The position numbers were made by a program, and so were the translations under genes. Under the pieces are notes generated by a model, which had not been told where the DNA came from, ran no database searches, and saw nothing but the letters and a program-made list of their open reading frames with translations. A DNA stretch of 64,000 nt from Methylotenera sp. (GTDB lineage Bacteria > Pseudomonadota > Gammaproteobacteria > Burkholderiales > Methylophilaceae): contig NZ_JAQSCU010000013.1 in the NCBI RefSeq assembly GCF_029945535.1, positions 63,522-127,521 of the forward strand. Direction: 5' to 3'. This document shows, piece after piece, positions 1 to 64,000 of this stretch (its first letter is position 1; each line of letters begins with the position of its first letter).

Positions 1-1
1 C

Positions 2-169
2 TGTCCTACAGGTGGTGTAACTGTTGAATCAGCACCTCAATTCTTAGCGTTACCAAACGTTGTAGTTTGTGGCGGCACATGGCTTACTCCAGCGGATGCT
101 GTGGCGCGTAAAGATTGGGCGCATATTACAAAATTGGCTAAAGAAGCAAGCGCCATTAAAGCCGCATAA
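2..169 (+). CDS. eda: KDPG/KHG aldolase, C-terminal end (partial)
   Basis: This is the last 55 codons of an open frame that enters from the left edge. The peptide begins CPTGGV and continues with ESAPQFLALPNV and a VCGGTWL segment. That is the C-terminal phosphate-binding part of 2-dehydro-3-deoxy-phosphogluconate aldolase, which splits KDPG into pyruvate and glyceraldehyde 3-phosphate in the cytoplasmic Entner-Doudoroff pathway. The frame ends in TAA and a good intrinsic terminator follows about 24 bases later, so eda is the last gene of its transcript. The catalytic lysine lies outside the window. The family call rests on a short segment but the motif string is characteristic. Confidence 0.85.
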   Translation, partial: CPTGGVTVESAPQFLALPNVVVCGGTWLTPADAVARKDWAHITKLAKEASAIKAA

Positions 170-192
170 GTTTATTTAACTTAAATTCAACT

Positions 193-219
193 GGGCTGGG
201 CAATTGCCTAGCCCTTTTT
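193..219 (+). terminator. Intrinsic terminator after eda
   Basis: GGGCT pairs with AGCCC around a GGCAATTGCC core that can extend the stem, and a run of five T follows directly. It lies just downstream of the eda stop and before the HAD gene on the same strand. Confidence 0.85.
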
Positions 220-258
220 GTTTATAAGACTTTGTCATTCTGACTTTAGGAATACTTT

Positions 259-921
259 TTGAAAATTGATATTACAAAATATAAGACCATCGTGTTTGAC
301 TGTGATGGTGTCGTACTTGATTCCAATGTTGTTAAAACAGAGGCTTACTTTCGTACTGCAAAGAATTTAGGCGCGACAGATGCCGAGGCTCAAGCGCTAG
401 TGGATTATCACGTTAATTTAGGCGGTATTTCGCGATACCATAAATTTGATTATTACATACGTGAGATTTTGCATCAGCCCGTCACAGATAGTGCTATTCA
501 AGTTTTATTAGATGGGTTCAGTAAGGAGCTGGAAGTTGGCTTAATGCAATGCGATCTAGCAAAAGGGTTATTTGATTTGCGAACAGCTACACAGAATGCC
601 AATTGGATGATACTTTCAGGTGGCGATCAGCAAGAAATTCGCACACTTTTTGCTAAGCGCAAGATTGACCATATGTTCGATGGCGGTTTATTTGGCAGCC
701 CCGATAATAAAGATGAGGTATTGGCACGTGAGAAATCTAGCGCTAATATCCAGTTTCCAGCTTTATTCCTAGGTGATAGTAAGTATGACTTTGAGGCTGC
801 AGATCGGGCAGGATTGGATTTTATTTTCCTTAGTGATTGGACTGAAGTGCCAGACTGGCAAGCATTTTGCCAAGAAAATAAGCTAACTGTACTAAATAAT
901 ATTGCTCAATTAATTAGCTAA
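259..921 (+). CDS. HAD-superfamily hydrolase (phosphatase-like)
   Basis: A 220-residue cytoplasmic HAD hydrolase. Motif I is FDCDGVVLDS near residues 13-22 (nucleophile and acid/base aspartates). Motif II is the serine in ILSGGD, and motifs III/IV are the lysine region around residue 155 and the acidic LGDSKYDF. A helical cap lies between motifs I and II, as in phosphoglycolate phosphatase or beta-phosphoglucomutase-like members. The start is TTG; an AGGA ribosome-binding site sits seven bases upstream. It stands alone between the eda terminator and lpxO. Some HAD proteins of this type act on sugar phosphates in surface-polysaccharide pathways, but nothing here fixes the substrate. Confidence 0.8.
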   Translation: MKIDITKYKTIVFDCDGVVLDSNVVKTEAYFRTAKNLGATDAEAQALVDYHVNLGGISRYHKFDYYIREILHQPVTDSAIQVLLDGFSKELEVGLMQCDLAKGLFDLRTATQNANWMILSGGDQQEIRTLFAKRKIDHMFDGGLFGSPDNKDEVLAREKSSANIQFPALFLGDSKYDFEAADRAGLDFIFLSDWTEVPDWQAFCQENKLTVLNNIAQLIS

Positions 922-989
922 GTAATTTGTTTTAAGTTTAAATAAACATATCGTTTATGCTGATTTGGCTATCACTTTGATCACGGTAG

Positions 990-995
990 TATAAT
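990..995 (+). promoter_or_regulatory. Candidate -10 hexamer for lpxO
   Basis: A perfect TATAAT lies 38 bases before the lpxO ATG. The best upstream partner is TTGGCT at 965-970 with a long 19-base spacer, so only the -10 is convincing. Confidence 0.4.
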
Positions 996-1032
996 AATCA
1001 GCAGTTCAATCATAAGGTTAAGTATATTTAGT

Positions 1033-1932
1033 ATGAAATACTTCATAGTTGCATTGTTCTTAACTGCGGTAGGCTTTATTCATTTCCGTGGAAAAGTTCG
1101 TCATCCTATTCTTAAACAGTTATTTGATCACTCGGCTTTTGTCGCGCCATTCAATTTGTTTATGTACATATTTTCTAAAGTGCCGACCACGCCGTACTTG
1201 TCCGCAAGCCATTTTCCTGAAATGCAAGCGGTAACAGATTCATGGCAGGTTATTCGCGAAGAAGCGCTCAATATGCGCGAACAAGAGCGTATCGCAGCTT
1301 CAAAAAACAACAATGATGCAGGTTTTAATTCATTCTTTAAAACTGGCTGGAAACGGTTCTATTTAAAATGGTATGACGCGCAACACCCTTCTGCAGCACT
1401 TTACTGCCCTAAAACAGTGGAAATTTTAAGCAAAATCCCAAGTATTAAAGCGGCGATGTTTGCAGAGTTGCCGCCTGGTGCGAAATTGAATCCGCACCGT
1501 GATCCATACGGTGGATCACTACGTTACCACTTGGGTTTAACCACGCCGAATCATGACGAGTGCTTTATTAATGTAGATGGCGTGCCTTATAGCTGGCGGG
1601 ATGGCGAAGCCGTGATGTTTGATGAAACTTACATACACGAAGCGTATAACCGTACAGACCAAGATCGGATTATTCTGTTTTGTGATGTTGAGCGCCCCAT
1701 GCGTTACCGCTGGGCGCAGGCCGTTAACCGCTTTTTAGCCAAAAATATTGTTACGGCGGCAAGCTCGCCCAATGATGATGGTGATCAAACGGGTTTTATT
1801 AATAAGGTTTTCTATATTGCTTGGGTAATTGGGCAGTATCGCCGTCGTTTTAAAAGTTGGAATAAAACGGTTTATAAAATCACCAAATTTTCTTTAATCG
1901 TTTTGGTGATTTACTTAATTTGGAAAATATAG
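1033..1932 (+). CDS. lpxO: Lipid A 2-hydroxylase LpxO-like dioxygenase
   Basis: A 299-residue Fe(II)/2-oxoglutarate-dependent dioxygenase of the aspartyl/asparaginyl beta-hydroxylase fold. The iron ligands are visible as HRD at 155-157 (His155, Asp157) and His202 in IHEAYN. Arg212 in DRIILF is the likely 2-oxoglutarate anchor. An N-terminal hydrophobic anchor (residues 1-18) and a C-terminal membrane segment (about 280-297) match LpxO, and the length is close to Salmonella LpxO. The family hydroxylates the 3'-secondary acyl chain of lipid A at the inner membrane, using O2 and 2-oxoglutarate. LPS core genes lie 2-5 kb away, but lpxO is transcribed separately. Lipid A is the likely substrate; peptidyl hydroxylation is less likely because of the membrane anchors. 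Confidence 0.85.
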   Translation: MKYFIVALFLTAVGFIHFRGKVRHPILKQLFDHSAFVAPFNLFMYIFSKVPTTPYLSASHFPEMQAVTDSWQVIREEALNMREQERIAASKNNNDAGFNSFFKTGWKRFYLKWYDAQHPSAALYCPKTVEILSKIPSIKAAMFAELPPGAKLNPHRDPYGGSLRYHLGLTTPNHDECFINVDGVPYSWRDGEAVMFDETYIHEAYNRTDQDRIILFCDVERPMRYRWAQAVNRFLAKNIVTAASSPNDDGDQTGFINKVFYIAWVIGQYRRRFKSWNKTVYKITKFSLIVLVIYLIWKI

Positions 1933-2025
1933 TTTAAAAGTGCTGTGATGCTATGCCAATGATTGAATCGAAGCTAAAGTCTTTCTTTCCTAAACGGATA
2001 TAGCGTAACAAGATTAGTAGAAAGT

Positions 2026-2712
2026 CTAAATTAATCCTGAAGCAATATTGATTGTTAAAGCCACTAAAGTAGTATTAAAGAAAAAAGCTAAAACGCAGTG
2101 CACCAAGCCTGTTCTACGCATTTTTCTATTAGAGAAACTTACGTCAGCAGTTTGCCCTGAAGTGCCTATCACACAGGCAAAATAAAGAAAGTCACTATAT
2201 TCAGGCATAGGTGTTCCTGGGAACTCTAATCCCCCTGAATCACTCTGTGTTTTGGTAACATAAAAGTCATGGGCGTAATGTAATGCAAACATTACTTGAG
2301 TAAATGTCCAAGAAGATAAAATAGTGAGCACAGCAAGCGTGATGTGTGCCGACCGAAGCATACCGTGCATGTCTTTGACAACTGATAGCTCAGCAACAAT
2401 GGCGCCTATAGAGACTACAGCTGCAATAATCACCATACCTAGAACTACATATCTACCATCATCCTGTGCTATGGCTCGCGTACGTATCTTGTCATGGGTA
2501 GTCCAGAACATCATTCGAGCTGCGAATATCAAATAGAGCCAAGCGCCTGCATTCCAGCCGATGATTGCTCTGGTAACAGGGTGTAGCGCCAAAGATTTTG
2601 GTAAAAAAATTGCGATGAGAATTCCAGCTAGAATCGAACTGAATAGTCTTGGTCGTGACAGAATTATGCGAAATAATTTAGGTGGTTTTGATGTTGTTGA
2701 GGAGCTGTTCAT
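2026..2712 (-). CDS. DUF1345 integral membrane protein
   Basis: A 228-residue polytopic protein with about six hydrophobic spans (near 24-42, 50-70, 88-110, 121-145, 172-190 and 201-226). The C-terminal part contains [18 protein letters not shown], the hallmark segment of DUF1345 proteins. The family's function is not established. It is the third gene of a minus-strand set, 19 bases after the DUF4337 gene, and no strong ribosome-binding site precedes its ATG, so translational coupling is plausible. The start is supported by a short basic N-terminus before the first span. Confidence 0.8.
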
Positions 2713-2731
2713 TTTTGGTCGCTAGATAAGA

Positions 2732-3298
2732 TTAAATTCCAAACCAAGCACATATGCCGAAACCTAATCCAATTAAGGCGCAGAACATGCTTGCATATTG
2801 TAACCATCTTCTGCGCGTTAGCAAGGCTATTGCCGCAAGTGAGATGGCAATCTGCAATGCAGTCGTTCCTGTGGCCCAACGATGATGAAGATGCATAGAG
2901 TGTTCAGAGCTTTCATCGGCCTTATGACTCAGTTCTTCAAATTTCTCAGCTTTCTTTTTGATGTCAGATTTCTCAGCCGCGTAACGCAAAGCATCATTCT
3001 TATTATCAACTTGGTCTTTGCCTGATGTTAATTTTGCTGCGAGTTCGGCTAAACTTTGTTTATTGCTTTTAGCTTGATAAAAATTCCATTGATCTGACGC
3101 ATTGGTTTTCTGGATGGAAGCTTCATTTTTAAAAATAATGGCCTCACCAAGCGTGACGCTGGCTTCATACGATAAAATCGCACCTATAGTTGCCATTACT
3201 GCTGTCATCACAGCAAGCCTGCCGTTAAAGCCACGGCTTTCTTCATTGGCTTCTAGAACTTCTTCGTGCGGACCTTTCACCTCAAACTCTTCGCTCAT
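2732..3298 (-). CDS. DUF4337 membrane protein
   Basis: A 188-residue protein with one hydrophobic span near residues 27-46 and a charged, probably coiled-coil middle region of about 90 residues rich in Lys, Glu, Gln and Ala. Two more spans follow at about 142-160 and 166-186. The arrangement and the SYEASVTLGEAIIFKNEAS stretch fit DUF4337, a family of unknown role. The N-terminus is acidic and probably cytoplasmic. It begins 18 bases after the stop of a 73-residue exported protein and precedes a DUF1345 gene by 19 bases, so the three are likely one transcript. Confidence 0.8.
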   Translation of the reverse strand: MSEEFEVKGPHEEVLEANEESRGFNGRLAVMTAVMATIGAILSYEASVTLGEAIIFKNEASIQKTNASDQWNFYQAKSNKQSLAELAAKLTSGKDQVDNKNDALRYAAEKSDIKKKAEKFEELSHKADESSEHSMHLHHRWATGTTALQIAISLAAIALLTRRRWLQYASMFCALIGLGFGICAWFGI

Positions 3299-3315
3299 TT
3301 TGACCTCTGTTTTTA

Positions 3316-3537
3316 TTAATATAATAAAGCTAAATTAGCCTCAACATAATGTGCTTCGGCACTAGTGGGATTGTCATGTAGCAATTTGTCAATCATGGAC
3401 TGTGCTTCATTGGATTTGCCTGCCTCCGCTGCGAGACAAACCTGATGCATAGAAGCGTCTTCAGCACTGAACGCTGGAGCTGTAAATGAGATTGGTATAA
3501 GTAATGCGGCTAATTGTATGAGTAACTTTACTTTCAT
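3316..3537 (-). CDS. Small exported protein, probably a truncated TPR-type precursor
   Basis: Only 73 residues. A clear signal peptide (about residues 1-24, ending AFSA) is followed by a helical segment with TPR-like wording: LAAEAGKSNEAQSMIDKLLHDNP, then SAEAHYVEANLALLY, where it stops. From memory, related proteins in other betaproteobacteria continue past this point with more repeats, so this copy may be a C-terminally truncated descendant, or a genuine short variant. Translation starts at ATG with an AAGGAT ribosome-binding site five bases upstream. That site can be fully paired in the inverted repeat at 3543-3587. It heads the operon with the DUF4337 and DUF1345 genes. Confidence 0.6.
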   Translation of the reverse strand: MKVKLLIQLAALLIPISFTAPAFSAEDASMHQVCLAAEAGKSNEAQSMIDKLLHDNPTSAEAHYVEANLALLY

Positions 3538-3542
3538 GAGTA

Positions 3543-3587
3543 ATCCTTATGCAGATATGTAATATAGTATATCTGCATATTAAGGAT
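3543..3587 (-). promoter_or_regulatory. Inverted repeat covering a Shine-Dalgarno site
   Basis: On the minus-strand transcript, ATCCTT plus ATGCAGATAT (with a 3-base bulge between) can pair with ATATCTGCAT plus AAGGAT across a 10-base AT-rich loop. The AAGGAT arm is the ribosome-binding site of the 73-residue gene starting at 3537. It could be an RNA switch, or a DNA operator; the sequence alone does not decide. Confidence 0.5.
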
Positions 3588-3707
3588 GCTTCCTTACAAG
3601 CAGCTGACACTGAAAAAACAGTATCTTCATCTTAAAGGTATTTAATTTTTCTTTGAGCCAGTTTGAGTTTTATTGCAATTGATTTTGATTTCTACAAGTG
3701 ATGTAAA

Positions 3708-4733
3708 TCAATTTCTGATGTGATGGATGATTTGTTGCGGGGATATTTTTTTTAGGCAGTTCAAATGACCGAGTGGGCATTCACGTTTAAAACAAGGACT
3801 ACATGCCAGCCCTAAATACTCAACAACGGCTTTATCACTCATTGGCGGAGTATGGTGAGGGTTAGATGAGCCGTATATTGCGACCATTTTTTTATCTAAT
3901 GCAGCAGCAACGTGCATGAGTCCAGAGTCGTTACTGATGACGTTCTCGCAAAGCGACATTAAATCTATCGCTTCACTTAAATTAGTTTTTCCGCCTAAAT
4001 TTACGCATCGATTGTTGGTTAGAGTATTGATGGCAGTGGTGACTGGAATATCTTTTTCAGAACCAAATAGCCAGACTAGCCAGCCTTTGCTTAGAGCTTC
4101 ACGCGCAACTTCAGCATAGTATTCTGCAGGCCAGCGTTTAGCTTCTCCATATTCTGCACCTGGGCATAGTCCTAATATTTTACTGTATGGCGATGGGATG
4201 CCTAGTTTCTGTAAAGTTGCTAGCGCATTGTCTTTGTTGGCTATGAGCGATGGATTGGGGATGTTGTCAGGTAATGGAGTGTTCTTTTCCAAACCCAAGG
4301 TAACAAATCTATCTACTGTGCGTGGTAGCTTGATTTTATCCAGTTTGCGCACATCATTGACCAAACCGTAACGAAACTCACCTAAAAAGCTGGTACGTTG
4401 TGGAATATTTGCGGCAAAGGGCAAGATGGCAGATTTAAGGGAGTTGGTCAGAATGATTGCTTGGGTATAGGCTTCATTGCGCAGACTTTTACCAAATTTA
4501 ATACGTTCAAACAGAGCAAACTGACCGTGTTTGAAGGACAGGGCGATGCCCTTATTCACTTCTGGCATGCGCTCTATGAGAGGTAATGTCCATGCGGGTG
4601 CGGCAACGTCAATAATGCAGTTAGGGTCGTTTAATTTAAGCGTTTTGAACAGACTTTGTGCAAGCACCATATCGCCGACCCATGATGGGCCAAGTACCAA
4701 TATTTTTGATTGAGTTGATTGCAACTTCGCCAC
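3708..4733 (-). CDS. waaF: ADP-heptose:LPS heptosyltransferase II
   Basis: A 341-residue GT9-family glycosyltransferase that transfers the second L-glycero-D-manno-heptose to the LPS inner core at the cytoplasmic face of the inner membrane. The N-terminal LVLGPSWVGDMVLAQSL segment and the C-terminal nucleotide-binding region with LCPGAEYGEAKRWP and SNDSGLMHVAAAL are typical of WaaF, and the length matches the family. The start is GTG, overlapping the hldE stop by one base (TAGTG), which indicates translational coupling. It is the last gene of an hldD-hldE-waaF set that makes and uses ADP-heptose. WaaC is less likely given the GPSWVGDM wording. Confidence 0.92.
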   Translation of the reverse strand: MAKLQSTQSKILVLGPSWVGDMVLAQSLFKTLKLNDPNCIIDVAAPAWTLPLIERMPEVNKGIALSFKHGQFALFERIKFGKSLRNEAYTQAIILTNSLKSAILPFAANIPQRTSFLGEFRYGLVNDVRKLDKIKLPRTVDRFVTLGLEKNTPLPDNIPNPSLIANKDNALATLQKLGIPSPYSKILGLCPGAEYGEAKRWPAEYYAEVAREALSKGWLVWLFGSEKDIPVTTAINTLTNNRCVNLGGKTNLSEAIDLMSLCENVISNDSGLMHVAAALDKKMVAIYGSSNPHHTPPMSDKAVVEYLGLACSPCFKRECPLGHLNCLKKISPQQIIHHIRN

Positions 4734-6205
4734 TACGCACCTAGTTTTTTGATGATGTTGCTAGTGCTGCGGCCTTGCACCAATGGAATCAATTTGACAC
4801 TACCGCCCCACGATTTAACCTCAGTGCCGCCTACTACTTGATCTTCTGTGTAATCGTCACCTTTTACAATGACATCTGGGCGTATGGCATCAATCAGTTG
4901 TAACGGCGTGTCTTCATCAAACAAAATGACCGCATCTACTGAAGCCAATGCGGCCAATACACGCGCTCTATCGCCTTCATGTACCACTGGACGCGTTGGA
5001 CCTTTCAAGGCGCTGACAGAGCGATCTGTATTTAAACCTAAAATCAGTTTGTCGCCAGTTTTTTTTGCAGCTTCTAAATAGGTCACATGACCTGCGTGTA
5101 GTAAATCAAAGCAGCCGTTGGTAAAGACTATTTTCTGTTGATTGGCTTTCCAGCGGCTCACAAGTTCAGCCAATTGAGTGCCGTCACAAATTTTATCAGC
5201 CTGCGATTGCCCATCTTCGCTCACTAATGCTTTTAGTAGTTCGGCTTTTGAAACAGGTACAGTGCCGACTTTGCCGACTACAATACCTGCGGCAATATTC
5301 GCAAGTTGTAAGGCATCGTGTGGATTTAAGCCATGCGCTAAACCTGCAGCCAGTGTGGCAATTACCGTGTCACCAGCACCTGAAACATCGAATACTTTTT
5401 TTGCAGTAGCTGGAATATGTTGTATCTGTTTATCGTCAATAAGCGAAATACCTTCTTCGCCACGAGTGACGGCAAGAAAGTCTAAGTTCAGCTGATTTTT
5501 CAACTGTTCGGCGGCATGCAGTAATGCTTCTGTTTCATTGATATCGACGCCACAGGCCTCGGCAGTTTCTTTTTTGTTGGGGGTGAGCGTGCTGGCGCCC
5601 TTATATTTGCCGTAATCACGGCCTTTAGGGTCAGCAATCACGGGTATATTCAGATGCTTGCAATGCTCGATGATGGCTTTACAGGTGCTGTCACTTAACA
5701 CGCCTTTAGCATAATCAGACAAAATGACCATGGCAGGTTTGTTGTTTAGGGCTTGAGCCACGTTGTTGAGTAGCTGCTGGTTTTCTTCAACACTAAAAGC
5801 TGCAGCGCTTTCATCATCAATACGCACAATTTGTTGATTGCCACTCATCACTCTAGTTTTTGAGACGGTTGGACGTAACTTAGAAGTCATAATGTTCGCG
5901 ACTCCTATGCCAGAGTCCGCAATTATTTGCGTTAGAATTTTGCCAGTCACATCGTCACCGATACAGCCGATGATTTCGGTGTTTAGCCCTAAGCCAGATA
6001 AGTTTGCGGCTACGTTGGCTGCGCCGCCAGCTCTATCTTCTGATTGTTTAAGCAGCACGACAGGTACAGGCGCCTCAGGTGAAATGCGATTTACATTGCC
6101 CATTAAGTAACGATCTAACATCACGTCGCCGATGACTAATATAGATTTTTTGCTGCCTGTGAATTGACGTACAGTGTCGATTAATTGCGAATTCATATAG
6201 GTCAT
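4733..6205 (-). CDS. hldE: Bifunctional heptose 7-phosphate kinase / heptose 1-phosphate adenylyltransferase
   Basis: A 490-residue two-domain enzyme. The N-terminal ribokinase-like domain (about 1-325) carries GGAANVAANLSGLG and the GAGDT anion-hole motif and phosphorylates D-glycero-D-manno-heptose 7-phosphate at C1. The C-terminal nucleotidyltransferase domain (about 340-490) has FTNGCFDLLHAGH and adenylylates the sugar. Both catalytic halves look intact and the full length equals the E. coli type of fusion. It lies 10 bases after hldD and overlaps waaF by one base. The ATG at 6205 is taken as the start; the ATG three codons later (6196) is almost as good. Confidence 0.95.
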   Translation of the reverse strand: MTYMNSQLIDTVRQFTGSKKSILVIGDVMLDRYLMGNVNRISPEAPVPVVLLKQSEDRAGGAANVAANLSGLGLNTEIIGCIGDDVTGKILTQIIADSGIGVANIMTSKLRPTVSKTRVMSGNQQIVRIDDESAAAFSVEENQQLLNNVAQALNNKPAMVILSDYAKGVLSDSTCKAIIEHCKHLNIPVIADPKGRDYGKYKGASTLTPNKKETAEACGVDINETEALLHAAEQLKNQLNLDFLAVTRGEEGISLIDDKQIQHIPATAKKVFDVSGAGDTVIATLAAGLAHGLNPHDALQLANIAAGIVVGKVGTVPVSKAELLKALVSEDGQSQADKICDGTQLAELVSRWKANQQKIVFTNGCFDLLHAGHVTYLEAAKKTGDKLILGLNTDRSVSALKGPTRPVVHEGDRARVLAALASVDAVILFDEDTPLQLIDAIRPDVIVKGDDYTEDQVVGGTEVKSWGGSVKLIPLVQGRSTSNIIKKLGA

Positions 6206-6215
6206 TTACTTTAAC

Positions 6216-7205
6216 TTAGCAATAAGCATCATCATGCATTAAATAGTTTTGTACGTAATCTTGTACACCTTCTTCTAAGCTGCAGAACGGCTGCGTAAAA
6301 CCAGCTGCACGTAGTTTAGCTGCGGTAGCTTCGGTAAAGTATTGGTATTTACCTTGTAGATCTTCAGGCATATCAATGTAGGTAATGTTGGGCGATTTAC
6401 CCATGCTGGACATCACGCTAGTGGCTAAATCTTTAAATGCGCGCGCTTTGCCAGTACCAATGTTATAGATGCCATTAGTGCAGGCTTTGCCACTTAAGGC
6501 TGCGGTTAGAAAGTGCACAACGGCAGCGGCGGCATCTTTCACATATACAAAATCGCGTAACTGCATGCCATCCGAATAACCTTCTTTATGGCTTTTGAAA
6601 AGCTTAACAGTGCCAGTTGCTTTAAATTGGTTAAAGCTGTGAAACGCCACGCTGGCCATGCGCTCTTTATGATATTCGTTTGGACCGTAAACATTAAAGA
6701 ATTTGAAACCAGCCCAGGCTGATGGTGCTGCCAAGCCCTTGTTTACCTGTTGTAAGGCCCATTGATCGAAGAAGTGTTTGGAATAACCATAGCCATTCAG
6801 TGGACGAAGATTTTCAATAGAAACATCATCATAACCATGCTCGCCGTCGCCATAAGTGGCGGCTGAGCTTGCGTAGAAAAAAGCTGCGTTATTGTTAGCG
6901 CACCATGTCCACAGATTTTGTGAGTAATTAATATTGGCTTCAACGAGCTTGTTAAAGTCGCGCTCAGTTGTTGCGCTGATAGCGCCCATGTGGATGATTG
7001 CTTCAATATCCTGACGGCCTTCCAACCATGGCATGAGTTGGTCTTTATCCAAATATTGCACATATTGGCGTTTAACCAAATTCTGCCATTGGTTTTCATG
7101 CGTGATGCGGTCAACAATCACCATATCATCACGTTGAAGTTTTGTATTGAGATGCCAGGCGATGATAGAGCCTATCATCCCTGCGCCTCCAGTAATTACT
7201 ATCAT
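6216..7205 (-). CDS. hldD: ADP-L-glycero-D-manno-heptose 6-epimerase
   Basis: A 329-residue short-chain-dehydrogenase-type epimerase with the N-terminal NAD(P)-binding GGAGMIGS, the serine in FYASSAATYG and the YGYSK catalytic Tyr/Lys pair. It converts ADP-D-glycero-D-manno-heptose to the L-glycero form used for the LPS inner core. The NEYHKERMASVAFH stretch is specific to HldD among epimerases. It is the first of three tightly spaced minus-strand heptose genes, so pathway and gene order agree. About 36 bases separate it from hemH upstream. Confidence 0.95.
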   Translation of the reverse strand: MIVITGGAGMIGSIIAWHLNTKLQRDDMVIVDRITHENQWQNLVKRQYVQYLDKDQLMPWLEGRQDIEAIIHMGAISATTERDFNKLVEANINYSQNLWTWCANNNAAFFYASSAATYGDGEHGYDDVSIENLRPLNGYGYSKHFFDQWALQQVNKGLAAPSAWAGFKFFNVYGPNEYHKERMASVAFHSFNQFKATGTVKLFKSHKEGYSDGMQLRDFVYVKDAAAAVVHFLTAALSGKACTNGIYNIGTGKARAFKDLATSVMSSMGKSPNITYIDMPEDLQGKYQYFTEATAAKLRAAGFTQPFCSLEEGVQDYVQNYLMHDDAYC

Positions 7206-7241
7206 AGTTTCTTTAATGAGCTTAAAGCAAAAGTATAACGC

Positions 7242-8348
7242 TTATTGATTGGCACCCAAAGCTTGAGCACGTAATTTAGTCATTTCGTTACTTTTCTTTA
7301 CTAAATCGCTATCCCACTCAGTTGAAACCCAACCTTGCAGATTTTCTAGTGCAATTGCTGTCATGGCGTGTATCCAAGCTTCGTTTTCATTTAATGCTGG
7401 GATGTAGTTATACTCGCCGCCACCATTACTTTGAAATATGTGTTTGCCTTCCATGGCGATTTCTTCCAACGTTTCTAGGCAGTCGCTACTAAAACCTGGG
7501 CAGATAACATCAATGCGTTTCGTTTTAGCTTTGCCTAAATCTTCCAGAATGCCAGCAAGATAAGGTTTTAACCATTCTTGCTTACCGAAGCGCGATTGAA
7601 ATGCGATTAAATACTCATCTTTGCCTAACTCTAAAGCTTCTGCCAATAAGCGACCAGTTTTGTGGCATTGGCAATGGTAAGGGTCGCCACTGGTTAAATG
7701 TACTTTAGGCACGCCATGAAAGCTCATCACTAACTTGCTTGGTTTGCCGTTGATTCTCCAATGCTCACGCACGCTAGAGGCCAATGCGGCGATATAAGCT
7801 GGGTGATCGTTGTAATTACGTATGCTACGAATTGCTGGCTGGTTGCGTGTTTTGAGTAATACGCGAAACACCGCATCCATAGCTGACGCTGTGCTGCTGG
7901 CAGCATATTGAGGGTAAAGCGGAAACACTAAAATGCGGTCGCAGTGCTGAGCTTTTAACTTATCAATGGCAGATTGCATGCTGGGGTTGCCGTAGCTCAT
8001 ACCCAATTCAACGGCAAAGGGTGATTTAATTTTCTGACCTAAGAAACCGCGTAATAAAGTAGTTTGTTTTTGCGCATGCACCAATAAAGGCGAGCCTTCT
8101 TTCAGCCAGACTTGCGCATATTTTTCAGCTGATTTCTTTGGGCGTATAACTAAGATGATGCCATTTAAAATAAACCACCAAATAGCGCGTGGGATTTCTA
8201 CTACGCGAGTGTCGCTTAAAAATTGACGCAAATAGGGGCGTAAAGCTTGGGCTGTTGGCGCATCTGGTGTGCCTAAATTAGCCAATAAAATACCAACTTT
8301 AAGTTGGTCGCCGTGTTCGTACTTTGGTTCTGCGTTGTAGTAAGCCAT
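7242..8348 (-). CDS. hemH: Ferrochelatase
   Basis: A 368-residue ferrochelatase that inserts Fe2+ into protoporphyrin IX in the last step of protoheme synthesis, at or near the inner membrane. Visible family features include GILLANLGTPDAP at the N-terminus, the PLYPQYAASSTASAMD segment, and MSFHGVP with the metal-binding/catalytic His. CPGFSSDCLETLEEI lies near the C-terminus. Length fits Gram-negative HemH. It is downstream of hrcA with a 26-base gap, so the two may be cotranscribed, and hldD follows. Confidence 0.95.
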   Translation of the reverse strand: MAYYNAEPKYEHGDQLKVGILLANLGTPDAPTAQALRPYLRQFLSDTRVVEIPRAIWWFILNGIILVIRPKKSAEKYAQVWLKEGSPLLVHAQKQTTLLRGFLGQKIKSPFAVELGMSYGNPSMQSAIDKLKAQHCDRILVFPLYPQYAASSTASAMDAVFRVLLKTRNQPAIRSIRNYNDHPAYIAALASSVREHWRINGKPSKLVMSFHGVPKVHLTSGDPYHCQCHKTGRLLAEALELGKDEYLIAFQSRFGKQEWLKPYLAGILEDLGKAKTKRIDVICPGFSSDCLETLEEIAMEGKHIFQSNGGGEYNYIPALNENEAWIHAMTAIALENLQGWVSTEWDSDLVKKSNEMTKLRAQALGANQ

Positions 8349-8374
8349 ATATGGTTTCTAAGTATTTTTTCTAT

Positions 8375-9391
8375 TTAATTATTTGATAATGCATTTGATA
8401 ATAGTTTAGCAGTGACATCTACAATCGGTATCACACGCTCATAAGCCATACGCGTTGGACCAATGACGCCTAACGTGCCGACTACCTGACCATCAGCTTC
8501 ATACGGTGCGGTAATCATGCTGCATTCGTCTAAAGGTAAGTACCCACTTTCGCCGCCGATGAATATTTGTATGCCTTCAGCACGTTGGCTATTATCAAGC
8601 AATTGCATCAGCGAAGTGCGGCGCTCAAATATTTCAAATAACTTACGTAAGCTGCTTACATTAGTAGAGAGCTCATCCACTTGAAGCAAATTACGTTCTC
8701 CTGCAATCACAACACCATCTTTATTGCTATCAACTGCTTTGCTGCTTGCTTCAAGCGCCGCTGCCATGAGGCGATTCATATCAGATTGCATTTGTTGGAG
8801 CTCAATATGCAGTTTTTGTTGCACTTCTTCAAAAGTTTGACCTGAAAAATTTGCATTAAAGTAATTGCTGGCTTGAGTCAGCTCACTTTGCGAATATTTC
8901 TTTTCTGCCATCAGGATGCGATTCTGCACATTGCCATCGCTGGTAACGATGATGACTAATATTCGGGTTTCAGATAAAGGTAAAAATTCCAAATGCTTAA
9001 AAGCCACGCGCTTACGCTTAGGAATCATGACCAAGCCAGCAAACTGTGTGAGCTGCGAGAGCATGTCTGCAGCACTGGCAATGAGTTCGGTGGGGTTGGG
9101 TGAAGATAAGCCGCTTTTGAGTTGCTGTAGTGCTTGAGTTTCTAATGGTCGGACAGTCAGAAGTGAATCTACAAACAGGCGATAACCTTTTTGTGTCGGA
9201 ATGCGACCTGCCGAAGTGTGCGGACTGGCGATAAAGCCCATTTGTTCTAAATCACTCATTACATTGCGTATGGTTGCCGCACTCACATCTAAGCCAGAAT
9301 GCTGCAATAGCGTGCGCGAACCAATAGGTTGACCATCACTAATGTAATGTTCAACCAAGGTTTTTAATAATATCTGTGCGCGTTTGTCCAT
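8375..9391 (-). CDS. hrcA: Heat-inducible transcription repressor HrcA
   Basis: A 338-residue HrcA. The N-terminal winged helix (about 1-75) contains GQPIGSRTLLQHSGLDVSAATIRN and the TSAGRIPT wing. A GAF-like middle domain and the C-terminal segment with IGPTRMAYERVIPIV follow. In the family it represses groESL and dnaK through the CIRCE element, with activity tied to GroEL. No CIRCE inverted repeat was found near this gene, so its targets lie outside the window. It is divergent from nadK across a 149-base gap. Confidence 0.93.
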   Translation of the reverse strand: MDKRAQILLKTLVEHYISDGQPIGSRTLLQHSGLDVSAATIRNVMSDLEQMGFIASPHTSAGRIPTQKGYRLFVDSLLTVRPLETQALQQLKSGLSSPNPTELIASAADMLSQLTQFAGLVMIPKRKRVAFKHLEFLPLSETRILVIIVTSDGNVQNRILMAEKKYSQSELTQASNYFNANFSGQTFEEVQQKLHIELQQMQSDMNRLMAAALEASSKAVDSNKDGVVIAGERNLLQVDELSTNVSSLRKLFEIFERRTSLMQLLDNSQRAEGIQIFIGGESGYLPLDECSMITAPYEADGQVVGTLGVIGPTRMAYERVIPIVDVTAKLLSNALSNN

Positions 9392-9472
9392 GACTGTAGT
9401 ATTTTGCCCGATTTATGGCATTCGTCATACAGATAACTAGCTAATTTGTTCGCATAATACGCTTTTACAATA

Positions 9473-9503
9473 ATCTTTAGCTTTCGCTATATCTTTAGCT
9501 TTC
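9473..9503. repeat. Direct repeat between hrcA and nadK
   Basis: ATCTTTAGCTTTC occurs twice (9473-9485 and 9491-9503), an 18-base period, in the divergent hrcA/nadK gap. It could hold paired regulator sites or be a small tandem duplication. Confidence 0.45.
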
Positions 9504-9540
9504 ACTTGGCGCAAAAAGGCATCTGTGATTTAATTTCGCC

Positions 9541-10410
9541 ATGAATCAAACATTTAAGTCTATCGCCATCATTGGCAAATACATGAACCAATCGGCTCTA
9601 CAATTGATGCAGAGTGATTTGACAGATTTGGTGCATCATTTAGCTGTAAAAGATTTCGATATATGGATAGAAAATAACACAGCTCAATATGTTGATCTGA
9701 CCGGCTTTAAAACGGAGTCGTTAGAAAAAATAGGTAGCAATGTTGACTTGGTGATAGTCATGGGGGGTGATGGCACTATGTTAAGCGTTGCTCGCAATCT
9801 AATTGATCATAATGTGCCGCTTGTAGGTATTAACCGCGGACGATTTGGTTTTTTAACCGATTTACGCGCCGAGGACATGCTTGAGCAGCTTGATAAAATT
9901 CTATCAGGTGATTTTATTGAAGAGCCGCGTGTGATGCTAACCGCACAGGTGGTGCGTGACGGACAATTAGTCCATGACAATTTTGCATTGAATGACGTGG
10001 TAATCAAGAGTGCTTTGCGATTGATTGAGTTGGAAGTGACTATCGACCACAAATTCGTGCATAAACAACGTGCTGATGGCTTGATTATTAGCACACCTAC
10101 GGGCACTACCGCTTATGCACTCTCGGCGGGCGGCCAGATTTTACATCCTAATTTACAAGCGATTTCATTAGTGCCAATTTGTCCGCATACGCTCAGTAAT
10201 CGACCAATTGCCGTACATAGTGACAGCTTAATTGAAATTACCTTGATGCAGTTTGACGAGGCGCACTTGAGCTTTGATGGTCAATTTCAGGTGACGTTGG
10301 AAGTTGGCGATAAAATTACTGTCAATCGTGCAAAGCAGACGATTTCTTTATTGCATCCAAGCGACTATTGTTATTTTGACATGCTCCGCAACAAACTGAA
10401 CTGGGGCTAA
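9541..10410 (+). CDS. nadK: NAD kinase
   Basis: A 289-residue ATP-dependent NAD kinase making NADP+. Signature elements are VMGGDGTMLSVAR (catalytic GGDGT near residue 74), NRGRFGFLTD, and PTGTTAYALSAGG in the C-terminal beta domain. Length is normal for the proteobacterial enzyme. It is followed by recN seven bases downstream, the conserved nadK-recN pair of many proteobacteria. The ATG start gives the usual short leader before the IAIIGK strand, although no strong ribosome-binding site precedes it. Confidence 0.95.
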   Translation: MNQTFKSIAIIGKYMNQSALQLMQSDLTDLVHHLAVKDFDIWIENNTAQYVDLTGFKTESLEKIGSNVDLVIVMGGDGTMLSVARNLIDHNVPLVGINRGRFGFLTDLRAEDMLEQLDKILSGDFIEEPRVMLTAQVVRDGQLVHDNFALNDVVIKSALRLIELEVTIDHKFVHKQRADGLIISTPTGTTAYALSAGGQILHPNLQAISLVPICPHTLSNRPIAVHSDSLIEITLMQFDEAHLSFDGQFQVTLEVGDKITVNRAKQTISLLHPSDYCYFDMLRNKLNWG

Positions 10411-10417
10411 TTTTTTT

Positions 10418-12094
10418 ATGCTACAAAGCCTATCTATCCGTGATTTTGTCATCGTCAATCAACTTGATTTAGATTTTGAAGCGGGTTTTACCGTGCTGAC
10501 AGGTGAAACTGGCGCTGGTAAATCAATTTTAATTGATGCCTTATCGCTAGCTTTAGGTGCACGCGCGGAGGGCGGCGTCACCCGCGCTGGATGTGACAAA
10601 GCTGAAATTAGCGCCATTTTTGCTATTACAAATAACTTAGAAGCTAAGCAATGGTTAGTCGATGCGGAAATGGAAAATGAAGCGAACGAACTGATTTTAC
10701 GTCGAGTGATGTACGCTGATGGCCGTTCGCGTGCTTTTATCAATGGCGCAACAGTCACGGTTGCTCAACTCAAAGAGCTAGGCGAATTGCTGGTGGATAT
10801 TTACAGCCAGAATGCGCATCATTCATTGTTAAAACTTGCCACTCAACGCAACGTGTTAGATAACTTCGGCGGCTTGTCAGGCTTAGCAATACAAGTTAGC
10901 ACCCAATATAAAGTATGGCATGTACTTAATCAGCAACGTTTAGAAGTCGAAAAAAATGCGAGTGCGTATGCTGACGAACTGGCAGATTTGCGCGATAACA
11001 CGCGTGAGTTAGCGCAAGTTTCACTAAGCCCTGCCGAATGGGAGGAGTTACAGCAAGAGCATTTGCGTTTATCGAATGGCGCTGGCTTGATTACAGGCGG
11101 TGAGGAATGTCGCGAGTTATTGAGCGAGGGCGAGCTATCTGCCATGCGCTTGCTGACTCAGGTGCAGCATAAATTGCAAAGTCTGTGTGAATATGACGCA
11201 GCAATGGCTGAAGCGGCTGAAACGCTTGATTCGGCTCTTATTCAGCTTGAAGAAACCTCGCGTTTTTTAAATCGGTATCTTCAACGCGCAGAGCTAGACC
11301 CTGCTGGGCTTGCAAAGTTGGATTCTAGAATTCAGAACATCCATAATGCTGCTCGCAAAAACCGTGTTAAACCAGAAGAGTTAGCAGATTTGTTGATTAA
11401 ATCACAAGCGCGTATGGCTGAATTAGAGCTGTTTGCAAATGATGGTGAACTTGCCAAGCAGGAAACTCAAGCTTTGGCTATTTACATGCAGTTGGCTAAA
11501 CAATTGAGTGATGGCCGTAAATCTGCAGCGGCGAAATTGGGCGCTCAAATCAGCATGGAAATGCAGCGCTTGTCTTTAAGCGGCGGTAAGTTTGAAGTGG
11601 CACTCGCAGAGCAAGCGCCAACAGTCAATGGGCTTGAGCAGGTTGAGTTTTTGGTTGCAGGTCACGCAGGAGTGGCTGCCAGACCACTTGGCAAAGTGGC
11701 TTCTGGTGGTGAGCTTTCACGTATTAGTTTAGCCATTCGTGTAGTCACGGCGCAAAAAGAAACTATCCCGACCATGATATTCGACGAGGTTGATGTTGGT
11801 ATAGGTGGCGGTGTCGCTGAAGTCGTGGGGCAACTGTTGAAGCAGTTAGGGGAGCAGCAAAACGACAAAAACTTAACTGAACGTCAAGTGTTAGTGATTA
11901 CCCACTTGCCACAAGTGGCGGCATTAGGCACGCATCATCTACGTGTAAGTAAATCACTGGTGAATGCGCAAACGCTCAGTACAATTACCGTTTTAGATGA
12001 TGGAGCGCGTATAGAGGAAATAGCACGCATGCTGGGCGGTATTGAGATTACTGAAACCACACGCCAACATGCTAAAGAGATGCTGGCGCGCTAA
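10418..12094 (+). CDS. recN: DNA repair protein RecN
   Basis: A 558-residue SMC-like ATPase acting in double-strand break repair. It starts LQSLSIRDFVIVNQLDLDF and has the Walker A GETGAGKS near residue 31. A long helical/coiled-coil centre lies roughly between residues 155 and 390. The C-terminal signature LGKVASGGELSRISLAIRV and Walker B MIFDEVDVGIGG follow. It begins seven bases after nadK and is convergent with fur, with 17 bases between the stops. No LexA-type operator was identified directly upstream, so damage regulation, if any, must act through the nadK promoter. Confidence 0.95.
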   Translation: MLQSLSIRDFVIVNQLDLDFEAGFTVLTGETGAGKSILIDALSLALGARAEGGVTRAGCDKAEISAIFAITNNLEAKQWLVDAEMENEANELILRRVMYADGRSRAFINGATVTVAQLKELGELLVDIYSQNAHHSLLKLATQRNVLDNFGGLSGLAIQVSTQYKVWHVLNQQRLEVEKNASAYADELADLRDNTRELAQVSLSPAEWEELQQEHLRLSNGAGLITGGEECRELLSEGELSAMRLLTQVQHKLQSLCEYDAAMAEAAETLDSALIQLEETSRFLNRYLQRAELDPAGLAKLDSRIQNIHNAARKNRVKPEELADLLIKSQARMAELELFANDGELAKQETQALAIYMQLAKQLSDGRKSAAAKLGAQISMEMQRLSLSGGKFEVALAEQAPTVNGLEQVEFLVAGHAGVAARPLGKVASGGELSRISLAIRVVTAQKETIPTMIFDEVDVGIGGGVAEVVGQLLKQLGEQQNDKNLTERQVLVITHLPQVAALGTHHLRVSKSLVNAQTLSTITVLDDGARIEEIARMLGGIEITETTRQHAKEMLAR

Positions 12095-12111
12095 GGTTAA
12101 TTTATTACGTT

Positions 12112-12531
12112 TTACTTATCGCAAGGTTGTTTTTCGCAAATGCCGTAAATAGTGAGTGAATGGTCTTGCATTTTAAAACCAAATTTCGCGGCAGCAGCTT
12201 CTTGTCTTTTTTCGATTTCGGCATCATAAAACTCTTCTACTCGGCCACATTTCACACAAACGATATGGTCGTGATGGCCGCCATGATTCAGCTCAAAAAC
12301 GGCTTTGCCGCTTTCAAAATGGTGGCGTATTAACAAACCAGCTTGCTCGAATTGAGTGAGCACTCGATAAACCGTCGCTAAGCCAACATCTTCGCCAGAG
12401 TTTAGCATCACTTTATAAATATCTTCGGCAGACAAATGGCGTTCTTTACTATTTTCAAACAGGCTCAATACCTTAAGTCTAGGTAATGTAGCCTTCAGGC
12501 CTGCGTTTTTTAAGTCTTTTTGATCTTGCAT
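12112..12531 (-). CDS. fur: Ferric uptake regulator Fur
   Basis: A 139-residue Fur-family metalloregulator. The N-terminal winged helix contains LKATLPRLKVLSLF and GLATVYRVLTQFE. The dimerisation domain has the GGHHDHIVCVKCG cluster with the metal-binding His residues and a CxxC, and a second Cys pair sits at the C-terminus (CEKQPC). It represses iron-uptake genes as an Fe2+ dimer. It is divergent from bamE, the common fur/bamE arrangement of proteobacteria. No clear Fur box was recognised in the 88-base gap, so autoregulation cannot be shown. Confidence 0.93.
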   Translation of the reverse strand: MQDQKDLKNAGLKATLPRLKVLSLFENSKERHLSAEDIYKVMLNSGEDVGLATVYRVLTQFEQAGLLIRHHFESGKAVFELNHGGHHDHIVCVKCGRVEEFYDAEIEKRQEAAAAKFGFKMQDHSLTIYGICEKQPCDK

Positions 12532-12619
12532 CGTTGTTTACTCACATTTAATAATCACAGTGTTTTTTGGTTCGCTGTCTACGTGTTATATTAACGCTAA
12601 TTCAAACTAAAGTCATAAT

Positions 12620-13654
12620 ATGCGTATTTTTTCTACTTTGCGGTACATAGTTATTTTATTCGCAGTTCTCTGCGCGTCATGCGGCACAGCATTGCCAACG
12701 ATAAAACCTTACAAGCTGGATGTGCAACAAGGCAATGTAGTGACTTCTAAAATGTTATTGCAATTGCGACCTGGTATGACCAAGTCGCAAGTACGTTTCA
12801 TTATGGGTACGCCCTTAATTCAAGATAGCTTTCACGGTAATCGCTGGGATTACGTTTATCAAATGCGCGAAAAAGGTAAGATTACCGAGCAGCGTCGTGT
12901 GATTTTAGATTTTGACGGTGAGGCTTTAAAAACAGTGCGTGGTGATGTGATTCCAAAAGGTAGCGAGTCAAAAACCGAAGAAGGTTCTACAAATAGCGGT
13001 ACGCGCGTCATAAACCCAACAGAAAAACCTGCAGAAAAAGGCGTGCTCAATAAGTTGAAGTTTTGGCAAAAGGACGAAGCAACGCTAGCTAAAGAAGCAG
13101 AGGCTGCTAAAGCAAAAGCTGAGGCTGAAGAGGCTGCCAAAAGTGCAGTAGAGCAAGCTAAAGATGAGCTGGCTAGGAAATCTGCAACGCCTATAGAGGA
13201 GCCCAAGTCAGATGAGCCGCAATCAATGATGGCTGTGCCACTAGAGGCATTGCCAATGAATGTACCTACTGCAGCATCTATACCTGTGGAAGCGACTGCT
13301 ACTATTGCTGCTGTAGCTGAAGTGCCACCAGTTGTTGAGCCTGCAAAAGAGGTTGTACCTGTGCAATCTAGCCCAGTAGTTGAAATGAAAGCTGCACCCG
13401 AAAAAAAAGCTACTGTTACGCAAGCTAAAACTGAACCTGTTAAAACTCTAGCTGAACCAATCAAGCCTTATGAATCAACTGCAGGTATGAAGTTTGATAG
13501 AAATCTAAAGTTGCCTGAAGAGGCTGAAGTAGAAGCCGCTCCAGCGCCAGCGGCGCCACGTGCAGGTAATAAATCTGTACCTAAGCCAAAAGATTTACCT
13601 CCAGAAGGTGAACCAAGTTTTTTTGACAGAATGCTAGAGAAAATTGGTTTCTAG
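12620..13654 (+). CDS. bamE: Outer-membrane assembly lipoprotein BamE with long C-terminal extension
   Basis: The N-terminal part is BamE, a lipoprotein of the BAM complex that folds outer-membrane proteins. A lipoprotein-like signal has Cys at 18 and 21 (CASCG). The conserved core (about 31-110) follows, with VVTSKMLLQLRPGMTKSQVRFIMGTP-type wording and NRWDYVYQ. Typical BamE proteins end near 110-150 residues; this one has 344. The extra 230 residues are low complexity: an Ala/Lys/Glu helical stretch at about 150-190, then Ala/Pro/Val-rich sequence, ending PSFFDRMLEKIGF. The lipobox is atypical at -3. The tail may be periplasmic, possibly reaching toward peptidoglycan, but this is inference. 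Confidence 0.88.
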   Translation: MRIFSTLRYIVILFAVLCASCGTALPTIKPYKLDVQQGNVVTSKMLLQLRPGMTKSQVRFIMGTPLIQDSFHGNRWDYVYQMREKGKITEQRRVILDFDGEALKTVRGDVIPKGSESKTEEGSTNSGTRVINPTEKPAEKGVLNKLKFWQKDEATLAKEAEAAKAKAEAEEAAKSAVEQAKDELARKSATPIEEPKSDEPQSMMAVPLEALPMNVPTAASIPVEATATIAAVAEVPPVVEPAKEVVPVQSSPVVEMKAAPEKKATVTQAKTEPVKTLAEPIKPYESTAGMKFDRNLKLPEEAEVEAAPAPAAPRAGNKSVPKPKDLPPEGEPSFFDRMLEKIGF

Positions 13655-13746
13655 TTTTTCAGAGCAGACTAACTCGCAAAACGTTGTTAGGTAATGACGA
13701 GAACATTTTTTTTAAAATATTATAGATTTATTAGGTAGTTAGAATC

Positions 13747-14556
13747 ATGGCAAATCCTTTAAAAGTGGTCATCGCGGGCTGTTCTGGTCGAATGGGTCAC
13801 GCTCTTCTTGAATGTGTATTTGCTGATGCGGACTTAGTGTTGCATGGTGCGCTTGATCGCTCAGGTAATCTTCAGCTTGGTCGCGATGCGGGCGAACAAC
13901 AAGGCAAAATTTCAGGTGTAAAAGTTACCGATAATATAGATGAAGCCTTGGAAAATGCGGATATTTTGGTCGATTTTACCCGCCCAGAAGCTAGCTTAAT
14001 GTATTTAGCTGCCTGCCAAAAACACAATGTCAAAATGATTATCGGCACGACAGGGTTTTCTGCGGAACAAAAGTTGCTGATTGAGGCTGCTTCTAAAAAT
14101 ATAGCCATTGTTTTTGCGCCGAACACCAGTGTTGGCGTATCTTTATTGATTAACTTAGTGCAGTCTGCAGCTAAAGTGTTGAATGAAGGTTTCGATATCG
14201 AGATTATTGAAGCGCATCATCGCTTCAAAGTAGATGCTCCATCTGGTACGGCTTTGCGTTTGGGTGAAGCTGCAGCAAGTGCGCTGGGTCGCAACTTAGA
14301 AGAGTGTGCCGTTTATGGCCGTGAAGGCGTAACGGGTGAGCGCGACCCTAACACCATTGGTTTTGCTACGGTACGTGGCGGCGATGTGGTGGGCGATCAC
14401 ACAGTATTGTTTGCGGGCTTAGGTGAGCGCGTAGAGTTGACGCACAAAGCCAGCAGCCGCGCTACATTTGCATCGGGCGCTTTACGCGCTGCAAAATTTC
14501 TAATTGGCAAGCAAACTGGACTTTTTGATATGCAAGATGTTTTAGGGTTGAGATAG
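13747..14556 (+). CDS. dapB: 4-hydroxy-tetrahydrodipicolinate reductase
   Basis: A 269-residue DapB of the lysine/diaminopimelate pathway. The N-terminal [16 protein letters not shown] Rossmann motif binds NAD(P)H. The catalytic [18 protein letters not shown] segment (about 158-175) holds the His pair and substrate-binding Lys. Length is standard. It follows bamE by 92 bases on the same strand. In many betaproteobacteria carA comes soon after dapB; here a diguanylate cyclase and a minus-strand ligase gene lie between them. Confidence 0.95.
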
Positions 14557-14665
14557 TTACATTTAGTTAACCTTGGAACCCTAAAAGACACTGCTTGCAG
14601 CACCTCTAGCCACATATCTTGATTTCAAATCAAGAGTCCATTCAGAATTCAGAAACGAAATTTTC

Positions 14666-15907
14666 ATGATTAAGTTCGCCGGATTAAAATCCTTTTTATG
14701 TAGCTCGAGATTCTTTTATATCCTGTTATTTACGATTACCTCGGCTGCTGGTGTGCTGTTTGTCATACATACCAAGCAAGCACAAGACGAGGAAATGCGT
14801 AGCAATTTAATTACCTATGCTAGAACTATCGAGAAATCTATCGACTGGCAACCGTTTGCTAAGACGCTAAATACAGATCCAGATCTAATTAAGGTAGAGG
14901 ATTTAGTCGAACTTAATTCTAAGTTGAATAGCGCATGTAGAGTGAATGTGGATTGTCACTTTATTTATCTGTTGTATTTAGATAAAACTCAAAGCAAAAA
15001 ACAGGTTCGATTTTTACTTGATGCCAGCCCTCAGCCGCCCTCAGAAATATCCAAACTCGCTGAGATATTTACCGAGGCGAGTGATGAACTAAAGCGCGTG
15101 ATGAAAATAAGAGCGCCAATTGTAGAAGGTCCAGTCACAGACCACTGGGGCTCATGGATTAGTGCACGTGTACCCGTGACTGTGACGGTTAAAACGCCAA
15201 ATTTTGTCATGTTGAATGTAGATGTGGCTGCAAAGGGCTGGAATAAACGTTTGCTAAGTAAAACTTTGTTTCCCGCCTTGCTAACGCTATTCTTTTTATT
15301 AATTTTAACTGGCTTGATTCTTAGAAACGAGTATGTGGAAAACCTACTCAAGCAGTTATTTGACTCAACCACTGTGCTTTCAGAATTAGCCTACTATGAT
15401 GCATTGACTGGCTTGCCAAATCGTAGATTATTAGATGACAGAGCAGCGCAAGCATTTAAAGCCGCTAAGCGCTCCAAACAAATGGTCGCTATTATGTTCT
15501 TGGATCTGGATTACTTTAAAGCCGTCAATGATGATTATGGGCATGAGGTAGGTGACCGATTGTTAGTCAGTGTTGCGGGGCGTTTAAAAGAGTTACTCCG
15601 CACAGATGACACCGTCGCTAGAATAGGCGGCGATGAGTTTGTGATTCTATTGCCAAAAGTGGAAGATGAGCAGCAAGCAACGGTGGCTGCAGAAAAAATC
15701 ATTAAAGCGCTGACTAAACCCTTTGAGATTGACGGTAAAGTCTTAGAAATTGGCGGCAGCTTAGGTGTGGCGATTTACTCTAAGTCAGGCGCCACGCCAG
15801 CTAATTTATTGAAGTGTGCTGATGAAGCGATGTACTCAGCTAAACGCCTTGGCCGCAATATGTTTGTTGTTTACGCAGACGATATATTAACGTCGAGCGA
15901 AATCTAA
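14666..15907 (+). CDS. Membrane-anchored diguanylate cyclase (GGDEF)
   Basis: A 413-residue c-di-GMP synthase. TM1 (about 16-36) and TM2 (about 199-220) bracket a periplasmic sensor region of about 160 residues that I do not recognise. The cytoplasmic GGDEF domain starts near 240 with YYDALTGLPNRRLL. The active-site loop is intact (GGDEF at 321-325), and an inhibitory I-site RxxD (RTDD at 312-315) sits exactly five residues upstream, so product inhibition is expected. No EAL domain is present. It lies between dapB and carA, 109 bases after dapB, and is convergent with the next gene. Confidence 0.92.
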   Translation: MIKFAGLKSFLCSSRFFYILLFTITSAAGVLFVIHTKQAQDEEMRSNLITYARTIEKSIDWQPFAKTLNTDPDLIKVEDLVELNSKLNSACRVNVDCHFIYLLYLDKTQSKKQVRFLLDASPQPPSEISKLAEIFTEASDELKRVMKIRAPIVEGPVTDHWGSWISARVPVTVTVKTPNFVMLNVDVAAKGWNKRLLSKTLFPALLTLFFLLILTGLILRNEYVENLLKQLFDSTTVLSELAYYDALTGLPNRRLLDDRAAQAFKAAKRSKQMVAIMFLDLDYFKAVNDDYGHEVGDRLLVSVAGRLKELLRTDDTVARIGGDEFVILLPKVEDEQQATVAAEKIIKALTKPFEIDGKVLEIGGSLGVAIYSKSGATPANLLKCADEAMYSAKRLGRNMFVVYADDILTSSEI

Positions 15908-15932
15908 TCCAGCTGTCAAATTCATTATAGAT

Positions 15933-17267
15933 TTATACCAGTAACAATAAATGCTCGCGCTCCCACGAGCTAATCACGCGGTTGTAGGTGCCATATTCTA
16001 ATTCTTTAACCGCACAAAAAGCATCAACAAATTTTGTGCCAAAAAGCTCATGCATAGGCTCACAATTACGCAGCAATTCAATCGCATCTTCTAAATGATG
16101 TGGCAGGTCATCCGCCATATTCCATGCGCTAGTTGTTAGTGCTTCAGTTGGCTGCAGCGCTTCAACTATGCCTTGGTAACCACAAGCTAGCGTGGCGGCA
16201 ATCGCTAAATAGGGGTTTACATCTACGCCTGGTACGCGATTCTCAACACGTCTTGAACTTGCATCAGAGTTAGGTACACGTATGCCACAAGTGCGGTTGT
16301 CATAACCCCAACGCACATTAGTAGGGGCTGACATAAATGGCGCTAGTCTACGATATGAGTTTACGTAAGGTGCAAACATTGGCATCACTTGCGGAACATA
16401 TTTTTGTAAGCCTGCGATATAGTGGAAAAACTCAGGGCTAGCGCTACCGTCGGCTTTGCTAAATATATTGATGCCGTCAGCATCAATAACGCTTTGATGT
16501 ATATGCATAGCGCTACCAGGCTCGGCTTCCATCGGTTTTGCCATAAATGTGGCGAATATGCCGTGACGTAAAGCCGTTTCACGCACCGTACGTTTGAATA
16601 AAAATACACGGTCAGCAAGTTCTAGTGGGTCGCCATGCGTGAAATTGATCTCCATTTGCCCTGCACCAGCTTCATGAATCAAAGTCTCAACGCCCAATCT
16701 GTGCACGTCGCAGAATTTAGACAGCTCCATAAAGAATGGGTCAAAGTCATTTACCGCATCAATTGAATAACTCTGTCTGCCAGCCTCAGGCTTGCCTGTG
16801 CGACCAATAGGCGGTTGTAGAGGTTCATGCGGGTTTTGTTGGCGCGCAACCAGAAAAAACTCCATTTCAGGCGCTACTACAGGGCGCCATCCACGTTGCG
16901 TATAAAGGTCGATCACACGTCGCAGCACAGCACGCGGCGAAAGCGCTACTGGTGTGCCATCCCATTCCAAACAGTCGTGAATAATCACGGCCACAGGCTC
17001 TGCCGCCCAAGGCACAACTCTAAAGGTTGAAATGTCTGGCTTGCAGATCATATCGGGGTCGGTATCTCCCACATAAGGCCCGTTATCAGGTTGCTGACCA
17101 TTCACTGTATTCAACAACACGCTTTTAGGCAAACGCATTTCACCTGCGCTTAAAAACAAATCTTTAGGTAGTATTTTGCCGCGTGCGATACCCGTCATAT
17201 CGGGTATCACGCACTCAATTTCATGGATGTGGTTTTCAGTGATAAGTTGGGAAATCGATTTGTTCAT
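15933..17267 (-). CDS. Glutamine synthetase-family ligase (gamma-glutamyl-polyamine or -methylamide synthetase-like)
   Basis: A 444-residue member of the glutamine synthetase superfamily. Motifs seen are ECVIPDMTGIARGK near the N-terminus, EMEFFLV, AGAGQMEINFTHGD, GSAMHIHQS (metal/ATP site) and NSYRRL. The NRTCGIRVPNSDASSRRVENR and VDVNPYLAIAA region is shared with PuuA/PauA-type gamma-glutamylpolyamine synthetases. It lacks features of dodecameric GlnA such as the adenylylation-loop wording. In methylotrophs a related enzyme, GmaS, makes gamma-glutamylmethylamide from methylamine; no mgs/mgd genes flank this copy, so the amine substrate is undecided. The upstream gap contains direct and inverted repeats. 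Confidence 0.8.
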   Translation of the reverse strand: MNKSISQLITENHIHEIECVIPDMTGIARGKILPKDLFLSAGEMRLPKSVLLNTVNGQQPDNGPYVGDTDPDMICKPDISTFRVVPWAAEPVAVIIHDCLEWDGTPVALSPRAVLRRVIDLYTQRGWRPVVAPEMEFFLVARQQNPHEPLQPPIGRTGKPEAGRQSYSIDAVNDFDPFFMELSKFCDVHRLGVETLIHEAGAGQMEINFTHGDPLELADRVFLFKRTVRETALRHGIFATFMAKPMEAEPGSAMHIHQSVIDADGINIFSKADGSASPEFFHYIAGLQKYVPQVMPMFAPYVNSYRRLAPFMSAPTNVRWGYDNRTCGIRVPNSDASSRRVENRVPGVDVNPYLAIAATLACGYQGIVEALQPTEALTTSAWNMADDLPHHLEDAIELLRNCEPMHELFGTKFVDAFCAVKELEYGTYNRVISSWEREHLLLLV

Positions 17268-17311
17268 AGCTAACCTTTAACGTATTTTATTTACTTCTAC
17301 TTTAAAATTCT

Positions 17312-17363
17312 AAGCGGCTTTTTACAATCAAGTTACAATCAAAAGTTGAAAAGCAAGCCGCTT
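17312..17363. repeat. Inverted repeat with internal direct repeats, between the ligase gene and carA
   Basis: AAGCGGCTT (17312-17320) and AAGCCGCTT (17355-17363) form a perfect 9-bp inverted repeat. Between them TTACAATCAA occurs twice (17322-17331 and 17333-17342, 11-base period, one helical turn). It lies 45-96 bases upstream of the minus-strand ligase start and may be an operator region. Confidence 0.5.
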
Positions 17364-17386
17364 TTCGGTATGATTCGTTAATTCTG

Positions 17387-17417
17387 AAACGGGAAGAGTA
17401 TAAAGCTCCTCCCGTTT
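17387..17417. repeat. GC-rich hairpin upstream of carA
   Basis: AAACGGGAAGAG and CTCCTCCCGTTT form a 12-bp stem with one mismatch and a 7-base loop. It lies upstream of the candidate carA -10 and after no plus-strand gene end, so it is not an obvious terminator. Confidence 0.5.
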
Positions 17418-17448
17418 TGCGTATCTGCCATTTGTTCATGATGAATAC

Positions 17449-17454
17449 TATAAT
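17449..17454 (+). promoter_or_regulatory. Candidate -10 hexamer for carA
   Basis: A perfect TATAAT lies 48 bases before the carA GTG. No good -35 is seen at 16-18 bases, so an activator may be needed or the promoter is weak. Confidence 0.4.
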
Positions 17455-17502
17455 GAACTTAGCACTAAAAAATTAATTAATGTTCTAATCCAAGGAGTTA
17501 CC

Positions 17503-18660
17503 GTGTCACAAAACCTGCCCGCCATACTAGTACTTGCAGATGGAACTGTGTTTCGTGGAACATCAATCGGTGCTTCTGGCCAAACAGTGGGTGAAGTTGT
17601 ATTCAACACCTCAATGACTGGCTACCAAGAAATTCTCACAGATCCATCTTACACTAAACAAATCGTTACGCTGACTTATCCACACATTGGTAATTATGGC
17701 GTGAATCTTGAAGACGTAGAGTCTGGTCAAGTTTACGCCAGTGGTTTGATCATTCGTGATTTGCCACTTACGCATAGCAACTTTAGAAAAACTCAGTCAC
17801 TTTCAGAGTATTTAAATGCTAACAATGTCGTGGCGATTGCTGATATTGATACGCGTAAGTTAACCAGAATGTTGCGCGAAAAAGGTGCGCAAACTGGTGC
17901 GATAATCGCGGGTGAAGCTGATGAAACTAAGGCGATTGAGTTGGCACAAGCTGCGATTGCTGGTTTCCCAGGCTTGTCTGGCATGGATTTAGCTAAAGTG
18001 GTGAGCTGTGACAAGCCTTATGAATTTACTGAAGGTGAGTGGGCGTTAGGCAAAGGTTTTACTTACGCGGCTACACCAAAATTTCACGTAGTGGCTTACG
18101 ACTACGGTGTTAAACGAAACATTCTACGCATGCTAGTTTCTCGTGGCTGTAAAGTAACTGTGCTACCTGCGCAAACTTCAGCGGCAGAAGCGCTGGCTTA
18201 TAAGCCAGATGGCGTGTTTCTTTCAAATGGCCCTGGTGATCCAGCGCCATGTGATTATGCTATTTCTGCCATTAAAAGCATCGTTGAAACTGGTATTCCA
18301 ACATTTGGTATTTGTTTAGGTCATCAGCTGTTGGCGTTAGCGAGCAATGCTAAAACGCATAAAATGAAATTTGGTCACCACGGTGCAAATCATCCTGTGC
18401 AAGATGTTGAATCTAAGCGTGTATACATTACGAGTCAAAACCATGGTTTTGCGGTAGATGCAGCAAATTTACCCGCTAATATCAAAACCACGCACGTTTC
18501 ATTGTTTGATGGTAGCTTGCAGGGCATTGCGCGTACAGACAAACCTGCATTTAGCTTTCAAGGCCACCCAGAGGCAAGCCCAGGTCCAACCGAGATGAGC
18601 TATTTGTTTGATAAATTTGTGCAGTCTATGGAAGCGCAAAAGCAAGGTGCAAGAAAGTAA
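17503..18660 (+). CDS. carA: Carbamoyl-phosphate synthase small subunit
   Basis: A 385-residue glutamine amidotransferase subunit that supplies ammonia to CarB for carbamoyl phosphate, feeding arginine and pyrimidine synthesis. The N-terminal domain has [19 protein letters not shown]. The class I amidotransferase domain has FLSNGPGDP, the catalytic Cys in [13 protein letters not shown], and the [11 protein letters not shown] His/Glu pair. The start is GTG with a strong AAGGAG five bases upstream. A small membrane-protein gene sits between it and carB, which is unusual. Confidence 0.96.
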
Positions 18661-18669
18661 AAGCTTTAA

Positions 18670-19134
18670 ATGGAGTTTATTGAGCTAAGCAAGTGGTTGA
18701 ATGTTTGGTTTGGTAAGCTGCCAAGAGATTGGCAACTTTGGCTAACACATTACTATTGGTGGATTGTTGGATCATTTTTATTGATTGTTATTTATAAAGT
18801 TGCGCGACAAGAGTCCGTGGCGCAAAGTGGCAAGGTTGAAGTGAAGTGGTACAGCCCAATGCAGTGGCTAGATCGCTTCCAGCAGATTAAAGCAGAAAGT
18901 CGGGAAAAACTGCCTGAGAGTACGCGGTCAATTGTAGATAAGATTTATCACGTGATTGAGTTGGGGCATGTGGTTGCTGATTACATATACGCATTGATTG
19001 CGTGTTTTTTAGGGCTTCTAGGTATTATTGCTTCAATCATACTTAATCCCTTTACAGCTTGGTGGTTGTTTTTACCGTCAGCGTTTTTGTTCTACATTGG
19101 TTATAAAATGTTGCGCGCTGGGCGTGTTAAATAG
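18670..19134 (+). CDS. Unknown three-span membrane protein between carA and carB
   Basis: A 154-residue protein I do not recognise. It begins with an aromatic amphipathic stretch (FGKLPRDWQLWLTHYYWW). Hydrophobic spans are near 30-44, 103-125 and 127-147, with a charged soluble loop of about 55 residues between spans 1 and 2, and a basic C-terminus (LRAGRVK). It starts 9 bases after the carA stop and ends 38 bases before carB, on the same strand, so it is almost certainly cotranscribed with them. Spacing and a full-length intact frame argue for a real gene. A role in carbamoyl phosphate metabolism is possible only by position. Confidence 0.75.
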   Translation: MEFIELSKWLNVWFGKLPRDWQLWLTHYYWWIVGSFLLIVIYKVARQESVAQSGKVEVKWYSPMQWLDRFQQIKAESREKLPESTRSIVDKIYHVIELGHVVADYIYALIACFLGLLGIIASIILNPFTAWWLFLPSAFLFYIGYKMLRAGRVK

Positions 19135-19172
19135 TAGTTTTAAAAAATTAAATATCTATAAAGTTAAATTGA

Positions 19173-22100
19173 ATGGCAAAACGTACAGACATTAAATCTA
19201 TTCTAATCATCGGCGCGGGTCCAATTGTGATTGGGCAAGCTTGCGAGTTTGACTATTCTGGCGCGCAGGCATGTAAAGCGCTTCGTGAAGAAGGTTACCG
19301 CGTGATTTTGGTGAACTCTAATCCAGCCACCATCATGACTGATCCTGAAATGGCCGATGCGACTTATATCGAGCCTGTGACTTGGCAGGTGGTTGAAAAA
19401 ATCATTGCTAAAGAGCGTCCAGATGCTTTGTTGCCAACGATGGGCGGCCAAACCGCGCTGAATTGCGCATTAGATTTAGATAAACATGGCGTATTAGTAA
19501 AGTATAAAGTTGAGCTAATTGGCGCTTCAAAAGAGGCGATTGATAAAGCTGAAGATCGTCAAAAATTTAAAGAAGCCATGACTAAAATTGGCTTGGGTTC
19601 AGCGCGTTCTGCTGTAGCTCATAGCATGGAAGAGGCCTTGCAAGTGCAAGCAAGCATTGGTTACCCAACGATTATTCGCCCATCATTCACTATGGGCGGT
19701 AGCGGTGGCGGTATCGCTTACAATCGTGAAGAGTTTGTAGAAATTTGCGAACGCGGTCTTGATGCTTCACCAACCAATGAATTGCTGATTGAGGAATCGC
19801 TATTGGGTTGGAAGGAATATGAGATGGAAGTTGTGCGCGACTCTGCGGATAACTGCATCATTATTTGCTCAATTGAAAACTTAGACCCTATGGGCGTGCA
19901 TACTGGTGACTCAATCACCGTAGCACCTGCGCAAACGCTGAGTGATAAAGAGTATCAAATCATGCGTAACGCCTCACTTGCCGTGTTGCGTGAAATTGGC
20001 GTGGATACTGGTGGTTCAAACGTACAGTTTGCCATTAATCCTGATGATGGCCGTATGATTGTGATTGAGATGAACCCGCGTGTATCGCGTTCATCAGCAT
20101 TGGCTTCAAAAGCAACTGGTTTCCCAATTGCAAAAGTGGCTGCTAAGTTAGCGGTTGGCTTTACTCTAGATGAGTTACGTAATGAGATTACTGGTGGTGC
20201 AACACCGGCGTCATTCGAGCCTAGTATTGACTACGTAGTTACAAAAATCCCACGTTTTGCATTTGAAAAATTCCCACAAGCAGACTCACGTTTAACTACG
20301 CAAATGAAGTCTGTGGGCGAAGTAATGGCGATCGGTCGCACCTTCCAAGAGTCATTCCAAAAAGCCTTGCGTGGTCTTGAAGTCGGCGTTGATGGCTTGG
20401 ATGAAAAAACAACAGATTTAGACACTATTACCAAAGAAATGGGCGTACCAGGCCCTGAGCGTATTTGGTATGTCGGCGATGCCTTCAGAATGGGTATGAG
20501 CGTTGAACAAGTATTCGATATTTCAAAAATTGACCATTGGTTCCTAGTTCAAATCAAAGATTTAATCGATAGGGAACAGGCGCTTAAAGGCAAGCAAATC
20601 GCTGATTTAGATAAACAAGCTATGCTGAAATTAAAGCGCAGTGGTTTTTCTGACAGACGCTTGGCCACATTGCTTAATACCGACCAGCACGCTGTGCGTG
20701 CTTACAGACAAGCTTTACAAGTGCGCCCAGTTTACAAACGCGTAGATACTTGTGCAGCTGAGTTTTCGACCAACACTGCTTACATGTATTCAACATACGA
20801 AGAAGAGTGTGAAGCCGCGCCAACCAATAAAAAGAAGATTATGATTTTGGGCGGTGGCCCGAATCGTATTGGTCAAGGTATTGAGTTCGATTATTGCTGT
20901 GTGCATGCTGCATTTGCCATGCGTGAAGACGGTTATGAAACCATTATGGTGAACTGTAACCCTGAAACGGTTTCAACTGATTACGATACTTCAGATCGCT
21001 TGTACTTTGAGCCGGTGACGTTGGAAGATGTGCTTGAAATCGTAGCGTTAGAAAAACCAGTAGGCGTGATTGTGCAATATGGTGGCCAAACGCCTCTTAA
21101 ACTAGCGCGCGATTTAGAAAAAGCTGGCGTGCCTATCATTGGTACAACGCCAGACGCGATTGATATGGCAGAAGATCGCGAACGCTTCCAAAAAATGTTG
21201 CAAGAGCTTGGTTTAAAACAACCGCCAAACCGCACTGCGAGAACGCCAGATGAAGCGATACGCTTAGCTTTGGAAATTGGTTATCCGCTCGTAGTTCGTC
21301 CTTCATATGTGTTGGGTGGTCGTGCGATGGAGATTGTGCAAGAGCAATCTCAACTTGAGCGTTACATGCGTGAAGCGGTAAAAGTGTCGAATGAGTCACC
21401 TGTATTGTTAGACAGGTTTTTGAATGACGCGCTAGAAGTTGATGTGGACGCGCTATGTGATAACACCGGTGACGTGATTATCGGCGGCATTATGGAGCAC
21501 GTTGAACAAGCTGGTGTGCATTCTGGCGACTCAGCCTGTTCGTTACCGCCGTTTAGCTTATCAGCCAAACTGCAAGATGAGTTGCGTGACCAAACTAAAC
21601 AAATGGCGCGTGCCTTGGGCGTAGTAGGTTTAATGAATGTGCAGTTTGCTATTCAAGGAAAAACAGTATTTGTGTTAGAAGTAAATCCACGTGCATCACG
21701 CACAGTGCCGTTTGTTTCTAAAGCCTGTGGTTTGCAATTGGCTAAAGTGGCTGCGCGCTGCATGATAGGGACTTCACTTAAAGCACAAGGCGTGACGCGC
21801 GAGATTGTGCCTCCATTCTATTCAGTCAAAGAGGCGGTATTCCCGTTCATTAAATTCCCTGGCGTAGATACTATTCTAGGCCCGGAAATGAAGTCTACGG
21901 GTGAAGTGATGGGCGTTGGTGCAACATTCGCAGAAGCTTTCCTCAAGTCACAGCTTGGTGCTTCGGCTAAGTTGCCTGAAGGTGGCAGAGCGTTTATTAG
22001 CGTGCGTAAAGAAGATTACAATAAAGTGGTTGAAATCGCCCATGCTTTGCATGACTTAGGTTTTGAGTTAGTCGCGACTAAAGGCACAGCAACTGCATTG

Positions 22101-22379
22101 ACAGCTAATGGTCTAAAAGTAGCTTCAGTGAACAAAGTGGCTGAAGGCCGTCCGCATATTGTTGATATGATTAAAAATGGTGACATTAGCTTTATTGTGA
22201 ACGTGACTGAAGACAAGCGTGCAGTTGTTGATTCTTACGAAATTCGCCGTAGCGCGTTGCAAAATAAAGTGACTTACTACACAACGCTGGCTGGTGCTAA
22301 AGCGGCATGTGTAGGTATGGCGCATATGCAAGAATTGACAGTTGAGTCACTTCAAGACTTGCATAAAAAGCTTTCTTAA
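19173..22379 (+). CDS. carB: Carbamoyl-phosphate synthase large subunit
   Basis: A 1068-residue enzyme with the duplicated ATP-grasp architecture. The first half (about 1-550) starts with [22 protein letters not shown]. The second half starts with [21 protein letters not shown] near 555. An MGS-like allosteric domain (about 935-1068) is at the C-terminus. It makes carbamoyl phosphate from bicarbonate, ammonia from CarA, and two ATP. Length matches the proteobacterial protein. A strong terminator lies downstream, so greA has at least partly separate expression. Confidence 0.97.
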
Positions 22380-22436
22380 AATACACTAGATTTTTAATTC
22401 ATAACCACACTTAATTTTTGGTGTGTGTTTTAAAAG

Positions 22437-22468
22437 CCACACTCTATATGAGTGTGGTTTATTTTTTT
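22437..22468 (+). terminator. Intrinsic terminator after carB
   Basis: CCACACTC and GAGTGTGG form a perfect 8-bp stem around TATAT, followed by TTTATTTTTTT. It is between carB and greA. Confidence 0.9.
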
Positions 22469-22500
22469 AGCTTAATAGATTTTAGATAAGGTTTAGCAAT

Positions 22501-22983
22501 ATGGCAGTTACCCAAATACCCGTTACCGTTAAAGGCGCAGAGCAACTAAAAGAGGAGCTTTTGCGCTTACGCAGCGTAGACCGCCCATGGGTCATTCAGG
22601 CCATTGCAGAAGCACGCGCGCAGGGCGATTTGTCTGAAAATGCTGAGTATGAAGCCGCTAAAGAACGCCAAAGCTTTATTGAAGGTCGCATAGCCGAAGT
22701 TGAAGCTAAACTTTCAAATGCCATGATTATTGATCCATCAACGCTGCATGCTGATGGTCGTTGTGTATTTGGCTCAACCGTTAGAATCGAAGACTTGGAT
22801 AGCGGTAGCATCATCACCTATCAAATTGTTGGTGACGATGAAGCCGATATTAAAAATGGTAAAATTTCCGTGAGCTCACCGATTTCACGTGGTTTAATTG
22901 GTAAATCAGAGGGTGATGTAGCAGAAGTTGTGGCACCAGGCGGTGTTAAAGAATATGAAATTTTAGAGGTGCAATACATCTAA
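22501..22983 (+). CDS. greA: Transcription elongation factor GreA
   Basis: A 160-residue Gre factor that stimulates transcript cleavage in backtracked RNA polymerase. The N-terminal coiled coil carries the basic/acidic tip with [21 protein letters not shown]. The C-terminal FKBP-like domain has [14 protein letters not shown]. The usual length is about 158. It begins 32 bases after the carB terminator, so its promoter probably overlaps that region, and its stop overlaps the next ATG (TAATG), coupling it to a DUF4149 membrane protein. Confidence 0.95.
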
Positions 22984-23429
22984 TGACAAATCATTGGCTA
23001 GATAAATTTAGTTTAATACTAATCACTTTCTGGGTCGGCGCTTTGTGGACAATAGGCGCAGTAGCGTATTCGCTATTTCACACTTTGCAAGATAATCAAT
23101 TGGCAGGTCAGCTAGCGGGGCAATTTTTTACCTATGTGTCTTACTTAGGATTGTTTTCAGCGTTTTATCTGCTGATTCACCGTTTGTTAGGTCATGGTAC
23201 ACAGGCGCTTAAACAGTCCTACTTTTGGGCGCTTTTTGTGATGTTGCTATTAGTATTGGTTGGGCATTTTGGTATTCAACCGATATTGGCGCAACTGAAA
23301 GCAGATGCTTTTCCTGCAGATGTTATGCAAAGCGTGTTTGCTAATCGATTTAAAGCTTGGCATGGCGTGGCAAGCATTGCGTATGTGGTGCAATGCCTGT
23401 TAGGTTTTGTGGTGGTTGTTAAAAAATAA
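22983..23429 (+). CDS. DUF4149 membrane protein
   Basis: A 148-residue protein with four hydrophobic spans (about 10-33, 44-65, 75-97 and 122-145). The GALWTIGAVAYSLFHTL start and the NRFKAWHGVASIAYVVQCLLG end fit DUF4149, a family with no established function that often follows greA in betaproteobacteria. Its ATG overlaps the greA TAA by one base, so the two are translated together. A REP-like palindrome follows its stop. Confidence 0.8.
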   Translation: MTNHWLDKFSLILITFWVGALWTIGAVAYSLFHTLQDNQLAGQLAGQFFTYVSYLGLFSAFYLLIHRLLGHGTQALKQSYFWALFVMLLLVLVGHFGIQPILAQLKADAFPADVMQSVFANRFKAWHGVASIAYVVQCLLGFVVVVKK

Positions 23430-23436
23430 TAGTATT

Positions 23437-23504
23437 TGTAGGAGCAATTTTTAAATCGCGAAAGCAATGTTTAATAACTTCGCGATTTAAAAATCGCTCC
23501 TACA
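23437..23504. repeat. REP-like palindrome, TGTAGGAGC family
   Basis: TGTAGGAGCAATTTTTAAAT followed by CGCGAAAG pairs with CTTCGCGATTTAAAAATCGC followed by TCCTACA. The arms are about 27 bases, nearly perfect, with a short central spacer. It sits between convergent genes (DUF4149 plus, yhbY minus) and shares its TGTAGGAGC head with the element at 41961-42072, so it looks like a dispersed REP/BIME element that also can act as a bidirectional terminator. Confidence 0.75.
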
Positions 23505-23512
23505 CAAGTTAA

Positions 23513-23806
23513 TTATTTGACTGGAACAACGATTTTTGGCTTAGTAGCTGATTTTCTATACACCACTAATTGTTTACCAATATGATGTACGGCTACTGCA
23601 TTGGTTTGCGCGCAAATATCTACCAACAATTGCGCACGTAATTCTCTATCATCACCCGTAACTTTGATTTTAATCAGCTCATGCGCATCTAAGTTCAGGT
23701 TGATTTCTTTTAATACAGCCTCTGATAAGCCTTTATTACTTATCATGACTACTGGATTTAAATTGTGTGCAAGGCCACGTAAGTAGCTAATTTGTTTTGA
23801 GTTCAC
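23513..23806 (-). CDS. yhbY: YhbY-family RNA-binding protein (CRM domain)
   Basis: A 97-residue CRM-domain protein associated with the large ribosomal subunit. Characteristic segments are LRGLAHNLNPVVMISNKGLSE at the N-terminus, HELIKIKV, and the AVHHIGKQLVVYR C-terminal strand. The start codon is GTG at 23806, and the protein length matches YhbY. It is divergent from rlmE across 56 bases, the conserved yhbY/rlmE arrangement of proteobacteria. The basic C-terminus KPKIVVPVK is slightly extended. Confidence 0.9.
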   Translation of the reverse strand: MNSKQISYLRGLAHNLNPVVMISNKGLSEAVLKEINLNLDAHELIKIKVTGDDRELRAQLLVDICAQTNAVAVHHIGKQLVVYRKSATKPKIVVPVK

Positions 23807-23862
23807 GGCGGTATGTCTTCTTGAGTTATCTTATTGATTTATATAGGCGAGCAGTTTAACAG

Positions 23863-24483
23863 ATGAAACTAAAACCTTCCAGCAAAGCTTGGATACATGA
23901 ACATATCAATGATGAGTTTGTAAAACGTGCGCAAAAGGAAGGTTATAGAGCGCGCGCGGCCTATAAGCTTACGGAAATTGACGATAAAGATAAGCTGATT
24001 AAGCCTGGAATGACTATCGTAGATCTAGGCTCAACGCCAGGCAGTTGGTCGCAAGTGGCCGTTCAGCGATTAAAGGGTCAGGGACGTATTATTGCTTTAG
24101 ATTTGCTCGAAATGGAGGCAATTAAAGGCGTAGAATTTATTCAGGGCGATTTTCGTGATGAAGCTATACTAAAAATATTAGAAAAAAGTTTAAATGGTAA
24201 GCAAGTAGACCTTGTAATTGCCGATATGGCACCCAATATGTCAGGTATAACTATTGTTGACCAAGCAGGTGCAGCGTATTTAACAGAGCTGGCCTTGGAG
24301 TTTAGTAAAGAATGGCTGAAACCAAGTGGAAATTTTTTGGTCAAGGTATTCATAGGCGAAGGTTTTGACGACATTGTAAAAAATATGCGGACTATGTTTG
24401 ATAAAGTTGTGACGCGTAAACCTAAGGCGTCACGTGGCAGAAGTAGCGAAGTGTATTTGTTAGGATTAGGTCGTAAAGCCTAA
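23863..24483 (+). CDS. rlmE: 23S rRNA (uridine-2552-2'-O)-methyltransferase
   Basis: A 206-residue SAM-dependent RrmJ/FtsJ methyltransferase that modifies U2552 in the 23S A-loop during 50S maturation. Motif I is IVDLGSTPGSWSQVA. The catalytic K-D-K-E residues are in the expected regions, including ADMAPNMSG and FLVKVF. RARAAYKLTEIDDK at the N-terminus is typical. Length agrees with E. coli RlmE. It precedes ftsH by 155 bases, a conserved neighbourhood. Confidence 0.95.
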   Translation: MKLKPSSKAWIHEHINDEFVKRAQKEGYRARAAYKLTEIDDKDKLIKPGMTIVDLGSTPGSWSQVAVQRLKGQGRIIALDLLEMEAIKGVEFIQGDFRDEAILKILEKSLNGKQVDLVIADMAPNMSGITIVDQAGAAYLTELALEFSKEWLKPSGNFLVKVFIGEGFDDIVKNMRTMFDKVVTRKPKASRGRSSEVYLLGLGRKA

Positions 24484-24522
24484 TTAAGAGCACTATTTTG
24501 TAGTTAATCCTAAAGACAATTT

Positions 24523-24552
24523 TTGTAAAAAGCGTAAGATAGTAACTATAAA
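24523..24552 (+). promoter_or_regulatory. Candidate ftsH promoter
   Basis: TTGTAA (24523-24528) and TATAAA (24547-24552) with an 18-base spacer lie about 90 bases before the ftsH start. It resembles a housekeeping promoter; no clear heat-shock promoter was seen. Confidence 0.4.
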
Positions 24553-24558
24553 ATTAGC

Positions 24559-24598
24559 AAGTAGTGAATTAAACAAGTAGTCATAAAGTAGTGAATTA
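24559..24598. repeat. Short direct repeats upstream of ftsH
   Basis: AAGTAGTGAATTA occurs at 24559-24571 and 24586-24598, with a partial AAGTAG copy at 24575-24580 between them. They lie downstream of the candidate -10, in the ftsH leader. Confidence 0.45.
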
Positions 24599-24638
24599 GC
24601 TACATAAGATAATTCCCTTTCAAAAAAGGAACGATATT

Positions 24639-26534
24639 TTGAACAATATATTTAAGAATATTGCCATTTGGTTAGCGATTGCCATGGTGTTATTGGCAAT
24701 TTTCAATGTGTCTGGCGTTAAAAATGGCGCAGATAGCCAAGTTGTGTATTCACAATTTATTCAGCAAGTCAAAAACGGTCAAATCGATAAAGTGCAAATT
24801 GACGGACGTGTCTTGCATGGCACTACGCACGACGGTAAAAAATTCAACACCTTCGCACCCTCTGACCCTTGGTTAGTTTCTGACTTATTGAAGAACAATG
24901 TAACAGTTGAAGCCAAGCCAGATGAGGAACAATCATTATTGATGAGCATTTTTGTTTCATGGTTCCCAATGATATTGTTAATTGGCGTTTGGATTTTCTT
25001 TATGCGCCAAATGCAAGGTGGCGGCAAAGGTGGTGGTCCATTCTCTTTTGGTAAAAGTAAAGCACGTCAATTAGATGAAACTAATAACACCACAACATTT
25101 GCTGATGTTGCAGGTTGTGATGAAGCTAAAGAGGAAGTGACGGAAATTGTAGAGTTTTTACGTGACCCAACTAAATTCCAAAAGCTAGGTGGCCGTATTC
25201 CACGTGGTGTATTAATGGTTGGCCCTCCAGGAACGGGTAAAACGTTGCTTGCTCGTGCAATTGCGGGTGAAGCTAAAGTACCATTCTTTACTATTTCAGG
25301 TTCTGACTTCGTAGAGATGTTCGTGGGTGTCGGTGCATCTCGTGTGCGTGATATGTTTGAGAATGCGAAGAAAAACTCACCGTGCATTATTTTCATTGAT
25401 GAGATTGATGCGGTAGGTCGTAGCCGTGGATCTGGTACAGGTGGCGGCAATGATGAGCGCGAACAAACATTAAACCAATTATTGGTCGAGATGGATGGCT
25501 TTGAAGGTAACTCTGGCGTGATTGTGATTGCTGCGACTAACCGTGCAGATGTGCTAGATAAAGCTTTATTACGTCCGGGTCGTTTCGACCGTCAAGTGAT
25601 GGTGTCATTGCCTGATATTAAAGGTCGTGAGCAAATTTTGATGGTGCATATGCGCAAAGTGCCAATTGATGTGGATGTAAAAGCAGACATTTTAGCGCGT
25701 GGTACGCCAGGCTTCTCAGGTGCGGATTTAGCTAACTTAGTGAATGAAGCTGCATTATTTGCAGCGCGCCGTAACAAGCGCACTGTGGATATGCAAGATT
25801 TTGAAGATGCAAAAGACAAAATCTACATGGGCCCAGAGCGTAAATCTATGGTGATGCGTGAGGAAGAGCGTCGCAATACTGCTTATCATGAGTCTGGTCA
25901 TGCGGTAGTGGCCAAACTATTGCCAAAAGCAGACCCGGTGCATAAAGTAACGATTATGCCACGTGGTTGGGCATTAGGCTTAACATGGCAATTGCCAGAG
26001 TTTGACCGTATCAGCAACTATAAAGATAAGATGCTGGAAGAAATTTCTATTTTATTTGGCGGTCGTATTGCTGAAGAAATCTTTATGCATCAAATGTCTA
26101 CTGGCGCCTCAAACGACTTTGAACGGGCGACTAAGCTAGCGCGTTCTATGGTAACTAAGTACGGTATGAGTGATGCGCTTGGTATTATGGTGTATGCGGG
26201 TGATGAGCAAGATTCTTTCTTTGGTAGCATGAGCTCAAAAACGGTTTCTGAAGCTACGCAGCAGAAAGTGGATGCGGAAATTCGTCGCATCTTAGATGAG
26301 CAATATGGTATTGCACGTAAGTTGCTAGAAGATAATCGCGATAAAGTGGAAGCGATGACAACTGCTTTAATGGAATATGAAACGATTGATGCTGACCAAA
26401 TTAACGACATTATGGCGGGTATTGCAGTGCGCCCGCCTAAGCCTACGCAAAGCAAAGCTAACCCACCGCGTGATTCTGGTTCAGCGGGTTTAGGTGCAAA
26501 ACCTACACCGCAGCCTGCAGCTAAAAACGAGTAA
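24639..26534 (+). CDS. ftsH: ATP-dependent zinc metalloprotease FtsH
   Basis: A 631-residue membrane-bound AAA+ protease that degrades misfolded membrane proteins and regulators such as LpxC in the family. Two N-terminal spans (about 5-24 and 100-120) flank a periplasmic region. The AAA domain has Walker A GPPGTGKT, Walker [13 protein letters not shown] and the SRH region. The zinc site is HESGH with the downstream third-ligand region [11 protein letters not shown]. The C-terminal tail is Pro/Lys-rich. The start is TTG with an AAGGA ribosome-binding site eight bases upstream, matching the usual MNN-FKN N-terminus. A terminator follows. Confidence 0.97.
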
Positions 26535-26550
26535 GAGGTAAAATTAAAAA

Positions 26551-26575
26551 GGGCTAGATTTCTAGCCCTTTTTTT
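26551..26575 (+). terminator. Intrinsic terminator after ftsH
   Basis: GGGCTAGA and TCTAGCCC form a perfect stem with a tiny TT loop, followed by seven T. folP starts 28 bases later and so probably has its own promoter or relies on readthrough. Confidence 0.88.
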
Positions 26576-26603
26576 ATGTTCAAAAATTTAAGTATAATGC
26601 TGT

Positions 26604-27461
26604 ATGCAATCTGACTCTCAATCATACATTCGACCACAGCAAGAATTCTCATGCGGCAAGTATCAACTTACGCTTAATCGCCCACATGTCATGGGTATTG
26701 TGAATGTGACGCCTGACTCTTTCTCTGATGGCGGAAAATTCTCATCCACTGATTTAGCTGTTGAGCATGCTTTAAAGCTTATAGCTGAAGGCGCTGATAT
26801 TTTAGATATAGGCGGTGAGTCTACGCGTCCGGGTGCGGCAATTGTTAGTTTAGACGAAGAACTCAAGCGCGTGATTCCGGTGATTGAAGCTTTAAGCAAG
26901 TCTTGCAACGTACCTATTTCAATTGATACCTATAAACCCGAAGTCATGCGCCAAGCAATTGCGGCAGGTGCTGACATCGTGAATGATGTGCGTGCTCTGC
27001 AAGAGCCGAATGCGCTAGAGATTGTGGCACAAAGCAACGTAGGCGTTTGTTTGATGCACATGCAAGGCACACCTCAAACCATGCAGTTAGAGCCGCATTA
27101 TGTTGATGTGGTAAGCGAAGTTAAGCAGTTTCTAATGGATAGAATGAATGCAGCACTGGCACATGGCATAGCTAAAAACCGTATTCTGCTAGATCCTGGT
27201 TTTGGTTTTGGTAAAACACGCGCGCATAATATTGCACTCATTCAACATTTGGATGCGTTAGATGCAATCGGCTTGCCTTTACTCGTTGGATTATCACGTA
27301 AATCTGTACTTGGTTCTATTACTGGTGCAGATGAAGGGCAGCGCTTATATGCAAGCATTGCGGCCTCAGTCATTTCAGCTATGAAAGGCGCTAAAATATT
27401 ACGTGTACACGATGTGAAGGCGACCGTAGATGCGCTTAAAGTTGTGACAGCTATTCAATAA
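26604..27461 (+). CDS. folP: Dihydropteroate synthase
   Basis: A 285-residue TIM-barrel enzyme that condenses p-aminobenzoate with 6-hydroxymethyl-dihydropterin pyrophosphate in folate synthesis; the sulfonamide target. Motifs are MGIVNVTPDSFSDGG (about 30-44), GADILDIGGESTRPGA, and DPGFGFGKT in the middle. The C-terminal LRVHDVKATVDALKV has the conserved RVHD. Length is standard. It lies between ftsH and glmM, a classic gene order. The ATG at 26604 gives about 25 residues before the first strand, as in E. coli. Confidence 0.95.
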   Translation: MQSDSQSYIRPQQEFSCGKYQLTLNRPHVMGIVNVTPDSFSDGGKFSSTDLAVEHALKLIAEGADILDIGGESTRPGAAIVSLDEELKRVIPVIEALSKSCNVPISIDTYKPEVMRQAIAAGADIVNDVRALQEPNALEIVAQSNVGVCLMHMQGTPQTMQLEPHYVDVVSEVKQFLMDRMNAALAHGIAKNRILLDPGFGFGKTRAHNIALIQHLDALDAIGLPLLVGLSRKSVLGSITGADEGQRLYASIAASVISAMKGAKILRVHDVKATVDALKVVTAIQ

Positions 27462-27514
27462 ATAAAACGCTGTTAATCAGACGCTCTAAAAACTAAAATA
27501 AAGTAGGATACATA

Positions 27515-28870
27515 ATGAGTAAAAAATACTTTGGTACTGATGGCATTCGCGGCAAGGTAGGCGAACATCCCATTACTCCAGATTTTTTGATGCGTCTGGG
27601 TTATGCCGCAGGTAAAGTACTCACTTCTGTGAATAGTAATCTTGCAAAGGGCGCACATCCCGCTGTATTAATCGGCAAAGATACACGTATTTCTGGCTAT
27701 ATGTTAGAAGCCGCATTAGAGGCTGGATTGTCCGCCGCTGGCGTGGATATATTGCTTACCGGACCAATGCCAACGCCTGCTGTCGCTTATCTCACACGCG
27801 CATTGCGTGCGCAGGCTGGCATAGTGATATCAGCATCGCATAATCCTTATTACGATAACGGCATCAAGTTCTTCTCAAGTGAAGGTGCAAAACTGCCCGA
27901 CGATATTGAGCATGCCATTGAAGCTGAGCTAGAAAAACCTATGCAGGTGATGGAGTCAGCCCAGCTAGGTAAAGCGCGCCGTATAGACGATGCAGCAGGG
28001 CGCTATATTGAGTTTTGCAAAAGTACTTTTCCTAACGATTTAGACTTGCGCGGTTTAAAAATCGTGTTGGATTGCGCACATGGTGCGACTTATCATGTGG
28101 CACCGAATGTATTTCATGAGCTAGGTGCAGAAATTGTATGCATCGGCAATAAGCCTGATGGGCTTAATATAAACGAGCAGGTCGGCACAACGCACCCGCG
28201 AGCATTGCAGAAGGCAGTACTTGAATATCAAGCAGATTTAGGTATAGCATTTGATGGCGATGGTGACCGTGTGATGATGGTCGATGCACAAGGTGATTTA
28301 TTAGACGGCGATCAACTGCTCTACATTATTGCTGTAGGTTTGCAAGCAGAGGGTGCGTTAAACGGCGGCGTTGCGGGTACGCTCATGACCAACCTTGCAT
28401 TAGAGCATGCTTTGCAAAAACATCAAATTCCATTCGCTCGCGCCAAAGTGGGTGATCGATATGTGTTGGAGTTGTTGAACGAACACAACTGGAAGTTAGG
28501 CGGCGAGAACTCAGGCCATATCCTCACGCTGGATAAGCACACCAGTGGCGATGCGATTATCGCCGCGCTGCAAGTGTTGCATGCCTTAAAGCAAAGCGGT
28601 AAAACGCTCACTCAAATGAACGCGGAGCTGGTGCTTTATCCTCAAGTGCTCATTAATGTTACCACTAAGACTAAGCTTGATTTAGAGATACCAAAAATTC
28701 AAGATGCTGTTAAAAAAGCTGAGGATGAGTTAAATGGAACAGGTCGTGTTTTACTCAGAGCTTCAGGTACGGAACCTAAAATTCGAGTGATGGTGGAAGG
28801 GCAAGATAGCGCTTTGGTACAAAAATTAGCGGAAGAAATTGCTGAAGTAGTCAGGGCTGTGGCGAGTTAA
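27515..28870 (+). CDS. glmM: Phosphoglucosamine mutase
   Basis: A 451-residue alpha-phosphohexomutase converting glucosamine 6-phosphate to glucosamine 1-phosphate for UDP-GlcNAc, peptidoglycan and LPS. The active-site phosphoserine is Ser108 in [16 protein letters not shown]. The Mg2+ loop is DGDGDR, the sugar-binding loop is GGENSGH, and the phosphate-binding loop near the C-terminus is [12 protein letters not shown]. Length is typical. It follows folP by 53 bases and ends before a strong terminator facing the phoU gene. Confidence 0.96.
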
Positions 28871-28890
28871 AAGAAACTTAACTGTAGATT

Positions 28891-28926
28891 GGAGTTTGGC
28901 TAATGTGATTAGCCAAACTCCGTTTT
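28891..28926. terminator. Strong terminator between glmM and phoU
   Basis: GGAGTTTGGCTAA and TTAGCCAAACTCC form a perfect 13-bp stem with a 5-base loop, followed by GTTTT on the plus strand. It lies between convergent glmM and phoU. Confidence 0.88.
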
Positions 28927-28946
28927 AATGACGTTTGTTAGCGAGA

Positions 28947-29651
28947 CTAGCTATTCGCGTCTGCTTCCATCTGTTCAATTGTAGTGTGGCGTACGTCTTT
29001 ACCTTTTACCATGTAAACAACATATTCAGAGATGTTTTTTGCGTGATCGCCGATGCGTTCAATCGCTTTGGAGACAAATAACACTTCTAGTGACATTGAA
29101 ATAGTACGTGGGTCTTCGAGCATAAATGTAATCAGTTGACGAATAGTCATTTGGTACTGACCATCCACTTGCTCATCCATTTGCGCAATCGGTAAAACTT
29201 TTGTAGCATCTGAGCGCGCGAATGCATCGAGTGACATGTGCAACATTTCACGCGTTAGATTAGCCATAGTTTTGATTTCTGCAAAACGTGGCGTCCACAT
29301 GCGGTCAGTTTCGCTTGATTTTAATGCTAGACGTGCAACTTTTGCAGCTTCATCACCAATACGCTCTAAGTCTGTAATGGTTTTAATCATCATCAGTACC
29401 ATGCGTAAATCTCCAGCAGCAGGCTGGCGCAAGGCAATAATATGGCTGCAATCTTCGTCAATTTGTACTTCAAGCGCGTTAACTTGGTGGTCGTTATTAA
29501 TGACTCGTTTAGCTAGCTTGGCGTTTGATGTGGTTAATGCCTCCAAAGCATCAACAATCTGCTGCTCAACTAGTGATCCCATTTCAAGTACTTTGGCACG
29601 TACTGATTCTAATTCTGAGTCGTACTGTTTGTAGATATGTTCAGATACCAT
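28947..29651 (-). CDS. phoU: Phosphate signalling regulator PhoU
   Basis: A 234-residue all-helical PhoU with two repeats of the three-helix bundle. The metal-binding EXXXDXXXD-like patterns are seen as DLERIGDEAAKVARL and AIERIGDHAKNISEY. PhoU links PstSCAB to the PhoR/PhoB sensor system and damps phosphate uptake. The ATG at 29651 is chosen over the GTG one codon upstream because AAGGA lies seven bases before it. It is last in pstSCAB-phoU, 91 bases after pstB. Confidence 0.94.
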   Translation of the reverse strand: MVSEHIYKQYDSELESVRAKVLEMGSLVEQQIVDALEALTTSNAKLAKRVINNDHQVNALEVQIDEDCSHIIALRQPAAGDLRMVLMMIKTITDLERIGDEAAKVARLALKSSETDRMWTPRFAEIKTMANLTREMLHMSLDAFARSDATKVLPIAQMDEQVDGQYQMTIRQLITFMLEDPRTISMSLEVLFVSKAIERIGDHAKNISEYVVYMVKGKDVRHTTIEQMEADANS

Positions 29652-29742
29652 CACTTATTCCTTTAAAAACCTTGCTCGATAAAACATATTAAAAATATCA
29701 TTGGTTTGGCAACTTATAACTAAACAAATGAGCGACTAAAAA

Positions 29743-30525
29743 TTAGCCGAATTTACCTGTGATGTAATCTTCTGTTTCTTTACGGCTAGGGCGCGTAAAA
29801 ATCGTATTGGTTTGATCAAACTCCATCAGCTCGCCCAAGTACATATATGCGGTGTAATCTGACACACGTGCCGCTTGTTGCATATTATGCGTCACGATAA
29901 CGATGGTGTACTCTTTTTTCAACTCATGAATTAAGTCTTCAATACGCGCTGTAGAAATTGGGTCTAGCGCAGAACATGGTTCATCAAGCAACAATACATT
30001 TGGTTTTACAGCTACGCCACGGGCAATGCACAAGCGCTGTTGTTGACCACCAGATAGACCAGAGCCACTTTGATGAAGTTTGTCTTTTACTTCATTCCAA
30101 ATGGCGGCTTTTTGCAGCGCCCATTCAACACGGTCATTCATCTCGGATTTTGATAAATTCTCGTAAAGCTTCACACCAAAGGCCACGTTGTCATAAATAG
30201 ACATTGGGAATGGTGTCGGTTTCTGAAAAACCATACCAACTTTTGCGCGTAGTAAATTCAAATCTTGTTCGGCTGAGTGAATATCTTTGCCATCAAGCAA
30301 GATTTTTCCTTCCACACGCTGCTTAGGATAAAGCTCATACATACGGTTAAAGGTACGTAGCAAGGTTGATTTTCCGCAGCCAGATGGGCCAATAAAAGCG
30401 GTTACTTGGCTTGCTGGAATATCAATATTGATATCTTTAAGCGCATGAAATTTACCGTAGTAGAAATTCATGTTTTTGGCTGAGATCTTCGCTTGAAGCG
30501 ATTGCGTTGACATGCTCGTGGACAT
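29743..30525 (-). CDS. pstB: Phosphate ABC transporter ATP-binding protein PstB
   Basis: A 260-residue ABC ATPase of the high-affinity phosphate importer. Walker A is GPSGCGKS, the signature is [14 protein letters not shown], Walker B is [13 protein letters not shown], and the switch His is in [27 protein letters not shown] and YITGKFG at the ends are PstB hallmarks. It lies 17 bases after pstA. The ATG at 30525 is used; a second ATG four codons later lacks a ribosome-binding site. Confidence 0.96.
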
Positions 30526-30542
30526 ATTTAAGTAATCCTAAA

Positions 30543-31400
30543 CTAACTGTGAGATTGATTTTGACGAAACACCGTGCGAGCCAAGATATTAAGGCCAAGC
30601 ACGAATAAGGTAATGAGTAATGCGCCAGCCCATGCAAGGTGCTGCCAGTCTTCATATGGACTCATTGCGAATTGGAAAATCACAACCGCTAAACTTGAAA
30701 TTGGTTGGTTCATATCAGTGCTCCAGAACTGATTATTCAACGCAGTGAATAATAGCGGTGCGGTTTCGCCGCTGATGCGAGCAACTGCAAGTAGTAGCCC
30801 TGTTAAAATCCCAGTCCTTGCTGATTTGTAAACGACATTCACAATGACTTTCCAGTAAGGCGCACCAAGTGCTGCTGCAGCTTCACGCAGTGTACTAGGC
30901 ACTAATGACATCATGTTTTCTGTAGTACGCACTACAACAGGTACCACCAATAGTGATAAGGCGAATGAGCCAGCCCAACCAGAGAAGTGGTTAACACTAT
31001 GTACGGCTACTTCATACACAAATAGGCCGATGACGATTGATGGTGCTGATAACAAGATGTCGTTAATGAATCTAGTTGTTGGTGCTAACCAGCCTGATTT
31101 TCCGTATTCTGAAAGATAGGTTCCCGCTAATATACCTACAGGTGTACCGATGACGGTAGCAAAAAACACCATATATAAACTACCAACGATGGCATTTAAC
31201 AAACCACCTGAGCTGCCAGGCGGTGGCGTCATTTTGGTAAATACATCCAGCGTTAAGTAGCTAAAACCTTGGCTGAACAATGTCCATAAAATCCATATTA
31301 AGAATGTAAGTGCGAAGATGACAGTGCCAACAGATAAGCTGAGTGTGAGTCCGTTGACAAATTTACGACGCATGTAGCGCTTGTTATCAAGGCCTTTCAT
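30543..31400 (-). CDS. pstA: Phosphate ABC transporter permease PstA
   Basis: A 285-residue inner-membrane permease with six predicted spans and the cytoplasmic coupling loop with [16 protein letters not shown] (EAA motif). [20 protein letters not shown] and [15 protein letters not shown]-like wording are typical of PstA. It pairs with PstC to form the phosphate channel energised by PstB. Its ATG overlaps the pstC stop by four bases (ATGA), so the two permeases are translationally coupled. Confidence 0.95.
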
Positions 31401-32416
31401 GACTGTTTCCCTTCACGCAGTGATAAGCGTATCAATAACAATTTAGCCAGTGACAGCACAATAAATGTGATCACAAATAATGTTAAACCTAGTGTAATGA
31501 GTGATGAGGTGTAAATATCACCAACTGCTTCAGTGAACTCGTTCGCTAACGCAGATGAAATCGTATTACCTGGCATCATGAGTGAGGCGGAGAGTTCGTG
31601 GGCATTACCAATGACAAATGTCACCGCCATTGTTTCACCAAGCGCTCTACCTAAACCAAGCATGACGCCACCAACCACACCAATTTTAGTATAGGGAAGT
31701 ACCACGTTCCAAATAACTTCCCAAGTGGTGGAACCTAGTCCATAGGCAGACTCTTTAAGCATACTAGGCACAATTTCGAACACATCCCTCATGACTGAAG
31801 CTGTATATGGAATCACCATAATAGCGAGAATAAAGCCTGCGGTGAACATACCAATACCCATAGGTGGGCCTTGAAATAAAGCGCCGATTAAAGGTAGGGC
31901 ACCAAGGTTATCGTTCATCCAAGGTTGCACGTGGTCAGCAAACAAAGGTGCGAACACAAACAAACCCCACATACCATAAATAATACTTGGAATACCTGCT
32001 AGTAGTTCAATCGCTACGCCAATCGGGCGTTTAAGCCAATTAGGAGAGAGTTCTGTGATGAATATAGCAATACCAAAGCTCACTGGAATGCCGATGAGCA
32101 TGGCAATTAAAGCGGTGATAAACGTGCCGTAAATAGGCACCACACCACCAAAGTCAATTGTGACTGGATTCCATGCGGTACTTGTGAAAAAAGATGCACC
32201 GAACATCTTTAATGCCGGCAGGCTACCCACTAACAAGGTAATAATAATGCCAAACAGTAAGATGAAAACTAGAAAAGCAAAAAACATGGTGGTGTAGCGA
32301 AACAGCTTATCTAGCGTCGCTCCGATGTTCTTATTTTGTGGACTATTCGGCATTGAAATTGATTCTCGAATGATGTTTTGTTCATTTAAAACTGCTGAAG
32401 GGGCGTACGTATCCAT
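31397..32416 (-). CDS. pstC: Phosphate ABC transporter permease PstC
   Basis: A 339-residue permease with a first span near residues 45-70, further spans downstream, and the EAA loop [22 protein letters not shown]. The [18 protein letters not shown] segment is a PstC signature. The frame is open for 23 codons further upstream, but ATG at 32416 has AAGGA about nine bases before it and gives a normal N-terminus, so it is preferred. It precedes pstA with a 4-base overlap and follows pstS by about 100 bases. Confidence 0.93.
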
Positions 32417-32519
32417 CTTTATATTTCCTTCAGCAGAGTTTAAGTTGATATTGTTGGCAGGCGGAATTAATATTCCACCTGCCAACTTTAGTGACTACTT
32501 TTAATTATTATCTTTAAAA

Positions 32520-33569
32520 CTATTTAGTCCAAACTGCAGCGCCATCTTTGCTTTTGATGTTTGTTTTCCAGCTAGTTTCAATCAATTTTACAACGTTGTC
32601 AGGCATAGGTACGTAGTCCAAACCTTTTGCCATCAAAGCACCATTAGTGTAGCTCCAATCAAAGAACTTAAGCACTTCAGCGCCATTAAGTGGTTTATCT
32701 TGTATTTTGTGCATTAAGATGAAGCTAGCGCCAGTAATAGGCCATGTTGCTTTGCCTGGTTCGTTAGTAAGAATTTCGTAAAAGCCAGGTGCTTTTTCCC
32801 ACTCAGCGTATTTAGCAGCAGATTGGAAACTTTCGATACTTGGTTTAGTGAACTCACCATCACGGTTTTGCAAGCTTACTGTAGGTAAATTGTTTTGTTT
32901 AGCGAAGGCATATTCAACATAACCAATTGAACCTTTAATACGTTGTGCGTATGAAGCAACACCTTCGTTGCCTTTACCACCTAAACCAGTTGGCCAAGCA
33001 ACTGAAGTATCAGCACCTACTTTATCGCTCCACTCTTTACTAACTTTGCTTAAATAGTTAGTAAATACAAAAGATGTACCTGAACCATCAGAGCGATGCA
33101 CTACAGTAATCGCTGTATCTGGTAATGCTAAGCTTGGGTTAAGTGCTTTAATTGCTGGGTCATTCCATTTAACGATTTTTTTCAAGTAAATGTTAGCAAG
33201 TACTTCACCGTTTAGGCGCATTTCGCCATCAGTAACGCCAGGTACATTTACTACAGGAACTACACCACCAACAACCGCTGGGAATTGCACTAAGCCCGCT
33301 TTTTCTAGCTCTTCAGGTTTTAATGGTTTATCAGAAGCGCCAAAATCTACTGTTTTGTTAGTGATTTGTTTAATACCACCGCCAGAACCGATAGATTGGT
33401 AATTTAATTTAACGCCAGTTTTAACATTGTATGACTCAGCCCATTTTGCATAAATTGGGTATGGGAAAGTAGCACCAGCACCAGTAATGTCAATTGCGAA
33501 TGCGCTAGGGGCGATGATAAGACCCGCTGCTAAAAGAGCTGCCTTAAGATTAAAGTTGCTAACTTGCAT
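32520..33569 (-). CDS. pstS: Periplasmic phosphate-binding protein PstS
   Basis: A 349-residue substrate-binding protein with a signal peptide ending around residue 25 (SAFA-ID). Phosphate-binding loops are visible in GAGATFPYPIYAKWAE, NYQSIGSGGGIKQI, DFGASDKP and HRSDGSGTSFVF. It captures periplasmic phosphate and hands it to PstCA. The ATG follows a strong AGGAG. It is first in its operon, and a PHO-box-like repeat with a -10 lies 45-80 bases upstream. Confidence 0.96.
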   Translation of the reverse strand: MQVSNFNLKAALLAAGLIIAPSAFAIDITGAGATFPYPIYAKWAESYNVKTGVKLNYQSIGSGGGIKQITNKTVDFGASDKPLKPEELEKAGLVQFPAVVGGVVPVVNVPGVTDGEMRLNGEVLANIYLKKIVKWNDPAIKALNPSLALPDTAITVVHRSDGSGTSFVFTNYLSKVSKEWSDKVGADTSVAWPTGLGGKGNEGVASYAQRIKGSIGYVEYAFAKQNNLPTVSLQNRDGEFTKPSIESFQSAAKYAEWEKAPGFYEILTNEPGKATWPITGASFILMHKIQDKPLNGAEVLKFFDWSYTNGALMAKGLDYVPMPDNVVKLIETSWKTNIKSKDGAAVWTK

Positions 33570-33613
33570 TAATTTCTCCTGTTTGTTTCATGAGTAGGTT
33601 TAACTTGATGACC

Positions 33614-33647
33614 ATTCTAGAAATCAAATATGACAATTTAATGACAA
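33614..33647 (-). promoter_or_regulatory. PHO box and -10 of the pst operon
   Basis: On the minus strand, TTGTCAT-TAAA-TTGTCAT (33647-33630) matches the PhoB direct-repeat layout of two 7-mers with an 11-base period (consensus half CTGTCAT). Exactly ten bases later is TAGAAT (33619-33614), the expected -10 position for a PhoB-activated promoter. The pstS ATG follows 44 bases downstream. Confidence 0.82.
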
Positions 33648-33670
33648 ATTGAAGAAACGTTATAAATAAA

Positions 33671-33697
33671 AAAAGGGACTTCTGAGAGTCCCTTTTT
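33671..33697 (-). terminator. Terminator after pit
   Basis: AAAGGGACT and AGTCCCTTT form a stem with a short loop, flanked by A-run and T-run so it may work in both directions. It ends the minus-strand DUF47-pit transcript just before the pst promoter region. Confidence 0.85.
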
Positions 33698-33719
33698 AAT
33701 TTAATAAACTAAATGATAC

Positions 33720-34721
33720 TTATTTTAAGAATGTGCTACCAAAATGATAGCTAATTGCGGCAATTAAACCTGCACAAGGGATAGTAAGTACCCATGCCCA
33801 AACAATGCGAGATGCCAAACCCCAGCGCACTGCGGAAACGCGTCTTGATAGCCCAACACCCACAATCGCACCAGTAATCGTATGCGTAGTTGATACAGGA
33901 ATACCAAGCGAAGTGGCTATAAATAAGGCAATCGCACCAGACGTTTGTGCACAGAATCCCCCAGAAGGACGAATACGTGTGATGCCCATCCCCATAGTCC
34001 GGACTATGCGCCAGCCACCAAACAGCGTGCCGCATGCCATCGCAATCTGGCAAGAAATGACTACCCAGAATGGCACATGGAAATCACCTTGAATGTAGCC
34101 GTTGGCATAAAGTAAAACTGCAATAATACCCATGGTTTTTTGTGCATCGTTACCACCATGGCCTAAACTGTAAAGTGATGATGATACAAACTGCAGCTTA
34201 TTAAACATGCGCTCAGTTGGGTAGGGCGATGATTTTTCGTATATCCATAACACTAGCACCATCAGTATCAGCGCGAGCAGCATGCCGAATAAAGGCGAAA
34301 GAATAATAGCGACTGATGTTTTAATCAGGCCTTCGGCAACAATAGCGCCAGTACCTGCTTTAGCCACGCCAGCACCAACTAAGCCACCCACTAATGCATG
34401 CGATGACGAAGATGGAATACCAAACCACCAGGTAATCAGATTCCAGGATATGGCGCCGCTTAGTGCGCCAAATATCACAGCGTTATCAATAATTTCTTTA
34501 GAAATAATGCCTTTACCAACAACGTTTGCGACGTGTAGCCCAAAAAACAAAAAGGCGATTAAGTTAAAAAATGCTGCCCAAACTACTGCTGCCTGCGGCG
34601 TGAGTAAGCGGGTAGAAACCATAAGTGCAATGGAGTTTGCCGCGTCGTGAAAGCCGTTCATAAAGTCAAATATGAGGGCAACGAACACCAGCATCGCCAT
34701 GATGAGGATTGCGTGATCCAT
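33720..34721 (-). CDS. pit: PiT-family phosphate transporter
   Basis: A 333-residue low-affinity phosphate permease with about ten hydrophobic spans. The duplicated PiT signatures are present: DFMNGFHDAANSIA at the N-terminus and YSLGHGGNDAQKTMGI in the middle. GIPVSTTHTITGAIVGVGL near the C-terminus is also typical. Members move metal-phosphate or arsenate with H+ at the inner membrane. It lies 10 bases after a DUF47 gene, the usual partner, and is followed by a terminator. Shorter than E. coli PitA, as usual for this subgroup. Confidence 0.93.
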   Translation of the reverse strand: MDHAILIMAMLVFVALIFDFMNGFHDAANSIALMVSTRLLTPQAAVVWAAFFNLIAFLFFGLHVANVVGKGIISKEIIDNAVIFGALSGAISWNLITWWFGIPSSSSHALVGGLVGAGVAKAGTGAIVAEGLIKTSVAIILSPLFGMLLALILMVLVLWIYEKSSPYPTERMFNKLQFVSSSLYSLGHGGNDAQKTMGIIAVLLYANGYIQGDFHVPFWVVISCQIAMACGTLFGGWRIVRTMGMGITRIRPSGGFCAQTSGAIALFIATSLGIPVSTTHTITGAIVGVGLSRRVSAVRWGLASRIVWAWVLTIPCAGLIAAISYHFGSTFLK

Positions 34722-34731
34722 ACCGTGCTCC

Positions 34732-35388
34732 TTAAATGCGTTCTAGCACGACACCGTGGATTACATCGGCTACATCTTCACAGCTATCAACCGCCATTTC
34801 AAATAAATCATAAAGTTCTTTTGACCGAATCAGTTTACGTGCGTCAGATTCTTCATCAAACAAGCGGCGCATACCGGCACGCATGACGTGATCTGCTTCA
34901 CCTTCGATCGCGCTGATTTCTTCACAAGTGCGTAAAATGCGTTCTGCATTTTTCATGTCAGAAAGCATATTCACGGCGTCACGTACTTTTTCGGAGGCAC
35001 GTAACAGGATTTGACTTAATGCCACCATTTCAGGGGTGAAGTCACTGTGACCGTAAATTTTAGAACTTTGTGGAATGTCTTCCATGTAGTCGATAATGTC
35101 GTCTAGCGCCATGGCTAGCTCGCGAATTTCGCGGCGATCAAATGGAGTAATATAAGTTTTATGAAGTGAGAGAAGAATTTCTTTGGTGTATTCATCCGCT
35201 TGCGATTCGATAGCTCTGATTTCAGCAAAATGTTCTTCGAATTTAGTTGGATCGTTCACTGCCGACATCATGGCAAGTACTTTGGAGCCTTTCACTGCGC
35301 TATCTGCTAAATTGTTAAACAACACAAAATAATTGTCGTTGCGTGGTGATATTGCAGCCATTAATCGGCCGAAAACAGCATTTGCCAT
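34732..35388 (-). CDS. DUF47 (PhoU-like) partner of Pit
   Basis: A 218-residue all-helical DUF47 protein, distantly PhoU-like, with DFEEIAD-type acidic patterns here as IRAIESQADEYTKEI, MALDDIIDYMEDI and CEDVADVIHGVV. Such proteins are nearly always encoded with pit and are thought to regulate or assist it. It starts at ATG with a GGAG ribosome-binding site and is followed by pit 10 bases later. A PHO-box-like sequence in matching orientation lies about 157 bases upstream. Confidence 0.88.
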   Translation of the reverse strand: MANAVFGRLMAAISPRNDNYFVLFNNLADSAVKGSKVLAMMSAVNDPTKFEEHFAEIRAIESQADEYTKEILLSLHKTYITPFDRREIRELAMALDDIIDYMEDIPQSSKIYGHSDFTPEMVALSQILLRASEKVRDAVNMLSDMKNAERILRTCEEISAIEGEADHVMRAGMRRLFDEESDARKLIRSKELYDLFEMAVDSCEDVADVIHGVVLERI

Positions 35389-35517
35389 ACTTCATTCTCC
35401 CAATATTTTTATTACAAATTTATTGCAATTTTATTTCAAAATTATTATTTTGCTATTTTAACCGCCCACGATTAAATCCGCGAGCGCTAATGTCATAAAT
35501 AACTAAATATCTTACGA

Positions 35518-35523
35518 TATAAT
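35518..35523 (+). promoter_or_regulatory. Candidate -10 for the aqp-arsC operon
   Basis: TATAAT lies 49 bases before the aquaglyceroporin ATG. Ten bases upstream of it is an 18-base stretch (35490-35507) whose first half ATGTCAT looks like a PHO-box half but whose second half (AACTAAA) is poor. Confidence 0.4.
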
Positions 35524-35544
35524 TCATTCAAATTTTTTACACTA

Positions 35545-35562
35545 ATGACAGATAAATGACTA
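35545..35562 (-). promoter_or_regulatory. PHO-box-like repeat between DUF47/pit and aqp-arsC
   Basis: On the minus strand TAGTCAT-TTAT-CTGTCAT has the PhoB layout with one perfect half-site. It is oriented toward DUF47-pit but no good -10 is found at ten bases, so it may be a secondary or fortuitous site. It also overlaps the presumed start region of the aqp transcript. Confidence 0.45.
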
Positions 35563-35572
35563 TAGAGAAATT

Positions 35573-36226
35573 ATGAATCAAAAAGTAACGTTGGTTTTAA
35601 CAGAGTTTATTGGTACTGCGCTATTGTTAGCGATAGTTACGGGTTCTGGCATTATGGGTGACACACTTTCGGCTGGTAATGCTGCCGTTGCTTTGCTTGG
35701 CAATAGCATTGCCACTGGCTGTGGGTTATATGTGCTGATTACCTTATTAGCGCCTATTTCGGGCGCGCATTTTAATCCCGTGGTCAGCATTATGTTTTGG
35801 AGTGAGGGTAAATTAAGTCTTTCAGCACTCTTTAATTATGTGACCGCCCAATTTTTAGGGGCGATTAGCGGTGTGTGGCTTGTGCATATGATGTTTACTT
35901 TACCGCTCATTCAAATCTCCACCAAGCCACGTGTTGGCTTTGGTATTTGGCTTAGTGAGTTAACTGCTACATTGATATTGCTTACAGTGATTCGTTTAGG
36001 AGTTAAGTACGCCAGCGACAAAGTGCCTATGTTAGTTGCTTTAACTGTGACTGCTGGATACTGGTTCACATCATCCACTTTTTTCTCAAACCCAGCGGTG
36101 ACCGTCGCCAGAAGCCTCACCAATACCTTTGTCGGTATTCAGCCTGCAGATGTTGGGGTCTTTATTTCTGCACAGATTGTGGCGGTATTGTTAATGCTTA
36201 TCATCATGAAAGTTAACTTTAAATGA
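35573..36226 (+). CDS. MIP-family aquaglyceroporin, probably arsenite channel
   Basis: A 217-residue major intrinsic protein with six spans. The two pore motifs are GAHFNPVVS (NPV rather than NPA) in the first half and FSNPAVTVARSLTNTF in the second. It overlaps arsC by four bases (ATGA), an operon like the aqpS-arsC pair known from Sinorhizobium meliloti, where the channel lets out arsenite formed by ArsC. That context is the main reason to favour arsenite over water or glycerol. The altered first NPA box may affect selectivity. The start is ATG after a weak AGAGAA. Confidence 0.82.
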   Translation: MNQKVTLVLTEFIGTALLLAIVTGSGIMGDTLSAGNAAVALLGNSIATGCGLYVLITLLAPISGAHFNPVVSIMFWSEGKLSLSALFNYVTAQFLGAISGVWLVHMMFTLPLIQISTKPRVGFGIWLSELTATLILLTVIRLGVKYASDKVPMLVALTVTAGYWFTSSTFFSNPAVTVARSLTNTFVGIQPADVGVFISAQIVAVLLMLIIMKVNFK

Positions 36227-36639
36227 GCGTCATTATTTACCATAATCCATCCTGTGGAACTTCTAGAAATACCTTGGCTATGATACGCGCCAGTGGTGCG
36301 GAGCCTGAAGTGATTGAGTATGTCAAGAGTCCGCCAAGTCGCGAGCGTTTAGTTGAGCTTATCGTAGCCATGGGTGGTAACGTACGTGCGCTTATCCGCG
36401 AAAAGGGTACGCCTTATGCTGAGTTAGGTTTAGATAATGTTGGCTTGTCGGATGACGCTTTGATAGACGCCATGCTACAGCATCCTATTCTCATCAACCG
36501 ACCAATTGTGGTGACTGATAAAGGTGTGAAATTATGCCGCCCATCTGAATTGGTGTTCGATATTCTGGAAAATCCAAATATTGGTACTTTTACTAAAGAA
36601 GATGGTGAAGTAATTAGCATGGCGACTAAAACTTGTTAG
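36223..36639 (+). CDS. arsC: Arsenate reductase, glutaredoxin-coupled
   Basis: A 138-residue ArsC of the E. coli plasmid type. The catalytic Cys is in IYHNPSCGTSRNTLAMI (residue 12 by count from Met). The Arg triad region includes RALIREKGTPY and LINRPIVVTDKG. It reduces arsenate to arsenite with glutathione and glutaredoxin. It overlaps the upstream channel gene by four bases and the downstream M29-like gene by seven, so all three are cotranslated. Length equals the family norm. No arsR repressor gene is adjacent. Confidence 0.93.
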   Translation: MSVIIYHNPSCGTSRNTLAMIRASGAEPEVIEYVKSPPSRERLVELIVAMGGNVRALIREKGTPYAELGLDNVGLSDDALIDAMLQHPILINRPIVVTDKGVKLCRPSELVFDILENPNIGTFTKEDGEVISMATKTC

Positions 36640-37727
36640 TCAATCCAAGCACTATTGTGAGCTCTTCGATTGATGGCGAGAGTTATAGTTTGGCTGCGGA
36701 CAATGCTTGCGTAGCAGAAAACAATATCGGCGAACTATTGACGCATGTATTCCACCACGCTGCGCCACACAATGCGGTGGTGGTATTTGATACACGTTGC
36801 GAACTAGCCATTGCTTTGACACAGGCTTATAGACGTTGCCTGCCAAATGCACAATTGATTGACTTTGACACACACACACCAGATGCCGTGTTAGCTGTAT
36901 TGTCTGGTTTAGTCGCCTCAGACTTGGTTGTGCTCGTTCAATCGACCAACTTCAGGCTGGAGGCTTTTCGCATTCGTGTTGAATTATTCAAGCGCGGACT
37001 CAAAGTTATTGAGCATCCGCATTTGAGTCGTATGGTAGGCGCTGAAATGGGCTACTACATTGATGCGCTGGCGTATGATCCTGTATATTTTCGTGGAGTA
37101 GGTGAGCAACTCAAAGCTATCATTGACAAAGCTCAGTATGGATGTCTAGACAGCGGCGGAGATCAGTTTTTGGATGCTCGCTTGATGTTTGGTTCAGCGT
37201 TTGAATCTGCCAAGCTCAATATAGGCGATTACAGCGAGATGCAGAATGTAGGCGGGCAATTCCCCATCGGTGAAGTATTTACCGAGGCGCTTGACCTAGA
37301 AGCTGTGCACGGTCGTGTTCGCATTTTCGCTTTTGGCGACACGCAGTACATAGTCAATCGTCCAGATAAACCCATCACTTTGATTGTTGAAAATGGACAA
37401 GTAGTCGCCACTGAAGATAGCACACCAGAGTTTGATGCTGTATTGGCTAATATTCGCGCTGACGAGCAAGTCGTCTGGCTACGCGAAATTGGTTTTGGGT
37501 TGAATCGTGCATTTACCAAAGACCGCGCTGTGAGTGACATCGGTAGTTATGAACGCATGTGCGGCGTGCATTTGTCATTAGGCGCTAAACATGGCGTTTA
37601 TGGCAAACCTAACTTTAAACGCGGTGATGGAAAGTATCATATCGATGTATTTGCCGTCACTGAACGAGTCACTTTAGACGAGCAAGTGGTTTATCATGAT
37701 GGCGCTTGGTGCGTCGGAGTAGAGTAA
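36633..37727 (+). CDS. M29 aminopeptidase-like protein in the ars operon
   Basis: A 364-residue cytoplasmic protein. Segments resembling the metal site of M29 (aminopeptidase T/AmpS) are present: GEVFTEA near residue 214, REIGFGLN near 286, VHLSLGAKHGVYG near 310 and HIDVFA near 340. Glu, Glu, His and His/Asp ligands thus appear kept, but the N-terminal half is only loosely like the peptidases. The start is uncertain: TTG at 36633 overlaps arsC by seven bases, while an in-frame GTG at 36657 gives a shorter form; neither has a good ribosome-binding site. Function in an arsenate operon is unknown; it could be simply hitchhiking. Confidence 0.65.
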   Translation: MLVNPSTIVSSSIDGESYSLAADNACVAENNIGELLTHVFHHAAPHNAVVVFDTRCELAIALTQAYRRCLPNAQLIDFDTHTPDAVLAVLSGLVASDLVVLVQSTNFRLEAFRIRVELFKRGLKVIEHPHLSRMVGAEMGYYIDALAYDPVYFRGVGEQLKAIIDKAQYGCLDSGGDQFLDARLMFGSAFESAKLNIGDYSEMQNVGGQFPIGEVFTEALDLEAVHGRVRIFAFGDTQYIVNRPDKPITLIVENGQVVATEDSTPEFDAVLANIRADEQVVWLREIGFGLNRAFTKDRAVSDIGSYERMCGVHLSLGAKHGVYGKPNFKRGDGKYHIDVFAVTERVTLDEQVVYHDGAWCVGVE

Positions 37728-37747
37728 AAAAGGGGTGTGTTTTGCTG

Positions 37748-37753
37748 TATAAT
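37748..37753 (+). promoter_or_regulatory. Candidate -10 hexamer for prfB
   Basis: A perfect TATAAT lies 41 bases before the prfB ATG, just after the preceding stop. No clear -35 is visible at standard spacing. Confidence 0.4.
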
Positions 37754-37794
37754 ATTCGCTTTCAATCGCATCGCAAGTCATTGTAGAAACCATT

Positions 37795-38899
37795 ATGGAA
37801 GCCGAACAACTCAATATCATCGCTAATCGTCTAATCGACTTAGGCGAGCGCAACAACGACCTTAGGGGGTATCTTTGACTTTGAGACTAAGTCTCAGCGT
37901 CTAGAAGAAGTTAATGGCTTGTTGGAAGACCCGAAAGTTTGGGATGACAACAAAAAAAGCCAAGCATTAGGTAAAGAAAAGCGTGCATTAGAGCTTGTCG
38001 TGCACAGTCTACAGGCAGTTGAAAGCAGTTTAAACGATAGTCGCGAGCTATTTGAAATGGCGCGTGAAGAAAACGATGATGACACTTTATTAAGTGTAGA
38101 TGTCGATTCACAAGCGGTAGAAAAACAGGTCGCTGAGATGGAATTCCGCCGTATGTTTTCTGGCGAGTTAGATCCAAATAACTGTTTTATCGAATTTCAA
38201 TCGGGCAGTGGTGGTACAGAAGCGCAAGATTGGGCGGCTATGCTGCTCCGTATGTATCTACGTTATTGCGAACGCAAAGGCTTTAAAGTTGAAGTGCTAG
38301 AAGAGTCTGATGGCGATGTAGCAGGCATCAAAGGCGCATCGATTAAGGTGACTGGTGACTATGCTTACGGCACTTTAAGAACAGAAAATGGTGTGCATCG
38401 CTTGGTGCGTAAATCACCGTTTGATAGCAACGCCAAACGCCACACTTCATTTGCCAGCGTTCAGATTTTCCCTGAAGTCGATGATTCAATTCAAATTGAT
38501 ATTAACCCAGCTGACTTGCGTATCGACACTTATCGCGCCAGTGGGGCGGGTGGTCAGCATATTAACAAGACTGATTCTGCGGTGCGTATTACCCATCTTC
38601 CTACTAATACTGTGGTGCAGTGTCAGAATGACCGCTCACAACATCGCAATCGCGATGAAGCGATGAATATGCTTAAGGGCGCGTTGTATAACCTAGAACT
38701 AAACAAGCGCAATGCAGACAAACAAGCGCTTGAAGATGCTAAAACCGATATTGGTTGGGGGCATCAAATCAGGTCTTATGTGTTAGACCAAGGCCGCATT
38801 AAAGATTTACGTACCAATGTAGAAATTGGTAATACGCAAGGCGTGCTTGATGGCGACCTTGACCCATTTATACAAGTCAGTTTGAAGCAGGGAGTTTAA
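37795..38899 (+). CDS. prfB: Peptide chain release factor 2, with programmed +1 frameshift
   Basis: RF2 recognises UAA and UGA and releases the peptide. Translation begins at ATG 37795 (MEAEQLN), runs 27 codons and meets TGA at 37876-37878 in AGGGGGTATCTTTGAC. There the ribosome shifts +1 on CTT and continues in the frame beginning GAC at 37877, giving a 367-residue protein. The SD-like AGGGGG and CTT TGA C are the classic autoregulatory site. Downstream, the SPF peptide anticodon (RKSPFDS) and the catalytic GGQ loop ([10 protein letters not shown]) are intact. lysS follows two bases after the stop. Confidence 0.96.
37864..37879 (+). promoter_or_regulatory. prfB programmed frameshift site
   Basis: AGGGGG (SD-like stimulator), TAT, CTT slippery codon, in-frame TGA, then C. 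Low RF2 slows termination at UGA and allows +1 shifting, so RF2 regulates itself. Confidence 0.95.
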
Positions 38900-38901
38900 G
38901 A

Positions 38902-40446
38902 ATGAGCAGCCAAGAGAATAACCAGCAAAATAATGAAGTAGTCGCCGTAGACGAAAACCACGTGATTGCAGAGCGTCGTGAGAAGCTAAAGTCCATTCGT
39001 GAAGCCACAGGTGGCGTAGCGTTTCCTAACGATTTTAAGCCGCAACATAAAGCAGCTGATTTAATCGCAGCCTATGCAAATCAAGAAAATGAGGCATTTG
39101 AAGCTACACCAGTTAACGTTGTAGTGGCTGGTCGTATGATGTTGAAGCGTGTGATGGGTAAGGCTAGCTTTGCAACCATACAAGATGGTAGCGGCGCAAA
39201 TGCAGGCAGCCGTATTCAGCTTTATGTCGCCAAAGACATGATCAGCGAGGAAGTCTATGAGCAATTTAAACATTGGGATTTGGGTGACTTTTTAGGTGCA
39301 ACGGGCCATTTATTTAAAACTAAAACTGGTGAGCTTTCAATCAAAGTCACTGAAATCCGTTTGCTGACAAAATCTTTACGCCCGTTGCCAGAGAAGTTCC
39401 ACGGTTTGCAAGATCAAGAAGTTAAATATCGTCAACGTTACGTAGATTTAATTACTAGCGAAGAAACACGTGCGACTTTTGTTGCACGTAGCAAAGTCGT
39501 TTCTGCGATTCGTAATTTTATGATTCAAAATGAATTTTTAGAAGTTGAAACGCCGATGTTACACCCGATTCCGGGTGGTGCTTCAGCTAAGCCATTCATT
39601 ACGCATCACAATGCTTTAGATATGCAAATGTACATGCGTATCGCCCCAGAGTTATATTTGAAACGCCTAGTTGTTGGCGGTTTTGAGCGTGTGTTTGAAG
39701 TGAATCGTAACTTCCGTAACGAAGGCTTGAGCGTTCGTCATAATCCAGAATTCACCATGATGGAATTTTATGCGGCTTATACTGATTACCAATGGTTGAT
39801 GGACTTTACTGAAAACTGTATTCGTACCGCAGCCATCGCAGCACGCGGCACTGCAGTGCTGGAATACCAAGGTCGTGAGCTAGATTTAAGCAAGCCATTC
39901 CAACGCTTAACGATTGTTGGCGCTATTCAAAAATACGCACCACAATACACGCTTGAGCAGTTAAACGACGAAGCTTTCTTGCGTGCTGAAATCCTTAAAC
40001 ATGGTACAAAACCTTTTGATCACGCTGGTTTAGGCGCATTGCAATTGGCATTGTTTGAAGAAACTGCTGAAAGCCAATTGTGGGAGCCAACTTATATCAT
40101 CGACTACCCAGTTGAAGTTTCACCATTGGCGCGTGCCTCAGACAAAAATCCAGAAATCACCGAGCGCTTTGAATTGTTTGTGACTGGTCGCGAAATTGCA
40201 AACGGGTTCAGCGAGTTGAACGATGCGGAAGACCAAGCCGCACGCTTCCATGCGCAAATGAAAGCCAAAGAAGCGGGTGACCATGAGGCAATGTTCTATG
40301 ATGCGGACTTTATTCGTGCTTTGGAATACGGCATGCCACCAGCAGGCGGTTGCGGTATCGGTATTGATCGCTTAGTCATGATGATTACCGACAGTGCAAG
40401 TATCCGTGATGTAATTTTGTTCCCGCACATGCGCGCTGAATCTTAA
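38902..40446 (+). CDS. lysS: Lysyl-tRNA synthetase, class II
   Basis: A 514-residue class II synthetase. The N-terminal OB-fold anticodon-binding domain (about 65-170) contains [22 protein letters not shown]. Motif 1 is in the FLEVETPML region, motif 2 is [22 protein letters not shown], and motif 3 is [17 protein letters not shown] at the C-terminus. It charges tRNA-Lys. It begins two bases after prfB with a GGGAG ribosome-binding site, the conserved prfB-lysS pair. A terminator follows. Confidence 0.97.
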
Positions 40447-40467
40447 GTTAGATGTAGAAGACATGAT

Positions 40468-40506
40468 AAAAACCGCAAGCTGAAAAAATTAGCTTGCGGT
40501 TTTTTT
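40468..40506 (+). terminator. Intrinsic terminator after lysS
   Basis: AAAAACCGCAAGCT and AGCTTGCGGTTTTT form a long stem around a 9-base loop and end in a T-run. It closes the prfB-lysS operon. Confidence 0.9.
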
Positions 40507-40586
40507 ACGTCATATATTTTTTTAAATGACACCAGTTCATATCCAGACAAGTTAACTGATGTAACTCAGATTTTTAGGAACACTCA

Positions 40587-41960
40587 ATGTCAAAACATCT
40601 TCAATTAGGTTTGTTAGCAGCTTTGTTGCTCGTTAACGTTGGCAGCACATTAAGGGCACAAGAATCTGCTCAATTTGATTGGTCTTCACTACCTACAAAG
40701 CCAAACGCTAATAAGCATGCAAGTGTTTTGGCTACTTTCCAACTGCCAGACACTGATATATCTACGCTGAATCCTAATATTGATTTAGGCGACAATGCTC
40801 AAGCAGTTAAGAACGGTTACCCCAATCGCCATATTCCTGGTATTGGTTCAGCGATTGTTGCTATACCGAATAAACCAGGTGAGTTTTACATGTTAACGGA
40901 CAGGGGTCCGAATTTTGACCATACTAATTGGCTCGGTAGCATGAATGGTAAGACTTTTCCATTACCTAAATTCACTCCAGCAATCGTGCATGTAAAGCTC
41001 ACTCAAGGCAAAGGTGCAATTGGGCGGATTGAAGTGATTCGTGCCATCCCGATTGTTGATAGCAAAGGTAAACCAGTGACTGGTTTAAGCAATCATGAAG
41101 TTGATGAGCAACCATACTCAGGCAAGTCAAACTCACCATTGAGTTATCACCCCGCGGGCTTAGATACCGAAGCTTTGCAACTTTTACCTGACGGTAACTT
41201 TTTAGTCTCAGAGGAATACGGGCCTAGTATTGCAGTCATTGACACGAGCGGTCACGTGCTGATGCGCTATGTGCCTATTGGCAAGACCTATGATGGTGTA
41301 AATTACCCTGTCAAAGAAATATTGCCATCAATCTATAAGGAGCGACGTGGTAACCACGGCTTTGAAAATGTCAGTGTCACGCCAGACGGCAAAACCGCTT
41401 ACGCAACCCTGCAAAGCCCGATGGGAAACGAAAACAAGAAAGCATATAAAAAAAGTCGGTTGGTTAGAATCTTGCGCTTAGATATTACAAAGCCTACAGA
41501 TGCAAAAGTCACTGGGATGTTTGTAGTATTGCAAAGCGATAAATCAGCCTATCCAAAAACAGATAAGCAAAAAGATCTGAAATACTCCGATGCTGTAGCA
41601 ATTTCGCAAGATAAGCTTTTGTTACTAGAACGCGCGACCAATAAAGTGAAGTTAATCGAGGCTGATTTAAGCCTAGCAACCAATATCCTTACACATATAG
41701 ATATGAATACTTTGCTATTTGAGAAGGAGGGCGAAAAGTTAGGTAAGCTCACTATTACACCCGCTAGCACAAGAGAAGTATTCGATAGCCACGATGTGCG
41801 TTCAAAAATTGATACTGATAAGCTGGAAGGTTTAGCGGTTTTATCGTCCAATGTTGTGGTGCTAAGTAATGATAACGATTTTGGCGTAGGTGAAAATACC
41901 AATAATTACCCTAGTAAAGCATGGGTCGTGCGTTTAGGTAAAAGCCTACTTATACCTTAA
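40587..41960 (+). CDS. Exported esterase-like activity of phytase family protein
   Basis: A 457-residue exported protein with a signal peptide (about 1-24, ending TLRA) and a beta-propeller-like body of the phytase-like esterase family (PF13449). Marker segments are FYMLTDRGPNFDHTNW, GLDTEALQLLPDGNFLVSEEYGPSIAVI, HGFENVSVTPDGKTAYATLQSP and DKLEGLAVLSSNVVVLSNDNDFGV. Members are thought to hydrolyse phosphate esters or related substrates in the periplasm or outside. It sits 5 kb from the Pit genes and just before a PHO-box porin, but no PHO box was found in its own leader. A REP-like element follows. The exact substrate is unknown. Confidence 0.82.
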   Translation: MSKHLQLGLLAALLLVNVGSTLRAQESAQFDWSSLPTKPNANKHASVLATFQLPDTDISTLNPNIDLGDNAQAVKNGYPNRHIPGIGSAIVAIPNKPGEFYMLTDRGPNFDHTNWLGSMNGKTFPLPKFTPAIVHVKLTQGKGAIGRIEVIRAIPIVDSKGKPVTGLSNHEVDEQPYSGKSNSPLSYHPAGLDTEALQLLPDGNFLVSEEYGPSIAVIDTSGHVLMRYVPIGKTYDGVNYPVKEILPSIYKERRGNHGFENVSVTPDGKTAYATLQSPMGNENKKAYKKSRLVRILRLDITKPTDAKVTGMFVVLQSDKSAYPKTDKQKDLKYSDAVAISQDKLLLLERATNKVKLIEADLSLATNILTHIDMNTLLFEKEGEKLGKLTITPASTREVFDSHDVRSKIDTDKLEGLAVLSSNVVVLSNDNDFGVGENTNNYPSKAWVVRLGKSLLIP

Positions 41961-42072
41961 TGTAGGAGCGGCTTGCAGCCGCGAACAACCCAAGAGTAAA
42001 CTCTAAGGCGATGTTTGACCATCTACTCTCTGACCCACGCTGGAGCATTCGGGGCTGCAAGCCCCTCCTACT
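41961..42072. repeat. REP/BIME-like inverted pair, TGTAGGAGC family
   Basis: TGTAGGAGCGGCTTGCAGCC (41961-41980) begins an element whose inverted counterpart GGGGCTGCAAGCCCCTCCTA (42051-42070) ends it. About 70 unrelated bases lie between. Each arm has its own inner palindrome (GGCTTGCAGCC and GGGGCTGCAAGCCCC). It shares the TGTAGGAGC head with 23437-23504 and resembles REP sequences of Pseudomonas. Confidence 0.75.
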
Positions 42073-42168
42073 AAAGCTAAACAACGCCCGCTAAAGTAAT
42101 TTAGTAGGCGTTGTTTATTGTTGTAAGCATGCAACAATGCTGTTGCTAATTACCCAGCGATTAGTTCT

Positions 42169-42186
42169 TTGTCATCAAATTGTCAT
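42169..42186 (+). promoter_or_regulatory. PHO box upstream of the porin
   Basis: TTGTCAT-CAAA-TTGTCAT is two identical 7-mers with an 11-base period, differing from the pstS box only in one spacer base. It lies 68 bases before the porin ATG. The -10 ten bases downstream is poor (CAAACT). Confidence 0.75.
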
Positions 42187-42254
42187 AAAAAAATAACAAA
42201 CTGCTCGTGTTGAAAAAATACATTGATGCAGTTAATTTTATGAGGAGATTTTTG

Positions 42255-43727
42255 ATGAATTTTAAATTACGTAACATGGTAGCCGCAACGCTAGCAGGTT
42301 CAGTTTTAATGGGCTTTGGCACAAGTGCAATGGCTGACTCTACATTTGATTTAGTACAAGCTTTAGTTGCTAAAGGCGTATTGACAGAGGAAGAAGCATT
42401 ACCATTGTTGAAAGGTCGTGAAAATGACATTCAAGTAGCAGATAAAAAAGTTAAAAAAGCAGCTAAATTGGGCATGGCAGATGCTATTGATAACGCTACT
42501 TTATATGGCGATATTCGCGTTCGATATGAAGATCGTCAAGGTACAGGCGCAACAACTGGCGCAGATGTTGATGAGACAAGAGAGCGAGCGCGCTATAAGT
42601 TGACACTTGGTGTTAAAACTGAATCTGGTGATTGGTATACAGACTTAGCGTTAGCGATGGGCGCAAATGGGCGCTCAGACAATGCTACGTTTGGTAAATC
42701 TGCTACTACAAATATTAATGATAAAGAAACAGTGTTTGTTAAACGCGCCATGGTTGGTTACAAAGCTACTGATTGGTTAGCGATTGAAGCGGGTCGTATG
42801 AATAACCCACTATATACAACACCTATGGTATGGGACGCTGACTTGAACTTTGAAGGTTTAGCTGAAAAAGTAAATTACAAGATGAACTTTGCAGATTTAT
42901 TCTTCACTGCAGCTCAAGCACAATATCAAGGTGATAGAAAAGACTTTAGTACTACAGGTGATACTATTACTACTGAACTATTTGCATTCCAAGGTGGTGG
43001 TCGCTATCTATTTAATGACACAACATCAGCCAAAGCTGCTTTAACTTACACTAAATACAGCCACAACACTAGCAATACATCATTTAAACCAGGAACTGGT
43101 ACTGACGGTGCGGGTGCTGCTACGGTGCCAGGTACAGTTAATGCTGCAGGTACAGCTTTTGTTCCTGCTGTTGCCGCAAAACCAGGTTATGCAATTGCTG
43201 CTTCTGGTGTAAATGATTTAGATACGATAGAAATTCCAGCTGAAGTTAACTTCATGGCTAACAGCAGTATTGGTGTTCGTTTATTTGGCGATTATGTATA
43301 CAACACTAACGCTGATGACCGTGCAAAGCATTCAGGGTTAGCTGCAGCAGCTAACGGTTCAGACGGTAGTGATGATACTGCATGGATGTTGGGTGTAGCT
43401 GTTGGTTCAGCTAATGACTTTAAATCGTTTGAAGCTAATAAAATGGTCAAAGGTGATTGGTCTGCACGTATTTGGTACCAAGACGTTGGTGTTTGGTCAG
43501 TTGACCCAAATGCCGTTGATTCAGACTTCATGGACTCACGCGTTAACATGAAAGGTACTATCTTAAAGACACAATATAACTTCACAGATAATGTTTATGC
43601 TAACTTTGCATACGGCCACGCAACACGTAAAAATAACACTTACGGCGCTGCTGGTGCTGCACAAGACTTAGCTTTAAACTTAAAAGATTTTGATTTAGTT
43701 CAATTAGATCTAACATACAAATTCTAA
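42255..43727 (+). CDS. Outer-membrane porin, probably phosphate-starvation induced
   Basis: A 490-residue outer-membrane beta-barrel of the putative-porin family. The signal peptide ends at Ala27 (SAMA-D). A short helical segment (FDLVQALVAKGVLTEEEALPLL) and a Lys-rich linker precede the barrel, which begins ATLYGDIRVRYEDR and ends in a C-terminal Phe (DLTYKF), the BAM targeting signal. The frame is open 16 codons further upstream, but ATG at 42255 has GAGGAG seven bases before it. A Gly/Ala/Pro-rich loop lies near residues 285-320. The PHO box suggests anion or phosphate uptake under starvation. Confidence 0.88.
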   Translation: MNFKLRNMVAATLAGSVLMGFGTSAMADSTFDLVQALVAKGVLTEEEALPLLKGRENDIQVADKKVKKAAKLGMADAIDNATLYGDIRVRYEDRQGTGATTGADVDETRERARYKLTLGVKTESGDWYTDLALAMGANGRSDNATFGKSATTNINDKETVFVKRAMVGYKATDWLAIEAGRMNNPLYTTPMVWDADLNFEGLAEKVNYKMNFADLFFTAAQAQYQGDRKDFSTTGDTITTELFAFQGGGRYLFNDTTSAKAALTYTKYSHNTSNTSFKPGTGTDGAGAATVPGTVNAAGTAFVPAVAAKPGYAIAASGVNDLDTIEIPAEVNFMANSSIGVRLFGDYVYNTNADDRAKHSGLAAAANGSDGSDDTAWMLGVAVGSANDFKSFEANKMVKGDWSARIWYQDVGVWSVDPNAVDSDFMDSRVNMKGTILKTQYNFTDNVYANFAYGHATRKNNTYGAAGAAQDLALNLKDFDLVQLDLTYKF

Positions 43728-43745
43728 TTAGTTAGTTAAGTATAT

Positions 43746-43774
43746 AAAGCCCGTTCTCGTGACGGGCTTTTTTT
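43746..43774 (+). terminator. Intrinsic terminator after the porin
   Basis: AAAGCCCGT and ACGGGCTTT form a 9-bp stem with a 7-base loop and a long T-run. Confidence 0.92.
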
Positions 43775-43855
43775 CGTTTGGCGACATACCGTATGTACAT
43801 CTCAAAAAGTACAATCAGGTATAATTCGCGTACATAGTTTTGAAAGGTAAACCGC

Positions 43856-44494
43856 ATGTACCAACACCCGTTACTTAATCGCGATAAGATGTCTCCACAA
43901 GAGGCTTTGGATATTTTGATTGAAGGTAATCATCGCTTTACTCATAACCAAACTTCAAAAAAAGATTACCAGTCTTTAATTGAAATTACGAAAGATAAGC
44001 AACATCCATTTACTTCATTTTTAAGTTGCAGTGACTCTCGCGCACCTGTGGAATTATTGTTTGATCAAGCTTTGGGTGATGTGTTTAGTGTGCGTTTGGC
44101 GGGTAATATTGCTTCAGATAAAGGGATTGGTAGCTTAGAGTTCGCAAGTAAATATTTAGGTTCTAAACTAATTGTGGTGCTTGGCCATACGAGTTGCGGC
44201 GCGATAAAAGCGGCTTGCGATAATTTCAGGGAAGGCCATATTGGCGAGATTATTAATCATATTCGTCCAGCTGTTCGTCAAGAGAAAACGGTGCTGGAGT
44301 CGCGTGATTCAAGTAATGAAGATTTTGTAGCTAAAGTATGTGCGCAGAATGTTAGAGTGCAAATTAAGCAAATTTTGCATAGCAGCGACATTATTGAAGA
44401 TATGCTCAACGAGAAGAAAATAGGCTTGATTGGCGCTGTTTACGATATATCTACAGGCCAAGTTAACTTTCTAGAAGAAACCTTAAAACTCTAA
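43856..44494 (+). CDS. Beta-class carbonic anhydrase
   Basis: A 212-residue zinc enzyme interconverting CO2 and bicarbonate. Zinc ligands are visible as Cys58 with the Asp60/Arg62 dyad in SCSDSRAP, and His111 and Cys114 in GHTSCGAIKAA. Length is typical of bacterial beta-CAs. No signal peptide is seen, so it is cytoplasmic, where it would supply bicarbonate to carboxylases such as CarAB and fatty-acid synthesis. It starts at ATG after AAAGG. It is convergent with the isc operon. Confidence 0.92.
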   Translation: MYQHPLLNRDKMSPQEALDILIEGNHRFTHNQTSKKDYQSLIEITKDKQHPFTSFLSCSDSRAPVELLFDQALGDVFSVRLAGNIASDKGIGSLEFASKYLGSKLIVVLGHTSCGAIKAACDNFREGHIGEIINHIRPAVRQEKTVLESRDSSNEDFVAKVCAQNVRVQIKQILHSSDIIEDMLNEKKIGLIGAVYDISTGQVNFLEETLKL

Positions 44495-44511
44495 AAGCTT
44501 GAAGCTTTTAG
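44491..44511. repeat. Short hairpin after the carbonic anhydrase gene
   Basis: CTAAAAGC and GCTTTTAG pair around a 5-base loop directly at the stop codon. No T-run follows, so termination is doubtful. Confidence 0.4.
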
Positions 44512-44534
44512 CTGAAAAAGGTGCCAAATAAATA

Positions 44535-44558
44535 GAAGGCCTAGCGGTGGCCTTCTTT
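44535..44558. terminator. Bidirectional hairpin at the end of the isc operon
   Basis: GAAGGCC and GGCCTTC pair around a 7-base loop; TTT follows on the plus strand and TATTTATTT on the minus strand. It overlaps the fdx stop and lies between convergent transcripts. Confidence 0.6.
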
Positions 44559-44882
44559 AGCCATATTGATTGAGTACTTAGGTATTTCAACCACCAAATC
44601 TTCAGTACCTACAAGCGCTTGGCAAGATAAGCGCGAGTTAGGTTCTAATCCCCAAGCTTTATCTAATAAGTCATCTTCTTGATCATCTGATGGATTGAGT
44701 GATTTAAAACCTTCGCGCACAATCACATGGCAAGTAGTGCAAGCGCAGGCTTGGTCACAGGCGTGGTCAATATCAATATGGTTTTTTAACAATACCTCAC
44801 ATATCGAATCGCCTGTTTTAGCTTCAATCGCTGCACCATATGGGCAGAGTTCTACATGTGGCAGTATGATAATTTGAGGCAT
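44541..44882 (-). CDS. fdx: ISC-type [2Fe-2S] ferredoxin
   Basis: A 113-residue adrenodoxin-like ferredoxin that supplies electrons for Fe-S cluster assembly. The cluster Cys residues are Cys42, Cys48, Cys51 (C-x5-C-x2-C) and Cys87 (RLSCQAL). The acidic LNPSDDQEDDLLD helix is characteristic. It starts at ATG after AAGGAAAC and lies 54 bases after hscA. It is the last gene of the isc operon; the iscX gene that often follows is absent. Confidence 0.95.
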   Translation of the reverse strand: MPQIIILPHVELCPYGAAIEAKTGDSICEVLLKNHIDIDHACDQACACTTCHVIVREGFKSLNPSDDQEDDLLDKAWGLEPNSRLSCQALVGTEDLVVEIPKYSINMAKEGHR

Positions 44883-44936
44883 TTTGTTTCCTTGCTAAAT
44901 TTTTTCATTATTTCCACCTGCGCGGAAATGAAGGCG

Positions 44937-46826
44937 TTATAAGTTGATTGAATCTAAGTTTTTACCGCTTAATGCATGGCTCACGCTAGCATTCATGCGA
45001 GCTGCAGCAAATGCTTCGGTCGCGTGATTTAAAGCATCTACAGCTTTATTAATGGCGGCAGCATCTTCAGCTTGGCTAATCGTTTGCAGATTTTGTATTT
45101 CAGTTTCTATGGCTTGCTTTTCCTGTTCACTTATCAAGTGGCTGTCCGCTGCTAGTGCTAACGTGACTGAATTAATAATGGCACCTGCCGATACGCGAGC
45201 CTCAGCCAGCATACGTGCCACTTTGTCAGCTTCTGCACTGCCGAATGATGATTTCAGCATATGCGTGATTTCATCTTCGCTCAGTCCATACGATGGTTTA
45301 ACGACTACATGCGCTTCAACACCGTTCGTTTGCTCACGAGCACTGACGGAAAGTAAGCCATCAGCATCTACCTGAAAAGTCACGCGTATACGTGCTGCGC
45401 CTGCCGCCATTGGTGGAATGCCGCGTAGCTCAAAACGTGCTAGGGAACGACAGTCGGCTACCAACTCGCGCTCGCCTTGCACCACTTGTATGCTCATGGC
45501 CGTTTGACCATCTTTGTAAGTGGTAAAGTCTTGCGCACGGGCAACGGGCAACGTGCTATTGCGTGGGATAATTCTTTCCACCAAGCCGCCCATAGTTTCT
45601 AAACCTAAAGAAAGCGGGGTCACATCCAATAACAACAAGTCATCTTCGCTGCGGTTACCTACTAAGGCATTCGCTTGAATTGCTGCACCGAGTGCAACCA
45701 CTTTGTCTGGGTCTAAATTTGTCAGAGGCGTTTGTTTAAAGTACTCTTCAACAGCATGTCTCACTTGTGGCATGCGTGTAGCACCGCCAACTAATACAAC
45801 GCCTTTAATATCTTCGAGCGTAAGTTGTGCATCGCGCATGGCTTTACGAGTAGGTGCAAGCGTTTTAATCACCAACTGCTGTGTGAACTCTACAAATTGA
45901 GTCGCGCTAAGCGTTACATCAACTAACAACCCATTATTCAAGCGGCACACAATCTGCGCTTCATGGTTATCTGTTAACCATTCTTTTGCCTGACGCGCCT
46001 TGGTCAATAGCAAGCGTGTGTCGTTCTCACTTAGAGGATTAAAGTCACTGGTACTTTCTCTAATTCTATCTAATACCCAGCAATAAATGCGGTGGTCGAA
46101 ATCGTCACCACCAAGTGCAGAATCACCATTTGTCGCAAGCACTTCAAACACGCCTTTGGTCAGCTTGAGTATCGATACATCAAAGGTGCCTCCACCTAAA
46201 TCATAAATGACAAATGTGCCTTCCGCAGCGTTGTCTAAGCCATAAGCCACAGCAGCAGCGGTAGGTTCATTCAGTAGACGTAACACATTCAATCCAGCTA
46301 AGCGTGCGGCATCTTTTGTAGCTTGGCGCTGTGCATCATCAAAGTAGGCTGGCACTGTAATCACTACACCAATTAAATCGCCGCCAAGTGATTTCTCAGC
46401 GCGGGCTTTAAGTGTTTTCAAGATTTCAGCAGAGATTTCTACTGGCGTTTTTAAACCAGCGCGGGTTTGAATTTGTAATAGTTTGGTGGCGTTTGAGCTA
46501 TCTACAAAGTTATATGGAATGTGTGCTCTGTCTGCAATATCCTTTAGACTGCGTCCCATAAAACGCTTGGCTGAGGCAATGGTATTGACAGGATCCGCAC
46601 TTTGTTGAGCTTGCGCATCGTGTCCAACAACTACGTCACCCTCGGGCATATAACGCACTACGGACGGCAATAGCGCATGACCATGCTCATCTTGCAGTAC
46701 AGTAGCCATCCCACTTTTAACTGTGGCCACTAGAGAGTTTGTGGTGCCAAGGTCTATACCCACTGCCAACTTGTGTTGGTGTGGTGCGGCACTCATGCCA
46801 GGTTCGGATATTTGCAGTAATGCCAT
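44937..46826 (-). CDS. hscA: Fe-S assembly chaperone HscA
   Basis: A 629-residue specialised Hsp70. The nucleotide-binding domain has [27 protein letters not shown] and [13 protein letters not shown]; the substrate-binding domain and helical lid follow. It acts with HscB on IscU (LPPVK motif) to transfer clusters. The short C-terminus ending in DSINL lacks the EEVD of some DnaK proteins. It is 29 bases after hscB. DnaK is excluded by context and by the shorter length. Confidence 0.96.
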
Positions 46827-46855
46827 TAGATAATTGCCATCAGTTTATTGCTATC

Positions 46856-47377
46856 TTAAATGTCTATTTGTTCTATTGCGCGATTAATGTCTTCAGACAC
46901 TTTATCGATAAAAATGAGCTTACGAGTGGCATCAGTGGCAGCGGTATAATCTTTCTGCACATCTAGCAAACTAGTTAAGCTATCTTGCAAGCTTTTTGCT
47001 TCAACTCGAATTTCAGCTAATAAGCTATCTAAAGCAGTGATATCTTTAGCCGATACTGCATCTTCCGTCGCTTCACGCCATTCCATTTGCTGCATCAAAA
47101 AGTCTGTAGGCATGGCTGTATTAGTTTCGCTAATCGCAGTGATGCCTTGCAATTCTAATAGATATTTAGCGCGATTAGCCGGATTTTTAAGGCTTAGATA
47201 AGCTTCATTTGCTAGCGTTGCTTGTTGCATGGCACTTAACTTTTCTGCTGCTGGAGCAGTCACAAACCTGTCTGGGTGAGACTCAGATTGTATCTTGCGA
47301 AAATTGCTTTCTAGTGCGGCTAACTCAATATTAAAAATTGGTTCAAGTCCAAACAACTCAAAGTAATTCAAACTCAC
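46856..47377 (-). CDS. hscB: Fe-S co-chaperone HscB
   Basis: A 173-residue J-domain protein. The N-terminal [14 protein letters not shown] start and the HPD motif in ESHPDRF (about 32-38) are typical, followed by the three-helix IscU-binding C-terminal domain. It delivers IscU to HscA and stimulates ATPase activity. Its ATG overlaps the iscA stop by four bases. Length matches the E. coli protein. Confidence 0.94.
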
Positions 47378-47697
47378 ACTGTAAAGCTTTCACCGCAACC
47401 ACATTCGTCTTTCACGTTGGGATTGTTAAACTTAAAGCCTTCATTTAAGCCTTCTTTGGTAAAGTCTAATTCTGTACCATCGATGTAAACAAGGCTCTTA
47501 GGGTCAACAATCACTTTAACGCCGTGACTTTCAAACGTGGTGTCTTCTGGATGCATCTCATCTACAAACTCCAGTGTATACGCCATACCTGAACAGCCTG
47601 TAGTTTTCACGCCCAAACGTAGGCCAATGCCTTTGCCGCGATTGGCAAGGAATTTTTCTACGCGGTTAGCCGCGGTTTCTGTCAGTGATATTGCCAT
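47374..47697 (-). CDS. iscA: A-type iron-sulfur carrier IscA
   Basis: A 107-residue A-type carrier. The three conserved cysteines are Cys35 (TTGCSGMAY) and Cys99 and Cys101 (DECGCGESF). It receives and passes on iron or [4Fe-4S] clusters. It lies three bases after iscU and overlaps hscB. ErpA is an alternative of similar sequence, but operon context favours IscA. Confidence 0.94.
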
Positions 47698-47700
47698 AGA

Positions 47701-48096
47701 TTACGCAGTCACTTTCGCGGCTTGTTTTGCTTTAATGTCAGCAACAGCTGCTTTAATTGCATCTTCTGCCAATACTGAACAGTGAATTTTTACTGGTGGC
47801 AATGCTAACTCTTCAGCGATTTCTGAATTCTTAATCGCATAAGCTTCTTCTATGGTGCGGCCTTTAAGCCACTCTGTTACCAAAGAGCTAGACGCAATGG
47901 CTGAACCACAACCGTAAGTCTTGAATTTAGCATCTTCAATAATGCCGCTATCATTCACTTTAATCATTAATTTCATTACATCGCCACAAGCTGGCGCGCC
48001 AACCATACCAGTACCTACGTTTGGATCGTTTTTGTCTAACGTACCAACGTTACGCGGGTTTTCGTAGTGGTCTAAAACTTTGTCTGAATATGCCAT
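47701..48096 (-). CDS. iscU: Iron-sulfur scaffold protein IscU
   Basis: A 131-residue scaffold. Ligands Cys37, Asp39 (APACGD), Cys63 (YGCGSA), His105 and Cys106 (KIHCSVLAE) are all present, and the LPPVK HscA-recognition motif is at 99-103. Clusters are built here with sulfur from IscS. It starts 12 bases after the iscS stop with a GAGGAG-like ribosome-binding site. Confidence 0.97.
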   Translation of the reverse strand: MAYSDKVLDHYENPRNVGTLDKNDPNVGTGMVGAPACGDVMKLMIKVNDSGIIEDAKFKTYGCGSAIASSSLVTEWLKGRTIEEAYAIKNSEIAEELALPPVKIHCSVLAEDAIKAAVADIKAKQAAKVTA

Positions 48097-48108
48097 TTTC
48101 GTACTCCT

Positions 48109-49362
48109 CTAGTGGGCAGCCCATTGAACTTTAGAAAGATCAACGCCATCCTTAAACATTTCCCAAAGCGGGGATAATTCTCTTAATTTATCAATTTTGC
48201 TTTTCATCAAGTTGATTGTGTAATCAACGTCTTCTTCAGTCGTGAAGCGGCCAATTGAGAAGCGAATTGAACTGTGTGCTAACTCATCAGTACGACCTAA
48301 CGCACGCAATACATAGCTTGGCTCTAAACTGGCAGATGTACATGCAGAGCCGCTTGAAACAGCAATGCCTTTCACGGCCATAATCAGAGATTCACCTTCT
48401 ACATAGTTGAAACTGATATTCAAGTTATGTGGCACGCGGTGTTCTAAATCACCATTCACGTAAACTTCTTCCATGGTTTCTAGTCCATGCAACAATTTAT
48501 CGCGTAAGCGGCGAATGCGTGCGTTTTCCAAATCCATTTCTTCGCGAGCAATTCTAAACGCTTCGCCCATACCAACGATTTGATGCGTTGCTAATGTACC
48601 TGAACGCATTCCACGCTCATGACCACCACCGTGCATTTGCGCTTCAATACGAATACGTGGTTTACGGCGAACATACAAAGCGCCAATGCCTTTAGGGCCG
48701 TAAGTTTTATGTGCACTGAAGCTCATTAAGTCGACAGGTAATTTTTCTAGATCAATATGTATTTTACCTGTGGCTTGCGCCGCATCTACGTGAAAAATCA
48801 CGCCATTTTCACGACAGATATTGCCGATTGCAGTAATGTCTTGAATCACGCCAATTTCATTGTTGACCAACATCACAGACGCTAACACAGTATCAGGACG
48901 AATCGCTGCTTTGAATTTCTCTAAATCTACTAAACCATTTGGTTCTGGTTCTAAAAAGGTAGCTTCAAAACCTTGGCGCTCAAGTTCACGTATTGGGTCA
49001 ATCACCGCTTTATGCTCAGTTGCTACGGTGATAATGTGTTTGCCTTTGCCGCTGTAAAAATTAGCTGCGCCTTTGATTGCAAGGTTGTTTGATTCAGTCG
49101 CACCAGACGTCCATACGATTTCGCGCGGGTCTGCACCCACTAATTTGGCGACTTCTTCACGTGCATTTTCAACGGCTTTTTCAGCAGTCCAACCATACGG
49201 ATGGCTACGTGAAGCTGGGTTGCCAAAATCTTCCGTTAAATATGGAATCATTTTTGCGGCAACGCGTGGATCCACAGGTGTAGTTGCTGAATAATCCAAA
49301 TAAATCGGATGCATACTATCCTCTGCGTGTTTTGAAACTGGCATTTCTAGTGAAGCTGACAT
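48109..49362 (-). CDS. iscS: Cysteine desulfurase IscS
   Basis: A 417-residue PLP enzyme supplying sulfur for Fe-S clusters and tRNA thiolation. PLP-binding Lys219 is in [12 protein letters not shown], with His117 (TEHKA) and Asp193 (HVDAAQ) nearby. The active-site Cys341 lies in [21 protein letters not shown]. The core starts [15 protein letters not shown]; the 16 residues before it may be real, or translation may begin at the internal ATG 49314, which has GAGGA four bases upstream. It follows a second desulfurase gene by 81 bases. Confidence 0.96.
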
Positions 49363-49443
49363 TCTTTTATTTATCCTTGCATTTTATTAAATCGGTTTGG
49401 GTTGTGTAGTGCCGGCTAAAAAATTCGACCTACAAAACCTTAA

Positions 49444-50598
49444 TTAAGCGGCTATCGCCGTCAATTGTTTTAATCTCAAAATTTCATTATTCAATGTGGC
49501 CAAAAAACTTGCCACTTGTGCTGCAGTGTTGTGTGCACCAAAACTAACTCTTACTGCGCCACGTGCCAAATCTGCCGGTATGCCCATCGCCAAAAGTACG
49601 TGGCTAGGTTCAGTACTGTCGCTAGAGCAAGCTGAGCCGCTAGCAACCGCGTAACCTTTACGATCTAAGGCCATGACCAGTGTTTCACCTTCAATATTGT
49701 CAATCGCAAAAAAACTCGTATTCGGTATGCGTGCTACTTGTTTGCCGAAAATACTGACATCTAATGCTTGTAAACCTTGCTCAAGCTGATTGCGTAACGC
49801 TGGAGTGTGAGCCGCAAAATTCGCCCGATTACTCATGGCTAATTCACAGGCTGCACCAAAGCCAACAATTGCCGCAACGTTTTCTGTGCCGCTGCGTAAA
49901 CCTTTTTCTTGCCCACCACCATGCAATAGTGGCTGTATATCCATTTTCTTATCTACTATCAGTGCTGCGGCACCTTGTGGGCCATGAATCTTATGACTGG
50001 AAATAGTCATTGCATTTACATTTAAATCTGCAAAATTCAGATCAATCTTACCAAGTGCTTGAACTGCGTCCGTATGCATGAACGCACCTGCACTTCGAGC
50101 CATTTCAGTAATAGAGCCAAGCTCCTGTATGACACCTGTTTCATTGTTTGCCAACATGACTGAAACCAAGCCAGTTGGTGTGTTTAACTGTAGTTTAAAT
50201 TTCTCTAAATCCACTTTTCCGTTTGCATCGACTACAATTTTTTGACTGACATAGCCATGTTGTTGCATCGCTATCGCTGGTCGAGTCACGCATGGATGCT
50301 CAATGGCGCTAGTTAAAATTTGTCGTGCAGTCGCCGCTGATTTAATTGCTGCAATGCCTTTTACTGCAAAATTATTAGCTTCAGTGCCACACGAAGTAAA
50401 TACTACTTGCGAGGTATAGGCGCCACAGGCTTCAGCTACTTGAGCTCTTGCATGTTCCACGGCATCACGCGCTGAACGACCAAAAACATGGCGACTGGTT
50501 GGGTTGCCTGCTTGGTTTGTCATCCAAGGTAACATGGCTTCCAATACGCGATTATCAAGCGCAGTAGTCGCATTATGATCAAAATAGATATTGGCCAT
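49444..50598 (-). CDS. Second cysteine desulfurase (NifS/IscS-like)
   Basis: A 384-residue class V aminotransferase-type desulfurase. PLP Lys is in TISSHKIHGPQGAAAL, and the active Cys in ASGSACSSDSTEPSHVLLAMG. Both are intact, so it is likely active. The frame extends 39 codons further upstream, but that would overlap iscR by about 98 bases and has an unrelated composition; ATG at 50598 (MANIYFDHNATT) is preferred. It sits between iscR and iscS, so it is a paralogue within the operon. Its specific acceptor is unknown. Confidence 0.9.
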   Translation of the reverse strand: MANIYFDHNATTALDNRVLEAMLPWMTNQAGNPTSRHVFGRSARDAVEHARAQVAEACGAYTSQVVFTSCGTEANNFAVKGIAAIKSAATARQILTSAIEHPCVTRPAIAMQQHGYVSQKIVVDANGKVDLEKFKLQLNTPTGLVSVMLANNETGVIQELGSITEMARSAGAFMHTDAVQALGKIDLNFADLNVNAMTISSHKIHGPQGAAALIVDKKMDIQPLLHGGGQEKGLRSGTENVAAIVGFGAACELAMSNRANFAAHTPALRNQLEQGLQALDVSIFGKQVARIPNTSFFAIDNIEGETLVMALDRKGYAVASGSACSSDSTEPSHVLLAMGIPADLARGAVRVSFGAHNTAAQVASFLATLNNEILRLKQLTAIAA

Positions 50599-50617
50599 TG
50601 CTAAAGTATCGTGAGTG

Positions 50618-51148
50618 CTAAACGACTGCAGCCTCGATAGCTGAACCTTTCTGGCTGCAAGCGCTGTTCGTGCGCGGCATAATGGTAACTTTTTTATCTG
50701 ATGTCTGTGACGCAACCATATCGGCTAAGCTTACGCCGGCAAGGTAATCTAAAATCTTCGTGTTGAGCGTAGACCATAAGTCGTGCGTCATACAGCGACC
50801 TTCATCTTTACAGTTTTCTTGGCCACCGCAGTGCGTTGCGTCGATTTGTTCATCTACCGCATTGATGATTTCAGCTACTGAAATATCTGCATAGTTTTTT
50901 GCAAGCTTGTAGCCGCCGCCAGGTCCGCGCACACTGTTCACTAAGCCTTGACGGCGCAAGCGGCTGAATAGTTGCTCTAAATATGAAAGTGAAATGCTTT
51001 GACGTTCGCTAATACCTGCGAGTGTCACGGGTTTAATTTCATTAAGCTCACTACCTGCAATCTTACTCTCGCTATTAGCTAGCGCCTCGTGCAAGGCTAA
51101 GTCCAGCATCGCAGTCACAGCAAAACGACCTTTTGTTGTAAGTTTCAT
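50618..51148 (-). CDS. iscR: Fe-S cluster regulator IscR
   Basis: A 176-residue Rrf2-family regulator. The winged helix (about 1-75) includes [21 protein letters not shown] and VRGPGGGY. The [2Fe-2S] ligands are Cys107, Cys113, Cys119 and His122, spaced as in E. coli IscR. Holo-IscR represses its own operon at type 1 sites; apo-IscR acts at type 2 sites. It is the first gene of the operon, 25-30 bases after a promoter with a type-1-like site. Confidence 0.95.
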
Positions 51149-51178
51149 TAGTAAATAGCACCTATATAATTACAGGCA

Positions 51179-51212
51179 ATTTTATAATACCTGATAACTT
51201 TAGTCAACTATT
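51179..51212 (-). promoter_or_regulatory. isc promoter with overlapping IscR type-1-like site
   Basis: On the minus strand, TTGACT (51207-51202) and TAAAAT (51184-51179) are separated by 17 bases. The segment 51212-51187, reading AATAGTTGACTAAAG then TTATCAGGTAT, resembles the E. coli type 1 IscR consensus (ATAGTTGAC ... GTCGGGTAT) and covers the -35, which fits autorepression. Confidence 0.75.
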
Positions 51213-51309
51213 AGCCCATTTAAGTTCACTCGATTACACAACTCATTTAAGTTGCTTAATAATCCAAATGTAAGGAAATTTATTGATGACTAGTGACTTT
51301 TCTAGGTGA

Positions 51310-52092
51310 TTATTCTGACGTGATTTTCTTAGTGGCTCTGCTTTTTATTGGTTGATTTACATCAAATGCCGTAGCAACCTTAGTATCACTAGTTTCATCA
51401 TTACTAAGCGCTTGTAGCTGCAATGTTAATTCAGCTAATTTAGCATCTTGTGCTGCACTGTGTTCTAGCAATACCTGTAGCGCCTTAGACATTGCTTCAT
51501 GATTAAACTTATCGTTATCGTCAATTACCGCATAAGCCGTAAAGCTGGCGCTTTTGCTAGACTCTTCTTTATTGGCTTTCTCTTCTTCTAAAATCCGCGC
51601 TGGTATACCAACAGCTGTAGCATTGGCAGGTACATCTTTAACCACAACTGCATTTGAGCCGATTTTCGCACCAGTTCCTACGGTAATTGGACCGAGCACT
51701 TTTGCGCCAGCACCAATCACCACGCCACTTTCAAGCGTCGGGTGACGTTTACCTTTGTTCCATGAAGTGCCTCCTAATGTGACACCATGGTAAAGCGTGC
51801 AATCATCACCAATCACTGCCGTTTCGCCAACGACTACGCCCATGCCGTGGTCAATAAATACACGGCGACCAATTGTGGCGCCTGGGTGAATCTCAATACC
51901 TGTGAGCCAGCGAGCTAGATGCGAATTAAAGCGCGCAAGCCAATATAAGTGCTGCTTCCATAGCCAATGTGATAGGCGGTGCATCAGCAACGCATGTACG
52001 CCAGGGTAAGTTGTAAGGATTTCCCAATGTGTGCGCGCCGCAGGGTCGCGCTCGAACACGATGGAGATGTCTTCTTTTAAGTGATTGAACAT
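51310..52092 (-). CDS. cysE: Serine O-acetyltransferase
   Basis: A 260-residue CysE making O-acetylserine for cysteine synthesis. The N-terminal helical part contains [24 protein letters not shown]. The left-handed beta-helix of hexapeptide repeats has [27 protein letters not shown] and [16 protein letters not shown]. The C-terminus is a long charged tail of about 90 residues rich in Ala, Lys and Gln, beyond the catalytic core. It lies between iscR and trmJ on the same strand; cysteine feeds IscS, so context agrees. Confidence 0.94.
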
Positions 52093-52192
52093 AGCGATAT
52101 TATGCCATAACTTGTAATGTCGATTGCTTTAAAAGCAATGAATATGCTGGCATTGATGAACTTATGTTGAGTGATGTGTAACTCAGATTTAA

Positions 52193-52966
52193 TTAATACT
52201 TAGTATGTTTTTTCGGTTCTATCGTTAACGTTAGAATACCTCTAAGCAAGTTAACTTCTTCTTTTTCTAGCTTGGCGCGGGCATAGATACGACGTATACG
52301 CTCGCTGAGTTTCTTGGGAGCGTTGGGGTTGAGGTAGCCGATTTTAATGAGGGTATCTTCCAGATGCGCATATAAACCTTCTAACGCTTCATTGGTGGCG
52401 TATTCGGTTGGCGTGGTTTCATCCAGCTTACCTTCAAGCACAGCCATACGTATTTCGTAACACATGACTTGCACTGCGGCGGCTAGATTCAGCGAAGAAT
52501 ATTCAGGGTTTGCTGGAATCATGGCAAGTAGTTGGCAGCAATCCAATTCAGCGTTCGAAAGACCGCTCATTTCTGTGCCGAATACCAAAGCAATAGGCTG
52601 AGTAGCCGCTATTTTACTGGCTCGCAGCGCGGCTTCACGCACATTTACAAGTTCATGCGAAATTTGACGTTTACGTGCACTCATGCCGATAGCTAGCACG
52701 CAGCCTTGCAATGCTTCGCTTAAAGTTTCGGTTACGATTGCATTTTCGAGTAAATCTGCCGCGCCAGCTGAAAGGGCAGTGGCATGGGCGTCTGGAAACT
52801 TATCTGGTTTGACCAAATATAAATGCTTCAACCCCATGGTTTTCATTGCGCGTGCTGCTGAGCCAATATTCCCAGGATGACTGGTTTGGCATAGCACTAC
52901 ACGTACATTGTGTAAGGGTTCAGCTTTTGCTGAGTCTGATTTTATTGCGTCTAAATTTGCTGTCAT
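52193..52966 (-). CDS. trmJ: tRNA (cytidine/uridine-32-2'-O)-methyltransferase TrmJ
   Basis: A 257-residue SPOUT methyltransferase modifying position 32 of the anticodon loop. The N-terminal VVLCQTSHPGNIGSAARAMKTMGL and the knot region with ALVFGTEMSGLSNAEL and PANPEYSSLNLAAAVQVMCYEIR are diagnostic. A helical C-terminal extension follows. In E. coli trmJ lies beside suhB and iscR; the same neighbours appear here with cysE and two extra genes inserted. Confidence 0.94.
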   Translation of the reverse strand: MTANLDAIKSDSAKAEPLHNVRVVLCQTSHPGNIGSAARAMKTMGLKHLYLVKPDKFPDAHATALSAGAADLLENAIVTETLSEALQGCVLAIGMSARKRQISHELVNVREAALRASKIAATQPIALVFGTEMSGLSNAELDCCQLLAMIPANPEYSSLNLAAAVQVMCYEIRMAVLEGKLDETTPTEYATNEALEGLYAHLEDTLIKIGYLNPNAPKKLSERIRRIYARAKLEKEEVNLLRGILTLTIEPKKHTKY

Positions 52967-53157
52967 GACATATCACCATTAAAGTGTCATTTTATCATTC
53001 TAAACTCTGCACTATATGGATTTTGAACATTTAAATCTGCTGTATGGTCATGAAGCGTGATTAAAACTTTAATGCAGCAAAGATATTGTAAAAATTAAAT
53101 TGTTTAAATGTTAAAGGTATACTGGGGTATGGTTCGTGCAAATATTTTAGTCATAGG

Positions 53158-54210
53158 ATGATGAAGAAACTTATTTTTTTATTAAGCGTTGCGATGATTA
53201 TGTTTTCAAGTACGTTGTTTGTGAATAAGGTACTCGCAGCGGACTCTCTGATTAGACCAAGCAATGTCGCGGTAGTCGTAAATACGGCTAATAAGAATAG
53301 TCTGGCTATCGGCCAGTATTATTTAAAAGCACGCGGCATTCCGTCGAGCAATCTTATTCAAGTCAACATCCCTGGAAATCCTAAAAAGCTCACGGTTGAG
53401 CAGTTTAATCAGCTCAAGCAAGCTATTGATGAAAAACTGAAACCGGAGATGCAAGTAATCCTGCTGGTTTGGACTGCGCCTTATGCGGTGGAGTGTAACG
53501 CAATTACGTCTGCACTGACATTAGGTTTTGATGCGCAGCAGTGCAAAAAAACTTGCGACCCTGGCAAAATGAGTCCTTATTTTGATAGTGCTACGACACA
53601 GCCTGTTGATGCGGGTTTGAGGCTATCAATGATAATGCCCACGGAATCGGTGGATGAGGCAAAAGCATTGATTGATCGCGGCGTATTAAGCGGATTTATG
53701 ATGAGTGAAGCGAGCGCTTATTATTTAAATACCTCAGACAAGCTGCGCAGTTCTAGAGCTGAGTTTTTCCCAAAATCTATGCAGATTCCTGAGAGAAAGC
53801 TACAGATACAAACTTTGCAATTAGACGCAATTGAAAATATGAAAGACATCATGGTGTATGAAACTGGTCTTGCGCATGTGCCAAAGCTGGATACATTGGG
53901 ATTTATTCCTGGCGCGCTTGCGGACCATTTGACTTCATTTGGTGGAGACCTGCTCGGAGGCGGTCAAATGAGTAGCTTGAAATGGCTGGAAGCTGGCGCT
54001 ACAGCTAGCTATGGTACCGTGTCAGAGCCTTGTAATTATTGGCAAAAGTTTCCTAACCCTACCGTGCTGCTTGCGCATTATCTTTCAGGCGAAAGTGCCG
54101 TGGAAGCTTACTGGAAAAGTGTTGCATGGCCAGCGCAGGGGTTGTTTATTGGTGAGCCTTTAGCGAGTCCATACTGTAACTCTTGCAGAGTGTTGCAAAA
54201 TGTTCAGTGA
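53158..54210 (+). CDS. TIGR03790-family exported protein
   Basis: A 350-residue protein with a signal peptide (about 1-27, ending KVLA). The mature part has RPSNVAVVVNTANKNSLAIGQYYLKARGIPSSNLIQV, and the C-terminal GATASYGTVSEPCNYWQKFPNP and YWKSVAWPAQGLFIGEPLASP segments. These match a family (TIGR03790) that, from memory, occurs mainly in genomes with an exosortase/PEP-CTERM system. Function is unknown. Two adjacent ATG codons (53158, 53161) are possible starts. It is divergent from trmJ and followed by a rhomboid gene 49 bases later. Confidence 0.75.
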   Translation: MMKKLIFLLSVAMIMFSSTLFVNKVLAADSLIRPSNVAVVVNTANKNSLAIGQYYLKARGIPSSNLIQVNIPGNPKKLTVEQFNQLKQAIDEKLKPEMQVILLVWTAPYAVECNAITSALTLGFDAQQCKKTCDPGKMSPYFDSATTQPVDAGLRLSMIMPTESVDEAKALIDRGVLSGFMMSEASAYYLNTSDKLRSSRAEFFPKSMQIPERKLQIQTLQLDAIENMKDIMVYETGLAHVPKLDTLGFIPGALADHLTSFGGDLLGGGQMSSLKWLEAGATASYGTVSEPCNYWQKFPNPTVLLAHYLSGESAVEAYWKSVAWPAQGLFIGEPLASPYCNSCRVLQNVQ

Positions 54211-54259
54211 GGTTTGAGTTGGTATTTGAGTTATTAGCATTAGACACATAGGACTCCAT

Positions 54260-55300
54260 TTGCAGCCATTACACTTAACGCTGAAATCACGCGTGCCACA
54301 AGTCACGATTACCAAGCTGATCATTGCGGCAAACATTATAGTTTTTGTGGCCATGCTGTCCAAAGGCGCAGGTTTTTGGCATTCGCCCAATGCTATTCAA
54401 CTTGCTTGGGGGGCTAATTTCGGCCCAGCAACGCAAGATGGCGAGTGGTGGCGTTTATGTACGGCGATGTTTCTGCACTTTGGCATCATTCACCTGCTGG
54501 TAAATGTATGGTCGCTTTGGGATGCGGGGCAACTGGTTGAGCGCATGTATGGGCATCTTCGGTTTGCTGGCATTTACGTATTGAGTGGGTTAACTGGCAA
54601 CTTAGTGTCACTGGTTATTCAAGGGAATGCTGCGGTGTCTGGCGGTGCGTCAGGCGCTATTTTTGGCGTTTATGGCGCACTGCTGACTTTCCTCTGGCGT
54701 GAACGAGAATCGATTGCGCGTTATGAGTTTCGCTGGTTGTTCTGGGGCGCTTCGGTGTTTTCTGTGGCGACTATCGTGTTTGGTTTTATTGTGCCAGGGA
54801 TTGATAATTCCGCCCACATAGGTGGTTTTTTAACGGGTATTTTCAGTAGTATTTTACTTTCGCAATCCATTGAGGTTAAGCCTGTATCGCGCAATACTAA
54901 GTTGTTAGCTGCTGGCGTTATTGTGCTCGCCTGTGTGGTTTTGGTGCTGAATATTCCAGCACCTAAGTATCGCTGGAGTGATGAGTTGCTATTGCGTAAG
55001 AAAGTGGATGAGTTTTTATTGAAAGACCAGGCCATTAATCGCTCTTGGCTACAAATTATGCATGAGGGTAATAAAGGCGAAGCTACGTTTGATTCATTGG
55101 CGAATCATATAGATGAGGAGATTAGCGAGCCTTATGAACAAAGTTTTGAGCAATTATCACAATTGCCGAGTGACCCGGCATTGCCCTCAGCCGCTAAACT
55201 TAAAAACATATTGCAGTATGTTGAAAAAAGAAAGTCTGAGTCACAAGTGCTGGCGGATAAAATGCGAAGTAAACCTATTATGCAGCTGCCGCAACCTTAA
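54260..55300 (+). CDS. Rhomboid-family intramembrane serine protease
   Basis: A 346-residue rhomboid. The catalytic Ser131 is in GGASGAIFGVYGA and His186 in NSAHIGGFLTG. The HFGIIHLLVNVWSLWDAGQLVE loop is typical. Six spans occupy about residues 15-230, and a hydrophilic C-terminal region of about 110 residues with a Glu/Lys-rich helix follows. The start is TTG, with AGGA about seven bases upstream. It may be in one operon with the TIGR03790 gene. Its substrates are unknown. Confidence 0.88.
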   Translation: MQPLHLTLKSRVPQVTITKLIIAANIIVFVAMLSKGAGFWHSPNAIQLAWGANFGPATQDGEWWRLCTAMFLHFGIIHLLVNVWSLWDAGQLVERMYGHLRFAGIYVLSGLTGNLVSLVIQGNAAVSGGASGAIFGVYGALLTFLWRERESIARYEFRWLFWGASVFSVATIVFGFIVPGIDNSAHIGGFLTGIFSSILLSQSIEVKPVSRNTKLLAAGVIVLACVVLVLNIPAPKYRWSDELLLRKKVDEFLLKDQAINRSWLQIMHEGNKGEATFDSLANHIDEEISEPYEQSFEQLSQLPSDPALPSAAKLKNILQYVEKRKSESQVLADKMRSKPIMQLPQP

Positions 55301-55425
55301 AATATCTGTTTGCGCCAAAACTTTAAATTACTCAGGTCAATATCGTTCATGGCAATTGGTGAATACGTGAAATAGTATTAAAATGCTGACTTATCAGTTC
55401 TTTAACATGAATTTAAAGCTTGAGT

Positions 55426-55455
55426 CATTACTTAAGTATTCAAGGTTAAGTAATG
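55426..55455. repeat. Perfect inverted repeat upstream of suhB
   Basis: CATTACTTAA and TTAAGTAATG are exact inverted copies of ten bases around a 10-base spacer, 76 bases before the suhB ATG. The rest of the 230-base gap (55301-55530) shows no gene. It may be an operator or a leader hairpin. Confidence 0.5.
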
Positions 55456-55530
55456 GTCAAGCCATACTTAGCCTAAATTTTATTCAATACAGGTTAAAGC
55501 AACAGACTACCAACAAAGATTCGAGAAAAT

Positions 55531-56337
55531 ATGCATCCTATGTTATCCAATGCAGTGAAAGCTGCACGCCGCGCTGGCAATATTATTACACGTGCCTCTG
55601 AAGACGTAGGCTCACTCAAAATTCAAACCAAAACTTACAATGATTTTGTCACTGAAGTAGATAAAGCTGCAGAGGGTGCCATTATCGACATGCTGAAGGA
55701 TTTGTATCCAACGCACGGATTTTTGGGTGAAGAAAGCGGCGAATCGAATTCTGAAGCTGATTTCATTTGGATTATTGATCCGTTAGACGGCACTACCAAC
55801 TTTTTACATGGCATGCCGCAATATTGCATCTCAATCGCCTTGCAAGAACGCGGCGTATTGACGCACGCGGTAGTGTATGACCCAAATCGCAATGACTTGT
55901 TTACCGCAACCAAAGGTCGCGGTGCATTCTTAAATGACAAGCGTATTCGTGTGTCGCAACGTACAAAGCTGCAAGATACTATTATCGGTACAGGCTTTCC
56001 ATTCCGTGATTTCACGCATCTAGATACCTACTTAGATATGCTGAAAGACATGATTAAAAAGACCACAGGGATTCGCCGTCCAGGTTCAGCCGCATTAGAT
56101 TTGGCTTACGTGGCTGCAGGTTGGTATGATGGTTTTTGGGAAATTGACCTGTCAACTTGGGACGTCGCCGCAGGCGGTTTAATCGTGCAAGAAGCGGGCG
56201 GTATTGTGGGAGACTTTGAAGGTAATGAGTCATGGCTTAAAACAGGCAATATCGTTGCTGCCAACCCAAAAATATTCTCTCAAATGCTGCAAACCTTAAG
56301 CCCGCATTTAACTGACGATTTAAAAACACCTAAATAA
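55531..56337 (+). CDS. suhB: Inositol-1-monophosphatase family protein SuhB
   Basis: A 268-residue Mg2+-dependent phosphatase. The metal site is in [22 protein letters not shown], and [15 protein letters not shown] near the C-terminus. In E. coli SuhB also takes part in rRNA transcription antitermination. Length is typical. The next gene starts two bases after its stop. Confidence 0.93.
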
Positions 56338-56339
56338 CG

Positions 56340-58415
56340 ATGATAGAACACGTGTTCGAGCGGCATATGAGTGAATCTGTTCATTCGCCGCAATCAACCG
56401 CTAAGTTTATTGCAAGCTTAATTGCAGAAATTAGGCCGTCAAAGCCAAATCAGGTGGAAGCGGCCATCAAAGCGATTCAAGCGCTGTGTTATTTGCTCAA
56501 CAGTCACCCTGAAAAAGCGCGCCAGTTGCGTGAGGCGATATTAAGACTATTAAGCGAACATAAACCTATTTCACTCTTCTTAGTAACCCGTCATTCCGCT
56601 TTTTCGGGGTTCTTTACTGAAATGCGGAGGCGCATAGGGCATAAGCTCTTACCTGAAGCGGTTGATGAGTCTTATCTCATTGATTTATTCGCATGTTTTT
56701 TCACTAAAACCAGCGATGAGTTATGGGTGCAGGCTGTACCTGATGAGGTTTGGGAGCAGCTTATCGTAGCAATAAGGTTCAATGAGGCTACTACTGATAT
56801 TACGGAACCTATTATTGAATCATGCCGACAGAATTTTTTGGCCGCGACTCAGGTGCTTTCATACCGAATAGCGGCTTTAGGCTTAGAGCCTGAGCTGTTA
56901 CGCAATCACCCTGAACTTGAGCAACATACTTCACCATTTATAGCGCAACAAATAGAGTTGGCTGAATTTCTGGCATCGCCAGATGCAGATACTCATGAGT
57001 TAAATTCAAAAAGTAACGAGACTGATATCAAGCATATTTTAGTGATGCTGAATCAGTGTAGTGAAGTGGTCATGAAAATTCGACGTAATAGTGCGGTTGT
57101 TGGTACCAGCATACAATTGACTTTTATGTTGCAGAGAATGGCGCAACAAGTGAGCCGATTAGAAACGCTATTAGAGATTCTTGACCACACCAGCAGTGAT
57201 GTTAGTGACAAAAATCAAGAGACAAGGCCTAAAGATGCTCACTCTAAAGCGAATCTAAAAATCGTTCAGCTTTTCAAAGAGCTGGTTTATAGCGAATGCC
57301 ATAAAAACGACGTTAGTGAACACTGGCGTGAGAATATGGAAGTGATGGCGCTACGTGTGACTGAAAATGCAAGCCGTACAGGTGAACATTACATCACAGG
57401 CAATCGTAGCGAATACTTTGCATTAATGCGCTCAGCAATGGGAGCGGGCGTTATTATTGCCTTCATGGCAATGATTAAAATCACACTTGCCAAACAGCAC
57501 ATGGCGCCGCTGACTGAGGCCATTTCATTTAGTTTAAATTATGGCTTGGGTTTTATTTTAATCCATATATTACATTTCACTGTAGCGACTAAGCAGCCTG
57601 CTATGACGGCCGCTGCGATTGCCGCCAGCATTGATGCGACTGATATTAAGTCTAAGGAAATGGATAATCTGGTCGCGATGATTGCTAACACTATGCGTAG
57701 CCAGGTCGTCGCAATTTGTGGCAACGTTGTATTAGCAATACCTATCGCAATGTTGATTGCTTTTGGCACATTGCACTTAACTGGCCAACACTTTATTACG
57801 CCAGAAAAAGCACACAGCCTATTGGCTGATATTGATCCTTTGCATAGTGGCGCCTTACTTTATGCTGCTGTGGCGGGTGTTTGCTTGTTTTTATCGGGTT
57901 TAATTGCTGGCTACCATGATAATTTAGCGATTTATAACAAAATCCCTCAGCGCTTACGTGCCGTGACGTGGATGCAAAAACTTTTGGGTGTCGCACGGCT
58001 TAATCGCATTGCGAATTACGTAGAAAACAACTTAGGCGCATTGGCTGGTAACTTTTATTTTGGTTGTTTGTTAGGTGGCATGAGCGCAATAGGCGTGTTA
58101 TTTGGTTTGCCGTTTGATATTCGACACATTGCCTTCTCGTCAGCTTTTGCTGGTTATGCCGCTGTTGGCTTAGACTTTATGTTAAGTTGGCAAGCAGTTG
58201 CCTATATTGCATTGAGTTTGGTGTTAATCGGTTTTGTAAATCTTGCAGTAAGTTTCAGTTTGGCGCTTTATGTGGCTATGAAGTCGCGTAAGGTTCGTTT
58301 TAAGCAATGGCGATTATTGTTGGGTAATTTGGCAACCAGATTAAATCAACATCCAGGCGAATTCATTTTTCCGCCTAAAAAATCGACTGATAACACTATT
58401 GCTCATCATGAGTAA
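56340..58415 (+). CDS. Gcr-type membrane protein annotated as site-specific recombinase family
   Basis: A 691-residue protein of PF10136 (gonococcal Gcr). The N-terminal two-thirds is soluble and helical, with [28 protein letters not shown] and the [16 protein letters not shown] junction. Several hydrophobic spans follow from about residue 370 (near 370-385, 395-415, 450-480, 505-525, 565-590, 615-650). Despite its name nothing here looks like a tyrosine or serine recombinase, and multiple spans suggest a membrane role. It overlaps mutS by 8 bases, so the two are coupled. Confidence 0.8.
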
Positions 58416-60999
58416 AACTCAACAAATTGCCAGCCCTGCGGATTCAGTAGCTAGTCACACCGCCTCGACTCACACTCCAATGATGCGCCAATATCTTGGC
58501 TTAAAAGCACAACATCCAGACATGTTGTTGTTTTATCGCATGGGTGATTTTTATGAATTGTTTTTTGAAGATGCTGAAAAAGCCTCGCGCTTACTTGGCA
58601 TTACATTAACGCATCGCGGTAGTAGCAACGGTCAGCCTATTAAAATGGCGGGCGTGCCGTATCATGCGGCTGAAGGCTATTTGGCTAAGTTAGCCAAGTT
58701 AGGCGAAGCGGTTGCAATTTGTGAGCAAATAGGTGATCCCGCAACTAGCAAAGGCCCTGTTGATAGACAAGTCGCTCGTATTTTAACGCCAGGTACTTTA
58801 ACCGATACTGCGCTGTTAGACGAATCTCGCGATAACCAGTTACTCAGCATCTTTCAAGCAGAAGGCGTGATTGGTTTGGCGCGTTTGAACCTTGCTTCTG
58901 GTACGTTTATTTTAAGCGAGATTGCAGTCGGGTTATTAGGCCAAGAGATTGAGCGCATTGCCCCCAGTGAGATTTTGCTGGCGGATGATTTTCAGCATAC
59001 GGCAATTGCTTTAAGCAAAGTGGCTAAAAAGCGTTTAAGCCCATGGCAGTTTGATTTTGACAGCGCGTTTAATACCCTCACCAAACAGTTCAACACTTAT
59101 GATCTGAATGGTTTTGGCTGCGGCAGTCTTAATCCAGCCATTTGTGCGGCGGGTGCTTTACTTGATTATGTGAAACACACGCAACGCACCACCTTACCGC
59201 ATATCAACGCCATTTCGGTTGAAGTGACAAGTGCTTACGTTCAACTAGATGCTGCCACGCGCCGTAATTTAGAAATTGACATGACTTTGCGTGGAGAAGC
59301 TAGTCCCACCTTATACTCATTGCTTAATACCACGCAAACTGCCATGGGCGCACGGCTTTTGCGCCACTGGTTGCATCACCCATTGCAAGATAGAAATTTG
59401 GTGATGAAACGCCATGAAGCAGTGGCTGAGCTGATTCAGAATAATAGTTACACAATGTTGCCGCTAAAGAATATGGGCGATATAGAGCGCATCACAGCCC
59501 GCATTGCCCTTAAGACAGCTAGGCCGAGAGATTTATCGGGCTTGACTGCAAGTTTGCAGCAACTACCTTTACTGCAAGAACAATTGCAAAGCTCACAAAC
59601 CAGTTTGTTGCAAACACTGGGTTCAAGTTTAACGGCACCGAACGCGGTTGTAAGTTTGCTGATTACTGCGATTAAAGCTGAGCCTAGCGTTGTGTTGCGT
59701 GAAGGTGGCGTGATTGCTGATGGATACGATGCTGAGTTGGATGAGTTACGGGCCTTGCAAAATAACCATGGCGAATTTCTATTGCAATATGAAGCGGCCG
59801 AAAAAGCCCGCACAGGCATCACTAATTTAAAAGTTGAGTACAACAGTGTGCATGGCTTTTATATTGAAATGAGTCGTACGCAAGCGGAAACCGCCCCTGC
59901 AGAATATCGACGTCGCCAAACGCTTAAAAATGTTGAGCGCTTCATCACGCCCGAGCTTAAAGCGTTTGAAGACAAAGTACTGAGCGCGAATGACCGCGCA
60001 CTCGCGCGCGAGAAGCTGCTTTTTGCCGAAGTGCTAGAGAAGCTAATGCCGTTTATCGTCGCCCTGCAGACCAATGCTGGTGCGGTTGCTAGCTTAGATG
60101 TATTAAGTTGCTTTGCAGAACGAGCCGAAACGCTCAATTATGTAGCTCCTGAATTCATTACAGAAGCGGGCATTCAAATTGTAAATGGTCGCCATCCTGT
60201 GGTTGAAAGTATCGCCCAGCCCTTTATTGCCAATGATGTGGCGTTAAATCCCTATCGCCAGTTGTTGCTCATTACCGGCCCAAACATGGGTGGTAAATCA
60301 ACCTTTATGCGGCAAACCGCGTTGATTGTATTGCTGGCGCATTGCGGATGTTATGTTCCGGCAAGTTCGGCTAAAATCGGCGAAATTGATCGCATTATGA
60401 CACGAATCGGCGCATCTGATGATTTGGCGGGTGGTCGTTCTACCTTTATGGTGGAAATGACAGAGACCGCTAACATTTTGCATAATGCGACTGATAAAAG
60501 CTTGGTTCTGCTAGATGAAATTGGTCGAGGTACTTCAACCTTTGATGGTTTAAGTTTGGCCTGGGCTGTGGCTAAGCAGTTGCTAGAGAAGAACCGCAGT
60601 TACACGCTATTTGCAACCCACTATTTTGAACTTACGCGCATTGTGGATGAGTTTAAACAAGCTGCTAATGTGCATCTAGACGCGGTTGAGCATGGTCATA
60701 ATATAGTCTTCATGCATAAGGTTGAAGAGGGTGCTGCTAATCAAAGTTATGGCCTGCAAGTGGCGCAGTTGGCGGGTATTCCTAAATCGGTCGTAGCAAG
60801 TGCGAAGCGCAAACTACTGCAACTTGAGAGTCAAAATGTGGGGAATAACCATTCTCAAGTAGATTTGTTTGCAAGCGAAACAATTGCGCCAGAAATAGTG
60901 TTGCATCCAGTGGTTAATGCATTAGAAGGCGTTAATCCAGACGACTTGACGCCTAAGCAGGCTTTGGAAGTACTTTATCACCTAAAAACCTTTGTTTAA
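58408..60999 (+). CDS. mutS: DNA mismatch repair protein MutS
   Basis: An 863-residue MutS. The mismatch-recognition Phe lies in [13 protein letters not shown] (FxE motif). The connector, core and clamp domains follow, and the ATPase has Walker [14 protein letters not shown], Walker [16 protein letters not shown] and FATHYFELT. It recognises mispairs and recruits MutL. ATG 58408 is preferred to the TTG three codons upstream. It overlaps the previous gene by 8 bases, unusual for a repair gene. Length equals the family norm. Confidence 0.96.
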
Positions 61000-61125
61000 G
61001 TGTGTAATTGTAATTTTTTGATAACACGCTTTTAATCATTAGTAATGTTGTTCAAAAATGACTAGAATCTTTATGTAAATCGCAGAATCTACGCCTTAAT
61101 TACTTTAACTAAAATTTGGTTCCGC

Positions 61126-64000
61126 ATGCTCAGCCTAGTAAAACAAAAAATATTACAATTTTTAGTGACTCTTCCAGCCAAGATTTTTGCTGGATTGTTC
61201 ATATTTTATTGTTTGTTTGGCTACTTTGCTGTGAACCCTTTGGCTAAGAAGCTTGTTCCTTGGGTAGCGGAAAAGAAATTAGCGAGTATAGGCAGTGTTG
61301 GCAAGGTGACTTTTGACCCTTTGCGTTTAAAAGCGACTATTGAAAACTTCAAACTAACAGAGAAAAGTGGGGCACCTCTAGCTGGTTTCACTAAGCTGGT
61401 TGTTGATTTTGAAGCGAGTGGCATCTTTAAAAGGGCTTGGAAATTCAAAGAAATCAATCTTGTTGATCCTCAAGCACTTATTGCCATCTCCCCACAAGGC
61501 AAGCTTAATTGGACAGATTTAATTGCCAAGTTAAATGAAGATAAAACGCCCCCTGACGATACGGTTCCACGATTAATTATTCAGCAGCTTTCTGTCAAGC
61601 TGGGTAATATCGACTATGTGGATGCTAGCCGAGCCACACCACTTAAAGCTGCAATCACCCCTTTAGATTTTGAACTTGGTCAATTTTCGACCTTGCCGCA
61701 GGATAGAGGTAATTACTTGATCGCCGCTAATTTTCCGGAGCAGGGTGGTACGCTTAAATGGAAAGGCAATATCGGCGTAAATCCAGTGGCTTCAAAGGGT
61801 TTAGTTGCGCTTGATGGCGTTAAACTAGCCAAGCTTATGAACATAGTTAAAGGCGTTAACTTGCCGTTAACAGTGAGCCAAGGCGATGCGCAGACGAGCT
61901 TTGAATATAACTTCTCACTACCAAACGATAAACCTAAGCTTGTACTGAATAACGTTGCATTAAATTTGAATAACATAGTTGGCGATGCTCCCAATGCAAA
62001 AATCAGCTTAAAGCAGGCTAATCTTACTATACCGCGCTTAGATTTTGTGATGAACAATGCGCCGCAACTACAGTTTCAAGATTTAAACATGAAGTTTGCA
62101 GATTTTGAGATCAAGAGCGGCAGTCAGTCTTTACTAGTTTTGCCGCAAGTAGCGGTTAATCATGTCAGTTTAGATTTAGCTGCACGTAATGCTAAGGTAG
62201 GACAAGTTCTTCTGCCACAAGGCTCAGTTAGTGCTGTGATGGGTAAAACTGGCACAGTCAATTGGCAGCAAGCGTTTGCTGCCCCTACTAATGAAAGCGA
62301 GCCTGCTAAAGCAGTTAGTTCGCAGCCAAGTCTAGCAAAAACTGCTAACACCACTGACATTGAAGCGCCGTTCACACTAGAAATAGCCGATGTGCAGTTG
62401 CAACATTGGAAACTTGCATATCTAGATCAAACATACTTAAATCCATTGCAAGCGAATGTAGCGGACTTTAATTTGAGCCTAGCACTCGCTATGCCCAAAG
62501 GTGAGGTGGCAATCACACAGATTCAAAGTAAAGCGACGGGTATTAGCGCGAAGTCAGCTGCAAATAAGCAAGTGGTGAGCTTGGATAATATTCAGCTCTA
62601 TGATGGCGAAGTTAAGATGGCTGAACAAAAAGTAAGCATCCCTTCAGTGATTTTTAGCGGCCTTAAAACCCAGATTATTAAAGAAACCAATAAGCCGCTT
62701 AACTGGCAAACGATACTTGCACCAGCAACAAGTAGTGCTAATAATACAGTCGCAAATAAAACAAGTAATAAAGCTGATTGGGCCGTATCGCTTAAAAAGG
62801 TTGCACTTGAAAATGCAAATCTTCATATTGAAGATCGCAGTTTAACTACGCCAGTAGTGATGGATGTTGAGAAAATTAACGTAGAGGTGCGTGATGGTTC
62901 GTTGGACTTAACGCGAGTATTACCTATAAAAGCTGATTTTAAAGTTAAGCAAGGTGGTCAATTTAGTACGCAAGGTAAGCTCACGCCATTGCCATTTTCT
63001 GCTAATCTTGATGTAAAACTCAATCAGCTTTCACTTATTCCATTTGCGCCGTATGTCAATCAATTTGCTTTGCTGACACTCAATCAAGGTGCGGCAGATT
63101 TAACAGGTAAGCTCGCAGTAAAAAATAGTAAAGTCCTAGCGCTTAGCTTTAATGGCGGCTTTGATGTTAATCATCTGAATGTTGTGGAAGAGGCAAGCGG
63201 CGCACCATTCTTAAGCTGGGATCGTCTTGGCAGTCGTAGTCTGCAAGTTTCGCTGGCACCCAACCGTCTACAGTTGGCTGAATTGCAAATAGTCAAACCT
63301 GTAGGCAAGTTTATTATCAATCAAGATAAAAGTTTGAATGTGACAAAATTTCTGCGCAATCAGCCTGCTACTGTGCTAGTTGCGCCGACGAAAGTCGCTG
63401 TAGTAGCAGCTGAACATAAAGCATTGCCTGCTAGCGACGGTATGCTAGATAGTGCTAAATCTTCGATTGCGAGTAAAGGAAAAACTGCAGATGACAAATC
63501 GTTTGCACCACCGCCTTTATCAGCTACTGCGCAAGCGGAAGCCTTTCCTATCAATATCGAAACAATCAGAATTGACAATGCCGCACTAGAGTTTGCCGAT
63601 CTGTCACTGGTTCCTCAATTTGGTACTAATATTCATTCGCTCACTGGTGTGATTAATGGAGTGTCAACTAACGCTGCTTCTACCGCACAAGTGGAGTTAG
63701 ACGGTCGCGTGGACGACTATGGTGCGGCGCGTATTCGTGGTTCTCTACAACCATTTAACGTCACTAATTTTACTGATTTGAAATTATCGTTCACCAACAT
63801 AGAAATGAACCGGCTCACGCCATATTCTGGAAAGTTTGCAGGTCGGCGTATTGATTCAGGCAAGCTTTCGGTTGATTTGGAATACAAAATCAAGCAGCGC
63901 CAATTAGCAGGCGAAAACAAATTTGTGATTAACAAATTAAAATTAGGTGAAAAAATCAAAAGTGCAGATGCTGCTGATTTACCGCTGGATTTAGCCATTG
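61126..64000 (+). CDS. DUF748 / AsmA-like envelope protein (partial, right edge)
   Basis: The frame from ATG 61126 stays open to the window end (958 codons and one base). A short membrane anchor near residues 22-42 precedes long beta-rich sequence. Segments such as FDPLRLKATIENFKL and LGEKIKSADAADLPLDLAI fit DUF748 of the AsmA-like superfamily, thought to be periplasmic or inter-membrane lipid-bridge proteins. The stop and C-terminal part lie outside the window, so length and the final domain cannot be judged. Confidence 0.8.
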   Translation, partial: MLSLVKQKILQFLVTLPAKIFAGLFIFYCLFGYFAVNPLAKKLVPWVAEKKLASIGSVGKVTFDPLRLKATIENFKLTEKSGAPLAGFTKLVVDFEASGIFKRAWKFKEINLVDPQALIAISPQGKLNWTDLIAKLNEDKTPPDDTVPRLIIQQLSVKLGNIDYVDASRATPLKAAITPLDFELGQFSTLPQDRGNYLIAANFPEQGGTLKWKGNIGVNPVASKGLVALDGVKLAKLMNIVKGVNLPLTVSQGDAQTSFEYNFSLPNDKPKLVLNNVALNLNNIVGDAPNAKISLKQANLTIPRLDFVMNNAPQLQFQDLNMKFADFEIKSGSQSLLVLPQVAVNHVSLDLAARNAKVGQVLLPQGSVSAVMGKTGTVNWQQAFAAPTNESEPAKAVSSQPSLAKTANTTDIEAPFTLEIADVQLQHWKLAYLDQTYLNPLQANVADFNLSLALAMPKGEVAITQIQSKATGISAKSAANKQVVSLDNIQLYDGEVKMAEQKVSIPSVIFSGLKTQIIKETNKPLNWQTILAPATSSANNTVANKTSNKADWAVSLKKVALENANLHIEDRSLTTPVVMDVEKINVEVRDGSLDLTRVLPIKADFKVKQGGQFSTQGKLTPLPFSANLDVKLNQLSLIPFAPYVNQFALLTLNQGAADLTGKLAVKNSKVLALSFNGGFDVNHLNVVEEASGAPFLSWDRLGSRSLQVSLAPNRLQLAELQIVKPVGKFIINQDKSLNVTKFLRNQPATVLVAPTKVAVVAAEHKALPASDGMLDSAKSSIASKGKTADDKSFAPPPLSATAQAEAFPINIETIRIDNAALEFADLSLVPQFGTNIHSLTGVINGVSTNAASTAQVELDGRVDDYGAARIRGSLQPFNVTNFTDLKLSFTNIEMNRLTPYSGKFAGRRIDSGKLSVDLEYKIKQRQLAGENKFVINKLKLGEKIKSADAADLPLDLAI

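Follow-up and report, generated by a model that had tools for sequence, protein, structure and literature searches.

The closest described systems resemble the porin analysed here in role, fold or mode of spread, each only in part. OprP and OprO come from Pseudomonas aeruginosa, and OprP is under Pho control. The proposed role and the Pho control are alike here, and the alternative barrel carried by relatives in the same slot is of the OprP/OprO family (PF07396); the barrel of the present porin, however, belongs to PF16930 (Porin_5). PhoE of E. coli is a PhoB-controlled trimeric porin, similar in its PhoB control but from another family, and it is not known to form an exchangeable slot. OmpM proteins are tethered by an SLH domain, in place of which the present porin has a short helical leader; OmpM1 of Veillonella parvula (8bym) is nonetheless its nearest solved fold. 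Cyanophages carry pstS, and several of their genes are under host PhoBR control (PMC10976474); the word "porin" is absent from the main text of that study, whereas here pstS and the porin gene are arranged in tandem on contigs of putative methylotroph phages. The lambdoid phage PA-2 carries the porin Lc/NmpC, and Neisseria porB undergoes allele replacement. The likeness is in a phage-carried porin and in allelic replacement at a porin locus, respectively; to our knowledge, neither combines a conserved promoter and leader with unrelated barrels, or shows integration in the leader.

The gene itself is already in print as oprP or as "porins O and P" (PMC11978286, PMC5120137); for groundwater Methylotenera, a figure legend names oprP alongside pst, ars, prfB, and lysRS (PMC11978286). 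A search of the open-access literature, by titles and the starts of abstracts, found no barrel exchange, no leader integrase, and no phage pstS–porin pair (most subscription journals were not covered). The principal new result of this analysis is that barrels are exchanged while the Pho promoter and leader stay fixed, a point missed in an earlier note made on the same DNA.

The features of the locus are listed in Table 1 with their positions in the window, i.e., the whole 64-kb stretch of DNA analysed, which comes from a freshwater bacterium living on methanol. The porin was assigned in the earlier note to a broad family without an assigned substrate, and this held, the family being PF16930; no NCBIfam match was obtained. 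The flank counts in the table are affected by some of the 80 loci being too short to contain lysS or prfB; genes of the pst operon are often found near the slot in relatives.

Table 1. Features of the porin slot and its surroundings in the window
Feature	Position	Strand	Basis or remark
Porin ORF, 490 aa	42255..43727	+	PF16930 (Porin_5), 101.2 bits against a cut-off of 22
Conserved leader, aa 1–76: signal peptide and periplasmic helical segment, DSTFDLVQALVAKGVLTEEEAL	42255..42482	+	Leader searches of genus genomes, structure prediction
Beta-barrel, aa 80–490 and stop, Porin_5, 16 long predicted strands	42492..43727	+	Pfam, AlphaFold2
Equivalent of the 44-nt repeat flanking a relative's integrase insertion (porin nt 83–126, codons 28–42); uninterrupted here	42337..42380	+	G176 comparison (L245, L210)
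PHO box of porin, TTGTCAT-CAAA-TTGTCAT, TTGTCATCAAATTGTCAT	42169..42186	+	Sequence, genome count, matrix scan of relatives; 68 nt from box end to ATG
–10 CAAACT, exactly 10 nt past the PHO box	42197..42202	+	10-nt spacing common to all boxed loci
Ribosome-binding site GAGGAG	42242..42247	+	Sequence
Inverted repeat, 16 nt, GTTGTAAGCATGCAAC, starting 49 nt before the PHO box; candidate second regulator site	42120..42135		Recurrence in slot loci
pstS PHO box, TTGTCATTAAATTGTCAT, –10 TAGAAT 10 nt downstream	33630..33647	–	Sequence, the genome's other exact 7-4-7 site
pst operon	28947..33569	–	pstS 32520–33569, permeases 31397–32485 and 30543–31400, ATPase 29743–30525, phoU 28947–29654
prfB and lysS, conserved left flank of the slot	37919..40446	+	lysS in 67/80 loci, prfB in 54/80
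Beta-carbonic anhydrase, common right flank	43856..44494	+	Detected in 29/80 loci

The earlier note claimed that the box before the porin is nearly identical to the pstS box and has the same 7-4-7 layout. Both claims held: the exact pattern TTGTCATN4TTGTCAT occurs at only two sites of the 3,006,219-base genome (19 contigs), namely the porin and pstS boxes. Genome-wide, one further site has one mismatch and 48 have two, so that 51 sites lie within two mismatches, versus 21 for the reversed control pattern. In the window alone, 12 sites with up to three mismatches are seen against 10.5 expected; such loose matches are at chance level, and the weight therefore rests on the exact match. Two properties expected of a Pho regulon member are present, as the direct repeat matches the genome's own pstS box, and a –10 follows at about 10 nt, though a weak one. 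The weakness of the –10, the caveat of the earlier note, also stands, CAAACT being a rarer form among relatives. The genome encodes PhoB (TIGR02154, 346.6 bits versus a cut-off of 296.2), with a histidine-kinase-like ORF adjoining phoB downstream (identified by eye), and phoB has its own box, TTGTCATTAATCTGTCAC-N10-TAAACT, with two mismatches and the –10 at 10 nt.

The genome-wide ranking suggested in the earlier note was run with models built from pstS promoters of the genus only, 17 for a matrix and the 16 distinct ones for a sequence-only covariance model. The top sites of the own genome are those of pstS (31.4 bits; itself part of the training set), phoB (25.2 bits), and, third, the porin (18.5 bits, E 0.008), followed by a site with E 0.06 under the covariance model; scoring was confined to 150 of the 2,332 first-look candidates.

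Conservation of the box was assessed in the best 80 of 111 relatives found in named genomes (judged by title, most are Methylophilaceae and the others unresolved Proteobacteria). At a threshold of 8.9, the 99% level of dinucleotide shuffles, the pstS-only matrix detects the box in 73/76 scorable slot upstreams; the stricter 99.9% level (18.2) is passed by only 49/76, and the best of 1,520 shuffled upstreams scored 21.8. Four loci without an ATG start (L078, L095, L154, and L155) were left out of this count. With corrected starts, i.e., GTG for L107, which was rescored, and TTG for L154 and L155, which were added, the box is present in 76/78 slot loci; the two exceptions are L092 (Methylobacillus rhizosphaerae), where the site is degenerate and no clear box is seen, and L099, a leaderless copy behind an integrase. 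Absence of the box from orthologous promoters would, according to the earlier note, have refuted Pho control, and no such refutation was obtained.

The –10 starts exactly 10 nt past the box in all 73 boxed loci, and its second and sixth bases are invariably A and T, respectively; the form CAAAAT is found in 48 of these and CAGAAT in 15. The boxed loci include 22 with a Porin_5 barrel, 47 with Porin_O_P, two with Porin_4, and two with an unknown barrel. None of the six Porin_5 paralogues outside the slot, one of them from the own genome, has an upstream site with fewer than four mismatches (score at most 4.6). Since the box is kept in slot orthologues and found in the promoters of none of these paralogues, control of the porin by PhoB, as predicted in the earlier note, is supported by both rank and conservation; it remains a prediction, with no binding or expression data for the gene. 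The inverted repeat upstream of the box also recurs. In 50/76 slot loci, the 110 nt before the box contain the pattern GTTG-N6..10-CAAC (versus 0.6% of mononucleotide shuffles), at a distance of 37–38 nt in 19 loci and 46–49 nt in 29; the 16-nt palindrome itself occurs at two places in the genome, the second lying before a gene that looks porin-like by eye.

The leader was found in 45/52 genomes of the genus, and in 33/34 of those with a completeness of 90% or more and a contamination of 5% or less. It is present in one copy as a rule, including the own genome; three genomes gave extra matches, and in these the contigs are split, a single weak match is involved, or contamination reaches 6%. 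In positions 30001–55000 of the window, no second leader or barrel was detected around the porin, and the slot bears no integrative-element signature.

The barrels behind this leader fall into three Pfam families. Among 73 slot proteins (72 from the loci and that of the window), 24 are Porin_5 and 47 are Porin_O_P, the OprP/OprO family; the barrels of L105 and L106 match neither, and a barrel with 62% identity to L106, from genome G176, matches Porin_4 (E 2e-13). The profile of the Porin_O_P slot barrels matches solved Porin O and Porin P (4rjw, 2o4v) at E ~1e-51. Full-length profiles of the Porin_5 and Porin_O_P proteins align at 99.9% probability; barrel-only profiles, in contrast, give no alignment (0.5%), hence the full-length score rests on the leader. 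On a tree of the neighbouring lysS (64 rows), 15 changes are needed between Porin_5 and Porin_O_P, and the starred branches force at least 10–11. Here, L131 was dropped (no barrel), L108 was excluded, and L112 was labelled Porin_5 from L078 (another contig of the same assembly). Shuffled labels require 19.0 changes for Porin_O_P (12/500 as low as observed) and 17.9 for Porin_5 (95/500), so that the barrel type tracks the lysS tree only weakly.

The exchange is seen most directly in two close pairs of loci with different barrels, L081/L115 and L085/L106, which have 90% and 93% DNA identity, respectively, from 2 kb upstream into the leader, no match in the barrel, and resumed identity (87–92%) 21–72 nt past the stop codon. 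By BLAST, the left-hand homology ended at porin nt 167–169 in both pairs; mapped at the level of single bases, the change points lie at nt 90 (84–91) and nt 125 (120–125). Both fall into the segment that is repeated at the insertion in G176 (nt 83–126; see below). In five more diverged pairs, the change point either could not be placed (L089/L110, the window with L122, L087/L139) or lies near the gene start (L096/L110, L079/L118). Eight control pairs with the same barrel show no supported change within nt 83–126; for the window paired with L077 the interval is wide (nt 15–96) and reaches into this segment. An assembly artefact is unlikely to be the sole cause, because named strains within each of Methylotenera, Methylophilus, Methylovorus, and Methylobacillus carry both barrel types; Methylophilus rhizosphaerae, for example, has Porin_5 and Methylophilus sp. 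Leaf416 has Porin_O_P. The promoter and leader are a fixed module downstream of lysS, behind which the barrel has been repeatedly replaced by unrelated families; this much is shown by sequence comparison.

In two loci, L095 and L099, a tyrosine integrase (Phage_integrase; 75% mutual identity) directly precedes a Porin_5 gene that lacks the signal peptide and start. G176, the genome of L099, has on a second contig the order pst–prfB–lysS–box–leader–Porin_4, with the frame open to the contig end. The two junctions (L245, L210) have in common an exact 44-nt repeat, porin nt 83–126, and differ on both sides of it; on the right-hand contig, the integrase and the leaderless Porin_5 gene are followed by the same genes as in the uninterrupted slot of relatives. 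The marks of an integrative element, i.e., a tyrosine integrase, a direct repeat at both ends, and an interrupted target gene, are all present, with the ends on separate contigs and an internal stop in the integrase frame. The simplest reading, made from two contigs, is an insertion in leader codons 28–42 that placed the new barrel under the existing promoter and signal peptide and left the old one silent. The chimera gave one weak plasmid match (28.6% identity, Cupriavidus). The case of G177 is more complex: a leader ORF ending after about 75 codons is followed by a second box, a leader, and a barrel with 68% identity to that of L106. Both insertions were read from draft assemblies in which the locus is divided between contigs.

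The slot integrase was found in only 2/80 loci, which belong to a single genus. When the surroundings of the slot were scanned in 76 masked loci and in the window, neither a second leader nor a remnant of a barrel was detected; in 14 other stretches with related integrases (52–65% identity), no leader or slot barrel was found. No pattern match of the slot integrase was obtained in viral contigs. Of three integrase relatives in the own genome, the two with given positions lie outside the window. In L103, a second barrel match was considered as a remnant and rejected: it belongs to the porin gene itself, being its C-terminal part beyond a stretch of N.

The leader is also found on contigs of the IMG/VR collection, at 14 loci in one search and 11 in another; the sets overlap and contain several near copies. 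In L254, pstS ends 9 nt before a leader and Porin_5 gene, and in L256, L257, and L265 pstS precedes a leader and Porin_O_P gene. In 10/13 viral loci, the start of pstS or the porin is preceded by a PHO-like box and a –10 spaced 10 nt from it, which was not reached in 200 shuffles of each; it was not detected in the other three tested (L257, L258, L261), and L267 was outside the tested set. Prediction of Pho boxes in phage genomes has been warned to be unreliable (PMC10976474), and this applies to the viral boxes here. The porin signal peptide of L259–L264 resembles, by eye, that of the viral PstS, and the viral barrels have 51–72% identity to the nearest host barrels. The neighbouring genes match phage families (such as exonuclease and homing endonuclease) as well as host-like genes, and a terminase was found in 4/11 records. 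Matches to a head maturation protease on these contigs may stem from a Clp-type protease. A search for the Gp23 capsid protein gave nothing in either the viral records or the controls and is uninformative, and the viral porin L256 had no match in 50,697 GenBank phage records. The contigs are likely those of phages of methylotrophs, which rests on the classing by the collection and on gene content.

The structure predicted by AlphaFold2 from 24 sequences has a mean pLDDT of 72. Its closest solved fold, the OmpM1 barrel, is matched with Z 27.1 over 289 residues at 17% identity; a mutant OprO chain (4rjx) follows at Z 20.9, amid general porins near 20–21, and other families are not excluded. By sequence, a Porin_5 profile searched against solved structures gave nothing at E up to 1, as did L106, and the porin of the window matches PF16930 only, with no PF07396 match at E 0.001, and so is not a member of the OprP/OprO family by sequence. 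The barrel is net acidic (38 Lys and Arg versus 49 Asp and Glu), which is not as expected of a strongly anion-selective pore. Residues R94, R140, K163, R429, and K438 are basic in 23–24 of the 24 slot Porin_5 proteins and in 0/6 paralogues, while R88, R90, R111, R113, and R164 are common to both sets. Together, the conserved basic residues and the acidic barrel neither show nor exclude selectivity for phosphate. The earlier note proposed a phosphate-scavenging role analogous to OprP or PhoE; such a role is plausible, given the Porin_O_P barrels of slot relatives and the pairing with pstS on viral contigs, and the selectivity is undecided.

We consider the porin likely to be the PhoB-activated outer-membrane porin of the family, with a fixed promoter and leader and an exchangeable barrel; PhoB binding, induction, phosphate transport, and the driver of exchange are inferred. 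At low phosphate, PhoR would phosphorylate PhoB, which would bind the 7-4-7 box and help RNA polymerase to use the weak –10 at its fixed distance. Through the porin, phosphate or small phosphorylated anions would then enter in larger amounts and become available to PstS in the periplasm. The barrel is the exchangeable part, drawn from three Pfam families, of which the own genome has the Porin_5 version; exchange proceeds by recombination inside the leader (in codons 28–42 where placeable) and just beyond the end of the gene, in at least one case along with the insertion of a tyrosine integrase into the leader, and further copies are present on putative viral contigs. That integrases drive the exchange in general is an inference with partial support.

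In OM43 strain NB0046, transcripts of "phosphate-selective porins O and P" numbered 76, 109, 163, and 183 per 1,000 cells over four regimes, and those of the phosphate-binding protein gene moved with them (40, 83, 119, and 162); the nutrient-deplete regime gave the lowest levels of pst and porin transcripts, and phosphorus addition increased those of pst (PMC5120137). This pattern is not that of a simple starvation response, and the study was not a phosphate-starvation experiment. The OM43 porin is a Porin_O_P protein whose place in the lysS slot is unconfirmed.

Other explanations of the gene's role and of its box can be considered. The porin might be a general one, controlled by PhoB under phosphate stress, that passes organophosphates, nucleotides, or anions at large, or replaces a porin serving as a phage receptor. 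In favour of this are the lack of an assigned substrate for Porin_5, the net acidic barrel, the closest fold being OmpM1, and the acceptance of three barrel families in one slot, including the general Porin_4, which suggests loose selectivity. Against it, viral contigs pair the leader and porin with pstS, 47/73 slot proteins are of the OprP/OprO family, and the five basic residues are specific to slot Porin_5 proteins; on balance we lean slightly away from this explanation, without dismissing it. The box could also be taken for a functionless coincidence, given that loose matches in the window are at chance level; the two exact sites of the genome, the fixed spacing of the –10, the conservation in the family, and the third rank in the genome leave almost no room for this view.

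As to the exchange, divergence of one family past recognition, with no replacement at all, could be suggested since all these proteins are outer-membrane barrels and their full-length profiles align. We regard it as very unlikely in view of the failure of barrel-only profiles, the ~90% identity of flanks in pairs with different barrels, and the presence of both types within four genera. Ordinary homologous recombination between relatives is a much stronger competitor. Here, crossovers would occur via the conserved flanks (lysS, promoter, and leader on one side and the downstream genes on the other), phages or substrates would select the outcome, and integrases would be incidental. The absence of leader or barrel remnants and the rarity of the integrase agree with this; the leader is moreover the most conserved stretch of the protein, so that homologous crossovers would end there too, and in 5/7 pairs the change point is unplaced or elsewhere in the leader. 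On the other hand, both pairs with close flanks change within the segment repeated in G176 (84–91 and 120–125 versus 83–126), and G176 itself has the repeat, an in-frame chimera, and intact flanks. We regard this explanation as slightly less likely than not.

A bolder reading, no more than possible, is that the leader is a dedicated docking site. Mobile elements or phages would fuse new barrels in frame to the starvation promoter and signal peptide of the host by recombination in codons 28–42, replacing the phosphate gate and the phage receptor in one step while PhoB control is kept, and large phages of methylotrophs with a spare pstS–porin operon under its own PHO box would form a reservoir of barrels. 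The mapping of change points slightly raises this reading and slightly lowers plain homologous recombination.

The analysis proposes a substrate for a member of Porin_5, which is testable in cultured isolates. It also describes a regulated gene of the cell surface, usually present once per genome, in which promoter and N-terminus remain constant and the barrel that follows is swapped for unrelated ones; an integrase footprint is seen in one species, and copies next to pstS on viral contigs. It can now be tested if the exchange of this outer-membrane gate is driven by phages or by phosphate affinity, and if the leader of a gene may serve as a docking site for replacing the rest of its protein.

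The palindrome GTTGYA-N4-TRCAAC is found at two sites genome-wide, each 5' of a porin or porin-like gene. At the slot (the place downstream of prfB-lysS with a PHO box, i.e., a predicted PhoB site, a conserved leader, and an exchangeable porin barrel), the palindrome precedes the PHO box by 37–38 nt in 19 loci or by 46–49 nt in 29 loci, the two spacing classes differing by approximately one helical turn. Possibly, the palindrome is a site for a porin regulator that remains unidentified. The gene following the second copy was recognized as a porin by eye, and a Pfam search with its product gave no match.

Coordinates of the features (L279, stretch of the same genome; L256 and L257, putative viral contigs from IMG/VR)
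Feature	Location	Remarks
prfB ORF	window 37919-38899	start corresponds to position 31 of the release factor 2 (RF2) profile
Phytase-like gene, PF13449	window 40587-41960	directly upstream of porin
REP-like inverted repeat GTAGGAGCGGCTTGCAGCCGCGAAC ... GGGGCTGCAAGCCCCTCCTAC	window 41962-42071	between phytase-like gene and porin promoter
Palindrome, copy 1	window 42120-42135	upstream of slot porin
GTTGAAAAA-like element	window 42209-42217	5' UTR of slot porin
Palindrome, copy 2	G000:C6:184634-184649 = L279 2035-2050	upstream of another porin-like gene
Porin-like gene	L279 2264-3487	downstream of palindrome copy 2
Viral stretch	L257 2139-4001	leader-porin contig, possible auxiliary genes
Viral stretch	L256 1924-3207	leader-porin contig, possible auxiliary genes

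A sequence similar to the window REP-like repeat is also seen upstream of the L279 porin (about 1880–2025), adjoining a small ORF that, by eye, resembles a REP-associated transposase. The GTTGAAAAA-like element is observed at most 70 nt from the start in 25 of the 76 slot loci with a scorable porin upstream.

The pst operon adjoining the slot likewise has two very different versions at that place; identity of the slot-adjacent PstS, the phosphate-binding protein, to the window PstS is 51–95% in one version and 22–27% in the other. Among the 80 other loci, only 3 have the phytase-like gene beside the slot, and in the window no PHO box with up to three mismatches was found before this gene. RF2 is made through a known frameshift; the start of the prfB ORF fits with translation of the first part through this frameshift.

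In putative viral contigs L257 and L259, the palindrome is also present 5' of a Porin_4-like gene. At the porin N-termini of L259–L264, examined by eye, the mature porin leader follows a signal peptide that resembles the one on the viral PstS; such a fusion would look like the outcome of a pstS deletion from a pstS–porin operon. Viral contigs with the leader and porin also encode a PQQ-domain protein (methanol dehydrogenase-like by eye), as well as S-adenosylhomocysteine hydrolase and peroxiredoxin; these three might be auxiliary genes of methylotroph phages.
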